Shown here one piece after another: positions 1-48,221 of a DNA stretch of 48,221 nt. Source of the DNA: Planctomycetaceae bacterium (GTDB lineage: Bacteria > Planctomycetota > Planctomycetia > Pirellulales > Pirellulaceae). The first letter of the stretch is position 1. Each line of letters starts with the position of its first letter. A model generated the notes under the pieces. That model was given only the letters and a program-made list of their open reading frames with translations. It was not told the DNA's origin and ran no database searches. Made by a program: the position numbers and the translations under genes. Location: positions 25,245 to 73,465 of the forward strand of contig PAQH01000006.1 in the NCBI GenBank assembly GCA_002709225.1. Direction: 5' to 3'.

Positions 1-1
1 G

Positions 2-1093
2 CCGCGGTGGATTTGTTTTCTGGTATTGATGTCGGGAGTGTTTGTTCACCACCACGACGTCGTGGCAGATTCGATTGATGACTGGAAAAAGATGCGGCCG
101 ATCACGCCACGCGGTTATCTTTGCCGCCATGTCGAGCAGCCTTTGCAGATTGACGGTCGCCTCGATGAAACTGCCTGGAAGGAGGCCGTCTGGACGGCGA
201 ATTTCATGGACATTGAGGGTTCCCGCAAACCGCGACCCCGTTTCCAGACACGTGCGAAGATGTTGTGGGATGACACGTATTTTTACGTGGCGGCGCAGTT
301 GCAAGAGCCTCACGTGTGGGGAACGCTGAAAGACCATGATTCGGTGATTTTTCATGACAATGATTTTGAAGTGTTCATTGATCCCAATGGAGACAACCAC
401 GAGTACTACGAACTAGAACTCAACGCACTCAATACCACGTGGGATTTGTTCCTGCCGAAGCCGTACAAGGATGGTGGCGGAGCCGATAATGGTTGGGAGA
501 TTCCTGGTCTGAAGACGGCCATACATGTACAGGGGACATTGAACGACCCTGGAGACGAAGATCTTGGTTGGTCCGTCGAGATTGCGATCCCCTGGAAAGT
601 GCTCGCTGAATTTGCCCATCAAGCGGCGCCGCCCAGAGAAGGAGATCACTGGCGCGTCAATTTTTCACGTGTCCAGTGGCGGCACCAGATTCGCGAAAGG
701 AAGTATCAGAAAGTGCCTAAGAAGCGCGAGGACAACTGGGTATGGTCTCCGCAGGGTATCATCGACATGCATCGGCCTGAACGCTGGGGATACGTTCAGT
801 TTACACGTGACCGGTCGAACAAGACGCGGTTTCAGGCCGATGCCGCAGTGGCTTCCAGGGATGCGTTGATGACCATTTACCATCATCAGAAGGTTTTTTT
901 TCAGCGCCACAAAAGGTGGGCCCAGAGTCTCAAGTTGTTGGGTTTGCGGAGCGACGACTTCGAGCCCCTGACTACGGTACCGACTATCAACCTGACAGAA
1001 GATGGCTACCAGGCGAGCGTGACACAGACGTTACCCGGTGGGCGTCAGAAGCAGTGGCGTGTGCGCCAGGATTCGCGTCTCAGGGCCGAGTGA
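2..1093 (+). CDS. CBM9-like carbohydrate-binding protein, 5'-truncated by window edge
   Basis: The protein resembles the family 9 carbohydrate-binding (DOMON-like) beta-sandwich proteins that planctomycetes export. The module begins about 40 residues in, with the typical 'ID-GRLDE-AW' opening, followed by 'ANF', 'AKMLWDDTYFYV' and the 'DNDFEVFIDPNGD' strand, and ends near the 'WSVEIAIPWKVL' strand. The C-terminal 90 residues have no motif I recognise. The frame is open to base 2. Codons upstream of the first ATG (29) encode hydrophobic residues (WICFLVLMSGVFV) that look like the core of a signal peptide, so the true start is probably left of the window. ATG 29 or TTG 26 would give a protein without a proper signal. 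The protein is probably secreted or periplasmic and binds a sugar or glycan. The ligand cannot be read from the sequence. The stop is TGA at 1091. Confidence 0.75.
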   Translation, partial: PRWICFLVLMSGVFVHHHDVVADSIDDWKKMRPITPRGYLCRHVEQPLQIDGRLDETAWKEAVWTANFMDIEGSRKPRPRFQTRAKMLWDDTYFYVAAQLQEPHVWGTLKDHDSVIFHDNDFEVFIDPNGDNHEYYELELNALNTTWDLFLPKPYKDGGGADNGWEIPGLKTAIHVQGTLNDPGDEDLGWSVEIAIPWKVLAEFAHQAAPPREGDHWRVNFSRVQWRHQIRERKYQKVPKKREDNWVWSPQGIIDMHRPERWGYVQFTRDRSNKTRFQADAAVASRDALMTIYHHQKVFFQRHKRWAQSLKLLGLRSDDFEPLTTVPTINLTEDGYQASVTQTLPGGRQKQWRVRQDSRLRAE

Positions 1094-1349
1094 TTTGATC
1101 TGGTTGGCATCCAACATGGTCGCAGTACATGTTCCTGCAAGTTGCCCGCTCCGCTGCGCTATCGGGTTGATTCTGTGCCGTTGAGAACGCGGTTTCATGA
1201 CAAATGACTTGTCATGGGCCCGTTGGTAAGTCGGTCGATGTTGGTATACGCACGGCACGATCAGCTAGACGCCTTTGGCGTCGCCGGCTGGTGTCGGTCG
1301 ACCCGTAGTGTCCGTTTTCGTGTTTCAAGGTGTTCTGGAAAAACCCACT

Positions 1350-2147
1350 ATGTTTCGTTACAGCTACATTCTCATCGACCGTATCGACTCCATCGAAAAG
1401 GTTGACGGCCTCCGGCAGACATTCGATTTGTTGAAACAGGCAGGCTACGACGGCGTGGAACTAAACTTGTCTACACCTTTGGGGATGTCGTTGGACGAAC
1501 TTGAGCGATGTCGAGAGGAGTCCGGCCTGGTGATTCCTTCATTTCTGACCGGAGAGTCTTATCACGACGGTTTGTGTTTGAGTTCACCGGACGCACAGAT
1601 CAGATCTGCCACAGTCGGTCGATTGATCGAATATCTGGAAGTTGCGAAGTGGTTTCAATCAATTCTCGTGGTTGGATTGTTGCAAGGTTTGCGGTCAGAT
1701 GAGCCGAGTGCCAGTAAAGCCAATGGGCGTATCTCGGATTGCTTGCGAAAAGTCGCCGCGGTGGCCGAATCACTGGCTGTAGATGTCGTGATTGAGCCGG
1801 TGAATCATCTTCAGGTTGGTTTCAATAATTCGGTCGCCGAAGTTCTCGCGATGATCGATGCGATCGATTCTCCCGCGGTGCGACCGATGGTTGATACAAT
1901 TCATATGAACATCGAAGAAGTCTCTCTGTCGGAGCCGATTTATGCCTGCCGTGACCGTTTACGGCACGTCCATTTGTGTGAAAGTAACGGACGTGGGTTT
2001 GGTACTGGCAACGTTGATTTTGACTTGGTTCTAACCACGCTGCAGGAAATACAGTACGGTGGATTTGTCTCTATCAAGGTTTATCGCGAGTCGCTTACTA
2101 GTGCCGCCCCTGCGAGTCTGGCTTTTCTCAAAGAGCGTGGCTTTTGA
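1350..2147 (+). CDS. sugar phosphate isomerase/epimerase family protein (TIM barrel)
   Basis: A 265-residue xylose-isomerase-like TIM barrel (AP endonuclease family 2 fold). The N-terminal strand is followed by the helix 'LLKQAGYDGVEL', typical of these isomerases. Likely metal ligands lie in the motifs 'VVIEPVN', 'PMVDTIHMN' and 'RHVHLCESN' and in the late strand 'VSIKVYRES'. The start was set at ATG 1350 because the family begins close to the first strand; the upstream in-frame extension from 1275 is rich in unlike residues and has no good ribosome site. The substrate is unknown; relatives act on inosose, hydroxypyruvate or tagatose/psicose. It is followed 134 bp later by an SDR dehydrogenase on the same strand, so the two may act on the same sugar or polyol. 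Cytoplasmic; no signal peptide. Confidence 0.8.
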   Translation: MFRYSYILIDRIDSIEKVDGLRQTFDLLKQAGYDGVELNLSTPLGMSLDELERCREESGLVIPSFLTGESYHDGLCLSSPDAQIRSATVGRLIEYLEVAKWFQSILVVGLLQGLRSDEPSASKANGRISDCLRKVAAVAESLAVDVVIEPVNHLQVGFNNSVAEVLAMIDAIDSPAVRPMVDTIHMNIEEVSLSEPIYACRDRLRHVHLCESNGRGFGTGNVDFDLVLTTLQEIQYGGFVSIKVYRESLTSAAPASLAFLKERGF

Positions 2148-2281
2148 TCGCCGTTTGCGATTTGATGAATGGTATCCCCCGGGATGGAGCGGCCGTTTTG
2201 GTTCACGCCCCCTGTCTGGTCTGAATGTGGGTTGGTGCGAATTGTCATAATACGAGTTGAAAACTGTCGGAGGCCAGTCAT

Positions 2282-3073
2282 ATGAGTGCGGATTTTGCAG
2301 GGCAACATGTGCTTGTCACGGGAGGAGGTAGTGGTTTGGGGCACGCGGTTTCTTTAGCTTTTGCGGCCGCTGGAGCGCACGTGGCAGTCGTCGATTTGAA
2401 TGAAGAGACCGCGTTGCAGACAGTGGCATCGATTCGCAGTCACCACGGCAGCGCGGAAGCCTATGCTTGCGATGTCTCAGTAGGGAAGCAAGTCGAACAA
2501 ACCCTGGATGCGGTTGTCGCGCGTGCCGGCCCACCAGATGTCTTGTTCAATAATGCCGGTGTCAACCGCCGCATGCCGTTACAGGACTGGACCGAGGAAG
2601 ACTGGAGCCATGTTGTTGGGGTGAATTTCATTGGCTCCTTCCTGGTTGCCCGCGCCGTTGGTCAGAGAATGGCGCAACGTCAGCGTGGAAGTATCGTTAA
2701 CATGTCGGCAGGCGGTGGTGGATTGATCGGCTTGGGGAGAGGGACGGCGGTCTACTGCGGTACCAAAGGGGCTGTTGTGGCGATGACACGAGATTTGGCT
2801 GCTGAGTGGGCAGCCGATAATGTGCGTGTCAATTGTGTTGCGCCTGGTTGGATCAAGACAGGGATGAACGCGGCGATCTTGCGGCATCCGGTCGCCAGTC
2901 AGCGTGTTCAACAGCGCGTTCCGTTGGGCCGCTGGGGAGAGCCTGAGGACGTTGTGGGACCGGTCTTGTTCTTGGCATCGGACGAAGCTCGGTACATTAC
3001 AGGGCATACATTACCGATCGATGGGGGCGTTCACAATATTGTGCGGCTAACTGATGATGCCACAATTCAATAG
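2282..3073 (+). CDS. SDR family NAD(P)-dependent oxidoreductase
   Basis: A classical short-chain dehydrogenase of 263 residues. The cofactor loop TGGGSGLG lies at residues 13-20, an acidic residue after the second strand (VVDLN, D38) favours NAD, and NNAG is at 90-93. The catalytic Tyr158 and Lys162 lie in YCGTK. The catalytic serine is probably Ser142, unusually far (16 residues) from the tyrosine because of a glycine-rich stretch between them. The C-terminal 'ITGHTLPIDGG' is the usual FabG-type ending. The start ATG is preceded by GGAGG about 8 bp upstream. The substrate is unknown; it follows a sugar isomerase-like gene and may oxidise a sugar or polyol. Sequence alone cannot separate this from a 3-oxoacyl-ACP reductase-type enzyme. 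Confidence 0.88.
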   Translation: MSADFAGQHVLVTGGGSGLGHAVSLAFAAAGAHVAVVDLNEETALQTVASIRSHHGSAEAYACDVSVGKQVEQTLDAVVARAGPPDVLFNNAGVNRRMPLQDWTEEDWSHVVGVNFIGSFLVARAVGQRMAQRQRGSIVNMSAGGGGLIGLGRGTAVYCGTKGAVVAMTRDLAAEWAADNVRVNCVAPGWIKTGMNAAILRHPVASQRVQQRVPLGRWGEPEDVVGPVLFLASDEARYITGHTLPIDGGVHNIVRLTDDATIQ

Positions 3074-3262
3074 CGGCTTTTCCCGGGATCTGATCTAATA
3101 GGTGTTACATGCGGTGGGGTAGGATCTGGCCGTCAGCAATGACGAAAACGTGGCTCCAGATGTAAGTGAACTTGTCTGGGAGCGAGGTAGGGAGTCATAC
3201 TTGCGGCTGCTGCTCCTCTGTGTTTGTACGGGCGATGCCCGTCGACTTTTGATGGTATTGGT

Positions 3263-4297
3263 ATGCCGCTCTTTGTTTCCACATCCCCTTCGCGGGCCGA
3301 CGACCAGCTCGTTACGCCGCGCCGTCGCCTGCCGGCCTGGATGCTCTCCCTCTGCTTCCACCTAATTTTGCTGCTAATACTGGCGGCGTTTATTCGTGCA
3401 CAGCCGCGCGGGCTACCAGGCGGAAGGGAACGGACCGGGGAGATTGTCATTGCACAGGTAAACGCCCAACAAGAGGTAGAGTATTTCGACGAGGCGGATG
3501 CGGAACAGCAGGATGCTGAAAATGCAACCGAAGCCGCAGATGCCAGATTAGAAGACTGGAAACCCGAGGCGCTGTCCGAACCGAGTGTGGAACTTCCGAG
3601 AATTGATTTGCCAGGTCCCTCTGACCCAGCTCTAGCCACCAAGATGACGGATTCACCTCGCTTGACGATCAGCGGCCGTCCGGTGGTTTCTCCCAGTCGG
3701 ATTACTGCCGAGCAGTTGGCGGCTGAGCGAGCACGTCTCAAGTCCCGTGGTCCGAGTGGTCCACCGGGAGAAGTTGCCTTATTTGGTTCCGCGGCGGCCG
3801 TAGGGCACTCATTTGTGTTTGTGATTGACCGGTCCAAGAGCATGGGCGGCGATGGTTTGAATGCTCTGGCGGCTGCTGAACGTGAACTTGCCAGGGCGCT
3901 GGAAAAACTCGAACCACACCACAAATTTCAGATCATTGCTTATCATCATCGCCGCGTCTACCTGGCGGGTCGACAGCTGGTGCGCGCGACGCCTGAGAAT
4001 CGGCGTTTGGTACGGCAGTTCTTCGGTGGGTTGGCATCGTTTGGAGGAACGGATCATAAAGCGGCGTTGAATGCCGCGTTGAATCTCGAGCCGGATGTTA
4101 TTTTTCTCTTAACCGATGGCGGCGCTCCAGAATTGAATGCGGTTGACTTGAGGAGTTTGCGCAAGCGGATCGGGAACCAGGCCTCGGTACATTGCATTCA
4201 GTTTGGCTTTGGTCCACTGCAGGACGACAATGCGTTCATGCGCCGTTTGGCTTTGCAGAACCGTGGCGCTTTCGGATACGTCAACATGTCGCCCTGA
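3263..4297 (+). CDS. membrane-anchored VWA domain protein
   Basis: A 344-residue protein with one N-terminal membrane segment (about residues 25-44) after a basic stretch, then an acidic low-complexity linker rich in Glu, Asp and Ala (about 60-115), then a von Willebrand factor A domain from about residue 180. The MIDAS motif D-x-S-x-S is intact (D189, S191, S193). The domain also has the later threonine in FGGTDHK and the 'LLTDGG' aspartate, so metal-dependent ligand binding is plausible. ATG 3263 was chosen because it gives a compact basic N-terminus before the membrane helix; a TTG at 3224 would add 13 residues. The C-terminus ends just after the domain. It faces the diguanylate cyclase gene convergently across 46 bp. 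The partner is unknown; planctomycetes carry many such proteins. Confidence 0.8.
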   Translation: MPLFVSTSPSRADDQLVTPRRRLPAWMLSLCFHLILLLILAAFIRAQPRGLPGGRERTGEIVIAQVNAQQEVEYFDEADAEQQDAENATEAADARLEDWKPEALSEPSVELPRIDLPGPSDPALATKMTDSPRLTISGRPVVSPSRITAEQLAAERARLKSRGPSGPPGEVALFGSAAAVGHSFVFVIDRSKSMGGDGLNALAAAERELARALEKLEPHHKFQIIAYHHRRVYLAGRQLVRATPENRRLVRQFFGGLASFGGTDHKAALNAALNLEPDVIFLLTDGGAPELNAVDLRSLRKRIGNQASVHCIQFGFGPLQDDNAFMRRLALQNRGAFGYVNMSP

Positions 4298-4343
4298 TTG
4301 TCGCTGCACGCCGGACTGGCCTGTGGCGGTAACGTATGGGCGC

Positions 4344-5375
4344 TCAGGAGTTGACGGCCATTTCCATCGCTTGTTCTTTGGGGGCGTTGAGGCACGGAAC
4401 CGGTGTCGGAAGCGGGGTGGGAACACCGGATATGACGGACAAACGTGTGGCAGGGTGCGTGGCGCCTGTCAGGCCGTTGTCATCGTGTTGCCAGATACAG
4501 TTCCGCCCCGCGTCTTTGGCAGCATATAACGCTGCGTCAGCGCGTTTTAGTAACTCGGCCAGCGATTCGTCTGGACGTCGCGATGACACACCTCCGCTAA
4601 TTGTGACGGTGAATACTTGTTTGTCGTAGTGAAGTGACGTCGCTGCGACTGCTTCACAGACTTCACGGGCGATGGCTGTGGCCGCGGTGTGGCCGTGGTC
4701 CGAGAGGAGGATGACAAATTCTTCTCCACCGAATCGCCCAACAAAATCAGCTGCGTCGAGAGGCAATTTGAAGCGACCGGCGACTTGCCGCAATATTGCG
4801 TCACCCGCTAGGTGACCGTACGCGTCGTTGAAGGACTTGAAGTGATCGATATCGAACAGCAGGATTGATAGGGCAGACTCGAATCGACTGGAAGATTCAA
4901 ATCGCTTTTGCAGCTCATCGTCACAAGACCGGCGGTTGGGGAGGCCAGTGACAGGATCGATACGAGCCGCCTCCATCGAGGCGGCAATCTCGTGCGAGTG
5001 ATTGAGCAGTTTTGATTCCGCCGCTTCCAGGCGTTCCTGCACGTTGTTGTTTGCTTCCACAACTTGGGTCAGGAGCGTCGTCAGTGAGGTGTTTTTAAGT
5101 GTGGGATTTTCTTTATCGAATTCGGCGCACTGGGCAGCAAAACGGTCGACGGTATCACGGTACTGAGAGACGTCAGTGGCGAATCGGTCTGTCCACTTAC
5201 AGAGGTGCGCGAGCACTTCAAAAGTGCGGTTTGATTCGGCGCGTGAACCGCCGATCAGGGGATGGCCTGCACGGTTGGGCCAGAAACCAATAAAGATTCC
5301 CAGCCCGAGGAGGCAGGTCCCCATGATCAACCCGGTGAGAAAAGCCGAGAATTGGGTTGCCAATATCAGACTCAC
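4344..5375 (-). CDS. membrane-anchored diguanylate cyclase (GGDEF)
   Basis: A 343-residue protein predicted to make cyclic di-GMP. One N-terminal membrane helix (about residues 8-32) is followed by a helical, probably coiled-coil region (about 50-135) and a GGDEF domain (about 137-300). The signature is GGEEF at 216-220, preceded by the metal/substrate residues of FDIDHFKSFND. The position of the inhibitory I-site (RxxD, five residues before GGEEF) reads DAAD, so the arginine is missing and product inhibition is probably lost. The C-terminal 45 residues are proline/threonine-rich with no known domain. The start is GTG at 5375 with GGAG about 8 bp upstream. The helical region probably senses or dimerises. 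Diguanylate cyclases usually govern the motile-sessile switch. Confidence 0.92.
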   Translation of the reverse strand: MSLILATQFSAFLTGLIMGTCLLGLGIFIGFWPNRAGHPLIGGSRAESNRTFEVLAHLCKWTDRFATDVSQYRDTVDRFAAQCAEFDKENPTLKNTSLTTLLTQVVEANNNVQERLEAAESKLLNHSHEIAASMEAARIDPVTGLPNRRSCDDELQKRFESSSRFESALSILLFDIDHFKSFNDAYGHLAGDAILRQVAGRFKLPLDAADFVGRFGGEEFVILLSDHGHTAATAIAREVCEAVAATSLHYDKQVFTVTISGGVSSRRPDESLAELLKRADAALYAAKDAGRNCIWQHDDNGLTGATHPATRLSVISGVPTPLPTPVPCLNAPKEQAMEMAVNS

Positions 5376-5876
5376 GCGATGTCTCCGTCATCCAGAATCA
5401 TGCAGCCGAGTGAGAGCACTTAAAACATAGGTTACGCACGGTGACCGCGAGAGAATTATCGAAGGATGTGTTGGGTACCGTTGAGTGGAGGTGCGATTTT
5501 CAACAAACAGTGATCGGGTCATAAGTGACGTCATTTGCAAAGCTTAGGTCAATTTCGGCAGGGAGGTCGGATGCTGGTGCAAAGATTCTATCCGGCCGGT
5601 GGACTTTCGGATGAGAGAAAAACCCGCATTTCCACCGGGGTTTCCACCGCTGTGAGGCGGTTCCCACAGGTGTTTACTACGCATTGGCCGGTGGTTGCCG
5701 GTGTGGGAGCAGTGCCGATTGACGTAATTGCAGCGAATGTATGGTTGCTGTCAGACCGTCGGTCGACAGACGCCGGCCAATTTTACATGGACCTGGACTG
5801 CGCGGAGCCCGCAATTTGTTGGCGCAGCGATCGGGCCTGTTTGAATTGCTGACCCGAAAATCGTCATTTGGCGTAC

Positions 5877-5917
5877 CCGGCGGCGTGGAAATGCACGCGA
5901 AAGACGCGCCGGCTTTT
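5877..5917 (+). terminator. terminator-like hairpin upstream of metF
   Basis: The left arm CCGGC-G-GCGT pairs with the right arm ACGC-GCCGG (nine base pairs, one bulged G at 5882, 17-nt loop). CTTTTC follows directly. It lies 135 bp before metF and points the same way, with no + strand gene ending before it, so it may be an attenuator or the end of a small RNA. The T-run is short. Confidence 0.35.
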
Positions 5918-5974
5918 CCCCACAGATGTTGCCCCTCTTCGTGGTTGGCGGGCGGGTTGTTACGATCTGCAGAT

Positions 5975-5988
5975 GCAACGATCGTTGC
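5975..5988. promoter_or_regulatory. 14-bp perfect palindrome, possible operator of metF
   Basis: GCAACGATCGTTGC reads the same on both strands and lies 63 bp before the metF start codon, where a repressor or activator site would be expected. No regulator is identified; this is inferred from symmetry and position only. Confidence 0.35.
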
Positions 5989-6051
5989 TGCCCGTCCACA
6001 TACAGGAAGAGGGCCTGACGTTTCTCGTGCTGCCAGGGAAAACGAATTCGT

Positions 6052-6915
6052 ATGTCGCTCGCCTCTATTTATCAACAACAAAAGGTTGCCGTTTCTTGTG
6101 AGTTGTTTCCCCCGAAGACGCCGCAAGGAGATGTTGCTTTGTTGCGGCACGTGGCGAAATTGATGGAATGGAGTCCGGCTTTTGTGACGTGTACGTACGG
6201 TGCGGGTGGCTCCACTCGAGATAAGACTCTCGATGTAGTCCAAGCAGTGAAGCGGGATTTTGCAGTTCCAGTTGCCTCCCATTTGACATGTGTTGGTGCT
6301 TCCGTTGACCAGTTGCGGCAATTTCTCCAAGAAGCATTACAGCGGGGAGTGGATCACATTGTTGCATTGCGTGGCGACCCCCCCAGCGGAGCGAACGCAT
6401 TTCGCCCGGTCGAGGGAGGGTTGCAGTACGCTAATGAACTGGTTGCGTTGATTCGCGATGAATTTCCCGAGTTCGGTGTCGCGGTGGCAGGTTATCCGGA
6501 GACGCACCGAGAAGCCGCCAACTCTGAAGCAGATTTACAGAACCTACTACGCAAAGTGCGCACAGGGGCGGATGTGGTTCTAACACAGCTGTTCTATGAC
6601 AATCAGAGGTTCTTCACTTTTCGAGATCGGTGTCGGGCACTTGGAATCGACGTACCTATCGTTCCTGGAATCTTGCCGATAACGAATCTGTCGCAGATTA
6701 AGCGGATTACCTCGCTTTGCGGAGCGGCACTTCCCGACACGCTCCTGCAGCAATTGGCGGCCCGTGAAGATGCTGATTGGCAGTATCGTGTGGGAGTCGA
6801 CTTTGCAACCCAACAGGTTGCCGAATTGGTGAAAGGTGGCGTTCCAGGAATCCACTTCTACGTGCTCAACAAGTCGCTGGCGACTTGTGAAGTTTTGGAA
6901 CGCGTTGACCTTTAG
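6052..6915 (+). CDS. metF: 5,10-methylenetetrahydrofolate reductase
   Basis: Predicted to reduce 5,10-methylene-THF to 5-methyl-THF with FAD, supplying the methyl group for methionine synthesis; cytoplasmic. At 287 residues it has the length of bacterial MetF. The family motifs are present in order: 'SCELFPPKT' near the N-terminus with the catalytic glutamate, 'VTCTYGAGGS', 'HLTCVG', 'IVALRGDPP' (the RGD segment), 'VAGYPETH', 'TQLFYDN' and 'PGILPITN'. The C-terminal 'VPGIHFYVLN' closes the barrel. The start ATG 6052 has a modest AGGGAA site about 12 bp upstream. The gene stands alone and faces flgM convergently, so a dedicated promoter upstream is likely; the palindrome at 5975-5988 may regulate it. 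Confidence 0.96.
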   Translation: MSLASIYQQQKVAVSCELFPPKTPQGDVALLRHVAKLMEWSPAFVTCTYGAGGSTRDKTLDVVQAVKRDFAVPVASHLTCVGASVDQLRQFLQEALQRGVDHIVALRGDPPSGANAFRPVEGGLQYANELVALIRDEFPEFGVAVAGYPETHREAANSEADLQNLLRKVRTGADVVLTQLFYDNQRFFTFRDRCRALGIDVPIVPGILPITNLSQIKRITSLCGAALPDTLLQQLAAREDADWQYRVGVDFATQQVAELVKGGVPGIHFYVLNKSLATCEVLERVDL

Positions 6916-7004
6916 CGTCGGTTTGCTTGGGGGCGGTGCCTGTGTTCGTTGGTGTAGCAAGCCACAGTTCTTGCGTTCCGTTGATTCTATCGTCTGGGAA
7001 GACG

Positions 7005-7018
7005 CGCGCCGCGGCGCG
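7005..7018. repeat. 14-bp GC-only perfect palindrome between metF and flgM
   Basis: CGCGCCGCGGCGCG is fully self-complementary and sits midway between the convergent 3' ends of metF and flgM. It could form a GC stem that helps end transcription from both sides, but no T-run follows on either strand. Confidence 0.3.
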
Positions 7019-7098
7019 GCCAGACTTCCGCAGAAGCGCAGCAAGGGAACCGGCGTTCCAACTGCTGCAGAAACCAAGAGGACGGAAACGAACGCAAA

Positions 7099-7374
7099 TC
7101 AGGACAATTCGTCGAGTAAGCGATCGACAGCGACTTGCAGACGTTCCGGCGTCTCGTACGTCCCATCCATGATTTGCTGACGGATTTCGTCAACGAGATG
7201 GCTGCGTACGTCAGGGATTTCGTGAATTCGGCTCATCAATTCCGCATGCGGAGAGATGTCCAGTTCATCGATCGGCTGTGAATACCCCGGTTCTACCGGT
7301 GAAGTACTCTGTGAACGATGAATTCCATTCAGCGAGTGTGGGCCATGGATCGCGCCGGGTCCGTTGATTTCCAT
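7099..7374 (-). CDS. flgM: FlgM-like anti-sigma-28 factor
   Basis: A 91-residue protein expected to bind and hold the flagellar sigma factor FliA until the hook-basal body is complete. The N-terminus 'MEINGPGAIHGPH' resembles planctomycete FlgM. The C-terminal half carries the two sigma-binding helices: 'RIHEIPDVRSHLVDEIRQQI' fits the 'R-x-x-x-I-x-x-IR-x-x-KV-x-x-I' part, and 'GTYETPERLQVAVDRLLDEL' is the terminal helix. Residues between are disordered-looking (Ser, Pro, Thr). The start was placed at ATG 7374, 11 bp after GGGGAG; a longer frame from 7401 would read through that ribosome site. No other flagellar gene is in the window. Together with csrA and the diguanylate cyclase it suggests a motile stage. 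Confidence 0.85.
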   Translation of the reverse strand: MEINGPGAIHGPHSLNGIHRSQSTSPVEPGYSQPIDELDISPHAELMSRIHEIPDVRSHLVDEIRQQIMDGTYETPERLQVAVDRLLDELS

Positions 7375-8129
7375 GTTGTTTTTTTCTCCCCTTCGAGCCA
7401 ATCGAGTACGGAACAGTAGTTTCCCGTGCTCGCTGTCCTCATCTTACCAGTTAATCAGGTCTTGCGGGTACCGCAGTCCGTGTCGGGAGAGTGCTATCCG
7501 TTGCGCGAAATGACTTCGCATGCGCCGCGTGAACAACAAGCTAACCCAGGTATCGGTCTAGGGTGGTCACCGATTTGATCGAATCTGACTTCCAGCTCTT
7601 TGTATGGTTTAAAGCCCAGCCGACGACCTGTGTCGGTTTGGCAAGTGCCGTCGAGTCACAACAAAATCCGGGGTGTAACCGTGCGACGAGCCATACCGGC
7701 GAGGCAACAGCGGCCGGCCGGACGGATCGCAATGTATTCGTCATCTTATCCGGATCCAACCACTCTTCGGAGCTCTTCCGCCGTGCTCGTCATTGTGGTG
7801 GGACGAATTTCAGGGAGACTTGTCTGGTAGGCTGTACTTATGCAACGCATGCGCTGCCTGCCATCTCCTGAAACCCTCAGGGCGGGACAATAGGGGAAAG
7901 CTGGCGCCCCAGCAAGACCAAGGTGTATGTTGCGGACATTTTCCCGCGTTTGTTAATTTGGGTAGTGCTGGTGGCTGTGGCGAAATGCTTTTTTGTCGCT
8001 GGAAATTCCCCGAAATTGATGCTTGCGATTTTTCATTATCACAGTATCTCTGCAGAAATCCGCAGCAGTTGTACCGCTGGAAGTGAGCAATTCACACGAT
8101 GGTAACAGTGGTTTGGGTAGCCCGGTTCA
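7375..8129. other. 755-bp intergenic region between flgM and tatC
   Basis: The region lies upstream of flgM and downstream of tatC (both leftward). Short open frames of 76-102 codons overlap in three frames and lack domain motifs or convincing ribosome sites. I see CGGCCGGCCG-type GC palindromes and a TTTTTT run near 7989, but no confident tRNA, riboswitch or terminator. It is long enough to hide a small RNA or a degraded gene. Confidence 0.4.
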
Positions 8130-9608
8130 TTAGGGGTCGTAGCCTTCGGGCATACGATTCTTGAACCGCGGCATCCAGCGGCAGAGGCCGACACCGAGAA
8201 AGTAGAGCAAGGTCAGTGGCACTGCCATCAGCAGCATACTGATTGGATCGGCTGGCGTGAGTAGCATCGAGATGACAAAGATGACCAGAATGGCGATGCG
8301 CCATTTTTCCAGAAACAGTGCTTCGGAAACTAACCCCAGGCGATTGATGAAGAGCATCACAAGCGGTAGTTGAAAGGCAACCCCAAATCCCAACGGCAGG
8401 AAGAGTACGAAGCTTAGCCACTCACTAATGCGCGGGTCGGGGTCGATTCCCATGTATTTGTTGAAACTGAACAAGAATGCGAGTACCGGCTCAAAAACAA
8501 AGACGAATGCCAGTGCCACGCCGGCCAGAAAAAGCCCCAGACTAATGGGCAGGAAAACATGAACGTATCGCTTTTCGTGCGGGTAGAGTCCGGCTGCCAC
8601 GAAAATCCAGAGTTGCCAGAAGATCCAAGGGCTGGCAATCACCAGCCCCGACACAAAACCAGCTTTCAGCCAGATCATGAATGCTTCATGGACACCTAAC
8701 GCTTGAACTCGGACTTCCGTTTCGCGCCAGATCTGGAGTGGGATCAGTTGGGGTTCTGGGTAATTCAAGAAGTCTGGCAGGGCGCCGATCAACAAGAGTT
8801 GATTGAGTTTACGTGATTGTTCTTCCGATAGATCCCCTTGCTTGGCTTGGGCACGCAACTGATCCAATGCCCCTGCACGAAGACGCGTCGTGTCGATTTC
8901 CTCCGAGCTGGAAAGAAAGCCCAAGAATCCACCAGGTGAGTCCTTGGCGGCTGCGGCAGCGTTATTGAATTCGTCAGCCTGGTGCAAGGCTCGGTTGCCG
9001 AGCAAGCTGTTGAGTATGTTGAGTAACGCCTGTTGCTGGCTGGCCGAAAATTCGGTCTTCAGTTTCTGGAGCTGTGTCAGCTCCTGTCTCTGTTCGCGGT
9101 TCAGAGACTGCCAGATGCGCCACGCAACCGGGTGCACATTTTTCTTGGGCGGGTGCCCATCTTTCTTGGGGTTGGACAGTCGGACGCAGAGTGGCCGCGC
9201 CTGATTGGGTTTGATATTCATCCAGCGGAATTGGTAGCGAGAAACCTCGAGGTCTTGGAATTGCTCGGGGTTGGAGGCCTTCAGATATGCGAGGATGGCA
9301 TGCGGGTCAATCTTGACGCGGTCCTGAACCAGTTCCTGGTTTTTCAGAACATTGAGGTCTTCTGAATTGGCGAGTGGGTCGCCGGTTTGCAGGTCGGTTT
9401 TTTCTTTATCCAGGTAATACGATTCCAGAGCCATGGTCAGTGGTGTCTGGATGAACTGCACCACACGATTGGCGATCGCCAGTCCGATGAGGAACCCGAT
9501 GAGCAGGCCCAGTAACGCGCGTACCAGACAACCACGCAGCTCCTCGAGGTGTTCGCCGAACGACATCGTGGTCGATTCGAACAGATCATCCTGAGGACGT
9601 TTCGCCAT
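8130..9608 (-). CDS. tatC: Sec-independent translocase TatC with giant periplasmic loop
   Basis: TatC is the membrane receptor that recognises twin-arginine signals of folded proteins. The family signatures are all here: the cytoplasmic 'HLEELR' before helix 1, helix 1 (about residues 27-50), the block from about residue 307 ('HEAFMIWLKAGF') covering helices 2-6, 'LYPHEKRY' with its conserved glutamate, and 'MLLTPADP' near the end. The protein has 492 residues, against about 250 in most bacteria. The excess is one block of about 210-230 residues in the first periplasmic loop (about 75-300). It is hydrophilic, rich in Gln, Leu, Ala and Lys, and probably helical. There is no frameshift. Predicted Tat substrates occur nearby (the gene ending at 12772 and the one ending at 40409). 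No tatA or tatB lies in the window. Confidence 0.93.
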   Translation of the reverse strand: MAKRPQDDLFESTTMSFGEHLEELRGCLVRALLGLLIGFLIGLAIANRVVQFIQTPLTMALESYYLDKEKTDLQTGDPLANSEDLNVLKNQELVQDRVKIDPHAILAYLKASNPEQFQDLEVSRYQFRWMNIKPNQARPLCVRLSNPKKDGHPPKKNVHPVAWRIWQSLNREQRQELTQLQKLKTEFSASQQQALLNILNSLLGNRALHQADEFNNAAAAAKDSPGGFLGFLSSSEEIDTTRLRAGALDQLRAQAKQGDLSEEQSRKLNQLLLIGALPDFLNYPEPQLIPLQIWRETEVRVQALGVHEAFMIWLKAGFVSGLVIASPWIFWQLWIFVAAGLYPHEKRYVHVFLPISLGLFLAGVALAFVFVFEPVLAFLFSFNKYMGIDPDPRISEWLSFVLFLPLGFGVAFQLPLVMLFINRLGLVSEALFLEKWRIAILVIFVISMLLTPADPISMLLMAVPLTLLYFLGVGLCRWMPRFKNRMPEGYDP

Positions 9609-9720
9609 GATTGGATCACTACGTTGGAAGCTTGATGGCGCTTTGTGTTACAGCTCAATCGAGCATCTAGGGTGGCACGCTCCGGCACAAGCCTGCCAGG
9701 CTGCCTGAGCGAATCAAGAA

Positions 9721-9742
9721 GTACGGTAGGAAGCTGCCGTAC
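9721..9742. repeat. 9-bp hairpin upstream of tatC
   Basis: The arms at 9721-9729 and 9734-9742 pair over nine positions (one G-T) around a GAAG loop. The hairpin lies in the 346-bp gap 9609-9954 between the COG3014-like gene and tatC, both leftward. It has no T-run, so it is more likely an mRNA structure or a dispersed element than a terminator. Confidence 0.35.
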
Positions 9743-9844
9743 CAGCGAGCAACGGGGAACCCCATTACGCCAGTCGATCCGTTTGAGCAGACCGATTATT
9801 TTCCGGCCCAGTCAATAATACCAGTGGTCTGAAAGTCACACAAG

Positions 9845-9864
9845 CAACCGGTCGCGATCGGTTG
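9845..9864. repeat. 20-bp near-perfect palindrome after the COG3014-like gene
   Basis: CAACCGGTCGCGATCGGTTG is self-complementary apart from two positions that can form G-T pairs in RNA. It starts 91 bp past the end of the leftward COG3014-like gene and could be a weak terminator or a binding site. The rest of this gap shows nothing else clear. Confidence 0.35.
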
Positions 9865-9954
9865 GTACTCTGCCGTCCTCGGGTCCTGATGATCGTGGTT
9901 TGGGGCAGAACGGGTGAATTTCGGGGAAACTGGGTCAACCGGCTTGGGCTCGGT

Positions 9955-11292
9955 TCAGTAGGCATCGGATACCAGGACGTCACCCACTCGGTGCCTGTCA
10001 GGGAAACAGGCCAATGCGAACGTCGTGCGGCCATCCTCGATCTGGATGTCAGCCCTGTGTGCAAGGCCGATCGGGCGGCGGCTTTTTCCGATGGGCTGGA
10101 GTTCGACACGGTGTCGACCGGCTGGAACCTCGAGACGCAGGACTTGGATCTGATTGGGAAGCAGACCCCAACAACGCGTGTCGGCGGACTCGACGGCCTC
10201 CCAGGCGACGCCCGCGACGTCGAGCAACAGGCTGGCGGCGGGTGCGACGTCCAGGGTGTCTTTAACGGCATAAACAGCAGCTTTCTTGACAACCCGACGG
10301 GCCACCGCGCGAGCCATGATGTGGGGCAACATCGTTTGATGTTGCTGGACCGCGATTTTTCCAATGTCCGTGATGGTCTGGGTTTTTCCGAAGCTCTGGT
10401 CAGCGATCTGAACCGCCACGCTGGCAATGGTGTTGCGGGGGACCGCGATCACGGGGATCTTGATGGGTGCTAGAGTTGGTGGCAGAGTGTACTCGCCCGT
10501 TGCACTCAGAATTCGATCCGCAATCAATAGTGCGGTCGAAGTAGGAATTTCCTCGGCTTCGACTTTACGTGGTCCGCGGCCAACTAGTGCGAACACATAG
10601 AGAACGCCATTTCCCGCTGCAGAATGTCTGCCACCGCGCGCCCGTTCCAAATCTGTTGCTGCGGAGGTAAATGAGGGTTGCCAGGATGCGACGCGTGCAA
10701 AGCTGCGAGCAGCCTCGTCGTAATCGACGTGGTTTGCTTCGCGCAACACGCCATGCAGGTAGGCGCCTAGAGCAACGCGTTCATATGACTTTTTCGGATT
10801 TTGCGGTGCGCCAGGAACCCCCGCTGCAATGATCTCTTCTTGCTTGGCGTTGAATTGGTGACTGTACGCTAAGGCATCATCGCCTTCACCCATCAAGTTG
10901 GTGATCGTAAGCATTGCACGCAACAAGAGCTTTTCGTAGTCGGCTCCAGCATAGGCCCGCGCCGTGTCGTCAGTGGCAAACGCTCGAAGACCTTCAGTGA
11001 GGTCGGCCTGTTCGAGGTAGTCGAAGCGATCGCGTACTCCGCGAAGTGTCTGTTCTGCGGCGTGGGGGTTACCTGACATGAGTTGTGCGGTTGCCAGATC
11101 CAGGCTGATTGCGTCACGCGACTTCGTGTCACGTTGGCGTTCTTCTTTTAGGCGTTCGATGGCGGCCGGCAAGTCGTTCGCATAAAACAGGGCTCGGGTG
11201 CTGCGAATCCGTTCTTCGTAGGAAGCGCAGCCGGAGAAAGCGGCGACGACCAGCAACAGGCAGAGTCGTTGTATGGCTTCTTGGGAAATCAC
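9955..11292 (-). CDS. COG3014-like lipoprotein (PBP-activator neighbourhood)
   Basis: A probable outer-membrane or periplasmic lipoprotein of 445 residues. A short hydrophobic signal ends in the lipobox-like 'AAFSGC', acylated Cys at about residue 22. Residues 25-230 look like helical repeats of TPR type (paired Ala/Leu helices, for example 'AIERLKEERQ' and 'DYDEAARSFARVASWQPSF'). The C-terminal half is mixed beta with 'TLPPTLAPIKIPVI' and 'RHRVELQPIG'. The overall plan resembles the COG3014 lipoproteins found beside LpoB in gamma-proteobacteria. The next gene upstream is LpoB-like, which supports that reading. The start is uncertain: the frame stays open to 11538, but the signal peptide points to GTG 11292. 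A role in controlling peptidoglycan synthesis is inferred from context only. Confidence 0.65.
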   Translation of the reverse strand: MISQEAIQRLCLLLVVAAFSGCASYEERIRSTRALFYANDLPAAIERLKEERQRDTKSRDAISLDLATAQLMSGNPHAAEQTLRGVRDRFDYLEQADLTEGLRAFATDDTARAYAGADYEKLLLRAMLTITNLMGEGDDALAYSHQFNAKQEEIIAAGVPGAPQNPKKSYERVALGAYLHGVLREANHVDYDEAARSFARVASWQPSFTSAATDLERARGGRHSAAGNGVLYVFALVGRGPRKVEAEEIPTSTALLIADRILSATGEYTLPPTLAPIKIPVIAVPRNTIASVAVQIADQSFGKTQTITDIGKIAVQQHQTMLPHIMARAVARRVVKKAAVYAVKDTLDVAPAASLLLDVAGVAWEAVESADTRCWGLLPNQIQVLRLEVPAGRHRVELQPIGKSRRPIGLAHRADIQIEDGRTTFALACFPDRHRVGDVLVSDAY

Positions 11293-11541
11293 CAGCGTGA
11301 ACGGTTGCCGTTGACGGCGCGGAGCGAATTGGCCGGTGGGTGATCCTGGATTATCTGGTTCGACGTTGCCGCGCGCAGCTGGCCTTTGATTGCCTGCCGC
11401 CAGCGATACCAATACACGTTGCTGGAAATGCAGTTGGACAAGAGCCACTGGTGCCTCGTTCCTGCTTGTCAGAAGATGTAACGAAGTGGAGAGGGGACTC
11501 CGTCCATACATCAGTGTGTTTGTTCCTGATTCTTGCACCGC

Positions 11542-11568
11542 GCAGCATCGTTGCTGCAGCGAGCAACG
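11542..11568. promoter_or_regulatory. two mutually exclusive hairpins between lipoprotein genes
   Basis: GCAGCA/TGCTGC (11542-11557, TCGT loop) and CGTTGCT/AGCAACG (11549-11568, GCAGCG loop) share bases and cannot form together. They lie in the 361-bp gap 11293-11653, after the LpoB-like gene and about 250 bp before the start of the COG3014-like gene. Such overlap is typical of attenuators, but no T-run was seen. The rest of the gap shows no gene. Confidence 0.3.
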
Positions 11569-11653
11569 GTGTAAGTGAACCTGGTGTGCAGGTCAAAACC
11601 GAGTCCGGACAACACACGACGTAATTGCTCACAACACGATGGACTTAGTGTGT

Positions 11654-12364
11654 TTAATTCCTGCGGAAAGGGTTGTAGTTCTTTAGTGCACCCAATCGTG
11701 AACGGTGATAACCTTTGCGCACGGTTGCCATTTGTTTGTCGTATTGGCCTGTGTGCACGTTGATGAGTTCCAGGGTGAGTTGGTAGTCCCGTTGGTAGTT
11801 GTTCTTGTTGTCTTGGGTCGTCCCAGAAGTGATCTTGGCGAATAGCAGATAATCAAAGGGTTTTCCCATTTGATGCATCACCGCGGCGTATTCCTGCATG
11901 TTGGCGTGTACGAACAACGAGTCAGGGCGCAGCCGTGTTTCGCGGAGGCCGGTTTCGACAAATCGCCGATTAATCGCATCGAACACGTTGGAACTCACAA
12001 TCTGGGCATCAATTTGTTCGTAGAGTTGATCTTTGAAGTCCCCGAGCTCTTCGATGCTCTTGTTTTCGATTCCGACAAAGCAGATCGACTTCTTGCCGGC
12101 GGGCGCAGCTGGCACGGGCAGCTCACCGGCTGGCACATGGCCGGTCATGTGGGTCTCTGGCCCCTCGTGCCGGCCAAGTAGTTTGGCGACAGCTTCTCCC
12201 ACGAGTGGATTGAATGTCTCGGCTCCCGCTGTATGGCTGCCGACCATATCTGGCTGTTTGTCCTTGAGCACATGAGCGTACTGGTGGCCTCGGCAGCCAC
12301 TCAGGAAGATGGCGCAAGTGCTTCCGGTTGATAGCAGTTTGTACAAGCAGAGCCTACGGTCCAT
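11654..12364 (-). CDS. LpoB-like penicillin-binding protein activator lipoprotein
   Basis: A 236-residue lipoprotein with the signal 'STCAIFLSGC', acylated Cys at residue 24. The following 70 residues are a flexible Pro/Ala/His-rich spacer. The folded domain (about 95-236) matches LpoB-type proteins: 'FVGIENKSIEELGDFKDQLYEQI' corresponds to the opening helix, 'SNVFDAINRRFVETGLRETRL' to the next strand-helix, and 'GKPFDYLLFAKITS' and 'DYQLTLELINVHTGQ' to the central strands. In E. coli LpoB reaches through the cell wall to activate PBP1B; a similar role here is an inference. The start is ATG 12364, with AAAGGA about 8 bp upstream; the open frame upstream to 12505 is not needed. It is followed downstream by the COG3014-like lipoprotein, the same pairing as in gamma-proteobacteria. 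Confidence 0.75.
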   Translation of the reverse strand: MDRRLCLYKLLSTGSTCAIFLSGCRGHQYAHVLKDKQPDMVGSHTAGAETFNPLVGEAVAKLLGRHEGPETHMTGHVPAGELPVPAAPAGKKSICFVGIENKSIEELGDFKDQLYEQIDAQIVSSNVFDAINRRFVETGLRETRLRPDSLFVHANMQEYAAVMHQMGKPFDYLLFAKITSGTTQDNKNNYQRDYQLTLELINVHTGQYDKQMATVRKGYHRSRLGALKNYNPFRRN

Positions 12365-12511
12365 CGCTTGATTCCTTTCAGCAAGGGAATAGCCGGTCGT
12401 TGTAGAGTGACGACGAAGCAAATTCCGCCGTGCTTGCCAAGGTGAGGTATGCAGCACTACGCCTCGAACGGGCGCGCTGGGTGTCGCACATGCCCCACTA
12501 TTCATGAGTCG

Positions 12512-12529
12512 GATTGTGCGGACACAATC
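12512..12529. promoter_or_regulatory. inverted repeat upstream of LpoB-like gene
   Basis: GATTGTG-CGGA-CACAATC is a perfect 7-bp inverted repeat located 148-165 bp upstream of the leftward LpoB-like gene, in a position for an operator. It sits in the 407-bp gap 12365-12771, which otherwise shows no gene or terminator. Confidence 0.3.
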
Positions 12530-12771
12530 TGTACCGAATTCTGCAGCCGCGGTGACGGTTTACTGTGGTGCAGTGTAAATAGGGTGAACTTTGATTGCAG
12601 AGCAGATTGCGAACTGGATAAGAGAGGGGGAATGGAAGGAGTTGTTGGCAGCTGGGGGGGAGACCATAGCCGATACGCGGGGCGGCTGGCAAGATGGACC
12701 CCTGCGAATTCCCTGAGTGCGTTTGGAGCCGGTGGCTTTCCAGGCTGCGGGCAGTTGGCGTTGGGGCAGAC

Positions 12772-14157
12772 TTAGCTGGTGAGCCCTGGGATGGGAGTCC
12801 CGGATTGCACGATCGGAATCGGGCGTCCAGAGAAATCTTGGATCGCGATGTTTTCCGGGTTAATCCCCAGATGACGATACATCGTGGCCAGGAAATCCCC
12901 TCGACCGACAATATCGTGGGTGGCGTCTTCGCCGCGGATATCAGTGGCCCCGATGACTTGTCCGGGAGTGATCCCGCCACCGGCAAAGAGCATTGAAGTA
13001 GCCCGCGGCCAGTGGTCGCGGCCTGGTTGGACGGTTCCCTTGGCCGCACTGGCGGTGCCTTTGCCTGTACTGGCTGCATAGGAAATTTTGGGGGTGCGGC
13101 CAAATTCACCGGTGACAACGACCATCACGCGGCGATCCAACCCGCGGTCGTAAAGGTCTTCCACCAAAGCACTAACCGCTTGGTCAAAGAACGGGGCGCG
13201 ATATTTCATTCCGGCAAAGACATTGTGATTGACCGGATGGTCGTCCCAATTGCCCACACGGCCACAAAGCTTTCCACCGAGTTGCACCGTTAACAGGTCG
13301 ACCCCTGCTTCGACCAGACGTCGCGCGAGCAAGCATTGTTGCCCCCATCGGTTGCGGCCATAGCGATCGCGCGTGAGGTCGGTTTCGCGCCCGATATCAA
13401 ACGCGCGTCGCGTTTCCGGGCTGGTCAGCAGATTACAGGCTTGCAGTTCGAAGTCGTCGTAAGCTTTCATGGCATGCCGCGTGTCAATATCTCGGCTCAA
13501 GCGGTCCAGGCTGCCCCGTAGATCTCGGCGCGCTTGGACCCGTTGACGGACCGCAGGTTTGGCCAGGCCGATATTGGGGACATGGAAATCTGGCGCGTTG
13601 GGGTCGCCGGTCACGCGAAAGGCTTCGTAGGTGGATCCCAAATACGCAGCACCGGTGTAGTTCGCTGGTGGAATTCCGACGTAGTTAGGAATTGCGCGTG
13701 AGGCGTCAAAACGTTGGTGGTTAGCGATCGTCAGAAAATCTGGGTGGTCAGGTTTCTGTTTGAGGACGCGCACTGGATGGCCGGTAAACAGCTGCTGTGT
13801 TCCTTGCTGGTGACAGAAACCCGTATGGACCATCGATCGCAATAGTGAGAATCGATGCGCTACGCGGGCGTGATATGGCAGTAGCTCGCAGATCTGGATT
13901 CCGTTGGCTGAGGTATCGATGGGTGCGAAGGGGCCTCGATATTCGTCGGCCGCGAGTGGCTTGGGATCATACGTTTCGATGTGACTTGCACCGCCAGGCA
14001 ACCAGACCACGATGATCGCGGTCCGCGTGGGTGCTCGGTTGGCCGCCGTAGCGGCACGCAGTCGTAGCAGACCCGGAAGAGTCAGTCCGCCGCCTCCCAC
14101 CAAGCCGAGTCGAAGGACTTCGCGACGGGACAAGCCAACACGATGGGTCGGATCCAT
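12772..14157 (-). CDS. DUF1501 protein with Tat signal
   Basis: A 461-residue member of the DUF1501 family, which is greatly expanded in planctomycetes and related to alkaline phosphatase/sulfatase folds. The N-terminus is a twin-arginine signal: 'LSRREVLRLGL' followed by a Gly/Leu hydrophobic core. Family motifs include 'IIVVWLPGGASHIETYDPKP' right after the signal, 'CELLPYHARVAHRFSLLRSM', 'FTGHP', 'VTGEFGRTPKI', 'GRDHWP' and 'HDIVGRGDFLATMYRHLGI'. The histidines and aspartates of these motifs may bind metal, but no enzyme activity has been settled for the family to my knowledge. ATG 14157 was chosen because a perfect AGGAGG lies 8 bp upstream. DUF1501 genes usually pair with DUF1549/DUF1553 cytochrome genes; none is adjacent here. 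The upstream neighbour on the same strand is the uronate isomerase-like gene (167-bp gap). Confidence 0.93.
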   Translation of the reverse strand: MDPTHRVGLSRREVLRLGLVGGGGLTLPGLLRLRAATAANRAPTRTAIIVVWLPGGASHIETYDPKPLAADEYRGPFAPIDTSANGIQICELLPYHARVAHRFSLLRSMVHTGFCHQQGTQQLFTGHPVRVLKQKPDHPDFLTIANHQRFDASRAIPNYVGIPPANYTGAAYLGSTYEAFRVTGDPNAPDFHVPNIGLAKPAVRQRVQARRDLRGSLDRLSRDIDTRHAMKAYDDFELQACNLLTSPETRRAFDIGRETDLTRDRYGRNRWGQQCLLARRLVEAGVDLLTVQLGGKLCGRVGNWDDHPVNHNVFAGMKYRAPFFDQAVSALVEDLYDRGLDRRVMVVVTGEFGRTPKISYAASTGKGTASAAKGTVQPGRDHWPRATSMLFAGGGITPGQVIGATDIRGEDATHDIVGRGDFLATMYRHLGINPENIAIQDFSGRPIPIVQSGTPIPGLTS

Positions 14158-14324
14158 TCCACAGCCTCCTGAATCGTTGACACACTTTAACCTATAGTCT
14201 ACTCGATCGGTGACGCAGGAGCGAAGCCCAGCCATGCCGACAGACATCAGCCGACGTGGGAGTTTTGCTTTCCGGCGGTGGTAATGCAGACGGAGAAAGT
14301 GCTGGCGTCCGACGAAGCGAAAGC

Positions 14325-15629
14325 CTAGCCGCCAGCCATTCTATTGGCAGCCATGAATGTGGACTCAACATTGCCGCGCAGCACCTGTTGTCCGAGAGCA
14401 ACTGCCCGCTCTTCAGTCCAGCGACGGTCAATAACAAATCGTTCCGCCAATATTTTCGCCAAGATCTGTTTGTACATGTTGAATTTTGGCAGAGCGAATT
14501 CAAGCTTGTACATGTCGCTGTAGTAGCCGATTTGCTTCGTGCGGGGAACGGCTTCCAGCCGCGCGGACGCATCGTGTTCAATGTAGGTTGGCGTGTTGGA
14601 ATACCACCAATGCCCATTGGTTATGACGTTGGGGAAAATCCAGGAATAGCTGGTTAGCTCCTGGTTGGTGACGCTCGCGAGAACCGAAATGGGAAAGGTT
14701 ACACCAGGAAACGAGTTGAATAATTCGCGGTATTGGATCAACGACACCCGACTGTCATACAGGTCCTGGCCTTGGTAGACGCCAGCCGGATAGACACGGC
14801 GGTTTACGCCGATCATCAAATCAAACGGTAGATCGTAGGAATCACAATGCTCGGCCAGATTCCAGAACACCGCCTGGGCGAGTGCATCCAAGTGACTTTG
14901 TTCGGCTGCCGCGCCTTTTGCCAGGACGTTGCTGAGAGCGTTTTCGGCGCGCCCGTCTGACACGGGGTGGGGACTGAAATTTGGTGGTAGGGAAATCGCG
15001 CACGCACGGGCGCCCCGACTGGTGAAATGGTCAAACCGGTTGGTCAGGGACGCCCGTAACGAACTTAGGTCGGTGACAGAGACCCCCGTTGCATTTTCGA
15101 GGCGTGTCCGCACGTCATCTTGCGCCAAGTGAAAGACCAGATCATCTGTGCGTAGACACGGGATGTATGTGGAGGTGTCAAATCCTTCGAGCGGATCATC
15201 AAAATCATTAGTTAGAAAAACCGCTTGTAGCTGGCTTTTTTTCAGGACTTCCTGCGCCCAATGATCTCCGGCCATCAAGTCGACGGAGTGATCGTAGAGA
15301 GGTTCCCAGTTTTCTGGGGTAATACGCTCTTCTTGAAAACCAAACAGGGTCTGACAGATTTCCACGAACCAACCGTATTGAACCGTGTTGTCGACGGGTG
15401 CCAAATTTTCGATAAGCAGCCGTACCTTGTCACGGGGCTCAAGGTCGGGGTTCTCGATCTGCTCTCGCGGCAGCCCCGCAGAGTGGGCCAATTCGGTGTA
15501 GTAGTGATAACCGAGGATATCTGCCAGTGTCGTCGAAGCCGGCGCCAGCGCGTTGATGTGTGTGTGCGGATCGATCAAGATGAGCGAATTCAGCTCGGCC
15601 AGGATCCGGGAACGTAATTCCAGCGACAT
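14325..15629 (-). CDS. uronate isomerase-like amidohydrolase superfamily protein
   Basis: A 434-residue protein of the metal-dependent hydrolase superfamily, resembling glucuronate/galacturonate isomerase (UxaC). The first metal motif is 'IDPHTHI' (the HxH pair) near residue 20. Later segments typical of the uronate isomerase branch are 'NGHWWYSN' near residue 348, the arginine-rich 'GVNRRVYPAGVYQGQD' loop and 'YSDMYKLEFALPKFNMYKQIL'. UxaC normally has about 470 residues, so this is a slightly short relative. It would convert hexuronates to keto-uronates in the cytoplasm, but sequence alone does not prove the substrate. ATG 15629 is preceded by AGGGGTG at 7 bp. The only neighbour with a link to sugar acids is the sugar isomerase-like gene near the left edge. 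Confidence 0.75.
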   Translation of the reverse strand: MSLELRSRILAELNSLILIDPHTHINALAPASTTLADILGYHYYTELAHSAGLPREQIENPDLEPRDKVRLLIENLAPVDNTVQYGWFVEICQTLFGFQEERITPENWEPLYDHSVDLMAGDHWAQEVLKKSQLQAVFLTNDFDDPLEGFDTSTYIPCLRTDDLVFHLAQDDVRTRLENATGVSVTDLSSLRASLTNRFDHFTSRGARACAISLPPNFSPHPVSDGRAENALSNVLAKGAAAEQSHLDALAQAVFWNLAEHCDSYDLPFDLMIGVNRRVYPAGVYQGQDLYDSRVSLIQYRELFNSFPGVTFPISVLASVTNQELTSYSWIFPNVITNGHWWYSNTPTYIEHDASARLEAVPRTKQIGYYSDMYKLEFALPKFNMYKQILAKILAERFVIDRRWTEERAVALGQQVLRGNVESTFMAANRMAGG

Positions 15630-15675
15630 GGAATCACCCCTTCAGGTCGGGAAAGTGGGAGAAATGGCAATGCTT

Positions 15676-15705
15676 GGTCCCGGCAGGCGATTCGCGCCGG
15701 GCACC
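15676..15705. repeat. GC-rich hairpin in divergent intergenic region
   Basis: GGTCCCGGC pairs with GCCGGG-c-ACC (nine pairs, one bulged C). It lies in the 340-bp gap 15630-15969 between divergent genes, where a terminator is not expected. The rest of the gap shows no gene and no strong promoter match. Confidence 0.35.
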
Positions 15706-15969
15706 GAGGCGTTCTTTTCGAGGTACCTCTCGCCCGCTATTGGGCAGTCCTGCCGGATACAGTGAACTGGTCCAGATAGAGACGAATGGTCCGGGCAAAA
15801 CTTGGTATAACAGATTCGATCGTGTTGAGCACCCGTAGGAGGAGAGCCCAGTAATCTGCCGGTACAGGTGTGAAAAGCGTGTGGCAGGTGCGCGCGAGGG
15901 GGACGCAGTAGGGGGCTATGACGGTTGTTTGTTTCAGCGGTGTGTGTACCAGGAAGCGGTAGGGCAATG

Positions 15970-17334
15970 ATGCGATACAGTGTGGTCCTAGCGTGCGGAT
16001 TGAGTGCCGTGTGTTTGGCGGTTGGCGCTGCTGAGATCCCGCCTGAGCCTGGTGTCATCGGGCCAGGCCCCCCATTGGAGATTTTAGGTACCTGGATCAA
16101 ATCTCTGGATGCCGATCGTTTCGAGGTGCGTGAAGTGGCGACCGGGCGACTGATCACGGCAGGCCGCCCGGTCATTCGTCCACTGCTTGCCAGTCTTGAG
16201 GACGCGTCTTTGGAAGCGGCGACACGGACCGTCCTGATTTTGCGCGAGCTGTCAATGTCCGCGGACTTGGATACCGCGTTCCAGGCTGAAGCGGCATTGG
16301 AGCGGATTGCAGGTTCCTTTCAAGCTTCTGCGGACCGGGCTCGCGCGACACTGAGGTTGTTGGCCAGTGTGCGCCAGGATCGTGCTTTGGAGGCGTTGCG
16401 CGAGGCCGGGGCGCGCATCTACCGAGAAGATGCCCAGTACGGCCCCTTGGGCATCGAGTTCAGTGAGCGTTGGCACGGCAAGTTGAAAGACCTGCAACAT
16501 CTGCGCTGGGTAGCGAGTGTCACCACGGTGAATTTGTCCGGCGAGAAGTTTGGCGACGGGTTTCTGAAAGCGATCGCGCGTTTGGAGAACGTTGAACGTC
16601 TGGTGCTCCAACGTACTGCGGTTAGCGATCTCGGGATGGCGAACCTGGAAAAGTTGACCGGATTGCGTTGGCTTTTTGTATTTCACACATCCATCACCGA
16701 TTCCGCGGTGAAGCATCTGATGACGCTCCCTCGCTTGGATGAAGTCAAGTTTTATGGGACGCAGGTAACCGCCGCGGGGGTAGCGGAACTCAAAAAATCG
16801 TTGGGTGACCGCGGTACCGTGGATCGCAGAGCCGGTGGCTTTCTGGGTGTTGCTTTGAGCGGCCCGTGCCAGGTTTCCAGGGTGGTGCCGCAGTCGGCCG
16901 CCGACAAAGCCGATCTGAGGCAGGACGACATCGTGTTGAAATTTGCCGACGAGTATGTGACTACGGTTCAAGATTTGATTGGAAAAATCGGCGCCAATCG
17001 GTTGGGCGGTCGGATACAATTCGAGGTGTTGCGTGGTTACGAGCCGGTACAGCTGAATGTCGAACGTAAGGGGGGGGCCTTGGGAATTGAGGGCGAGTCA
17101 CGTGGTGTGGGGATTTTCGTCACAAAGGTCGATGAGGATTCGGCTGCGGCTGTTGCAGGCATTCGCCAGGGTGATCGGATTTACACCTGGAATCGCGATA
17201 GCGTTCGCGAGCTACCGGAATTGGCGAAACGCTATGAGGCTGCCGCACAGGCGGAAGTCGTTGTCATTCGCGGTGGACAAACATTGCCTAAAGAAGTCAT
17301 CTTGGGCGGCTGGACGTGGCCAGACCTGAATTAA
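15970..17334 (+). CDS. secreted HEAT/LRR/PDZ domain protein
   Basis: A protein of about 454 residues with a signal peptide ('VVLACGLSAVCLAVGAAE'). A helical HEAT-like stretch (about 40-130) with 'RFEVREVATGRLITAGRPVI' and 'PLLASLEDASLEA' is followed by three or four leucine-rich repeats (about 185-280, with 'VTTVNLSGEKFGDGFL', 'NVERLVLQRTAVSDLGM' and 'LRWLFVFHTSITDSAV'). Two PDZ domains come next (about 290-365 and 375-450). Both PDZ domains have the 'AGIRQGDRI' type glycine-aspartate turn. No protease domain is present, so it probably acts as a periplasmic scaffold. ATG 15970 (or 15967) follows AGGG. Its stop codon overlaps the stop of the convergent CPBP gene. The partner is unknown. Confidence 0.8.
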   Translation: MRYSVVLACGLSAVCLAVGAAEIPPEPGVIGPGPPLEILGTWIKSLDADRFEVREVATGRLITAGRPVIRPLLASLEDASLEAATRTVLILRELSMSADLDTAFQAEAALERIAGSFQASADRARATLRLLASVRQDRALEALREAGARIYREDAQYGPLGIEFSERWHGKLKDLQHLRWVASVTTVNLSGEKFGDGFLKAIARLENVERLVLQRTAVSDLGMANLEKLTGLRWLFVFHTSITDSAVKHLMTLPRLDEVKFYGTQVTAAGVAELKKSLGDRGTVDRRAGGFLGVALSGPCQVSRVVPQSAADKADLRQDDIVLKFADEYVTTVQDLIGKIGANRLGGRIQFEVLRGYEPVQLNVERKGGALGIEGESRGVGIFVTKVDEDSAAAVAGIRQGDRIYTWNRDSVRELPELAKRYEAAAQAEVVVIRGGQTLPKEVILGGWTWPDLN

Positions 17335-17984
17335 TCAGGTGTTTCTTCCAGCGGGTTGCTTGTGTCTTCTGGAGGGGCTGGCGCCACGGGAGACTGCGTG
17401 ATCCAGACTAATGCGACAAAGTCGTACAGCGCATGAGTTGTCACGGAAGTCAGTATGTTCCCACTCGCGATGAATAGGATTCCCAGGTAGATTCCCGCCA
17501 GAAGTGCCAGAATTGCGTAAGTCGATGAAATCCAGTGGCACAAGCCGAAAACGGTTGCGCCCAATAGGACTCCTATCCACAGTCCTGCGTTGCCCGCGAT
17601 GTTGCGCGTTGCCAGAGTTTGCAGCCACCCACGAAAGAGCAGCTCTTCTCCCCAGCCGGCGGCCAGGGCAATCAGTGCAAGTTCCCAGATACGTGTTTCG
17701 ACAAATAGTGGCGCCAGCTGTTTGTCCACCAGTTGGTTGAGTTCGCCGAGTGGCCCTTCTTGAATCTGTCTGAGAAGTACCAGGCCGACCAGCATGGGTA
17801 ACGTGGCCAACAGGCCCCAACCGACTGCGACTACCTGGCGCCATAGTGTCTCTGGACCGATCGTGACATTTTCCAGTGGGTCGATATCACACCAGGTCCC
17901 CAGCCCAATGGCGAGTAAGCCTAACGCAGCTTCAAAGAGAAACGCCAAGGGAGCGATGTTCCGGTGTGAGATGAGGTTTGCCAT
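17331..17984 (-). CDS. CPBP family intramembrane metalloprotease
   Basis: A 217-residue membrane protein with about six hydrophobic segments. The CPBP/Abi motifs are present: 'EELLFR' (glutamates at about 113-114, Arg 118), 'FGLCH' (His about 150) and the last motif 'HALYD' (His about 184). These supply the glutamates and histidines expected at the active site of the Rce1-type glutamic/metallo peptidase. Family members act as CAAX-like proteases, bacteriocin-immunity proteins or scaffolds; the substrate is unknown. The C-terminal 20 residues are a Pro/Glu-rich tail. ATG 17984 was chosen over GTG 17990. The 3' end overlaps the convergent PDZ gene by 4 bp. Confidence 0.88.
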   Translation of the reverse strand: MANLISHRNIAPLAFLFEAALGLLAIGLGTWCDIDPLENVTIGPETLWRQVVAVGWGLLATLPMLVGLVLLRQIQEGPLGELNQLVDKQLAPLFVETRIWELALIALAAGWGEELLFRGWLQTLATRNIAGNAGLWIGVLLGATVFGLCHWISSTYAILALLAGIYLGILFIASGNILTSVTTHALYDFVALVWITQSPVAPAPPEDTSNPLEETPD

Positions 17985-18152
17985 AATCACAACCTATCGG
18001 TCTGCGGTGATTTTGACGACCGGGTCCACAACCTTTGGGGTATGCGGTACTTAATAACCGTATGGACGGTGCTTTCTTGACCGCACCGCGGCAATAGGAG
18101 ATGCTGTTAGGTGGTAGTATAGTTCCACAGTCTTCTCTTCTTGGAGTGCCAG

Positions 18153-19877
18153 ATGGTGCGGATGATTTTGATACTGCCGTATGTACTGGGAGTCTTTAAC
18201 TGGATTGCCGTCGCGGGAGCCGGTGAACAGCCTACGGCAACGTCCCCGTCCAAAACCGAGGTGCAGATTCGGGCGCATTTGGAGGCTGGCGAGTTTGGGC
18301 CGGCCCGCGCGCTGGCGGAGGGCCGACCTGAACGAGATCAACTGCTGGGTCGGATCGCCACATTTCAGGCTCGTTTTGGCATGCGCAGAGGAGCCATCAG
18401 AACGGCCGCATCGATGTCTGATGACCGGGCACGCAGTCAATCCTTGTCGGAAATTCGCGGAGGGCCGTCGACACCAGCGGAAGGGCGTGGCGGTGCCGCG
18501 CTGGCTGATTTTGATTCACTGATTGAGTTAATCACTTCAACCGTCGCGCCGGATTCATGGGACGAGGTCGGCGGCAATGGTGCGGTCCAGGAGTTTGCGA
18601 GTGGTGTTGCCGTCGATACCGCTGGTCTATTGCAGCGGATCCCGCTGCAATCCGAGGACTGGATGCTCAGGGAACAGCGTCGAGCCGCACGCGAGCGCGC
18701 GGCGAATGACGATGTTCAACAGCCTTCAGCCCTGCGAAAGATCTCCTTGACGCGTCTCGAAAAAGAATTGCAGATGCGCTGGGCCAGTGGCCAGGGTCCT
18801 GACGCTGCCATGCGCTATTTGGCCGGTCTCTACAACGTGAAATATGTTTTTGTCTATCCGCAGCAGGGAGAAATTGTGTTGGCCGGACCAGCTGGTCCGT
18901 GGCATGCCAATGACCTGGGGCGTACCGTGAATGCCGATAGTGGCTGGCCTGTGTTACAACTCGATGATCTGGTGGTTCTGGTACGTAACGCAATGCACCG
19001 TAAAGGTAGCTTTGGTTGCTCGATCACGCCGACACGCCAAGGTTTGGCGGCTGCCAAGGCATTTCAGGAATCGAGTCGGAAGCAGGGACCGCTCCGATCG
19101 GCCAGGCAGCGGCGAAAGTGGTTGGACGAACTACAGCAGTCGTTAGGCAAACAGGATATTACCGTCTACGGAATTGATCCGCGCTCGCGCGTCGCGAATG
19201 TGCTGGTGGAAGCCGACTACCGTATGAAACGGGTGGGGATGGGATTGGAGGATGGAGTATTGGGAGTGCGCAGTGTGCTCGATTCAATGTTGCGGGATCC
19301 GCCCGGTTCGATGAGTGTGATCCGCTGGTGGTTTACGTTGAACTACAAGGCCATTCAGGCGACGCCACAAAGGCACGCCTTTTCCTTCCGTGGGCCAGGC
19401 GTCAAGGTGCTCAGTGAAAACGAATTTCTTACCAGGCAGGGTAAACGTGTCCACACCGGTAAATCTGATCTGGCAACAGCGGAGTTTGCCCAATCTTTTA
19501 CACAAGAGTTTTCGGCCTTGGCGAGAAAATATCCCATTTACGCCGAGTTGAAGAACGTGTTTGATTTGGCCCTGGTCGCCGGGCTATTACGATCGGAGGA
19601 TTTGGCCGGTCAGGTAGGCTGGCATCTGACGCATTGGGGTGATCCGGAGCAATATCAAGTTGCCCGTGGAACTGCTCCACGCCGTGTCGACACCATCATT
19701 AATCACCGTCTTGTTGGTAACCGGGTGATTGCTGGTGTGAGTGGTGGGGTCACCGTTGATACAGCACATTTGGTACGCGCAGATGCGATCCAGGTTGCTG
19801 ATTACGGCGCGTTAGAGGCTGAGCACGCAACGGCCAGACCCCGGCCGAAATCACGGGATGCTTGGTGGTGGGATTGA
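18153..19877 (+). CDS. DUF1598 domain protein, exported
   Basis: A protein of about 574 residues with a signal peptide ('ILILPYVLGVFNWIAVAGAG'). The region from about residue 215 ('RYLAGLYNVKYVFVYPQQGEIVLAGPAGPW') through 'VLVEADYRMKRVGMGLE' to about 450 matches the planctomycete-restricted DUF1598 family. The first 200 residues contain short helices and low-complexity Ala/Arg segments. No enzyme motif is visible. The ribosome site GGAG is 6 bp before ATG 18153, so the frame extending to TTG 18141 was not used. It is followed by a 499-bp gap and the POTRA gene. The function of this family is unknown. Confidence 0.82.
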   Translation: MVRMILILPYVLGVFNWIAVAGAGEQPTATSPSKTEVQIRAHLEAGEFGPARALAEGRPERDQLLGRIATFQARFGMRRGAIRTAASMSDDRARSQSLSEIRGGPSTPAEGRGGAALADFDSLIELITSTVAPDSWDEVGGNGAVQEFASGVAVDTAGLLQRIPLQSEDWMLREQRRAARERAANDDVQQPSALRKISLTRLEKELQMRWASGQGPDAAMRYLAGLYNVKYVFVYPQQGEIVLAGPAGPWHANDLGRTVNADSGWPVLQLDDLVVLVRNAMHRKGSFGCSITPTRQGLAAAKAFQESSRKQGPLRSARQRRKWLDELQQSLGKQDITVYGIDPRSRVANVLVEADYRMKRVGMGLEDGVLGVRSVLDSMLRDPPGSMSVIRWWFTLNYKAIQATPQRHAFSFRGPGVKVLSENEFLTRQGKRVHTGKSDLATAEFAQSFTQEFSALARKYPIYAELKNVFDLALVAGLLRSEDLAGQVGWHLTHWGDPEQYQVARGTAPRRVDTIINHRLVGNRVIAGVSGGVTVDTAHLVRADAIQVADYGALEAEHATARPRPKSRDAWWWD

Positions 19878-19895
19878 AGTGGCCTGCCCGGAATT

Positions 19896-19957
19896 GCAGT
19901 CGCGGAGTCCCCACGTAAAGCAGTCGTGGAGTCCCCACGTAAAAGGGTGCAGTCGTG
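19896..19957. repeat. 24-bp tandem repeat, two full copies plus a partial
   Basis: Copies at 19896-19919 and 19920-19943 differ at one base and follow each other directly. A 9-bp start of a third copy lies at 19949-19957. Each unit contains CGTGG-AGTCC-CCACG (or CGCGG in copy one), so the second copy can fold into a 5-bp hairpin. The gap 19878-20376 around it has no gene on the + strand that I can support. Confidence 0.75.
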
Positions 19958-20376
19958 AACTGGTAGCCCATCGGCTGTGACCGGCTTGTTGCGCAGGCCG
20001 GATCAGGAGTACGCGAAGAAACGCACCGCTGCGGTGAATTCGCCTTGCCGCCATCCGTCGCATTCGCTATTTCTACGCGACTTTTGTTTGCCTTTTCTCA
20101 ATGAATGGTCGTCGTGTAGGTGGCGATTTCCAGTCGTCGGTTGGTTGCAGAACGTGGTTTATCGCCTGTTTTGCTTCCCGGTTGCGACTTTTCGGCCGGT
20201 CTACAGGTGGTTGTTTGTCGTGAATCGCTCCGGAGACGGAATCGCGTTGTGGGGATGGGATGGCCTCTGTTGGCTGACTTGTGGAGCTTGACCGCCTCCC
20301 CATTTCCGTAGTTTTTCGGATCCGGCGTAGTGCTGTTTTTCCTTGTCAATGCACCCGGTAAACCGGGAATCATCAT

Positions 20377-21852
20377 ATGACGGTTGATCGTTTTGACGTT
20401 ACCGTTGCCCGTCTGGTTATGATTTTGGTGATCGTCTGCGGCTGGACTCCCAGTTGCCGGCTTTCGGGCCAAGAAAGGGCTAATCCTGTATCGGCTCCTG
20501 CGGCAACGCCAGCGGTGCCTGTAGCGGACAGCCGTGGCAGCGAGTCTCCGCTCGAGGGCGGCAAGACGCCGCAAGGTATCGTGTTGGGAGTTACGGTTGA
20601 GGGCAATGACGCAGTAAAAGAATCTCGAATTTTTGCGGAATTGCGGACACGTGTTGACCGAAAATTTGACCCCGAAGTTACCAAGGCGGATGTCCGGCGA
20701 CTCTATAAGACGGGCTTGTTTCGCAACATCAAGACCTTGACTCGTTCTACTCCTGAAGGTGTTTATGTCGTTTTCAAAGTGTTTGAACAACCGACGGTGC
20801 GGTATGTGAAATACATCGGAAACCGTTACTACAAAGACAAGAAGCTCGACAAGGAAACCGGCTTGAAGGTGGGCGACGCGCAGAGCCGCTTCAATGTCGA
20901 AGATGGCCGCAGACGTGTCGAAGAGTACTACCGAAGCAAAGGATTTGTGAAAGCCACTGTGACGATCCTGGAGGGAACGAATCCAGGAGATCGCGGCGTG
21001 ATTTATGTGGTCAACGAAGGGCCGTTGGTGCGTGTCGGGCGTATTGAATTTGTTGGAAACGATCCGGACTTGGTACGCGATGGCCGCCTCAAGTCCTTGA
21101 TTTCCACAAAAACCCCGATCCTTGGTTATTTCATTCGTGGCCAGTTGGATCGTAGCAAGATCGAAGAGGATACCGAGCGGTTGACAGGTTACTACCGGAG
21201 TCTGGGTTACTTTCGCGCTCGTATCGACCGAGAACTTAGTTTTGACGAGTCGGGTAACTGGGTGACGTTGCGGTTCATTATAGACGAAGGTCAGCGTTTT
21301 CGTATTCGTTCTGTTGCGATTCAAGGAAACGAGCGATTTACAGGTGAGTCTTTGCAAGACCAGCTGAAGCTTGCTTCCGGCGACTATTTCAACTTATCAA
21401 CGATGAACCGCGATGTCGGTATGTTGCGCGACCTCTACGGCGGTCAGGGTTATGTTTACGCGGATATTAAGGCGGACCCGCGTTTCCTAGAGGAACCGGG
21501 CCAGTTAGATCTGATTTACAAGATCGAAGAAGGTGCTCAGTATCGCGTTGGGCAGGTTAATGTACACATCGCGGGTGAGTTTCCACATACTCGGGAAAGC
21601 GTGATTCTTAAACGTCTGTCGCTGTATCCGGGTGAGATTATTGACATCCGCGAAGTCAGGTCGAGCGAGCGGCGTCTGAAATCATCCCAGTTGTTTATCA
21701 ATGACCCCTCGCAGGGACGGCCACCTGCGATCAACGTTAAACCGCGCGAATTCGATGTGACAGCCGACGACGTTGCAGTCAATCCGCCGTTAACCAAACG
21801 AAGGACTTTGGGCCGTGGCCAGAGTCCTTCCCGATTATCCCGCGACCCTTGA
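20377..21852 (+). CDS. five-POTRA periplasmic protein, N-terminal half of a split BamA
   Basis: A 491-residue exported protein made almost only of POTRA domains. After a signal (about residues 11-28) and a Pro/Ala-rich spacer (30-65), five POTRA units follow at roughly 68-140, 142-218, 219-308, 309-389 and 390-458. Each starts with a 'V-x-x-V-x-x-x-GN' strand ('LGVTVEGNDAV', 'VKYIGNRYY', 'GRIEFVGND', 'SVAIQGNERF', 'QVNVHIAGEF') and contains the 'Y-x-x-x-G' helix end. Five is the number in BamA, which inserts beta-barrel proteins in the outer membrane. Unlike BamA the protein stops after POTRA 5 and a basic tail. The barrel is encoded by the next gene. Start ATG 20377; no strong ribosome site is visible. 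The two halves presumably form one complex. Confidence 0.88.
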   Translation: MTVDRFDVTVARLVMILVIVCGWTPSCRLSGQERANPVSAPAATPAVPVADSRGSESPLEGGKTPQGIVLGVTVEGNDAVKESRIFAELRTRVDRKFDPEVTKADVRRLYKTGLFRNIKTLTRSTPEGVYVVFKVFEQPTVRYVKYIGNRYYKDKKLDKETGLKVGDAQSRFNVEDGRRRVEEYYRSKGFVKATVTILEGTNPGDRGVIYVVNEGPLVRVGRIEFVGNDPDLVRDGRLKSLISTKTPILGYFIRGQLDRSKIEEDTERLTGYYRSLGYFRARIDRELSFDESGNWVTLRFIIDEGQRFRIRSVAIQGNERFTGESLQDQLKLASGDYFNLSTMNRDVGMLRDLYGGQGYVYADIKADPRFLEEPGQLDLIYKIEEGAQYRVGQVNVHIAGEFPHTRESVILKRLSLYPGEIIDIREVRSSERRLKSSQLFINDPSQGRPPAINVKPREFDVTADDVAVNPPLTKRRTLGRGQSPSRLSRDP

Positions 21853-21905
21853 TCTGGATGCGAGTCCAAATCGATTCGAAGCGACCAACCTGTATACTGC
21901 GATCC

Positions 21906-23540
21906 ATGAGCGGAAATCCCTTTGTTACGACCAGACGGTTCAGTAGAGGCAAACGGTCTCCAGCCTATGGACCACAGATTCAAGCTTGTCGCTTGCTGAC
22001 ACTACCTAACCTCGTGTTGTTGTTTGGCATCACCGTCTGTCTGACAGTCGCGGGCTGTATGCAGCGCCGCGTCTCTTCGGGATCGGCTCTGTGGCCCGCT
22101 GCCGCCAACGCGGAGACCGGTGAAGATGCGGTGGATGACGTCGTTGTTCCGGCTACCAAGTTGTCGCCACAAGTCCACTCCGAAAAGCACGTTCACCCCG
22201 AAAAAAAGTTGAAATCGGCTTCCTCGTTTCAAATTCGTGGGCAAAGCCCGCAGGCGCCACCAGTCGTGGCACAGGAGACGGTGCGGGAAGGTTTTTTGCC
22301 GGAGTACCCGCGTTACCCGGTACGCGCCTCCAGTCCCAGTGGCTGGCTTCGCTATCAATCGCCACAGGCATCGACGCCACCCGCGGTTACAGAACCGGTG
22401 CCAGCCGGCCCCGGCGGTGATGCCGCCGGAGTTGAGCCTCTGGGAGATCTGCTGTTGCAACCCCCAGGTACGGCCGATCTCGACATCTTCGTGGAAGAAG
22501 CTCGTACTGGCAGGTTTATGTTCGGTGCGGGTGTCAACTCGAACGCAGGTTTGACCGGTCACATCGTTATCGACGAACGAAATTTCGATATTCTGCGGTT
22601 TCCCACGAGCTTTCAGGATTTCCTCAATGGGACTGCTTTTCGAGGAGGCGGGCAAGGGCTGCGAATTGAAGCAGTGCCTGGCACCCTCTTTGAACGTTAC
22701 GTGGTGAATTTCACCGAGCCCTATCTGCTCTGGACTCCGTTCAGTCTGAATGTGAGTGGCTTCTTGTTTGAACGCCGTTATGAAGACTGGAGCGAAAGGC
22801 GGAAGGGCGCGCGCGCGGGGTTGGGCTATCGCATCACGCACGATTTATCCGTTAATGCTTCGTTACGGATGTTGGAAGTCGATATCTACAATCCGTCGGT
22901 AGAAGGGGTGGCGCAGTTGGATGAGATGGTTGGGGATCATGATCTTTATGGAGGCCGAGTCACACTCGCACACGATACGCGAGACATTCCTTTTCTTCCC
23001 ACGCAGGGGCACCTGTTGGAACTGAGTTTCGAACAGATGTTCGGTAGTTTTGATTATCCCCGAGGTATCGTCGATTACCGGCAGTATTTCCTTGTTCGTG
23101 AACGTGCGGACGGTTCGAATCGGCACACGTTGGCGGTCAGCACCCGGCTGGGCGTCAGTGGTGCACAGACTCCCATTTTCGAGAACTTCTTTGCCGGTGG
23201 TCAGTCGACCATCCGCGGGTTTGATTTTCGGGGTGCCTCTCCGGTCGACAGTGGGGTGACAGTGGGTGGCGAATTCATGTTGTTGAGTACTGTGGAGTAC
23301 ATGTTCCCTTTGACTGCGGATGACATGCTCAAGGGGGTGTTCTTTCTCGATGCCGGTACGGTTGAAGAAGACGTCGAAATCAACGGAGACAATTTTCGCG
23401 TATCTCCGGGGTTCGGGTTGCGGATTTCGATTCCGGCGTTGGGCCCAGCCCCTTTGGCATTTGATTTTGCGTTCCCGGTTGCCAATGCGCCCTACGACGA
23501 CATCGAGCATTTCAGCTTCTTCTTTGGATTTGGCAGGTAA
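21906..23540 (+). CDS. Omp85-type beta-barrel protein with lipoprotein signal, C-terminal half of a split BamA
   Basis: The membrane-barrel partner of the preceding POTRA protein. From ATG 21906 it has 544 residues: a basic N-region, the hydrophobic segment 'LPNLVLLFGITVCLTVAGC' ending in a good lipobox (Cys about 51), a Pro/Ser-rich linker (about 52-200) and the 16-strand barrel (about 200-544). 'STIRGFDFRG' is the loop-6 VRGF/Y motif of Omp85 proteins. 'HDTRDIPFLPTQGHLLELSFE' is typical of BamA barrels. It ends in aromatic residues (FFFGFGR). The start is uncertain: TTG 21849 overlaps the upstream TGA and ATG 21858 lies just behind it; all three are in frame, and none has a clear ribosome site, so translation may be coupled. 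Because it has its own signal it is a real gene fission, not a frameshift. Confidence 0.88.
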   Translation: MSGNPFVTTRRFSRGKRSPAYGPQIQACRLLTLPNLVLLFGITVCLTVAGCMQRRVSSGSALWPAAANAETGEDAVDDVVVPATKLSPQVHSEKHVHPEKKLKSASSFQIRGQSPQAPPVVAQETVREGFLPEYPRYPVRASSPSGWLRYQSPQASTPPAVTEPVPAGPGGDAAGVEPLGDLLLQPPGTADLDIFVEEARTGRFMFGAGVNSNAGLTGHIVIDERNFDILRFPTSFQDFLNGTAFRGGGQGLRIEAVPGTLFERYVVNFTEPYLLWTPFSLNVSGFLFERRYEDWSERRKGARAGLGYRITHDLSVNASLRMLEVDIYNPSVEGVAQLDEMVGDHDLYGGRVTLAHDTRDIPFLPTQGHLLELSFEQMFGSFDYPRGIVDYRQYFLVRERADGSNRHTLAVSTRLGVSGAQTPIFENFFAGGQSTIRGFDFRGASPVDSGVTVGGEFMLLSTVEYMFPLTADDMLKGVFFLDAGTVEEDVEINGDNFRVSPGFGLRISIPALGPAPLAFDFAFPVANAPYDDIEHFSFFFGFGR

Positions 23541-23561
23541 TTCCGGTCCCCTTAGAGGATA

Positions 23562-23581
23562 GCCTGAGGGGTTGCCTCGGC
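23562..23581 (+). repeat. hairpin after the barrel gene
   Basis: GCC-T-GAGG pairs with CCTC-GGC across a 5-nt loop, 21 bp past the barrel stop codon. There is no T-run, so it is a weak terminator candidate or an mRNA 3' structure before lnt. Confidence 0.3.
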
Positions 23582-23723
23582 GGTGGCCTGCTTGCAGAGT
23601 CAGCGCCTCCAGGCACGTGTATTTTTTCCGCGAACAGGGAGATGTTGACACCGTATCCTGGCGTAACATTGCGCCAGAGTGTCCTTCGATCCATCAGCGC
23701 GACGCGATGGCTCTTGAGCGCCT

Positions 23724-25436
23724 ATGTCCAAGCCTCAGAGTGAAACCGGTTGGTCCACGTTGACGCTTTCCGCAGTTTCTTGCCTTTGTTATTGGGCGGC
23801 GCTCCCTCCCTGTAATCTGGGGCCGCTGGCGTGGCTGGCGCCGGGGGGGTGGTTGGTGCTTGTGCGGCGTCCCAGTTTGGCTGGTAAACGACCGTACTGC
23901 GCCCTCTGGTTCACGAGCTTCGTGTTCTGGGTTGTACTGCTGTACGGCGTTACGTTGGCACACCCGGCAAATTATCTCGGTTTGGCGGTGCTCGGCGCTT
24001 ACCTGGCTTGCTACTGTCCGTTGTTTGTGGGTCTGGCGCGAGTGGCCTACTGGAGATGGGGTTGGCCACTTTGCCTGGTCGCGCCCATTGTGTGGGTTGG
24101 TCTCGAACTGGCACGGGGACATGTAGCGACTGGTTTCTCGGTAGCGTTGTTGGCCCATACCCAAGTGAAGTGGATCGGACTATTGCAGATCGCGGATGTC
24201 TTCGGCGCATATGGGATATCGTTCTTGATTGTGTTCCTCGCCGCCTCCGTTGTGAGTTTCCCACAGTTCGTGAGCGAGCCTGCGGTGAAGCCAGCGCGCC
24301 GCGTTGTGGCTCGACGGCATCTACCAATTGCGGTTGGGTTCCTGTTTCTGTTAGGGACCCTGGTTTATGGAGAATGGCGTTTAGGTCAGCAGCTGTCAGA
24401 CAAGGCAGAGCGAGAGACACTCCGTGTCGGACTTGTTCAGGGAGCGGTCGATACCCGGTTTGACGTGGAGAGTGACTACTTCTGGCAAGCCTTCGAGTCC
24501 TATCGCCAATTGAATCGTAAGCTGGCGAAAATTGACCAGGAGCTTGACCTTGTGGTTTGGCCTGAATCAGCTTTTGAGGGAGGGTTGCCGGAATTGCTCT
24601 ACGATTCGCAGACACGCATTCCTGGACTCAGTGCGACCCTTTCTGCGAAGCGATTAAAACAGTGGGATGCAGGTTTCCAGGAGAAATTGAAGTTGATCGC
24701 TATGGAAGCCGGTGGCGGCCGTGTTGGGCAAGGACCACTGTTACTGGTTGGAACCGGGACACGCGATCTGCGTTTTCGGAGGGAACGAGTCTTCAATTCG
24801 GCATTACTGGTTAACCAGCAGGGGCGGATTGTCGAACGTTACGCGAAAATGCACCCGGTCTTGTTTGGAGAATATGTTCCTTTTGGGGAAGTGTTTCCGA
24901 GTTTGTACCAGCTCTTTCCCATCGGGCCAGGGCTTTCTGCCGGCACGGCGGCTGTCGCGATGCGAGTGGCTGACTTCACACTGGCTCCCAACATCTGTTT
25001 TGAGACGACCGTTCCCCACCTGTTGCGAAAACAGGTGAATCAGTTGGCAGCGGGTTCAGCGAAAGTGGATGTGCTCGTCAATTTGACGAACGACGGTTGG
25101 TTTTATGGTTCGACGATCCTGGATCTGCATTTCAACTGCGGCATTTTTCGGGCCATCGAGAATCGGTCTCCTTTGTTGCTTGCAGCCAACACCGGGTTAT
25201 CGGGTTTCATCGATGGCAACGGGAGAGTACGTAAACAAGGGTCACGTCGGCGCGAAGATCTCCTTGTCGCGGAGGTGGAGCCAGATCCCAGAACCAGCTA
25301 TTACCAGGAGGTCTGGGGTGACTGGCCCGCCGGGATCTGTCTTGGATTGACGGCAGTGATGGCCTGGGCCGGCGCGATGTCCGGGATTCGGTGGCAAGCA
25401 GCTACTCCGCTGGCGCGCGATGCGTCATCCCAGTGA
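23724..25436 (+). CDS. lnt: apolipoprotein N-acyltransferase
   Basis: Predicted to transfer the third acyl chain to the N-terminal cysteine of lipoproteins in the inner membrane. The protein has 570 residues. The N-terminal 220 residues hold about seven to eight membrane helices (for example 'GLAVLGAYLACYCPLFVGL'). The nitrilase-like domain follows from about residue 232. The catalytic triad is intact: Glu281 (VVWPESAF), Lys375 (YAKMHPVLFGEYVPFGE) and Cys425 (NICFETTVP). 'VNLTNDGWFYGS' and 'RAIENRSPLLLAANTGLSGFI' are further Lnt signatures. The start is ATG 23724 with only a weak GAG upstream. It lies 183 bp behind the barrel lipoprotein, and several other lipoproteins in the window would be substrates. 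Confidence 0.95.
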   Translation: MSKPQSETGWSTLTLSAVSCLCYWAALPPCNLGPLAWLAPGGWLVLVRRPSLAGKRPYCALWFTSFVFWVVLLYGVTLAHPANYLGLAVLGAYLACYCPLFVGLARVAYWRWGWPLCLVAPIVWVGLELARGHVATGFSVALLAHTQVKWIGLLQIADVFGAYGISFLIVFLAASVVSFPQFVSEPAVKPARRVVARRHLPIAVGFLFLLGTLVYGEWRLGQQLSDKAERETLRVGLVQGAVDTRFDVESDYFWQAFESYRQLNRKLAKIDQELDLVVWPESAFEGGLPELLYDSQTRIPGLSATLSAKRLKQWDAGFQEKLKLIAMEAGGGRVGQGPLLLVGTGTRDLRFRRERVFNSALLVNQQGRIVERYAKMHPVLFGEYVPFGEVFPSLYQLFPIGPGLSAGTAAVAMRVADFTLAPNICFETTVPHLLRKQVNQLAAGSAKVDVLVNLTNDGWFYGSTILDLHFNCGIFRAIENRSPLLLAANTGLSGFIDGNGRVRKQGSRRREDLLVAEVEPDPRTSYYQEVWGDWPAGICLGLTAVMAWAGAMSGIRWQAATPLARDASSQ

Positions 25437-25630
25437 AGTTATGCGGGTAATGCTCCCTCTGTTTGGGGAAAATTGACGATTCTTGGTGACCCTGTTGGCC
25501 AATGCTGGCTGAATTTCCGAAAACAGAGCTGAGCGATTGGGTTGAATACCCAATTGGGCCGGTGCCAGGTTGGCCAAAATCGGCAAAGTCGCCTTATTTT
25601 CCTTACTTGTCCTATTTTTTCATAAGTTCG

Positions 25631-25660
25631 TTGGCATTTTGGTTGTTGTGGAATTATACT
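25631..25660 (+). promoter_or_regulatory. sigma70-like promoter of the coiled-coil membrane protein genes
   Basis: TTGGCA (25631-25636) and TATACT (25655-25660) are separated by 18 bp, each matching the consensus at five of six positions. The surrounding stretch is clearly richer in A and T than its neighbours. Transcription would start near 25667, leaving a leader of about 150 nt. The remaining gap 25437-25820 shows no supported gene; an 82-codon frame there lacks motifs. Confidence 0.6.
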
Positions 25661-25820
25661 GAGCTTTCGGTATCGTCTTTATGTCCTGTCTGTGTAGGAA
25701 CTTCGGACTTTTACCTTACTCGGGGAATCCGCTCGTGTGACGTCCGCTGACTGTGGCGGTGCGATTCGTACGATCGGTTTGCGGATTCTTGAGCCCGCTT
25801 TGATTTAGGGGACGGGTGTT

Positions 25821-26642
25821 ATGACGTTGATGGGCAAAATTTTCACCATGCTCGTGTTGGTGTTGAGCGTGATGTTTCTAGGCCTTTCGTTGACCGTCTT
25901 TGTGACGCATCGCGATTGGAAAGCAGGTTACGACGAAAAGAAGGCTGAGCTTGACACTGCTCGGACCGTGCTGGACAACACGCGCGACCTACGCAATGAA
26001 GCCCTCAATAACCTGAAATTTGAACAGGCTGCGCGGCGTGCGGTATTGGCCAACTTGCAGACGAAAGTCACCACGATGGAGACCGATTTGGCTGATCGGA
26101 CGCAGCAGTTTGAATCGCTCCAGAATACCCATCGTGTTGAACTTGAAAGAGCTGTGCAGAAGCTGAATGATTTGGATCGGGTGACCCAAGAGGTAGAGTT
26201 GCTGCGCAAGCAGATCATGGATGCCCACCTGGCACGCGATAAATCGTTTCAGGGATTGGTTGAAGTGACCGATCGACTCAATGAGGCCCAGGGATTGCTG
26301 AGCAATCTACAAGAGAGACGGTCACAGCTGCTGGCAGATTTGAGTGAATACAAGCGTTTAACAGACGTATTGAACGTCACATTGGCCGACATCGACACCG
26401 CCGTACCCAAGGGCATTGACGGTATGGTGACGAAAGTTGGCGAGCGCGATCTGGTTGAGATTTCTCTCGGCTCGGACGACGGTTTGCGAGTCGGTCACGA
26501 ATTGCACGTAACCCGCGATAACAGCTATCTGGGTAAGCTTCGTATCCAGAAGACGTCACCCGATCGTTCCGTTGCGGTGATTTTGAAGGACTTCCGCCAA
26601 GGTATTATCAGGACCAACGACCGTGTCTACACCAGCCTCTGA
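25821..26642 (+). CDS. membrane-anchored coiled-coil protein, function unknown
   Basis: A 273-residue protein with one N-terminal membrane helix (about residues 5-28), then a long heptad-rich coiled coil (about 35-190, few Pro/Gly, many Leu/Glu/Arg) and a small C-terminal domain (about 195-273). That domain, 'GIDGMVTKVGERDLVEISLGSDDGLRVGHELHVTR', followed by the 'YLGKLRIQKTSPDRSVAVIL' strands, resembles the small beta-barrels found at the end of MreC- or FlgT-like envelope proteins. The plan is typical of a periplasmic rod ending in a binding module. AGGGGACGGG lies just before ATG 25821. It overlaps the next gene by 20 bp, so the pair is an operon. I do not recognise a named family. Confidence 0.75.
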   Translation: MTLMGKIFTMLVLVLSVMFLGLSLTVFVTHRDWKAGYDEKKAELDTARTVLDNTRDLRNEALNNLKFEQAARRAVLANLQTKVTTMETDLADRTQQFESLQNTHRVELERAVQKLNDLDRVTQEVELLRKQIMDAHLARDKSFQGLVEVTDRLNEAQGLLSNLQERRSQLLADLSEYKRLTDVLNVTLADIDTAVPKGIDGMVTKVGERDLVEISLGSDDGLRVGHELHVTRDNSYLGKLRIQKTSPDRSVAVILKDFRQGIIRTNDRVYTSL

Positions 26643-26889
26643 TCAGACTGTCTTGGCATCCAAAAGACCGCGTTCATCGCGTCGGCGCGGAAAGATCGAT
26701 GTCTATACGATGATGCTCATCATCGCTTTTATCTGCATGTTCACCGCCAGTATCCTGATGTTTATTGAGTGGGGCCGCTGGGAATACACCAACGGTCCTC
26801 CCCAGGGTACATCGCTACGTACTGTTCCGGATGCCGTCTCCCCGGCTGTGGTTTTTCTTGAGCAGTCCCCTTACGACCTACGTATCTGA
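26623..26889 (+). CDS. small single-pass membrane protein
   Basis: An 88-residue protein starting at GTG 26623 inside the end of the preceding gene. The N-terminus is basic (KRPRSSRRRGK), followed by one clear membrane helix ('YTMMLIIAFICMFTASILMFIEW') and a short outside tail of about 35 residues. The positive-inside rule puts the N-terminus in the cytoplasm. The overlap with the upstream coiled-coil gene and its composition suggest the two proteins work together in the membrane. No known domain; probably a conserved planctomycete protein. Confidence 0.68.
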   Translation: MSTPASDQTVLASKRPRSSRRRGKIDVYTMMLIIAFICMFTASILMFIEWGRWEYTNGPPQGTSLRTVPDAVSPAVVFLEQSPYDLRI

Positions 26890-26904
26890 ACTGTGCCTGC
26901 CAAC

Positions 26905-26938
26905 GCGTGTGTTGGCAACTGTTCGTTGCGAAACACGC
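26905..26938 (+). repeat. two-step hairpin after the small membrane protein gene
   Basis: GCGTGT pairs with ACACGC, and inside it GCAAC pairs with GTTGC around TGTTC, separated by an internal loop. It starts 16 bp past the stop codon. There is no T-run; an mRNA-stabilising 3' structure is more likely than a terminator. Confidence 0.4.
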
Positions 26939-27164
26939 TGTTGGGCAGTCTCCGAATAAGTGGGGCAGACGCCCTCGGTTTGGCGGCTGTGTTCCCGCTG
27001 ATTTATGGTCAGCCCGCCTGGTGCGTGGTCTTCTTTGTCCCTGTTAGGCAGCCAATTGATCGATTGCTGCGCAGCGTTGTCGTCTCCTTGGTGGTTGCGG
27101 CGATAGCTCTGCGCAGGGGCAGACAGAACAGGCTTATTGGCCAGCACGCCGGGCCATAGCGGCG

Positions 27165-27224
27165 GCGATTTCCCCTCTGCAGAGTGGGTCGGGCTGCCAG
27201 GGGAATCGCGGGCGGGCGTTTTTT
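27165..27224 (+). terminator. long terminator-like hairpin ending in T6
   Basis: GCGATT-T-CCCCT pairs with AGGGGAATCGC (11 pairs, one bulged T) and an inner GCAG/CTGC extends it. TTTTTT follows at 27219-27224, after a 9-nt GC spacer. It would end the unit started at 25631. It lies 275 bp beyond the last gene, leaving a long 3' untranslated part (26890-27164) without a gene I can support. Confidence 0.5.
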
Positions 27225-27231
27225 CTGAGAA

Positions 27232-27256
27232 AGATCTTTGAAATCAACAAAGATCT
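27232..27256. promoter_or_regulatory. perfect 9-bp inverted repeat upstream of coiled-coil gene
   Basis: AGATCTTTG and CAAAGATCT flank a 7-bp spacer. The site lies just behind the terminator and about 105 bp before the next start codon, where an operator is expected. No regulator is known. Confidence 0.45.
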
Positions 27257-27361
27257 ACCCGCCGCGTGCGAAGTACCCCGTGGATTCAGCGATGTTGTTT
27301 GCTGAACTGAGATTATCCAGGACCCATTTTTTGATTCTACGTTAGCCGGAGGTAATGAGCG

Positions 27362-28159
27362 ATGATTAAGAAAGGAATTACTGGAGCTGCAGTGGTTGTG
27401 CTGTTGTTGGGATTTCTTTACGGACGTGACGCGATCAGCCTGGTAGCTACCACCTACGGAGAGGTTCGTGACGCTGCCAGCGATTTGATTTCGGTTGAAA
27501 CTCGCATCAAGCAGGCTCGCGGGGCTATCAAGGACCTGGAAGGCCCGATTGAAGAAGCGATGGAAACGATCGCTCGAGAAGAAGTGGCCGTTGCCAAGCT
27601 GGAACGGCAGTTGGCGAAGACAGAGGGCCAGTTGTCAAAAGATCGCAATTATCTGGAGACTTTGCGCGATGCATTGACGCAGCAGAGCGGGAGTATTGTG
27701 CTGGCTGGAAAAAGCTACGAGTCTAAGGAAGTCAAGGAGTCGCTGGCTCGCGAGTTTAAGCACTTCAAAAGCTCGGAGAGCAAGCTGGACCAGCTCCAGA
27801 AAGTACGTCAGGCCCGCGCGGCACGATTGCGTGCGGCACGCGATAAGTTAGACGCCATGAAAGTGGCGCGACGGCAACTGGTTGTTGATGTGGAAAATCT
27901 GGAAGCACGCATGAAGATGATCGAAGTTGCAGAGACCACAAGTGAGTTGAGTCTCGACGACAGCGAGCTTTCCAGAACTCGCGACCTGGTCGAGGAAATT
28001 AGTACTCGATTGGACGTTGCCGAAGAATTGCTGGATACGCGTAGCCACTACGTCAATCGAATTCCTCTGGAAGATGACAATGAGGATGACATTGTTGACC
28101 AGGTGACTACGTACTTCGGTTCCGCTCCAGTGGAAAATCGCATTGCCCAGAACGACTAG
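27362..28159 (+). CDS. exported or membrane-anchored coiled-coil protein
   Basis: A 265-residue protein. Residues 1-25 ('IKKGITGAAVVVLLLGFLYGRDAI') form a membrane anchor or signal. Residues 45-220 are almost entirely charged heptads (Glu, Lys, Arg, Leu, Ala), a long coiled coil with a break near residue 115 ('QQSGSIVLAGKSYESKEV'). The C-terminal 30 residues are acidic. The plan (short N-terminal anchor, 'EVRDAASDLISVETRIKQAR', then coiled coil) matches a protein I have seen repeatedly in planctomycete genomes without a known function. GGAGG lies 9 bp before ATG 27362. It forms its own unit, bounded by the inverted repeat upstream and a strong terminator downstream. A link to the preceding coiled-coil gene is inferred from similar architecture. 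Confidence 0.78.
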   Translation: MIKKGITGAAVVVLLLGFLYGRDAISLVATTYGEVRDAASDLISVETRIKQARGAIKDLEGPIEEAMETIAREEVAVAKLERQLAKTEGQLSKDRNYLETLRDALTQQSGSIVLAGKSYESKEVKESLAREFKHFKSSESKLDQLQKVRQARAARLRAARDKLDAMKVARRQLVVDVENLEARMKMIEVAETTSELSLDDSELSRTRDLVEEISTRLDVAEELLDTRSHYVNRIPLEDDNEDDIVDQVTTYFGSAPVENRIAQND

Positions 28160-28175
28160 GGAAGTTTTCGAAAAA

Positions 28176-28207
28176 GGGCCCAGGATTAAATCCTGGGCCC
28201 CTTTTTT
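28176..28207 (+). terminator. strong intrinsic terminator
   Basis: GGGCCCAGGAT pairs with ATCCTGGGCCC (11 bp, 3-nt loop) and CTTTTTT follows. It lies 16 bp past the stop of the coiled-coil gene. The A-run on the left side (28171-28175) could make it work in both directions. The gap to the FHA gene (28208-28457) shows nothing else. Confidence 0.93.
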
Positions 28208-28457
28208 GTCCTGGCTTTTGTCGTCAGGGATTTCAGTTAGCGTGCGACGAATTCCACTTTGGTTTCAGATGCATGGTCAGTGTTTAATGGTTGGATTGCG
28301 TCAGCCGTTTGCTGCAGCACTTCGTTGGCGTATCAAGTAATCTCGATCGGCCGACGGGTGCAGGCGGGGATTTGAGTTGTGGGGAGTTCGGCTGGACGTG
28401 GAGTCGTTTGTGTTGTTCGATGTCAAGGCAGTCCGTTGTTTGTTGAAGGGGGATTAG

Positions 28458-29054
28458 GTGTTGGAAGAACCCCGCAAACGCATGCTGTTGTGGGTCGATG
28501 CTGTAGGAGGGTTCTTGGTATGTCTTTCTCCGCAGGCGATTCTAGGTCAGGCATTGCCCGCATGCGATGTTGACATTCCGCTTTCAGCAGATGTCTCCCG
28601 TCGTCATGCAATGATCCGTAGGCATGCCGACGAATATGTGATCGAACCCTGGCACTCCGTATTATTGCGAGGGCGAGAAGTGGAACAGCCGGAGCCCCTG
28701 CGCGATGGTGATCGGATTACACTCGGAAAGTCGATGCAGATTGAATTTACACAGCCTCATGCATTGAGCGCTACGGCACGACTCATCTTCAGTAGTCGGC
28801 ACAGCACGCAACCTGCCGCCGATGGGGTCATGTTGATGAGCGATTCGTTGATCCTGGGGCCTCAGGGCCACAACCATATCGTTTGTCGTGAGTGGACTCG
28901 GGATGTCATTCTGTTTCGACGGAGTGATCAACTTTGGTGCCGAAGTCCCGGTGGCATCGAAGTCGATGGTGCGAGTTTTCAGGACGAAGCTCCAATCGGT
29001 CCAAATTCGCGCATTGAAGGTAATGATTTTTCAGTGGCTCTAGAGACGTTGTGA
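28458..29054 (+). CDS. double FHA-like protein
   Basis: A 198-residue soluble protein with an FHA fold in the N-terminal part (about residues 8-95) and a second FHA-like segment (about 105-198, with 'SLILGPQGHNHIV' and 'VDGASFQDEAPIGPNSRI'). The first copy keeps the Ser-x-x-His signature (S47-R-R-H50), but the arginine of the usual GR pair reads Gln (GQ) and the late asparagine reads Trp-His. Phosphothreonine binding may therefore be weak or altered. The start is GTG 28458, preceded by AGGGGG; the reading begins close to the first strand as in other FHA proteins. The next gene is a Ser/Thr kinase, the usual partner of FHA readers. The gap between them is 210 bp and contains a hairpin. Confidence 0.78.
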   Translation: MLEEPRKRMLLWVDAVGGFLVCLSPQAILGQALPACDVDIPLSADVSRRHAMIRRHADEYVIEPWHSVLLRGREVEQPEPLRDGDRITLGKSMQIEFTQPHALSATARLIFSSRHSTQPAADGVMLMSDSLILGPQGHNHIVCREWTRDVILFRRSDQLWCRSPGGIEVDGASFQDEAPIGPNSRIEGNDFSVALETL

Positions 29055-29140
29055 GCCTTTAGGGGCTCTGTGAACTGTGGTGGAAAATGGTGTGCCGGCG
29101 AGGTCTGTGCAACAGCCGGGTGAGCGGGGCGACGAATTGA

Positions 29141-29169
29141 TGTCAGCTTTGATGAGTCAAAGCTGGACA
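29141..29169. promoter_or_regulatory. strong hairpin between FHA and kinase genes
   Basis: CAGCTTTGA-TGAG-TCAAAGCTG is a perfect 9-bp stem with a tetraloop; TGT/ACA extend it to 12 pairs around one bulged G. It lies about 95 bp before the kinase start and has no T-run. It could attenuate or stabilise the mRNA, or bind a protein. Confidence 0.45.
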
Positions 29170-29264
29170 AGCAGTTGGAGCAGCCGCTAATCTGGGGACC
29201 AGATTTGATTATCGTAAATGATGTACGTTTTGTTGGATGATTTCACCCGCCGGGAGGCGGTTTC

Positions 29265-31199
29265 ATGAAGTTCGCTTATGCCAGCGGAACATGCCCTCTT
29301 GAGGGCTTTACGATTAAGCGAGGCGTCGGAAGCGGCGGCTTTGGGGAAGTCTATTTTGCCACTACTGACGCGGGTAAAGAAGTTGCTCTCAAGCGAGTGC
29401 ACCACAATTCAGATGTTGAGATGCGTGGAGCGACGCAGTGTCTGAATTTCAAACATCCGAACCTGGTCGCACTGTTTGATATCAAATACGACGATGACGA
29501 CGCGGGTTGGATCGTCATGGAATTCGTATCAGGTGAGAGTCTCCGGGACGTGCTGGATCGCTATCCCGAGGGAATGCCGCATGAAGAAATTCGTCGCTGG
29601 TTTACGGCAATTGCCGAAGCGGTTGGCTATCTCCACCAGCACGGAATTGTCCATCGTGATTTGAAGCCTGGAAACGTGTTTGACGATGGTGGTATCGTCA
29701 AGGTTGGTGATTACGGATTGTCGAAGTTCATTTCGGGGAGTCGTCGGCACGACCAAACGGAGAGCGTAGGCACTTTTCACTACATGGCACCCGAGATCGG
29801 CAAGGGTGTCTACGGGAAAGAAGTCGATATTTATGCCTTGGGGGTCATCTTGTACGAGATGCTTACTGGGCGTGTTCCCTTTGAAGGGGAATCCAGTCAA
29901 GAGATCATCATGAAGCATCTGACGGATCTGCCTGAGGTAAGCGGTTTGCCAGACGGCTACCGTGAAGTAGTCGCACAGGCGCTAAACAAGGATCCAAACG
30001 AACGTTTTACGGAAGCGGAGGAGATGCACCGGGGACTCGGGAGCGTCTTGAAATGGGATAACCACGCTAAGCTGCCTCCGGTCTTGCCCAAGCCGCATCG
30101 CCACCACCTTGGCACAGTTGTGATTAATGATGAATCGGCGCCGCAGCCGGAAGTGTTGCAGGCGACAGTCGTAGAGCATGGCGTTGTAACGGGCGACGCT
30201 AGGGGCAGTTCTCCCGAACCGATAGCACAGGCTGTGCGTGCAGGCGGTAGCAGGTTCCGTGACTGGTGGCACAGCACGCATAGTGTTGTGCAACTCAGCG
30301 TGCTGGCAGTCGCCGTACTGCTGCTGGTTCTGCAAACGCGGTGGTTGTTATTGAGTGGCGTTTTACTTGGAATGGTGTATCTGATTTATTTTGTCATTCG
30401 CAATACGGTATCTGCGTTAAGCGGGACGCGAAGTGGTGGACAGGGTTCCGCCACTACCCGCCCGGTAACTTCCCAAAACCCGCAAAGACGGCGCCGACAA
30501 TCGCGTGTTCCCTGGCAACAGGTAGCGCGCACCGATTTGCGTGACAAGGGCTTCGCGGAACGGTTTACAGAATTATCAGGTGCCCTGCTGCTTTCGTCGA
30601 TTGTGGTGGGTGTACTAAGTCTCGTTATGTTGATTGCCGCCGGACAGCCGATTGATGGATCGATCGATATGTTCGCCCGATTTACCTGGTTGGCGACTGT
30701 CAGCATGGCCGGGAGTTGGGTTGTGCTGATGAGTTGCAAGTTCTGGGAAGGTGATGCAGGCGAGCCGTTGTCGAGGCGGTTTGTCCTATTGGGCGTTGGC
30801 TTGCTCTGGGGGTTTGCCGGTTATTTTGGAGGAGATTTTCTGTCGGTGACACTAGATCCTACGGTGGGGGACCAGCTCTCATCGGATCCGATGTTGCGGA
30901 ATGTGTATCCGACGAGCCTCTTCGAGGAAAATGGCGGCCCTTCGCTGGCGTCGTATCTCGTGTATTTCGGTGGTTTGCTTTCCATCATTCGATGGTGGAA
31001 ACAAGCGGATCCGTTGCGGGCGACTCGCTTTAGTCTGTTTACGACCGGAGGCACCGCGGTAGGCGCGCTTTTCTTGCCGCTGCCGTTGCCATGGGGCCTG
31101 ATGATTGCGGTGACAACTTCGGCGGCTGTTCAATTGTCGGCTCCCTGGATTTCTGGGCCACAGCGACTTGAATTGAAGCGCAAGGCGATGCAGGTTTGA
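29265..31199 (+). CDS. polytopic membrane Ser/Thr protein kinase
   Basis: A 644-residue kinase of the bacterial Hanks type. The catalytic domain covers about residues 12-262: Gly-rich loop GVGSGGFGEV (20-29), Lys43 (ALKRV), HRDLKPGN (130-137), DYG at 149-151 in place of DFG, and activation-loop Thr170 before MAPE. All key residues are present, so it should be active. A linker with a Pro/His-rich part follows. The rest is unusual: seven or eight predicted membrane helices (about 341-378, 436-459, 473-490, 505-522, 553-570 and 585-620) with a basic cytoplasmic loop around 405-425. Most bacterial kinases have one helix. GGAGG lies 8 bp before ATG 29265. The genes around encode an FHA protein, a membrane protein and an ECF sigma factor, so a signalling cascade ending in transcription is likely. 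Confidence 0.93.
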   Translation: MKFAYASGTCPLEGFTIKRGVGSGGFGEVYFATTDAGKEVALKRVHHNSDVEMRGATQCLNFKHPNLVALFDIKYDDDDAGWIVMEFVSGESLRDVLDRYPEGMPHEEIRRWFTAIAEAVGYLHQHGIVHRDLKPGNVFDDGGIVKVGDYGLSKFISGSRRHDQTESVGTFHYMAPEIGKGVYGKEVDIYALGVILYEMLTGRVPFEGESSQEIIMKHLTDLPEVSGLPDGYREVVAQALNKDPNERFTEAEEMHRGLGSVLKWDNHAKLPPVLPKPHRHHLGTVVINDESAPQPEVLQATVVEHGVVTGDARGSSPEPIAQAVRAGGSRFRDWWHSTHSVVQLSVLAVAVLLLVLQTRWLLLSGVLLGMVYLIYFVIRNTVSALSGTRSGGQGSATTRPVTSQNPQRRRRQSRVPWQQVARTDLRDKGFAERFTELSGALLLSSIVVGVLSLVMLIAAGQPIDGSIDMFARFTWLATVSMAGSWVVLMSCKFWEGDAGEPLSRRFVLLGVGLLWGFAGYFGGDFLSVTLDPTVGDQLSSDPMLRNVYPTSLFEENGGPSLASYLVYFGGLLSIIRWWKQADPLRATRFSLFTTGGTAVGALFLPLPLPWGLMIAVTTSAAVQLSAPWISGPQRLELKRKAMQV

Positions 31200-31313
31200 C
31201 AGGAAGCCGAGACCGGCGGGGTTTCAATGTGGGCAGGTGGTTGCGACGAAGACATATGATACCGTGGTGAATACAACGACTGCGGTGGGGAAATTGTGAA
31301 CGAAAGGAGCCAC

Positions 31314-32234
31314 ATGTTTGTGTTCTATACGCTGACGATGACACTGGCTCTACTGCCATTGTGTTTGTGGTTTGTAGTTCGCTTCTGTTTGACGCATCAT
31401 CCGCGTGTGTTCGCACTGGCGAAATATTGTGTTGCCCTGGGTTTGGTCTTCGTGGGTTTAATTCACTTGCCCGGATACGCGCAGCAGCCGAGTCAGGTTG
31501 GGGCAGAAACGGGTGTGTCCCCGCCACCAGCCAACGAGTCGGGGCGAATTGTAATCGCTCATCCTGAGAATACAGCTGACGCCAGTGTTGTTGTGGCCGA
31601 TCTGGCGGGACCGGAACACATCGACGAGCCCATGGAAGGGTTGAGATCAGATCTGGCTGAGCGGATTCAGATTGTCAATGAAGAGACGCGGCCGAAATGG
31701 GTTGCTACTCCCCGTCGTGTGCTGGGCGGACCGATCCACCTTATTACGGTATCTTCTGGTATGGAACGCGTCCCCGATGATTGCAGTCGTAGTCTGGACG
31801 ACAAGCTCAGCCAAGAAGTGCGTGATTACATTGCCAAGTATTTGATAAAAGACCCGCGTGCGGCACGAGTACCGGACTTGGAATGGGGAGTTAAGTACAT
31901 TCGCCAAAAGTTGGTACGTAAGCCAGTCTACGAGGAGCAGATTACAGGAATGCAATACGGACCACTTTATGAGCGTCATGCCTTGTTGGAATTGGATGCC
32001 GAGTTTCGCCAGCAGGCCCGCTTGCAATGGTCCCAGTACGTCAAGAAACGCCGGGTTTATGGGACGGGGCTGGCATCCAGCGGTCTGCTTGGCTTGTTGA
32101 TGCTGGTGTTTGGATATCTCAAACTCGATCAGGTCACACGCAGGGAGCATTCGACCAGCTTGCAGCTCCTGGCGGCAGGGGCGATACTGGCTCTGACAGC
32201 AAGTCTGTGGCTGCTGAAAGGCTGGCTGCCGTGA
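31314..32234 (+). CDS. four-helix membrane protein of unknown function
   Basis: A protein of about 306 residues. Two hydrophobic segments lie at the N-terminus ('YTLTMTLALLPLCLWFVVRF' and 'CVALGLVFVGLIHLPGYAQ', the second perhaps a signal-like end). A polar domain of about 180 residues follows, and two membrane helices lie at the C-terminus ('LASSGLLGLLMLVFGYL' and 'LLAAGAILALTASLWLL'). The central domain carries 'IVIAHPENTADASVVVADLAG' and 'DDCSRSLDDKLSQEVRDYIAKYL'. Its orientation suggests it faces the periplasm. The start is ATG 31314 because AAAGGAG stands 4 bp before it; GTG 31296 lies upstream of that site. It sits 114 bp after the kinase and 152 bp before the sigma factor, so it may be the sensor or target of the kinase. 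No recognised family. Confidence 0.75.
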   Translation: MFVFYTLTMTLALLPLCLWFVVRFCLTHHPRVFALAKYCVALGLVFVGLIHLPGYAQQPSQVGAETGVSPPPANESGRIVIAHPENTADASVVVADLAGPEHIDEPMEGLRSDLAERIQIVNEETRPKWVATPRRVLGGPIHLITVSSGMERVPDDCSRSLDDKLSQEVRDYIAKYLIKDPRAARVPDLEWGVKYIRQKLVRKPVYEEQITGMQYGPLYERHALLELDAEFRQQARLQWSQYVKKRRVYGTGLASSGLLGLLMLVFGYLKLDQVTRREHSTSLQLLAAGAILALTASLWLLKGWLP

Positions 32235-32386
32235 TCCACCGGGGCCCACGGATTTCGTGAAGTGCGTTTGGCGGGTCTTTGCCCACAGCGGTTGCGTTTT
32301 CCCTGTACGGAAAGCCAGCTGCCGCACGAGGCCACGAGAAGCTGTTCCGATTCGTCGGCCCCAAAGCCTCGTGCTAGGTCAACTCC

Positions 32387-33019
32387 ATGTCCAGTCCGTC
32401 CGAAACAGACCAGTTGCTCGTGGAACGTATCCGCACTGGCGACGGTGACGCCTGGGAGGACCTGATTTCACGTTACGAGGGCCGTTTGCTTGCGTTTGTG
32501 GAAAGTCGTGTCGGGCGGCGCACCGCCAGTGAAGATGTTGTGCAGGAAGCCTTTATCGGATTTCTCAATAGCCTGCCAAATTTTGATGGTCGGAGGTCTC
32601 TGGAAAGCTACCTCTTTTCTATTTGTGCATACAAGTTGACGGACCATTTGCGACGCGAAGGTCGCCGTCCGACAATCCCGCTCGCGGTATCCAATGAGTC
32701 GAGTGGCGAATGGCAGATTCCTGGTGCCGCCCGACCTGCGAGTAGTATTGTTCGGAGTGCCGAACGACGCGATTTAGAGGGGCGCGCGGTCGGGGATGCG
32801 TTGCGAGATCAGGTGCAGCATTGGCAGGCACAGGGGAATTGGATCAAGCTGCGCTGCATTGAGTTGTTGTTTGTGCGTGGTTGGGCGAACAAGCGGGTGG
32901 CCAACGCACTTGATTTGTCCGAGCAGCAAGTTGCGAATTTCAAACATGACTTCCTTGCGCGGACAAGTAGTTTGATTCGCAAGCAAGGTCTATCCCCAGA
33001 AGTGTTTCCTGAATTGTGA
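32387..33019 (+). CDS. ECF-type RNA polymerase sigma factor
   Basis: A 210-residue sigma factor with region 2 at about 10-92 ('AWEDLISRYEGRLLAFVESR', 'EDVVQEAFIGFLNSL' with the core-binding helix, 'SYLFSICAYKLTDHLRREGRR') and region 4 at about 140-202, ending in the helix-turn-helix 'RVANALDLSEQQVANFKHDF'. Regions 1 and 3 are missing, as in ECF factors. The linker between the domains is long and contains an Ala/Pro/Ser-rich part. Planctomycete ECF factors are known to be genetically tied to Ser/Thr kinases; here a kinase lies 1.2 kb upstream. The next gene, 58 bp downstream, encodes a small Cys/His protein likely to be its anti-sigma factor. Its target promoters cannot be read from this window. 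Confidence 0.93.
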   Translation: MSSPSETDQLLVERIRTGDGDAWEDLISRYEGRLLAFVESRVGRRTASEDVVQEAFIGFLNSLPNFDGRRSLESYLFSICAYKLTDHLRREGRRPTIPLAVSNESSGEWQIPGAARPASSIVRSAERRDLEGRAVGDALRDQVQHWQAQGNWIKLRCIELLFVRGWANKRVANALDLSEQQVANFKHDFLARTSSLIRKQGLSPEVFPEL

Positions 33020-33077
33020 GGCAGACTGGCCACGGAAGTGTCTCGGAGTGCTCAGTTGTTACAGAGGTTGAGTCGGC

Positions 33078-33500
33078 ATGTCATGTGATTTTTCACAGAG
33101 TGAAATAGAGGCCTATTTGGACGAAGCGTTACCTGCCAGTGAAATGGCATCGATCGAACGTGCGTTGCGGGCAGATTTGAGTCTATTGCAAGAGGTGAAG
33201 CGGGTTAATGGAAGACGCGATGCTGGCCTGCATACCATTGGTGAGATCTGGCGAAGGCAGCGGGCCAGTTGCGCGACACGTGAACAGTGGGGCAGTTATT
33301 TGCTGGGAGTCTTGGCGGCAGAGCACGTGGCTTATCTGGACTTCCATCTCGACCAAATTGGTTGTGCTTTTTGTCGGGCAAATCTAGAGGACCTAAAACA
33401 GCAACAATTGGAGTTGCCCGACGCCACGAAAACCCGGCGCAGTAGATACTTCCAATCCAGTGCCGGTTATTTGCGGCATGACCCCGATAGCAGTGTGTAA
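33078..33500 (+). CDS. small soluble anti-sigma-like protein with Cys/His motif
   Basis: A 140-residue cytoplasmic protein without membrane segments. The N-terminus 'SQSEIEAYLDEALPASEMASIERALRAD' resembles the opening helices of anti-sigma factors of the zinc type ('YLDGELP...ARFEAHL'). Potential zinc ligands are Cys65, His90, Cys96 and Cys99 (H-x5-C-x2-C, not the classical H-x3-C-x2-C). 'LDEALPASE' and 'CRANLEDL' are typical of a small protein repeatedly found next to planctomycete ECF genes. Anti-sigma activity is inferred from position and composition. AGAGG lies about 10 bp before ATG 33078. The next gene starts 8 bp after its stop, so both belong to one operon. Confidence 0.7.
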   Translation: MSCDFSQSEIEAYLDEALPASEMASIERALRADLSLLQEVKRVNGRRDAGLHTIGEIWRRQRASCATREQWGSYLLGVLAAEHVAYLDFHLDQIGCAFCRANLEDLKQQQLELPDATKTRRSRYFQSSAGYLRHDPDSSV

Positions 33501-33508
33501 ATCGTCTC

Positions 33509-34099
33509 ATGAATAATCCAGTATCATTAACCCGTAGCCCCGCATTGATGGATCGCCAGGATACCGGTTTGTTGGTGGTTGACGTGCAGGAGAAGTTGAT
33601 TGACCTCATACATGGTCACCAGACCCTCGTCTGGAATATCAGCCGCTTGTTGCGTGGCGCGCGACAACTGCAAATCCCGGTTTTTGCCACGGAGCAATAT
33701 CCGCAAGGGCTTGGCGCTACGGTACCGGAGTTGGCGCAACACTTGGGGGGGACGCCGGCAAAATTGGCCTTTAGTTGTGTGGGTTGCCCGGAGCTCTTTG
33801 AGTCCTTGCGTGCAGCGGAAGTTTTCAAGATTCTCGTGGTGGGAATTGAAGCCCATGTTTGCATCCAACAGACAGTATTGGATTTACTGGCCAACGGATT
33901 TCAGGTTTACGTAGCGGTTGACGCGGTTAGTTCACGCAGGCAGGTGGATCAGCAAGTTGCATTACAACGAATGGAGTCTGCTGGAGCTGTTGTAACCACC
34001 ACTGAAGCGGCGCTGTTTGAGTGGTGCCAGGTTGCCGGCACACCCGAGTTCAAGGGAATTAGCCGGCTCGTACGTGAAGCAGATCCAGGGGCTTGCTGA
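33509..34099 (+). CDS. isochorismatase-family cysteine hydrolase
   Basis: A 196-residue alpha/beta hydrolase of the isochorismatase/nicotinamidase type. The catalytic triad is complete: Asp25 (VVDVQEKL), Lys85 (PAKLAFSC) and Cys118 (GIEAHVCIQQT). The segment 'FATEQYPQGLG' and the terminal 'AVSSRRQVDQQVAL' fit the YcaC/hydrolase branch more than nicotinamidases, which would show zinc-binding histidines after the Asp. The substrate is unknown. It is only 8 bp behind the anti-sigma-like gene, so it is co-transcribed with the sigma factor, which is odd for a metabolic enzyme. Start ATG 33509. A hairpin overlaps its stop codon. Confidence 0.9.
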   Translation: MNNPVSLTRSPALMDRQDTGLLVVDVQEKLIDLIHGHQTLVWNISRLLRGARQLQIPVFATEQYPQGLGATVPELAQHLGGTPAKLAFSCVGCPELFESLRAAEVFKILVVGIEAHVCIQQTVLDLLANGFQVYVAVDAVSSRRQVDQQVALQRMESAGAVVTTTEAALFEWCQVAGTPEFKGISRLVREADPGAC

Positions 34100-34142
34100 C
34101 CGGCGACTGACGCTGCATGTCCCGGAAAGATTGTCGGTCAGC
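34095..34142 (+). repeat. hairpin overlapping the isochorismatase stop codon
   Basis: GCTGACCG (34095-34102) pairs with CGGTCAGC (34135-34142), eight pairs around a 32-nt loop. The left arm contains the stop codon. No T-run follows, so it may be a weak terminator of the sigma-factor operon. The gap 34100-34500 holds no supported gene. Confidence 0.35.
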
Positions 34143-34280
34143 GGCGGTCTGGCGCGCTGATGGCTGTTAGCTACGAGTTCGTTGGCGTGTGGCGAGTCCT
34201 AGTCCGGAACGATAAAGCGGCCTGCTGCGGATTAGCTAACCTGTGTAGTAACTGCTTGATAGACAATAGTTTGCAGTTTT

Positions 34281-34300
34281 GGTGGAAGGCCGCTTCCGCC
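34281..34300 (+). promoter_or_regulatory. hairpin in csrA upstream region
   Basis: GGTGGAAG pairs with CTTCCGCC (eight pairs, one T-G) around GCCG, about 200 bp before csrA. The 5' arm contains GGA, the core of CsrA sites, though in the stem and not the loop. Autoregulation is possible but unproven. Confidence 0.3.
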
Positions 34301-34500
34301 CCTGGCTTGCATTGCTAGCTGCGCTATGGTACAAACCCGAGCGTGCGTATTCTTGTCGCGTCAGTGTTCGCAGTCGATTGCGGTTTCATCGGTTTGTGGA
34401 GTCTTCGACACGGAGGTTGTAGATACGCTTCGTAGCTGGGTGCGTTTGCCTCTCATTCGTACCGGTTTAGCGTTGACCAGCCGAATCCTCGGGCAGTGTC

Positions 34501-34698
34501 ATGCTTGTTCTCAGTCGCAAGGTGGGTCAACGGGTGTTGATTGGTGACGATGTCGCTATCACCGTGGTGCGCATCAACGGCGGGGGCGTTCGTCTGGGCA
34601 TTGAAGCGCCGATTGAAATGCCTGTAATCCGCCAGGAATTGAAAGATTCCCTCGACGCTCCGGAGACAGAATCTTCAGCCAACGTGACCACGGAGTAG
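34501..34698 (+). CDS. csrA: carbon storage regulator CsrA
   Basis: A 65-residue RNA-binding protein. It starts 'MLVLSRKVGQRVLIGDDV' and contains 'VRLGIEAP' around residue 44, the two beta-strands whose residues contact GGA loops in mRNA (Leu4 and the arginine in VRLG). The fold is a domain-swapped dimer. The tail after residue 50 is Ser/Thr/Glu-rich. CsrA binds leaders of target mRNAs and blocks or promotes translation; in many bacteria it is antagonised by FliW and controls flagellin, biofilm and carbon storage. The start is ATG 34501 with no strong ribosome site, which fits a tightly controlled message. It faces ftsQ-like DNA convergently (44 bp apart). Confidence 0.97.
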   Translation: MLVLSRKVGQRVLIGDDVAITVVRINGGGVRLGIEAPIEMPVIRQELKDSLDAPETESSANVTTE

Positions 34699-34713
34699 TT
34701 GTGTAACTCCGTG
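34689..34713. repeat. hairpin overlapping csrA stop codon
   Basis: CACGGAGT pairs with ACTCCGTG (8 bp, 9-nt loop). The left arm includes the T of the csrA stop. It lies between convergent csrA and ftsQ-like genes and could end both transcripts, though no T-run follows. Confidence 0.4.
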
Positions 34714-34742
34714 AGCCGGGATGGGAAGATCTGGTTACGTCT

Positions 34743-35717
34743 TCAACGCTGTTGAAGAACCTTACGCTGCGCAGCTTGTGGCGTTTGTTGGCGGTTTTGA
34801 ATGCCGGTATCTGGTTCACTGTCAACGAGCCGTGGTGTAATCCTCAAGGCGCGAAAATCGGTTAGATCGATCACCGACGCACCGTCCAGTGAACCATGTC
34901 TTTCCGCGTAGTCGACTAGGCGTTGGACCTTGTCAGGCGCTGGAGATTCTGATTGTCGTTCTTTGTTAGGGGGGTTGCCCCAGACGATACGCGTTCCTTG
35001 GCGTGTGACAAGTTCATAGACCACGGCTGTGGTAAAGACCACTTCGGCAGATGTTGACTGAGGTTCAATCGCAAACAGATCGAGATCTTTCCAGACAGCC
35101 TCCAAGGCCAATGCAATACGCGCCGCTGCGGCCACTCTTTCATCGCCATAAGGTGTGCCGACACCGCCCGCTGGTTGAGGTGAGACACCGCGGACATGTA
35201 GGTATTCACGTGTTTGTAGTTCAGAGAATTCATTTGGTGGTAACAGGTATCCGTCGGTATCGACCGGCCAGAAACCATCTGGATCAGCCTTGACCATAAT
35301 CGTTGGTTGCCGGTACAGCAGTTGTACAATCAGCCGGCGCGACGATTGTTTGTCGACGCGTTCCACGCGTCGTACCCAGCGATGCAAGGCAAAGGCACGA
35401 TCGACCTTCAGTGCTGTTGCGGCGTCCAGCAATGAGAGGCTGGCAAGCTTGGCATCTCGAACGACTTCTTCTTTCACGTTAGATTGAATCCACGTTGGCT
35501 GAGAAGGCACTTCGATCTTGTCGGCAGACAGTGTGAAGCGAGAGTCGCTGATGACTTCATCGCCCCAACGCATCCATGCCCAGGTGAACGTTGCCCCGGC
35601 AACCGCCAGGAGCAGACAGATGCTGCCCGCGGAACTGGTGGCGAGGCGCAGTAGCGTGGATACTTGTGTGCTTAGTCGAGCAAATCGATTGTCTCGGCTG
35701 GGTCGGGTTGCGCTCAT
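34743..35717 (-). CDS. FtsQ/DivIB-like cell division protein
   Basis: A protein of about 324 residues with one N-terminal membrane helix ('ICLLLAVAGATFTWAW' after a basic cytoplasmic stretch). A periplasmic part starts with the POTRA-like segment 'SADKIEVPSQPTWIQSNV' and continues with the typical FtsQ region 'WVRRVERVDKQSSRRLIVQLLYRQPTIMVKA' and 'GFWPVDTDGYLLPP'. Those strands match the 'V-x-R-x-P-x-x-L-x-I-x-V-x-E-R-x-P-x-A' and 'LVD-x-x-G-x-x-F' motifs of FtsQ. The C-terminal 40 residues are Gln/Arg-rich. ATG 35717 was chosen because it precedes the cytoplasmic basic tail; an open frame reaches 35807. It directly follows murB on the same strand, as in the dcw cluster. No ftsA or ftsZ follows. 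FtsQ links early and late divisome parts in other bacteria. Confidence 0.72.
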   Translation of the reverse strand: MSATRPSRDNRFARLSTQVSTLLRLATSSAGSICLLLAVAGATFTWAWMRWGDEVISDSRFTLSADKIEVPSQPTWIQSNVKEEVVRDAKLASLSLLDAATALKVDRAFALHRWVRRVERVDKQSSRRLIVQLLYRQPTIMVKADPDGFWPVDTDGYLLPPNEFSELQTREYLHVRGVSPQPAGGVGTPYGDERVAAAARIALALEAVWKDLDLFAIEPQSTSAEVVFTTAVVYELVTRQGTRIVWGNPPNKERQSESPAPDKVQRLVDYAERHGSLDGASVIDLTDFRALRITPRLVDSEPDTGIQNRQQTPQAAQRKVLQQR

Positions 35718-35825
35718 TACGTTTCTTCTCGAGGATCCACCACGAGTTTTTCTCTCGGGGCAGAACGCCAGTGAGCAGATTGCTGCTGCCATGGGTGCCA
35801 GTAGCACGCAGGGCAGGAGACTCGT

Positions 35826-36704
35826 TTACCAAATCTCGAGTTCTACTTCCAGCTCAACCCCTAGCCGATCCAGTGTTTGCGTTTGCATGCGCTCGATCAA
35901 ACGCAGCAAATCGGAGCTGCTGGAGGTGGCGGAAGACACGACGTAATTCGCATTCTCATCGCTGACTTGTGCGTCACCAACGATAGTGCCTTTGAGACCG
36001 GCCTGTTCTAGCAGTGCTGCCGCGTTGGCACCTGGGGGATTGCGAAACACGCAGCCCGTATTAAATCCGCCACGCGGCAGGTTCGCTTTTTTTACGATCC
36101 AGAGCGTCTGCAGACGTTTCGTGAGTTCGGCGGGATCTTCTTGCTCAAGTGAGAAGGTTGCCGTGAGGATAGCGAGTTCGTCCAAACTACTTTGGCGATA
36201 AGCAAATCGCAGATCGGTTTTCCTGCGTGTGTGGATTTCACCGGTCCGCGTCAGCACTTGGGCCTCGATAGTGCGGCGCCCGATATCACCTCCTGCTGTG
36301 CCAGCGTTTCCGTGTAATGCACCGCCGACAGTTCCGGGAATTCCGACCAAAGGCTCGAGCCCAGCGAGTCCCTCGCGTACCGCTGTCGATACGACATGTC
36401 CCAGTTTAGCTCCACCGCCGACCACCAGCTCCTCTCCGCGGGTTCGAATTTCGGAGAATTGTGGAGCGGATAGGTGAATTACCAGACCTTCAACACCTTG
36501 ATCGCGAACTAATACGTTCGATCCGCCCCCCAGAAGGCGGAATGGCATGTCCTGCTCGCGGCAGCGGTTGATCAGCGTCACGAGCTCGTCGGTGGAAGTG
36601 GGTTCTGCGAAATACTCGGCGGTTCCACCGACGCGCAGGGCCGTGTATGGCGCTAATGGTTCCTGAGCGCGTACGACGTGTTCTAGACCCCGAAAAATCT
36701 CCAT
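35826..36704 (-). CDS. murB: UDP-N-acetylenolpyruvoylglucosamine reductase
   Basis: Predicted to reduce UDP-GlcNAc-enolpyruvate to UDP-MurNAc with FAD and NADPH, a cytoplasmic step of peptidoglycan precursor synthesis. The protein has 292 residues, as in the type II (short) MurB. FAD-binding motifs are 'LAPYTALRVGGTAEYFAEP', 'LLGGGSNVLV', 'GGGAKLGHVV' and 'PLVGIPGTVGGALHGNAG'. The substrate side has 'FAYRQSSL', 'GFNTGCVFRNPPG' and 'LLEQAGLKG'. Cysteine occupies the place of the catalytic serine of E. coli MurB (GS-x-F-x-NP reads GC-V-F-R-NP). The C-terminal 'DENANYVV' closes the domain. ATG 36704 has AGGA about 8 bp upstream; a longer frame reaches 36773. The ftsQ-like gene follows after 108 bp. 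Confidence 0.95.
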   Translation of the reverse strand: MEIFRGLEHVVRAQEPLAPYTALRVGGTAEYFAEPTSTDELVTLINRCREQDMPFRLLGGGSNVLVRDQGVEGLVIHLSAPQFSEIRTRGEELVVGGGAKLGHVVSTAVREGLAGLEPLVGIPGTVGGALHGNAGTAGGDIGRRTIEAQVLTRTGEIHTRRKTDLRFAYRQSSLDELAILTATFSLEQEDPAELTKRLQTLWIVKKANLPRGGFNTGCVFRNPPGANAAALLEQAGLKGTIVGDAQVSDENANYVVSSATSSSSDLLRLIERMQTQTLDRLGVELEVELEIW

Positions 36705-36896
36705 AGCGTCGTTCCTGAGTCGCAGGTTGCCCGGGCGAGGTGCGATCTTAGGCGCCGTTTCGCGGAGTGTCAATGTGACGCGGTCCCCGGCTGCGAATTC
36801 GAGGTGGTGTCAGGCCGCTCATTGCCTCGCAGTTTACGACGCGGCAAAATAGGTGGACGTGTCAAACGTGAAGTCCTTCTTGGGGAGAGCAGTATC

Positions 36897-37679
36897 TTGA
36901 GTGATCGAACAAGTGGTCGAGTTGCAGTGGTGACAGGAGCGGGACGTGGTATTGGGCGTGCGATTTCATTATCGCTGGGGCAACAGGGGATGCGAGTAGC
37001 GATTGCGGCCCGCAGTACCGCGGAGTTGGAGAGCCTGGCTGGTGAAATCGAGAGCCAGGGAGGCCAGGCGCTGGTGGTTCCGGCGGATTTGTCAGTACGC
37101 AGTGTTCCCACGGAACTAGTTGCTCGCGTGACCGAGGCCTGGGGACCAGTGGAGATACTTGTCAATAACGCGGGAATTGGGAGCAGCCAGGACCCTCGAC
37201 CCTTGGTCGATTTTGATGACGAATTTTGGGACCTGAGTTTCGAGGTAAATGTCACGGCACCGTATCTGCTTACCAAGTTGGTGCTGCCGGCGATGCTGGA
37301 AAGCGGCTGGGGCCGGATTATTAACGTGGCGTCTATCAATTCCAAGATTCCGTCGTTGCATGGCGCGGCGTACATTGCCAGTAAGCACGCACTCTCTGGG
37401 CTCACCAAGGCGACCGCCAAGGAGGTTGGTGATCGGGGCGTCACCGCGAACGCGGTTTGTCCGGGAGTGACTGCGACACTGATGAACGACAAGCGACTGG
37501 AGTACGATGCGGATCGCACAGGTCAGAGTTTCGAGCAGTTGGAAGCGGCGGCATCTCCGTTAGGCCGCCGACTGTTACCCGAGGAAGTGGCTGCACTCGC
37601 GGTCTTCTTGGCGGGAGATGAGGCCTCAGCGATCAATGGGCAGTCCTTTAATGTCTGTGGTGGCATTTGCTTCAATTAA
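36897..37679 (+). CDS. SDR family oxidoreductase (FabG-like)
   Basis: A 260-residue short-chain dehydrogenase. The NAD(P) loop TGAGRGIG is at 13-20. The arginine after the second strand (AARS) favours NADP. NNAG is at 90-93. The catalytic triad is Ser146, Tyr159 and Lys163 (YIASK). 'AVCPGVTATLM' and the final 'INGQSFNVCGG' are classic. The cysteine in the last motif replaces the usual aspartate. The start was set at TTG 36897, which follows GGGGAG at 11 bp and gives the family length; a longer open frame begins at 36804. The adjacent convergent gene encodes a KAS III-like enzyme, so acyl-chain reduction is one possibility, though the two are on opposite strands. The precise substrate is unknown. 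Confidence 0.85.
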   Translation: MSDRTSGRVAVVTGAGRGIGRAISLSLGQQGMRVAIAARSTAELESLAGEIESQGGQALVVPADLSVRSVPTELVARVTEAWGPVEILVNNAGIGSSQDPRPLVDFDDEFWDLSFEVNVTAPYLLTKLVLPAMLESGWGRIINVASINSKIPSLHGAAYIASKHALSGLTKATAKEVGDRGVTANAVCPGVTATLMNDKRLEYDADRTGQSFEQLEAAASPLGRRLLPEEVAALAVFLAGDEASAINGQSFNVCGGICFN

Positions 37680-37779
37680 TCGGCTGCGCCACGCCTGCCC
37701 ACGCGCTCACCTTCTGTGGGAGCTGTCAGAGCGGTTGGGTGTTCCAGCGTGGGTTGGACGGGCGGCGTTCTGGACCGAT

Positions 37780-38844
37780 CTAAACGGTGTCTGGCACTCG
37801 TGCGAGAACGCAGCCGGTGCTGAGCGTGTCGGGGCGATACCCGGGGCCGCCCGCTCCGACCGATGGCATTGCGACAACGGCTCCTGGCGGGAGTTGTTCC
37901 TGTACCATTGCCATGGCAGTCGGAATCGAAGCGGAAACGGTATTTCCGACGTGTTCGATACATTTCCAGATGTGCGGCGCATGTTCCTGGTGACGCAAGC
38001 GGCGCGCTAATCCCGCCAGGATAATTCCGCTCGCCTGATGCGGTACGAGATGGCTGATCGCTAACCGGTCGAAGGGATGTTGCTCCTGCACACGCGAGAC
38101 ACTTTTCGATATCGATTGGGCCATGATTTGGGGCGCGCGTTTTGCCAGTAGAAAGCCACGTCTGCCAGGCATGCTCATGCATTCTGTCGCCCCGGCGCGT
38201 GGGTTGCCCCACGGATCGATCGCTCGCTCGACGAGGGTTTTTTGGATCAACTGGTCTTTGTCATCGACGTCTCCTTGCCAGGCATCGAGGATGACTAACC
38301 TGGCATCCTTTTTTCCTGGCAGGACGAGGACGCCGGCGGCGCCGTCGGCAAACAGGCTGGCGGCCTGACCTCTGGCACGGCGATGGTCGGAAAGTTGTTG
38401 TGTGGCTGTTTCCCAATTGATGTTTGGGCTGAGTTTCTCAGCCGCTATGACAGCCACCGGGCGTTCTCTGGCGCGTGTTTGCTCGACAGCGAGTGCAGTT
38501 GCGGCGGGAAAACCACTGCAGGCTCTTTCAATACCAAGCCCGTCACAACTCAAGCCCAGTTGGTGGGCCGATTCTTGTGCGGCGGAAGTGGGGTCTTCGA
38601 TACGACTTGAAAGAATCAGTGCGCCTAGATCGCCATGATGGATGGTGGCACATGAAAGTAGTTTGCGGCAAGTGGCTGTTGCCAGGTCGGCAACGCTTGC
38701 AGTTGGTCGAGCAATCAAGCGCGAGGCAACACCGTAGCGTTTCCCGCTTACTGCGAGGTCGGCATCCCGCATGCGCTGCAGCAACTGCGGGGCATCCCGT
38801 TCGGTGAGCTTGACAAATCGGGTAAACCCAGCATTTTCAGACAT
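37780..38844 (-). CDS. beta-ketoacyl-ACP synthase III-like enzyme
   Basis: A 354-residue thiolase-fold condensing enzyme of the FabH type. The catalytic Cys109 is in 'ERACSGFPAA', His269 in 'SHLVPHQASGIIL' and Asn301 in 'EHVGNTVSASIPTAM'. The C-terminal 'PPGAVVAMPSVGAGGPGY' is a variant of the usual 'G-x-G-x-x-x-G' loop. The sequence differs clearly from housekeeping FabH (for example 'GYNWETATQQLSD' is replaced by 'INWETATQQLSDH' and the substrate helix is longer). It is not next to fabD, fabF or acpP, so it is probably a special-purpose KAS III. Substrates may be acyl-CoA or ACP units of a secondary lipid. The start ATG 38844 has GGA about 8 bp upstream. It ends 100 bp from the SDR gene. 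Confidence 0.85.
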   Translation of the reverse strand: MSENAGFTRFVKLTERDAPQLLQRMRDADLAVSGKRYGVASRLIARPTASVADLATATCRKLLSCATIHHGDLGALILSSRIEDPTSAAQESAHQLGLSCDGLGIERACSGFPAATALAVEQTRARERPVAVIAAEKLSPNINWETATQQLSDHRRARGQAASLFADGAAGVLVLPGKKDARLVILDAWQGDVDDKDQLIQKTLVERAIDPWGNPRAGATECMSMPGRRGFLLAKRAPQIMAQSISKSVSRVQEQHPFDRLAISHLVPHQASGIILAGLARRLRHQEHAPHIWKCIEHVGNTVSASIPTAMAMVQEQLPPGAVVAMPSVGAGGPGYRPDTLSTGCVLARVPDTV

Positions 38845-39032
38845 CGGTTTCCATATGTTTCTGATGAGGTTGGGCCGCGGATTCGTTACTGTGACCTTGT
38901 CGCTGACCAGGGGGCATCGTCAACCGCTGGGTGACGCGTCGGCGCACCACCACGTCAAGCGGAATTGATCTGACCAACTGGTTCGTGCACGGCGCCTGGC
39001 GACACCGGCCTGTCTCAGGTGCCGTGGGGAGG

Positions 39033-40259
39033 TTATGTGGTTTCTGTCGGGGTTGCGTCTGCCGGTTCTTCTCGCGGGTCCTCGACGCCGGTGACAATCT
39101 TCAGTTGCGGTAGCGCGCGTTTGAGTTCGGCACTACGTTCTTCTGTGATCTGAGTGGCTTCTAAGGTAAGGCGTCGCAGCGCTGTCAGTGCCTGGAGTTC
39201 ACCAAGGCCAGGGTCTCCGATCGAGGTTTGACTCAAGTCCAGATCGATCAGAGATGTCAACTGTCGGAGATGCATTCCAGCGGCATCGGAAATACGAGTT
39301 CGGCCCAGGAGCAACACACGCAATTGTTTCAAATGGCTGACATTTTGTACGCCCAGATCATTCGTCTGGCTGTCGGCCAAATTGAGCCATTGAAGATGCG
39401 GACATGAACTGAGCAATCTTTCTAACGTGGCACCCGTAATTGCGGTTTCACTCAAATTGAGGTCGCGTAGCTCGGGAAGTGCGGATCTGGGCCGAAATGT
39501 TTCATCGGAAATACCAGTCTTGCTCAGGTTGAGCATTCGGATCGATGGTATTTTCTCGACATTAAGTCCTGTCAATGCAGTGTTGGCACTGATATCAAAC
39601 GATCGCAAGGAGCTAGTTTGGGGGAATTTCAGGATGCCCGAAAGACGGGTATTGTGCAGTCGGAGTGATTTGAGACTTGCCAGTTTTGACAACGTGAGAA
39701 TGGCCTGGTTGGTTACTTGGGTTCCACTCAGATCGAGGTCGACCAGTGTGGCCATATTACCAATATGTCTCACCCCGGCGTCAGAAACCCGCGTGTCGTT
39801 CAAAAGCAGCACCTTGAGCGAATCAAGGCGAGCAACTGCTGCCAGCCCGCGGTCGTCGACTGGGCATTCAGACAATACAAGCCTTTCCAATTGAGACAGA
39901 CCCAGCAGATGTTCGGCACCAGTTCCCGTGACTTGTGTGCGTTGGAGAAAGAGATTCTTCAGATTGGGGAGGCGGTTTAGCGATGCCATCGCCTGGTCGC
40001 TGATTGGGCTGTCCGCGAGCCATAAATATTCCAAGTGGCGGAGTTTGGGTAGCCGCAAGAGAAGTTCATCGGTGACTTTCGTCTTATTTGCGACGATCCG
40101 CGTGACTTGCCCTTTTTCATTGCGGTGAATCTCCGCGGGGTTAAGCCCTAGCTCGTCGATCGGCGTGGTTGTAAGCAACAATTGAAAATCGCTGGCGAAC
40201 CAGCCCACCACCGCAGCCGCTAAGAGTAAAGCGAGCAGAATGGACCCTGCACGTTTCAT
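39033..40259 (-). CDS. leucine-rich repeat protein with membrane anchor
   Basis: A protein of about 408 residues. One N-terminal hydrophobic segment ('ILLALLLAAAVVGWFAS') is followed by about 12 to 13 leucine-rich repeats of 23-24 residues ('LRHLEYLWLADSPISDQAM', 'LDSLKVLLLNDTRVSDAGV', 'LVDLDLSGTQVTNQAI' and so on). The repeat unit 'L-x-x-L-x-L-x-x-T-x-I-T/S-D-x-G' is the bacterial type that planctomycetes carry in numbers. The C-terminus is Glu/Thr-rich. It is probably a periplasmic binding protein. ATG 40259 has AAGGTG upstream. The upstream gene on the same strand is the tandem hydrolase; the gap of 149 bp holds a pair of 9-bp direct repeats. Its partner is unknown. Confidence 0.85.
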   Translation of the reverse strand: MKRAGSILLALLLAAAVVGWFASDFQLLLTTTPIDELGLNPAEIHRNEKGQVTRIVANKTKVTDELLLRLPKLRHLEYLWLADSPISDQAMASLNRLPNLKNLFLQRTQVTGTGAEHLLGLSQLERLVLSECPVDDRGLAAVARLDSLKVLLLNDTRVSDAGVRHIGNMATLVDLDLSGTQVTNQAILTLSKLASLKSLRLHNTRLSGILKFPQTSSLRSFDISANTALTGLNVEKIPSIRMLNLSKTGISDETFRPRSALPELRDLNLSETAITGATLERLLSSCPHLQWLNLADSQTNDLGVQNVSHLKQLRVLLLGRTRISDAAGMHLRQLTSLIDLDLSQTSIGDPGLGELQALTALRRLTLEATQITEERSAELKRALPQLKIVTGVEDPREEPADATPTETT

Positions 40260-40353
40260 GTCTGTCACCTTGGAGCGAGCCAATTGGGAACGTCAGCGCG
40301 GCTGCTTTCAGGTTGCGATACTTGAAAGTTTGACGAGGGCTGACACGGTTCTC

Positions 40354-40381
40354 GTACGGACTTGAATCTCTGGTACGGACT
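40354..40381. repeat. 9-bp direct repeat, 19-bp period
   Basis: GTACGGACT occurs at 40354-40362 and 40373-40381, between the hydrolase and LRR genes, just upstream of the LRR start. Spacing near two helical turns fits a protein-binding site but may be chance. Confidence 0.3.
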
Positions 40382-40408
40382 CGAGGGCACTACATGAGAG
40401 CGTGAAGG

Positions 40409-42490
40409 TCAGGTTGCCTCTGCTCCCCACGCGTCAATTATACGAAGTTGTTTGGATGCCAGGTTTCGGTAGCAGTCAGGCAAATCAAACTGTGATAGTA
40501 CACCAGGCAGTAATGTTGCCAAGGGCCAGTTGTAATACTCGGACTCGGCGATGTCGGAATACGCGGTTAGGGCATGCTTGAGCGTGACTTGCCGAACGGA
40601 TGGAGTCAGGACCGCAGCGAAAGTTGCTGCCAGGGCTCCCCAGCCGTTTCCGATCAGATGCACCTCACGATGGCCGAGAAAAGTCAGCCACTCGACGACC
40701 CGCAAGACATCGAAGGTTTTTTGGCCGAGATAAGGGCGGTCTAACATGAGACTGTGAATGGCGTAGAAATAATCGCTGCCGTAAGGACTGTGAAAGGACC
40801 CGGGGCTACACGTTCCTGGCAGAGATTCGCCGATTCCCCGCACGTCACAGGTGTAGAACGCCTGGTTCGGGTTGGCTGCGATGGTTTCCTTGATCAGGGG
40901 TTCCTTACGCAACTCCTGGTCACTTGAGAGGTGGGCAATGTACAGTGCAGCAGGTTGGTTTGTGCGCGGTGGGCGCGACTGCCAGCGTTCTTTTGTCAGT
41001 CGGTAGACGACGGCTTGGATATCCCTTTCGGTTTCGATACCGTAAGCAATGGCATGTGGGGCGGGGTAACCGCGGCTGCCGAGGTGTCGCCAGATCCGAT
41101 ATTCTGGTGGTGGACTAGTCCGGGCCGGCAATTTGAGCACCTCTCGGACGGCTTTGATAAGTGCGATGCCATCGATCGGCTTACGTGTCGCTCGCCATTT
41201 TCTCGAGGTTTCCCGTGTGAAACCAAATACGGTTCGAGTTGCGTTGAGGGCCGCGACCTGGCCTGTGGCGGTGCACTGCAAGTCTTCGTCTTTTTCGATA
41301 GTTGGTTCTGGTTCCTGAGGCGAACGCTTGTTGTCCGTAGAACGGTGGAACCAGGCGTACATGGCTTCACGATTTTCTTTTGAAAAACCGTGCGTTGTGG
41401 GGCCGACAAAGAGACCGGTATTCTCCTCCGCGTCGAGCAGTCGATAGAGTTGCTGCAGACGCTGGGACGCTGCTTCACTCCCGCGGACGTCAAAGTAATC
41501 GCGTTCTTTCGCCAGGATCATTGTGGGCTTCGGTGCCATTGCCGCCAGGAAGTCCTCGTGATCCAATCCCAAAGCAAGTGCGCGGGGAGGACACTGCTCG
41601 GTGTCGGCAGGTAATTCGTTTTCGAGATTGTGTCGAAAAGTCGTGACGAAACAGGATGGGGCGGCCATTGTCCAACGCGGTTCCAGCCCACACAGCCACG
41701 TGGTCATGGTCCCCCCACCCGAGTTCCCAGTCACTCCGAGATGTTTGGAATCGACTTCTTTGCGGGTGAGTAAGTAGTCTAGCGCACGTATGCCGTCCCA
41801 GGCTCTCCAGCTACCGAAGAATTGCCCTACCAGAAATTGCTGGTTGCCGGCGTAGAGATGTTCACGCGTTCCTGGCCGCAGGCGTGGCTGACCGTTCTCG
41901 TCGACATATTGCAGCCGTTCTCCCTGACCAATGGGGTCGTAGAGCAGGCAGGCATAACCCTGCTTGGCCAAACCTTGTGCGAAGGCCTGGTACGCCGGTT
42001 CGGCCTTCCCGTTGCTGGAATGACCGCAAGTGCCCACAACTCCAGGAACGGGTTGGCTGGTTTCTGGAGGTAAATACAGATTGGCGGTCACCGGGAAACC
42101 AGGCCGGCTTTCAAAGATCACCTTTTCGATGCGGTGCGTCGGCCGCATGAGAACCCCGGTCACTCTCGCTTTGAGCGGTGTACGCGCAGGAAAAGGGCCA
42201 AAGCAGAGTCGGATTTTTTCACGGACCTGGCGAACGTAATTTTCGGCATCCGAGCGGTTTTTGAGGTTCTGTTTGATGCGATGGTTGCGTTGTTCCAGTT
42301 CTCGTACTTGCCGTACGAAGAACTGATGGACCATGCGCGGAAACCGATTTAACGGAGTGCTTGGTTCTGCCGCGACGCCCGGTTGTGTCTGTGCAGTCAT
42401 CCACGCCAGAAGTGGCATGCCACTCAAATGCAAGAGTTGCCTGCGGTCCGTTGTGAGCGGTTGCGAAACCCTATCCATAGTCTGGTTCAT
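40409..42490 (-). CDS. Tat-exported tandem alpha/beta hydrolase
   Basis: A 693-residue protein with a Tat-like signal ('TDRRQLLHLSGMPLLAW') and two alpha/beta-hydrolase domains. The first (about 95-385) resembles acetyl-xylan esterases: nucleophile elbow GNSGGG with Ser257, acid Asp334 in 'ERDYFDVRG' and His367 in 'PTTHGFS'. 'LYDPIGQGER' and 'FFGSWRAWDGIRALDYL' fit that family. The second domain (about 430-690) has the equivalent elbow 'HLIGNGWGAL' but glycine (616) where serine should be, so it is probably inactive. It may bind sugar or stabilise the first. A deacetylase of plant or algal polysaccharides is a likely role. Start ATG 42490. It is 87 bp downstream of the FAD oxidoreductase gene on the same strand. 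Confidence 0.82.
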   Translation of the reverse strand: MNQTMDRVSQPLTTDRRQLLHLSGMPLLAWMTAQTQPGVAAEPSTPLNRFPRMVHQFFVRQVRELEQRNHRIKQNLKNRSDAENYVRQVREKIRLCFGPFPARTPLKARVTGVLMRPTHRIEKVIFESRPGFPVTANLYLPPETSQPVPGVVGTCGHSSNGKAEPAYQAFAQGLAKQGYACLLYDPIGQGERLQYVDENGQPRLRPGTREHLYAGNQQFLVGQFFGSWRAWDGIRALDYLLTRKEVDSKHLGVTGNSGGGTMTTWLCGLEPRWTMAAPSCFVTTFRHNLENELPADTEQCPPRALALGLDHEDFLAAMAPKPTMILAKERDYFDVRGSEAASQRLQQLYRLLDAEENTGLFVGPTTHGFSKENREAMYAWFHRSTDNKRSPQEPEPTIEKDEDLQCTATGQVAALNATRTVFGFTRETSRKWRATRKPIDGIALIKAVREVLKLPARTSPPPEYRIWRHLGSRGYPAPHAIAYGIETERDIQAVVYRLTKERWQSRPPRTNQPAALYIAHLSSDQELRKEPLIKETIAANPNQAFYTCDVRGIGESLPGTCSPGSFHSPYGSDYFYAIHSLMLDRPYLGQKTFDVLRVVEWLTFLGHREVHLIGNGWGALAATFAAVLTPSVRQVTLKHALTAYSDIAESEYYNWPLATLLPGVLSQFDLPDCYRNLASKQLRIIDAWGAEAT

Positions 42491-42577
42491 GATCGGAATG
42501 ATTGCTTTGTATTGAGGTCCGGCAATTTGAACGGGCTCAGTGTTGCCACTCCAGGGGTCGGTGTCAGCGAGATTCTG

Positions 42578-44155
42578 TCAATTCAATCCCAAGTCCGTGC
42601 GCAGCACTTGGACACAATTGTAGCCGGGAAGTCCCGTAATGTTTCCGCCTGGATGGCAACTGGAACCACAAAGATATAAACCAGGCAAATGGCCCCGATA
42701 GTGCCCGGCTCCTGGAAAGGGGCGGTGATAACCGGTTTGCCCCCGATCAAAAGAACCCACCAGCAAGTCTCCGCGACGCATGTTGACTAGGGACCGCTCG
42801 GTGTCGAGCGGGCTTTGTGTGAACCACTGATCGGCGGAGGCGGACAGGTTGGGCGCATAGCTTCGCCAGTCTTGCAGCAACTTCTCTCCGTGCTCGCGTT
42901 TGACTTGGTCCCAGTGCCCCGCCTCGGTGTGCAGCTTGTAGGGAAGTTTTTCCCACATGAAGGCTGTGTGTTTGCCGGATGGCGCTTGTGACGGGTCGAA
43001 TCGGGTGGGGCAGGATCCCCACATGACGCTAGGAGGAAATGTGCCGGTTTCGTGGTGCAATAGGATCTCGTGGAATTGTTCGACACGGTCGAGACCTAGG
43101 ATGACCATTAGTGCGTCAGCGAGCTGCGGTGTATACTCAGCGGCCCGGTAACAAGGAGGTTCGTCAAGGTTGACGTAGAGCGCAAAGAGTGGTGCCAGCA
43201 GGTTGTAGTGGTATTGTTTGGCGAGCTGCTTCCATTGCTGAGGGACGTAACGCGCGTCGAGTAGCTCGAGGAAAGTTTGCTGAGGATTCAGACTCGAGAC
43301 GACGACGTTCGCGCGTAGCAGATCGCCGTCTTCTGTTTCGACGCCGGTGATGCGGCCCGCTTCCACGCAGATCTTTCGCGGCGCGGTATTCAATTCGATG
43401 CTGCCGCCGGTTTCACGGACTGCGCGGGCCAGTGCGCGCGCCAGTTGCCGGGAGCCACCCACGCACATTTGTGCGAAGCGGTCAGCTGCCAATAACGAGG
43501 GAATGTGGTGCCCAAAACCAGGCAGTCGTAAGTCGACTTCTCGTAACCCGTTGAAAAACAGCAGCGCCGCCTTGACGGTGGGATGCTCAAATTCCCGCTC
43601 CACAAATTCCAGTGGCGAGAGCTGGCTGGTCGACAGCAGCAACCGTCCGTCGTCCGTTTTCTCTAACTGGCGACGTCGGACGTCAGGTGCCAGTGGTGGT
43701 TGCTGGGATTCTGGAATCAGGATGTCTCGGACGATCGATTGAAATCGTTCTTGCCAGCGGCGCAAGGTGTCTGCGTCTTGCGGACTGATTTCGGCAAACG
43801 AGTCAATTGTCCGATCGATGTCTTTCCACCATTGGATGGAGCGGCCGTTAGGGCAGATGAGTGCCACATTGAGATCGGGTTCTATGTAGTGGGCTCCGCG
43901 TTCCTGCAGTTCCAGATCTTGGTACCAGGGTTGCGTGGTAACGCCGCGATGGAAAAAGGAGTGGGTGTTGTGCCAGAATCCGGATGCCGCCGGAAATTCG
44001 ATTGTAGTTAGGCCGCCACCCAGCGTTGGGCGGCGCTCCAAACAGATCGTGCGGAGGCCTGCCTGTCCGAGGTAGGCCTGGAGAATCAGACCATTGTGGC
44101 CAGCGCCGAGCACGATAGCGTCATAGGGTTTGGTCACGGTCGGTGCCCTTCGCAT
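42578..44155 (-). CDS. NAD(P)/FAD-dependent oxidoreductase, phytoene desaturase-like
   Basis: A 525-residue flavoprotein. The N-terminal dinucleotide fold has 'DAIVLGAGHNGLILQAYLGQAGL' with GAGHNG, followed by 'ERRPTLGGGLTT', typical of the COG1233 family (carotenoid desaturases, CrtI-type and PYROXD2-like proteins). The C-terminal FAD motif is 'GLYLCGSSCHPGGNITGLPGYN'. 'FWHNTHSFFHRGV' and 'FVGGSRQLARALARAVRETGGSIEL' are consistent with the amine-oxidase-like substrate domain ('CVGGSRQLARAL' here). The substrate is unknown. ATG 44155 lies 9 bp after the stop of the TPP enzyme gene, so the two are co-transcribed. No carotenoid gene is adjacent, which argues against a pigment role. Confidence 0.88.
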   Translation of the reverse strand: MRRAPTVTKPYDAIVLGAGHNGLILQAYLGQAGLRTICLERRPTLGGGLTTIEFPAASGFWHNTHSFFHRGVTTQPWYQDLELQERGAHYIEPDLNVALICPNGRSIQWWKDIDRTIDSFAEISPQDADTLRRWQERFQSIVRDILIPESQQPPLAPDVRRRQLEKTDDGRLLLSTSQLSPLEFVEREFEHPTVKAALLFFNGLREVDLRLPGFGHHIPSLLAADRFAQMCVGGSRQLARALARAVRETGGSIELNTAPRKICVEAGRITGVETEDGDLLRANVVVSSLNPQQTFLELLDARYVPQQWKQLAKQYHYNLLAPLFALYVNLDEPPCYRAAEYTPQLADALMVILGLDRVEQFHEILLHHETGTFPPSVMWGSCPTRFDPSQAPSGKHTAFMWEKLPYKLHTEAGHWDQVKREHGEKLLQDWRSYAPNLSASADQWFTQSPLDTERSLVNMRRGDLLVGSFDRGQTGYHRPFPGAGHYRGHLPGLYLCGSSCHPGGNITGLPGYNCVQVLRTDLGLN

Positions 44156-44164
44156 CCGCCGGCT

Positions 44165-45829
44165 TTATGCCCAGGCGGCTGGAGCCAAAGCCGTGACATC
44201 GCTGAGGATGTCAACGACAGCCGCCCGCCCACTTGCCAGAGCTCTTTCCAGTGCAGCGGGAATTTCGTCCGGAGATGCAACCTGTTCCGCGTGACAGCCC
44301 ATCGCAGCAGCTAGTTGGGCCAGGTTTTGAGACCGGAATTGCCACATCTCCAGTCCGGTTTCTTGTTTGCCTCCGTAGGCTTCGTCGAAGATCTCCGTTT
44401 CCTGGCTTAACGCCTGGTTGTTGTTGATGACGACGATGATTGGAATGTTGTACCGCAGCGCGGTTTCCAGTTCGGCGAAGTGGTAGTAAAAACCACCGTC
44501 TCCGGTGAAACAGACCACGGGCCGATCGGGACAAGCGCAGCGGGCACCGATCGCGGCGGGCAAGCCCCACCCGAGAGAGCCCGCCGCACGTAGATACATT
44601 TGGCGTGAATTGGTCAATTCAATGTGGGTTCCGGTCCAGATACCCGCATGCCCGGTATCTGATACGAGAATCGCATTGTCCGGGAGCCAATCCTGGACCT
44701 CGCGGCAGATTCGCTCGGGGCGCATCGGGGTCTGATTTGAGTTGCACAGCGCGGCGACTTCGGCACGCCACGCAGAGATGCGCTGGTCAATCCACTCCTG
44801 CCATTGAGGACGCCCCGAGTGTGGAGTGGCGGCTGTCAGCAATTGGCGCAGGGCTGTCTTCGCATCAGCGCACAGCGAGACTACGTTCGGATAGTTGCGG
44901 CCGAGTTCTTCGCCCTCGATGTCCAGTTGTATGACCCTGGTGCCCGTGCGTGGAATCTGCCAGTGATTGGTTACCTGACTGCCGGTGTGGCTGCCGATAA
45001 AAAAGACCAGGTCGGCTGCCGCGACGATTTGGTTGGTGCAGCTGCGGCTGTAAAGTCCTACGACACCCGCTGCCAGCGGATGGTTCTCGGGAATCGTTCC
45101 CTTGGCGTTCAGGGAAGTGGCAACCGGGAGGGCAAGTTTTTCGGCGAGCGCCACCACTTCTTCTTGCGCGCCGGAGGACGCGACACCCCCACCGGCAACC
45201 ACCATTGGCTTTTCCGCTGCTGCCAAGACTTCTAGAGCACGCTGTACTTCTTCGGCGTCGGCTTGGGGGCGGACCGCAGGAAACTGGCCGAACTGAGGTT
45301 CGAAGATGCCGTCGAGTTCCGCTTCACCTTCAATGGCCTGACCAAAATTCCCGCCAATTTCTAAATGGACCGGCTGCGGGCAACCTGCCGTTGCTGCGCG
45401 AAACGCCTGCCGCAGTAAATCGGGTAATCGTTCGGGGATATCGACCTGGGCGCTCGATTTTGTCATTGGTTGAAAGAGGGGGTAATCGTCGATCTCCTGG
45501 TAGACGTATCGATGCTTACCTTGCGGCGTGCGTCCCGCGCTGATGGCAATAACCGGAGAGCAAGCCAGCCAGGGATCGCGTAGGCCTGCCGCTAGGTTTG
45601 CCGCGCCAATTGTCTGCGACATCGCAATGCCGGGCCGGTGACTGGCCCGCGCGTACCCGTCCGCCATGTAGACTGCGGCTTTTTCGGTATGGGTCATGAC
45701 ACGCGTGATCGGCCGGCCTTCCATTTCGGCCAAAGCTGGCGTCACGATGGTGGGGACAAAAAACAGATGAGTGACACCGTAGGCCTCCATCGCTTCGGCA
45801 AAATATCTAGATCCGGTCATGCGCGGCAT
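44165..45829 (-). CDS. thiamine-pyrophosphate enzyme, acetolactate synthase-like
   Basis: A 554-residue TPP-dependent enzyme with the usual three domains. The catalytic glutamate is Glu49 ('MTHTEKAAVYMADGYAR'). The central domain carries 'PMVVAGGGV' (about 208-216). The TPP-Mg site is GDGGF (443-447) with NN at 469-470. The length and domain order fit acetolactate synthase, benzoylformate decarboxylase, oxalyl-CoA decarboxylase and related families. It lacks an adjacent small subunit (ilvN), so a biosynthetic IlvB is unlikely. GGGAG lies about 8 bp before ATG 45829. It forms an operon with the FAD oxidoreductase gene (9-bp gap). The joint substrate is unknown; an alpha-keto acid degraded by oxidative decarboxylation is one possibility. 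Confidence 0.88.
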   Translation of the reverse strand: MPRMTGSRYFAEAMEAYGVTHLFFVPTIVTPALAEMEGRPITRVMTHTEKAAVYMADGYARASHRPGIAMSQTIGAANLAAGLRDPWLACSPVIAISAGRTPQGKHRYVYQEIDDYPLFQPMTKSSAQVDIPERLPDLLRQAFRAATAGCPQPVHLEIGGNFGQAIEGEAELDGIFEPQFGQFPAVRPQADAEEVQRALEVLAAAEKPMVVAGGGVASSGAQEEVVALAEKLALPVATSLNAKGTIPENHPLAAGVVGLYSRSCTNQIVAAADLVFFIGSHTGSQVTNHWQIPRTGTRVIQLDIEGEELGRNYPNVVSLCADAKTALRQLLTAATPHSGRPQWQEWIDQRISAWRAEVAALCNSNQTPMRPERICREVQDWLPDNAILVSDTGHAGIWTGTHIELTNSRQMYLRAAGSLGWGLPAAIGARCACPDRPVVCFTGDGGFYYHFAELETALRYNIPIIVVINNNQALSQETEIFDEAYGGKQETGLEMWQFRSQNLAQLAAAMGCHAEQVASPDEIPAALERALASGRAAVVDILSDVTALAPAAWA

Positions 45830-46077
45830 GCGAACTCTCCCGGTGATTGGTGAATTTCACGCTCTCAAGGTAGAGAACCGGTTGACCCTGCTCAAGACAA
45901 CAGCACGATTCATATCATAAGCGCAGCCTGGCCGATACGAGCCGCCACCGGCCGGCGGTGCCCACCGGGTGTGTGGGCCTGAGGCAGCGAAGCTTGCCGC
46001 GTGACTCACTACGGGTAGACGCTGTTGGCCGGCAGCTGGCGGGCACGCCGTTTCGGTTCCTTGGTTCAGGGCCTATC

Positions 46078-47928
46078 ATGGGTTGTATGACAACCGTGGA
46101 TTACGAATTTGATGTGTTGGTCGTGGGTGCGGGCCATGCTGGCACCGAAGCGGCTTTGGCAGCGGCCCGCCTGGGCGCCCATACCGCCCTGTTGACCACC
46201 AATCTAGATACGGTGGGGCAGATGAGCTGCAATCCTGCCATTGGGGGGGTGGGGAAGGGGCAGATCGTCCGCGAAATCGATGCGTTGGGTGGTGCCATGG
46301 GGCGCGCCATCGATGCCACAGGTCTGCAGTTTCGCTTGCTGAACCGGCGCAAGGGGCCGGCCATGCATAGCCCCCGTGCCCAGGCCGACAAACGTGCCTA
46401 TCAGGTGGAGATCAAACGTTTGGTGGAGTCGCAGGAGAACTTGCAACTTCGCCAAGAGGTCGTCGAGGATTTGATTACTGAGCAGGAAGGCGAGAGAGAG
46501 AGAATCAGGGGGTTGCGCGTACGGGGTGATGCGGTCTACCGTGCACCGGCAATCATTCTCACAACAGGCACTTTCTTACAGGCGTTAATGCACACTGGTG
46601 AGGCCAGGACTCCAGGTGGACGTGCCGGTGAAGGCACGACAGCGGGAATTAGCGGCGCATTGCGGCGTATGGGGTTTCGCCTGGAACGGTTCAAGACGGG
46701 GACACCACCGCGACTTAGTGGACGCACCATCGACTTTGAACGGACGGAACGGCAGCCTGGTGACGATCAGCCCTCTCCTTTCTCGTTTCTAACCGATCAG
46801 ATTTCAGTAGAGCAATTGCCTTGTTGGATTACACACACGACGCCGCAAGTCCACGAACTGATTCGGCAGAATTTGGCGCGAGCGCCGATGTATAGCGGAC
46901 AGATTCAGACGCGCGGGCCTCGCTACTGTCCGTCGATTGAAGACAAGGTCGTCCGCTTCGCTGAGAAAGAACAGCACCAGGTGTTCTTGGAGCCCGAGGG
47001 GTGGAAAACGCACGAAGTCTACGTCAACGGGATCTCGACAAGTTTGCCACGTGATGTTCAGGATGCGATGTTTCGGCTGATGCCCGGGTTAGAACAGGCC
47101 CAGATCATGCGTTACGGTTATGCCGTGGAGTATGACTACTGTCCGCCGGAGCAACTGCAGCCGTCGCTGGAAACCAAATCGGTTGGAGGACTGTATTTTG
47201 CTGGACAGATCAATGGTACGACGGGTTATGAAGAGGCGGGTGCGCAAGGTTTGATCGCCGGCACCAATGCTGTGTTGAGATTACGTCAGGAATCTCCTTT
47301 GATCTTGCGACGAGACCAGGCGTACATCGGCGTCCTCATTGATGATCTGGTGACCCGAGGGGTCGACGAGCCCTACCGGATGTTTACAAGTCGCGCCGAG
47401 TTTCGGTTGCTGCTGAGGCAAGATAACGCCGACCGGCGGCTGACGCCGCTGGCCAGCAAGTTAGGGTTGGTCGACGCGCAGCGCAACGCTCGGCTGGTTA
47501 CCAAAGAGGCGGAAGTCGACCGAGTGGGTGCTATTTTGGCGACCCAGCGGTTTCAGGGGGTCACGTTGGCAAAGTATCTCAGGCGCCCTGCGATCGAATG
47601 GCCAGACATCGTAGAGATTCGGTCTGATTTGGCGGATGTGCCACGAGAAATCGTTCAGCAAGTGGTCTATGACGTGAAGTACTCCGGCTACATCTTTCGG
47701 CAGCAACAGCAGGTTTCTCGCCAGCAACGGCTAGCGGATAAGCGGATTCCGGGAGATCTCCAGTACCAGGAGATTCCACATTTGCGTGGTGAGGCGCGCC
47801 AAAAGCTGCATCAGATCCGTCCCGTCACACTGGACCAGGCGAGCCGGATCAGCGGGATCACGCCCGCGGATGTAGCACTCTTGCTGGCTCATCTTGAGGG
47901 GCGCCGGCGCAGCCGCGACCGAGGTTGA
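46078..47928 (+). CDS. mnmG: tRNA uridine-5-carboxymethylaminomethyl modification enzyme MnmG (GidA)
   Basis: The FAD protein that works with MnmE to place carboxymethylaminomethyl groups on U34 of tRNAs. The protein has 616 residues. 'DVLVVGAGHAGTEAALAAARLG' is the FAD loop, followed by 'MSCNPAIGGVGKGQIVREIDALGG', 'FRLLNRRKGPAMHSPRAQADK', 'LTTGTFLQALMH', 'RFKTGTPPRL', 'YCPSIEDKVVRF' and 'FAGQINGTTGYEEAGAQGLIAGTNA'. 'YRMFTSRAEFRLLLRQDNAD' and the helical C-terminus ('ISGITPADVALLLAHLEGRR') are also typical. Both conserved cysteine-containing segments are present. ATG 46078 has AGGG 7 bp upstream; ATG 46087 is the alternative and 45958 would be too long. It is divergent from the TPP gene. mnmE is not in the window. 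Confidence 0.97.
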   Translation: MGCMTTVDYEFDVLVVGAGHAGTEAALAAARLGAHTALLTTNLDTVGQMSCNPAIGGVGKGQIVREIDALGGAMGRAIDATGLQFRLLNRRKGPAMHSPRAQADKRAYQVEIKRLVESQENLQLRQEVVEDLITEQEGERERIRGLRVRGDAVYRAPAIILTTGTFLQALMHTGEARTPGGRAGEGTTAGISGALRRMGFRLERFKTGTPPRLSGRTIDFERTERQPGDDQPSPFSFLTDQISVEQLPCWITHTTPQVHELIRQNLARAPMYSGQIQTRGPRYCPSIEDKVVRFAEKEQHQVFLEPEGWKTHEVYVNGISTSLPRDVQDAMFRLMPGLEQAQIMRYGYAVEYDYCPPEQLQPSLETKSVGGLYFAGQINGTTGYEEAGAQGLIAGTNAVLRLRQESPLILRRDQAYIGVLIDDLVTRGVDEPYRMFTSRAEFRLLLRQDNADRRLTPLASKLGLVDAQRNARLVTKEAEVDRVGAILATQRFQGVTLAKYLRRPAIEWPDIVEIRSDLADVPREIVQQVVYDVKYSGYIFRQQQQVSRQQRLADKRIPGDLQYQEIPHLRGEARQKLHQIRPVTLDQASRISGITPADVALLLAHLEGRRRSRDRG

Positions 47929-48028
47929 AAGGCCCGACTGCCGCCGCGAGAGGGTAAACCGTGCGCGATTATGCGGGAAAGATGCCTGAGGTCCGGATGT
48001 CAGGGAGATCTGTAGGGATTTGATAATC

Positions 48029-48056
48029 TTGACGCATCGGACAGGATGGGTATAAT
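48029..48056 (+). promoter_or_regulatory. strong sigma70-like promoter near right edge
   Basis: TTGACG (48029-48034) and TATAAT (48051-48056) are 16 bp apart, matching the consensus at five and six positions. Transcription would start near 48063 and read toward the window end. An unfinished leader follows, with GGAGG at 48203-48207 as a possible ribosome site of a gene outside the window. The gap 47929-48221 holds no other feature except the repeat below. Confidence 0.7.
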
Positions 48057-48123
48057 CCCCGGCGTCCGGTAAGATCGGTAATTTGGTTAGAACATCGATT
48101 GCCGCCGCGATTAGGTAGAGTCA

Positions 48124-48140
48124 GTAAACTGTTGGTTTAC
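48124..48140. promoter_or_regulatory. inverted repeat in the leader after the edge promoter
   Basis: GTAAAC-TGTTG-GTTTAC is a perfect 6-bp inverted repeat about 60 bp after the predicted transcription start. It may be an operator or a small leader hairpin. Confidence 0.35.
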
Positions 48141-48221
48141 ACAATTCGAGGAAGTTTGTTTTCTGCATCGGACTAAGGGCTAACGACAACGTGGCGCATC
48201 ACGGAGGTTTGGGAGTCTTGG

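Follow-up and report, generated by a model that had tools for sequence, protein, structure and literature searches.

Introduction

Hanks-type kinases encoded beside an ECF sigma factor are described for the EcfP-PknT pair of V. parahaemolyticus and the EcfK-PknS pair of X. citri (PMC8999054, PMC13147305). According to the same sources, ECF43 sigmas have lost the DAED charges of region 2.2, and a phospho-Thr supplies the charge (PMC8999054, PMC13147305). A second mode of control is that of the M. tuberculosis pairs SigH-RshA and SigE-RseA, for which PMC8999054 states that PknB phosphorylates the soluble zinc anti-sigma factor and that the ECF sigma is then released. The same source describes ECF52 and its relatives in the Actinobacteria, in which a single polypeptide combines the sigma factor with a regulatory zinc domain (PMC8999054).

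Planctomycetes encode many kinases and ECF sigma factors, and the wiring between them is little known. Kinase-ECF neighbourhoods in these bacteria are said to be familiar from the work of Jogler (2012), Wiegand (2020) and Casas-Pastor (2021). Here we analyze a candidate kinase-linked sigma factor locus in a window of 48,221 nucleotides, the whole stretch taken from contig PAQH01000006.1 of a Planctomycetaceae bacterium (GCA_002709225.1). The literature searched, in which passages of PMC8103513, PMC8567305, PMC7406223 and PMC11032199 were included and the main planctomycete ECF-group papers lay outside the search, yielded no description of this unit.

Results

The initial annotation of the window had proposed six same-strand genes between positions 28458 and 34099. 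All six are present there as plus-strand open reading frames with matches to the families it had guessed, and its only omission was a conserved member further upstream, the gene for a 265-residue coiled-coil protein (cc; 27362-28159, plus strand) with an N-terminal hydrophobic segment, which is the first gene of the conserved block. The FHA-like protein (28458-29054) matches Pfam FHA at 6e-11 over residues 29-90 (28542-28727); its second half is a degenerate FHA-like region for which Pfam makes no call. The next gene (29265-31199) encodes a Hanks-type Ser/Thr kinase (Pkinase 7e-52, residues 16-252; catalytic domain 29310-30020) with a C-terminal membrane part, predicted from hydropathy only, at about 30261-31196, to which the initial annotation had assigned 7-8 helices. 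It is followed by a membrane protein, MEM (31314-32234), without a Pfam family match, whose start is that of a 306-residue protein database record (P0121) and whose reading frame may begin at 31296; hydropathy places two segments at its N-terminus and two at its C-terminus around a predicted non-membrane middle part.

The fourth gene, SIG (32387-33019), matches Sigma70_r2 at 2.6e-14 and NCBIfam sigma70-ECF at 1e-15, above cut-off, and encodes a short protein composed of sigma2 and sigma4 only, as is characteristic of ECF (group 4) sigma factors; the linker between them (32732-32767) contains Ser119 (32741-32743). Behind it lies ASF (33078-33500), a soluble anti-sigma-like Cys/His protein of 140 residues with an all-helical model, whose family matches are zf-HC2 at 4e-4, slightly below the Pfam cut-off, and NCBIfam anti-sigma at 2e-4, far below cut-off. 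An isochorismatase-type hydrolase (33509-34099; isochorismatase 1e-31) completes the six. The gaps from the FHA gene onward measure 210, 96, 152, 58 and 8 nt, the last two exactly as annotated. A strong terminator-like hairpin (28176-28200) separates cc from the FHA gene, and in the window genome the two are probably separate transcripts. Downstream of the unit, convergent minus-strand genes occupy 34743-36773, namely MurB (35826-36773) and an open reading frame (34743-35807) without a Pfam match.

To establish how far this arrangement extends, we surveyed the window's family (149 genomes from 68 genera). SIG has an orthologue in 143 genomes, the C-terminal membrane part of the kinase is found in 138 and full-length ASF in 137, with a 138th genome carrying the fused form only; in nearly all of them SIG, kinase and ASF are mostly single copy. 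Both kinase and SIG are present in 136 genomes. In 85 of these they count as adjacent, being encoded on one strand no more than 4 kb apart (the widest gap is 2396 nt); the remaining 51 have them far apart on one contig (13) or on different contigs (38), some of which may reflect assembly breaks. All three genes are clustered in 49 of the 149 genomes (ASF on the same strand in 48), and a further 31 link kinase and SIG with ASF elsewhere. At least one gene is missing from 18 genomes; in the other 51 all three lie apart, which speaks against a strict operon.

SIG and ASF lie within 3 kb of each other in 50 family genomes (same strand in 49), among which G034 is the sole one lacking a kinase hit, and the kinase also stands just upstream in 34/34 genomes where ASF follows SIG by 300 nt or less. 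The best FHA match immediately precedes the kinase in 117 of the 127 genomes with both typed. Across 59 family loci, which were selected for kinase-SIG linkage, we found cc in 48, FHA in 52, MEM between kinase and SIG in 51 and ASF in 34, the last rising to 19 of the 20 loci with longer flanks. Even in split genomes the cc-FHA-kinase block was intact in all six that were read, five of them with a MEM match. The initial annotation had held that a sigma/anti-sigma pair standing without kinase and FHA in related genomes would make the adjacency accidental; what we find is mainly the opposite, with G034 and a locus from another family, L224, as exceptions. The same gene order in many genomes, the hydrolase excepted, is more than chance would give. 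Sequence comparison shows that the conserved module, cc – FHA-like – kinase – MEM – SIG – ASF, is real and old.

The isochorismatase-type hydrolase, which had been counted as part of the complete unit, does not share this conservation: five of the six families first proposed to co-occur (FHA-like, kinase, MEM, SIG and ASF) form one conserved unit and the hydrolase falls outside it. It adjoins ASF in 2 of the 20 longer-flank loci, both from the window's genus, in 0/39 further, shorter stretches and in 0/23 loci of named genomes. In L156 and L157, of the same genus, the hydrolase behind ASF has 82% and 68% identity; in L158, L159 and L161 the search covered less than 1 kb behind ASF. The gene is a genus-level neighbor, and within the genus it may be co-transcribed with ASF.

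Over the class (297 genomes), ASF is present in 267 genomes, and 202 give a detectable match to the kinase part. Some SIG match occurs in 297/297, and the orthologue was called absent where the best E exceeded 1e-25, a cut set after the gap had been seen. On this basis 260 genomes have both SIG and ASF and 26 have neither, with SIG alone in 4 and ASF alone in 7 (Fisher 6.7e-27, with genomes counted as independent despite kinship). Fifteen of the joint absences fall in genomes at least 93% complete, from five families, and a weak kinase hit persists in 4 of the 26 genomes that have neither gene. In family f9, which belongs to the same order and has genomes of 3.0-4.5 Mb, the SIG orthologue, ASF and the kinase part went undetected in 9/9 genomes. 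Outside family f1, among the matches listed, kinase and SIG lie within 4 kb in 41 of 56 typed genomes (13 families) and all three genes are clustered in 29 of the 56 (11 families), in a typing that disregards strand and whose counts come from the matches listed and are not rates.

Eight loci from other families (L224-L231) were compared, and four of them (L227, L228, L230 and L231) show the full order from cc to ASF. L225 is without a cc hit, L229 without cc and ASF hits, L226 consists of ASF alone, and L224 has a SIG-ASF pair with no kinase within 16 kb, the kinase part lying about 54 kb away. In a phylum sample, ASF matches were obtained in 43/246 genomes; the 27 matching genomes outside the class align mainly with the C-terminal half, mostly within longer reading frames. 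These data bear on whether sigma and ASF on the one hand and the kinase block on the other are separate systems that became neighbors by accident. The dispersed parts in 51 family genomes, the pair in L224 and the candidate promoter that SIG has of its own (below) all fit such a history, against which stand the kinase-SIG linkage in 13 families among the matches listed, the repetition of the whole order in 5 of 7 paralogous loci and the joint absence of the three genes in f9. We regard accidental adjacency as highly improbable; the comparisons are those of a genuine and ancient unit, close to universal within the family.

A contig search with SIG retained 80 loci, of which 23 (L007-L029, planctomycetes) contain close relatives (50-72% identity) in several settings. 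Type A (11/23) is the kinase-MEM-SIG block, preceded by cc and FHA wherever the contig extends far enough; ASF lies behind SIG in 9 of the 11, and L017 and L024 have no adjacent ASF. Type B (7/23; L009-L012 and L014-L016, from a single lineage) has a different FHA protein just upstream of the sigma gene and no kinase or ASF match within the stretch covered, and in 6 of the 7 the neighbors are what we take to be trigger-factor/ClpP-like genes. In type C (L025 and L027), the sigma gene directly follows that of a cyclic-nucleotide-binding patatin-like phospholipase. L013, L028 and L029 match none of these types. L019 and L026 belong to cultured planctomycetes that carry the unit, Bythopirellula polymerisocia and Adhaeretor mobilis. 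The patatin-like genes occupy 8058-10004 in L025 and 8176-9966 in L027, from Stieleria and Roseiconus. In a tree of the 23 sigmas, every setting represented by two or more sequences can be set apart by one branch, but support is poor for 11 of the 20 inner branches.

The best kinase of each locus retains the residues that define Hanks-type Ser/Thr kinases (Lys, HRD, DFG-type Asp and APE), with the catalytic Lys, the Asp of DYG and APE present in 84/84 and the HRD Asp in 83/84. The FHA-like protein presents a different picture. In FHA domains, the Arg of the third-strand G-R motif is phosphothreonine-binding; among 77 FHA-like proteins this position holds Gln in 57, Gly in 8 and Arg in 4, and the S-R-x-H motif retains Ser in 53, Arg in 64 and His in 57. 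The G-R and S-R-x-H signature of phosphothreonine-binding FHA domains is therefore not kept, the role of phosphorylation reader assigned to the FHA protein in the initial annotation is doubtful, and a canonical phospho-reader is disfavored.

In a search for autoregulatory ECF promoters, we counted dyads in the sequences preceding four kinds of gene (SIG, FHA, cc and ASF standing alone) and compared them with shuffled sequences. The strongest dyad precedes SIG (14/19 sequences, shuffled maximum 4), sits in the last MEM codons and looks sigma70-like; weaker dyads upstream of stand-alone ASF (7/22) and cc (9/15; shuffled maximum 5 each) may owe something to kinship. In the window, the predicted sigma70-like promoter lies in the 3' end of MEM on the plus strand, as TTGCAG (32160-32165), a 17-nt spacer and GATACT (32183-32188), a site that a consensus scan omits because TTGCAG matches just three of six positions. 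Support for it comes from codon bias and controls. In 38 of 68 MEM 3' ends, chosen by their amino-acid pattern alone, the Leu codon is TTG in 38/38 (background 26%); eight codons further on, Ile is encoded by ATA in 37/37 (background 7%), and the exact TTGCAG-N17-GATACT is present in 20/38. The in-frame pattern occurs in 39/68 MEM 3' ends, against 0/278, 0/207 and 0/1005 control windows; the motif is absent from 29/68, and among seven other-family loci the spacing is present in L227 only. Codon choice thus points to a predicted promoter within MEM that likely drives SIG. With a promoter of its own, SIG would depend for its activity less on how strongly the kinase genes are transcribed than on control at the protein level.

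The ASF protein carries a predicted zinc site, C65-x24-H90-x5-C96-x2-C99 (33270-33374), conserved in its 120 best homologues (C65 in 119; H90, C96 and C99 in 120). ZAS domains have H-x3-C-x2-C with an upstream ligand, a spacing that ASF does not share. Its C-terminal tail, RR-x-(K/R)-YFQSSAGYL (33435-33473), contains Ser127-Ser128 (33456-33461) as a candidate phospho-acceptor pair. The zinc residues C65, H90 and C99 are jointly lost in 7 of 78 ASF locus fragments, but Ser or Thr occupies both tail positions (127 and 128) in 77 of the 78, six of which are fused forms; the tail pair is therefore the best candidate for a switch, as judged from conservation. The zinc-less proteins (L134, L143, L144, L145, L146, L149 and L151) are encoded away from their sigma and retain the tail. 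Zinc or redox sensing as a universal signal is disfavored by these seven. Stand-alone ASF genes in L123, L125, L127 and L135 adjoin what is presumably a ketoacyl-synthase-like gene.

The top two structural neighbors of the ASF model are anti-sigma factors. A Foldseek comparison of the model with the structure library gave no significant hit, and matching the ASF profile to the sequences of solved structures yielded chance-level matches and no significant one. Compared with class I domains (RsiW, ChrR), ASF has an extra C-terminal domain and the conserved tail. The presence of a soluble anti-sigma-like protein alongside a kinase, as first annotated, is borne out in that both belong to one conserved unit.

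The strongest sequence evidence on what ASF acts upon comes from paralogues. Several genomes have an additional, divergent copy of the locus, where a single open reading frame encodes SIG together with the C-terminal part of ASF. Five of the seven such loci read (L216-L222) show cc, an FHA-like ORF, a kinase, a membrane ORF at the MEM position and the fusion, with a weak FHA hit in L218 and a resemblance to MEM that is weak or merely positional; L221 is cut at the kinase, and the 4.1 kb upstream of the fusion in L222 contain no kinase gene. A protein search with one fusion returned 294 relatives. Among the best 120 of these, some come from Phycisphaeraceae, Tepidisphaeraceae and Sedimentisphaerales, the H..C..C pattern is found in 119 and the Ser/Thr pair in 118, and a hydrophobic segment in 0/120 (none reaches 1.6 over 19 residues). 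Like ECF52, these planctomycete fusions join a sigma and a zinc/anti-sigma part in a single chain; unlike ECF52, they lack a hydrophobic segment (best 120 of 294) and end a cc-FHA-kinase-membrane block in 5/7 loci. Structural neighbors of the fusion model cover its sigma part only.

Since SIG and ASF occur fused in one protein within the same gene order, there is strong evidence that ASF works on a sigma of this kind. The direction of its action is a separate matter, as ASF could be a partner that SIG needs (a chaperone, or an adaptor to RNA polymerase or degradation), tuned by the kinase and no inhibitor. A permanent partner would account for the fusions as well as a built-in brake does, and SIG and ASF are missing jointly rather than ASF alone (26 versus 4 genomes); we nevertheless judge this quite unlikely, given that the two best structural neighbors of ASF are anti-sigma factors and that its CHCC motif, with 25 residues ahead of H-x5-C-x2-C, is spaced much as in zinc anti-sigma domains.

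Discussion

Taken together, these data make a relay from kinase to ASF to SIG the best-supported reading, in which we infer both the phosphorylation and the inhibition of the sigma. ASF would bind SIG and hold it off RNA polymerase, while MEM and the membrane part of the kinase would respond to a signal from the envelope. Once active, the kinase would phosphorylate the ASF tail (Ser127/Ser128), and phosphorylated ASF would let SIG go to transcribe its regulon. The coiled-coil and FHA-like proteins would form a scaffold near the kinase, probably not acting as canonical phosphothreonine readers, and SIG would be made from its own sigma70-like promoter within MEM. We give an even chance to the central proposal, that the membrane kinase frees the ECF sigma by phosphorylating the conserved tail of the soluble anti-sigma-like protein.

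By analogy, the module may work as RshA and RseA do with PknB. In M. tuberculosis, however, pknB is distant from its sigma/anti-sigma pairs, whereas here a dedicated kinase lies beside the pair, together with cc, FHA-like and MEM partners. The zinc motif also differs (H-x5-C-x2-C and not the H-x3-C-x2-C of ZAS domains), and it is lost in seven of the 78 ASF fragments.

The kinase might instead act on the sigma itself, phosphorylating the Ser119/Ser120 linker and altering the hold of SIG on RNA polymerase or on ASF, with ASF as a second brake. Ser119 is invariant in 82/82 SIG fragments, six of them fused forms, with Ser or Thr at position 120 in 76, and in Xanthomonas EcfK the neighboring kinase is reported to modify linker phosphosites T104, T106, S108 and S110 (PMC13147305). 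The linker Ser is, however, equally conserved in types B and C, where the sigma stands apart from the kinase. Furthermore, although the unit has the same kinase-beside-sigma arrangement as ECF43, region 2.2 of SIG retains E49 in 78/82 and D50 in 82/82 and does not show the charge loss of ECF43, and the unit includes an anti-sigma-like protein, which paralogues fuse to the sigma. Phosphorylation of the linker is on these grounds unlikely, and ECF43-type activation of SIG is disfavored.

Because the module is found in nearly every sampled family genome and most of the class, usually as one copy per genome, it is likely to be a core regulator. We suggest, tentatively, that Planctomycetia possess a dedicated and almost universal relay from a membrane kinase through an anti-sigma protein to a sigma factor, switched by the Ser/Thr tail of the anti-sigma protein and not by its zinc site, with a fused version extending beyond the class and a promoter set in MEM codons, and that this relay could be a core regulator for the phylum, one to which no described system corresponds. 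The module is small (a single kinase, sigma and inhibitor-like protein, with two predicted phosphosites), and kinase control of transcription in planctomycetes becomes a question that can be tested at the bench, for which SIG::ASF offers a natural fusion protein suited to structural work. As a lead only on a possible relation to this unit, PMC2754498 names the R. baltica FHA protein RB1789 as a regulator candidate and records induction of the ECF sigma RB1790 by high salinity.
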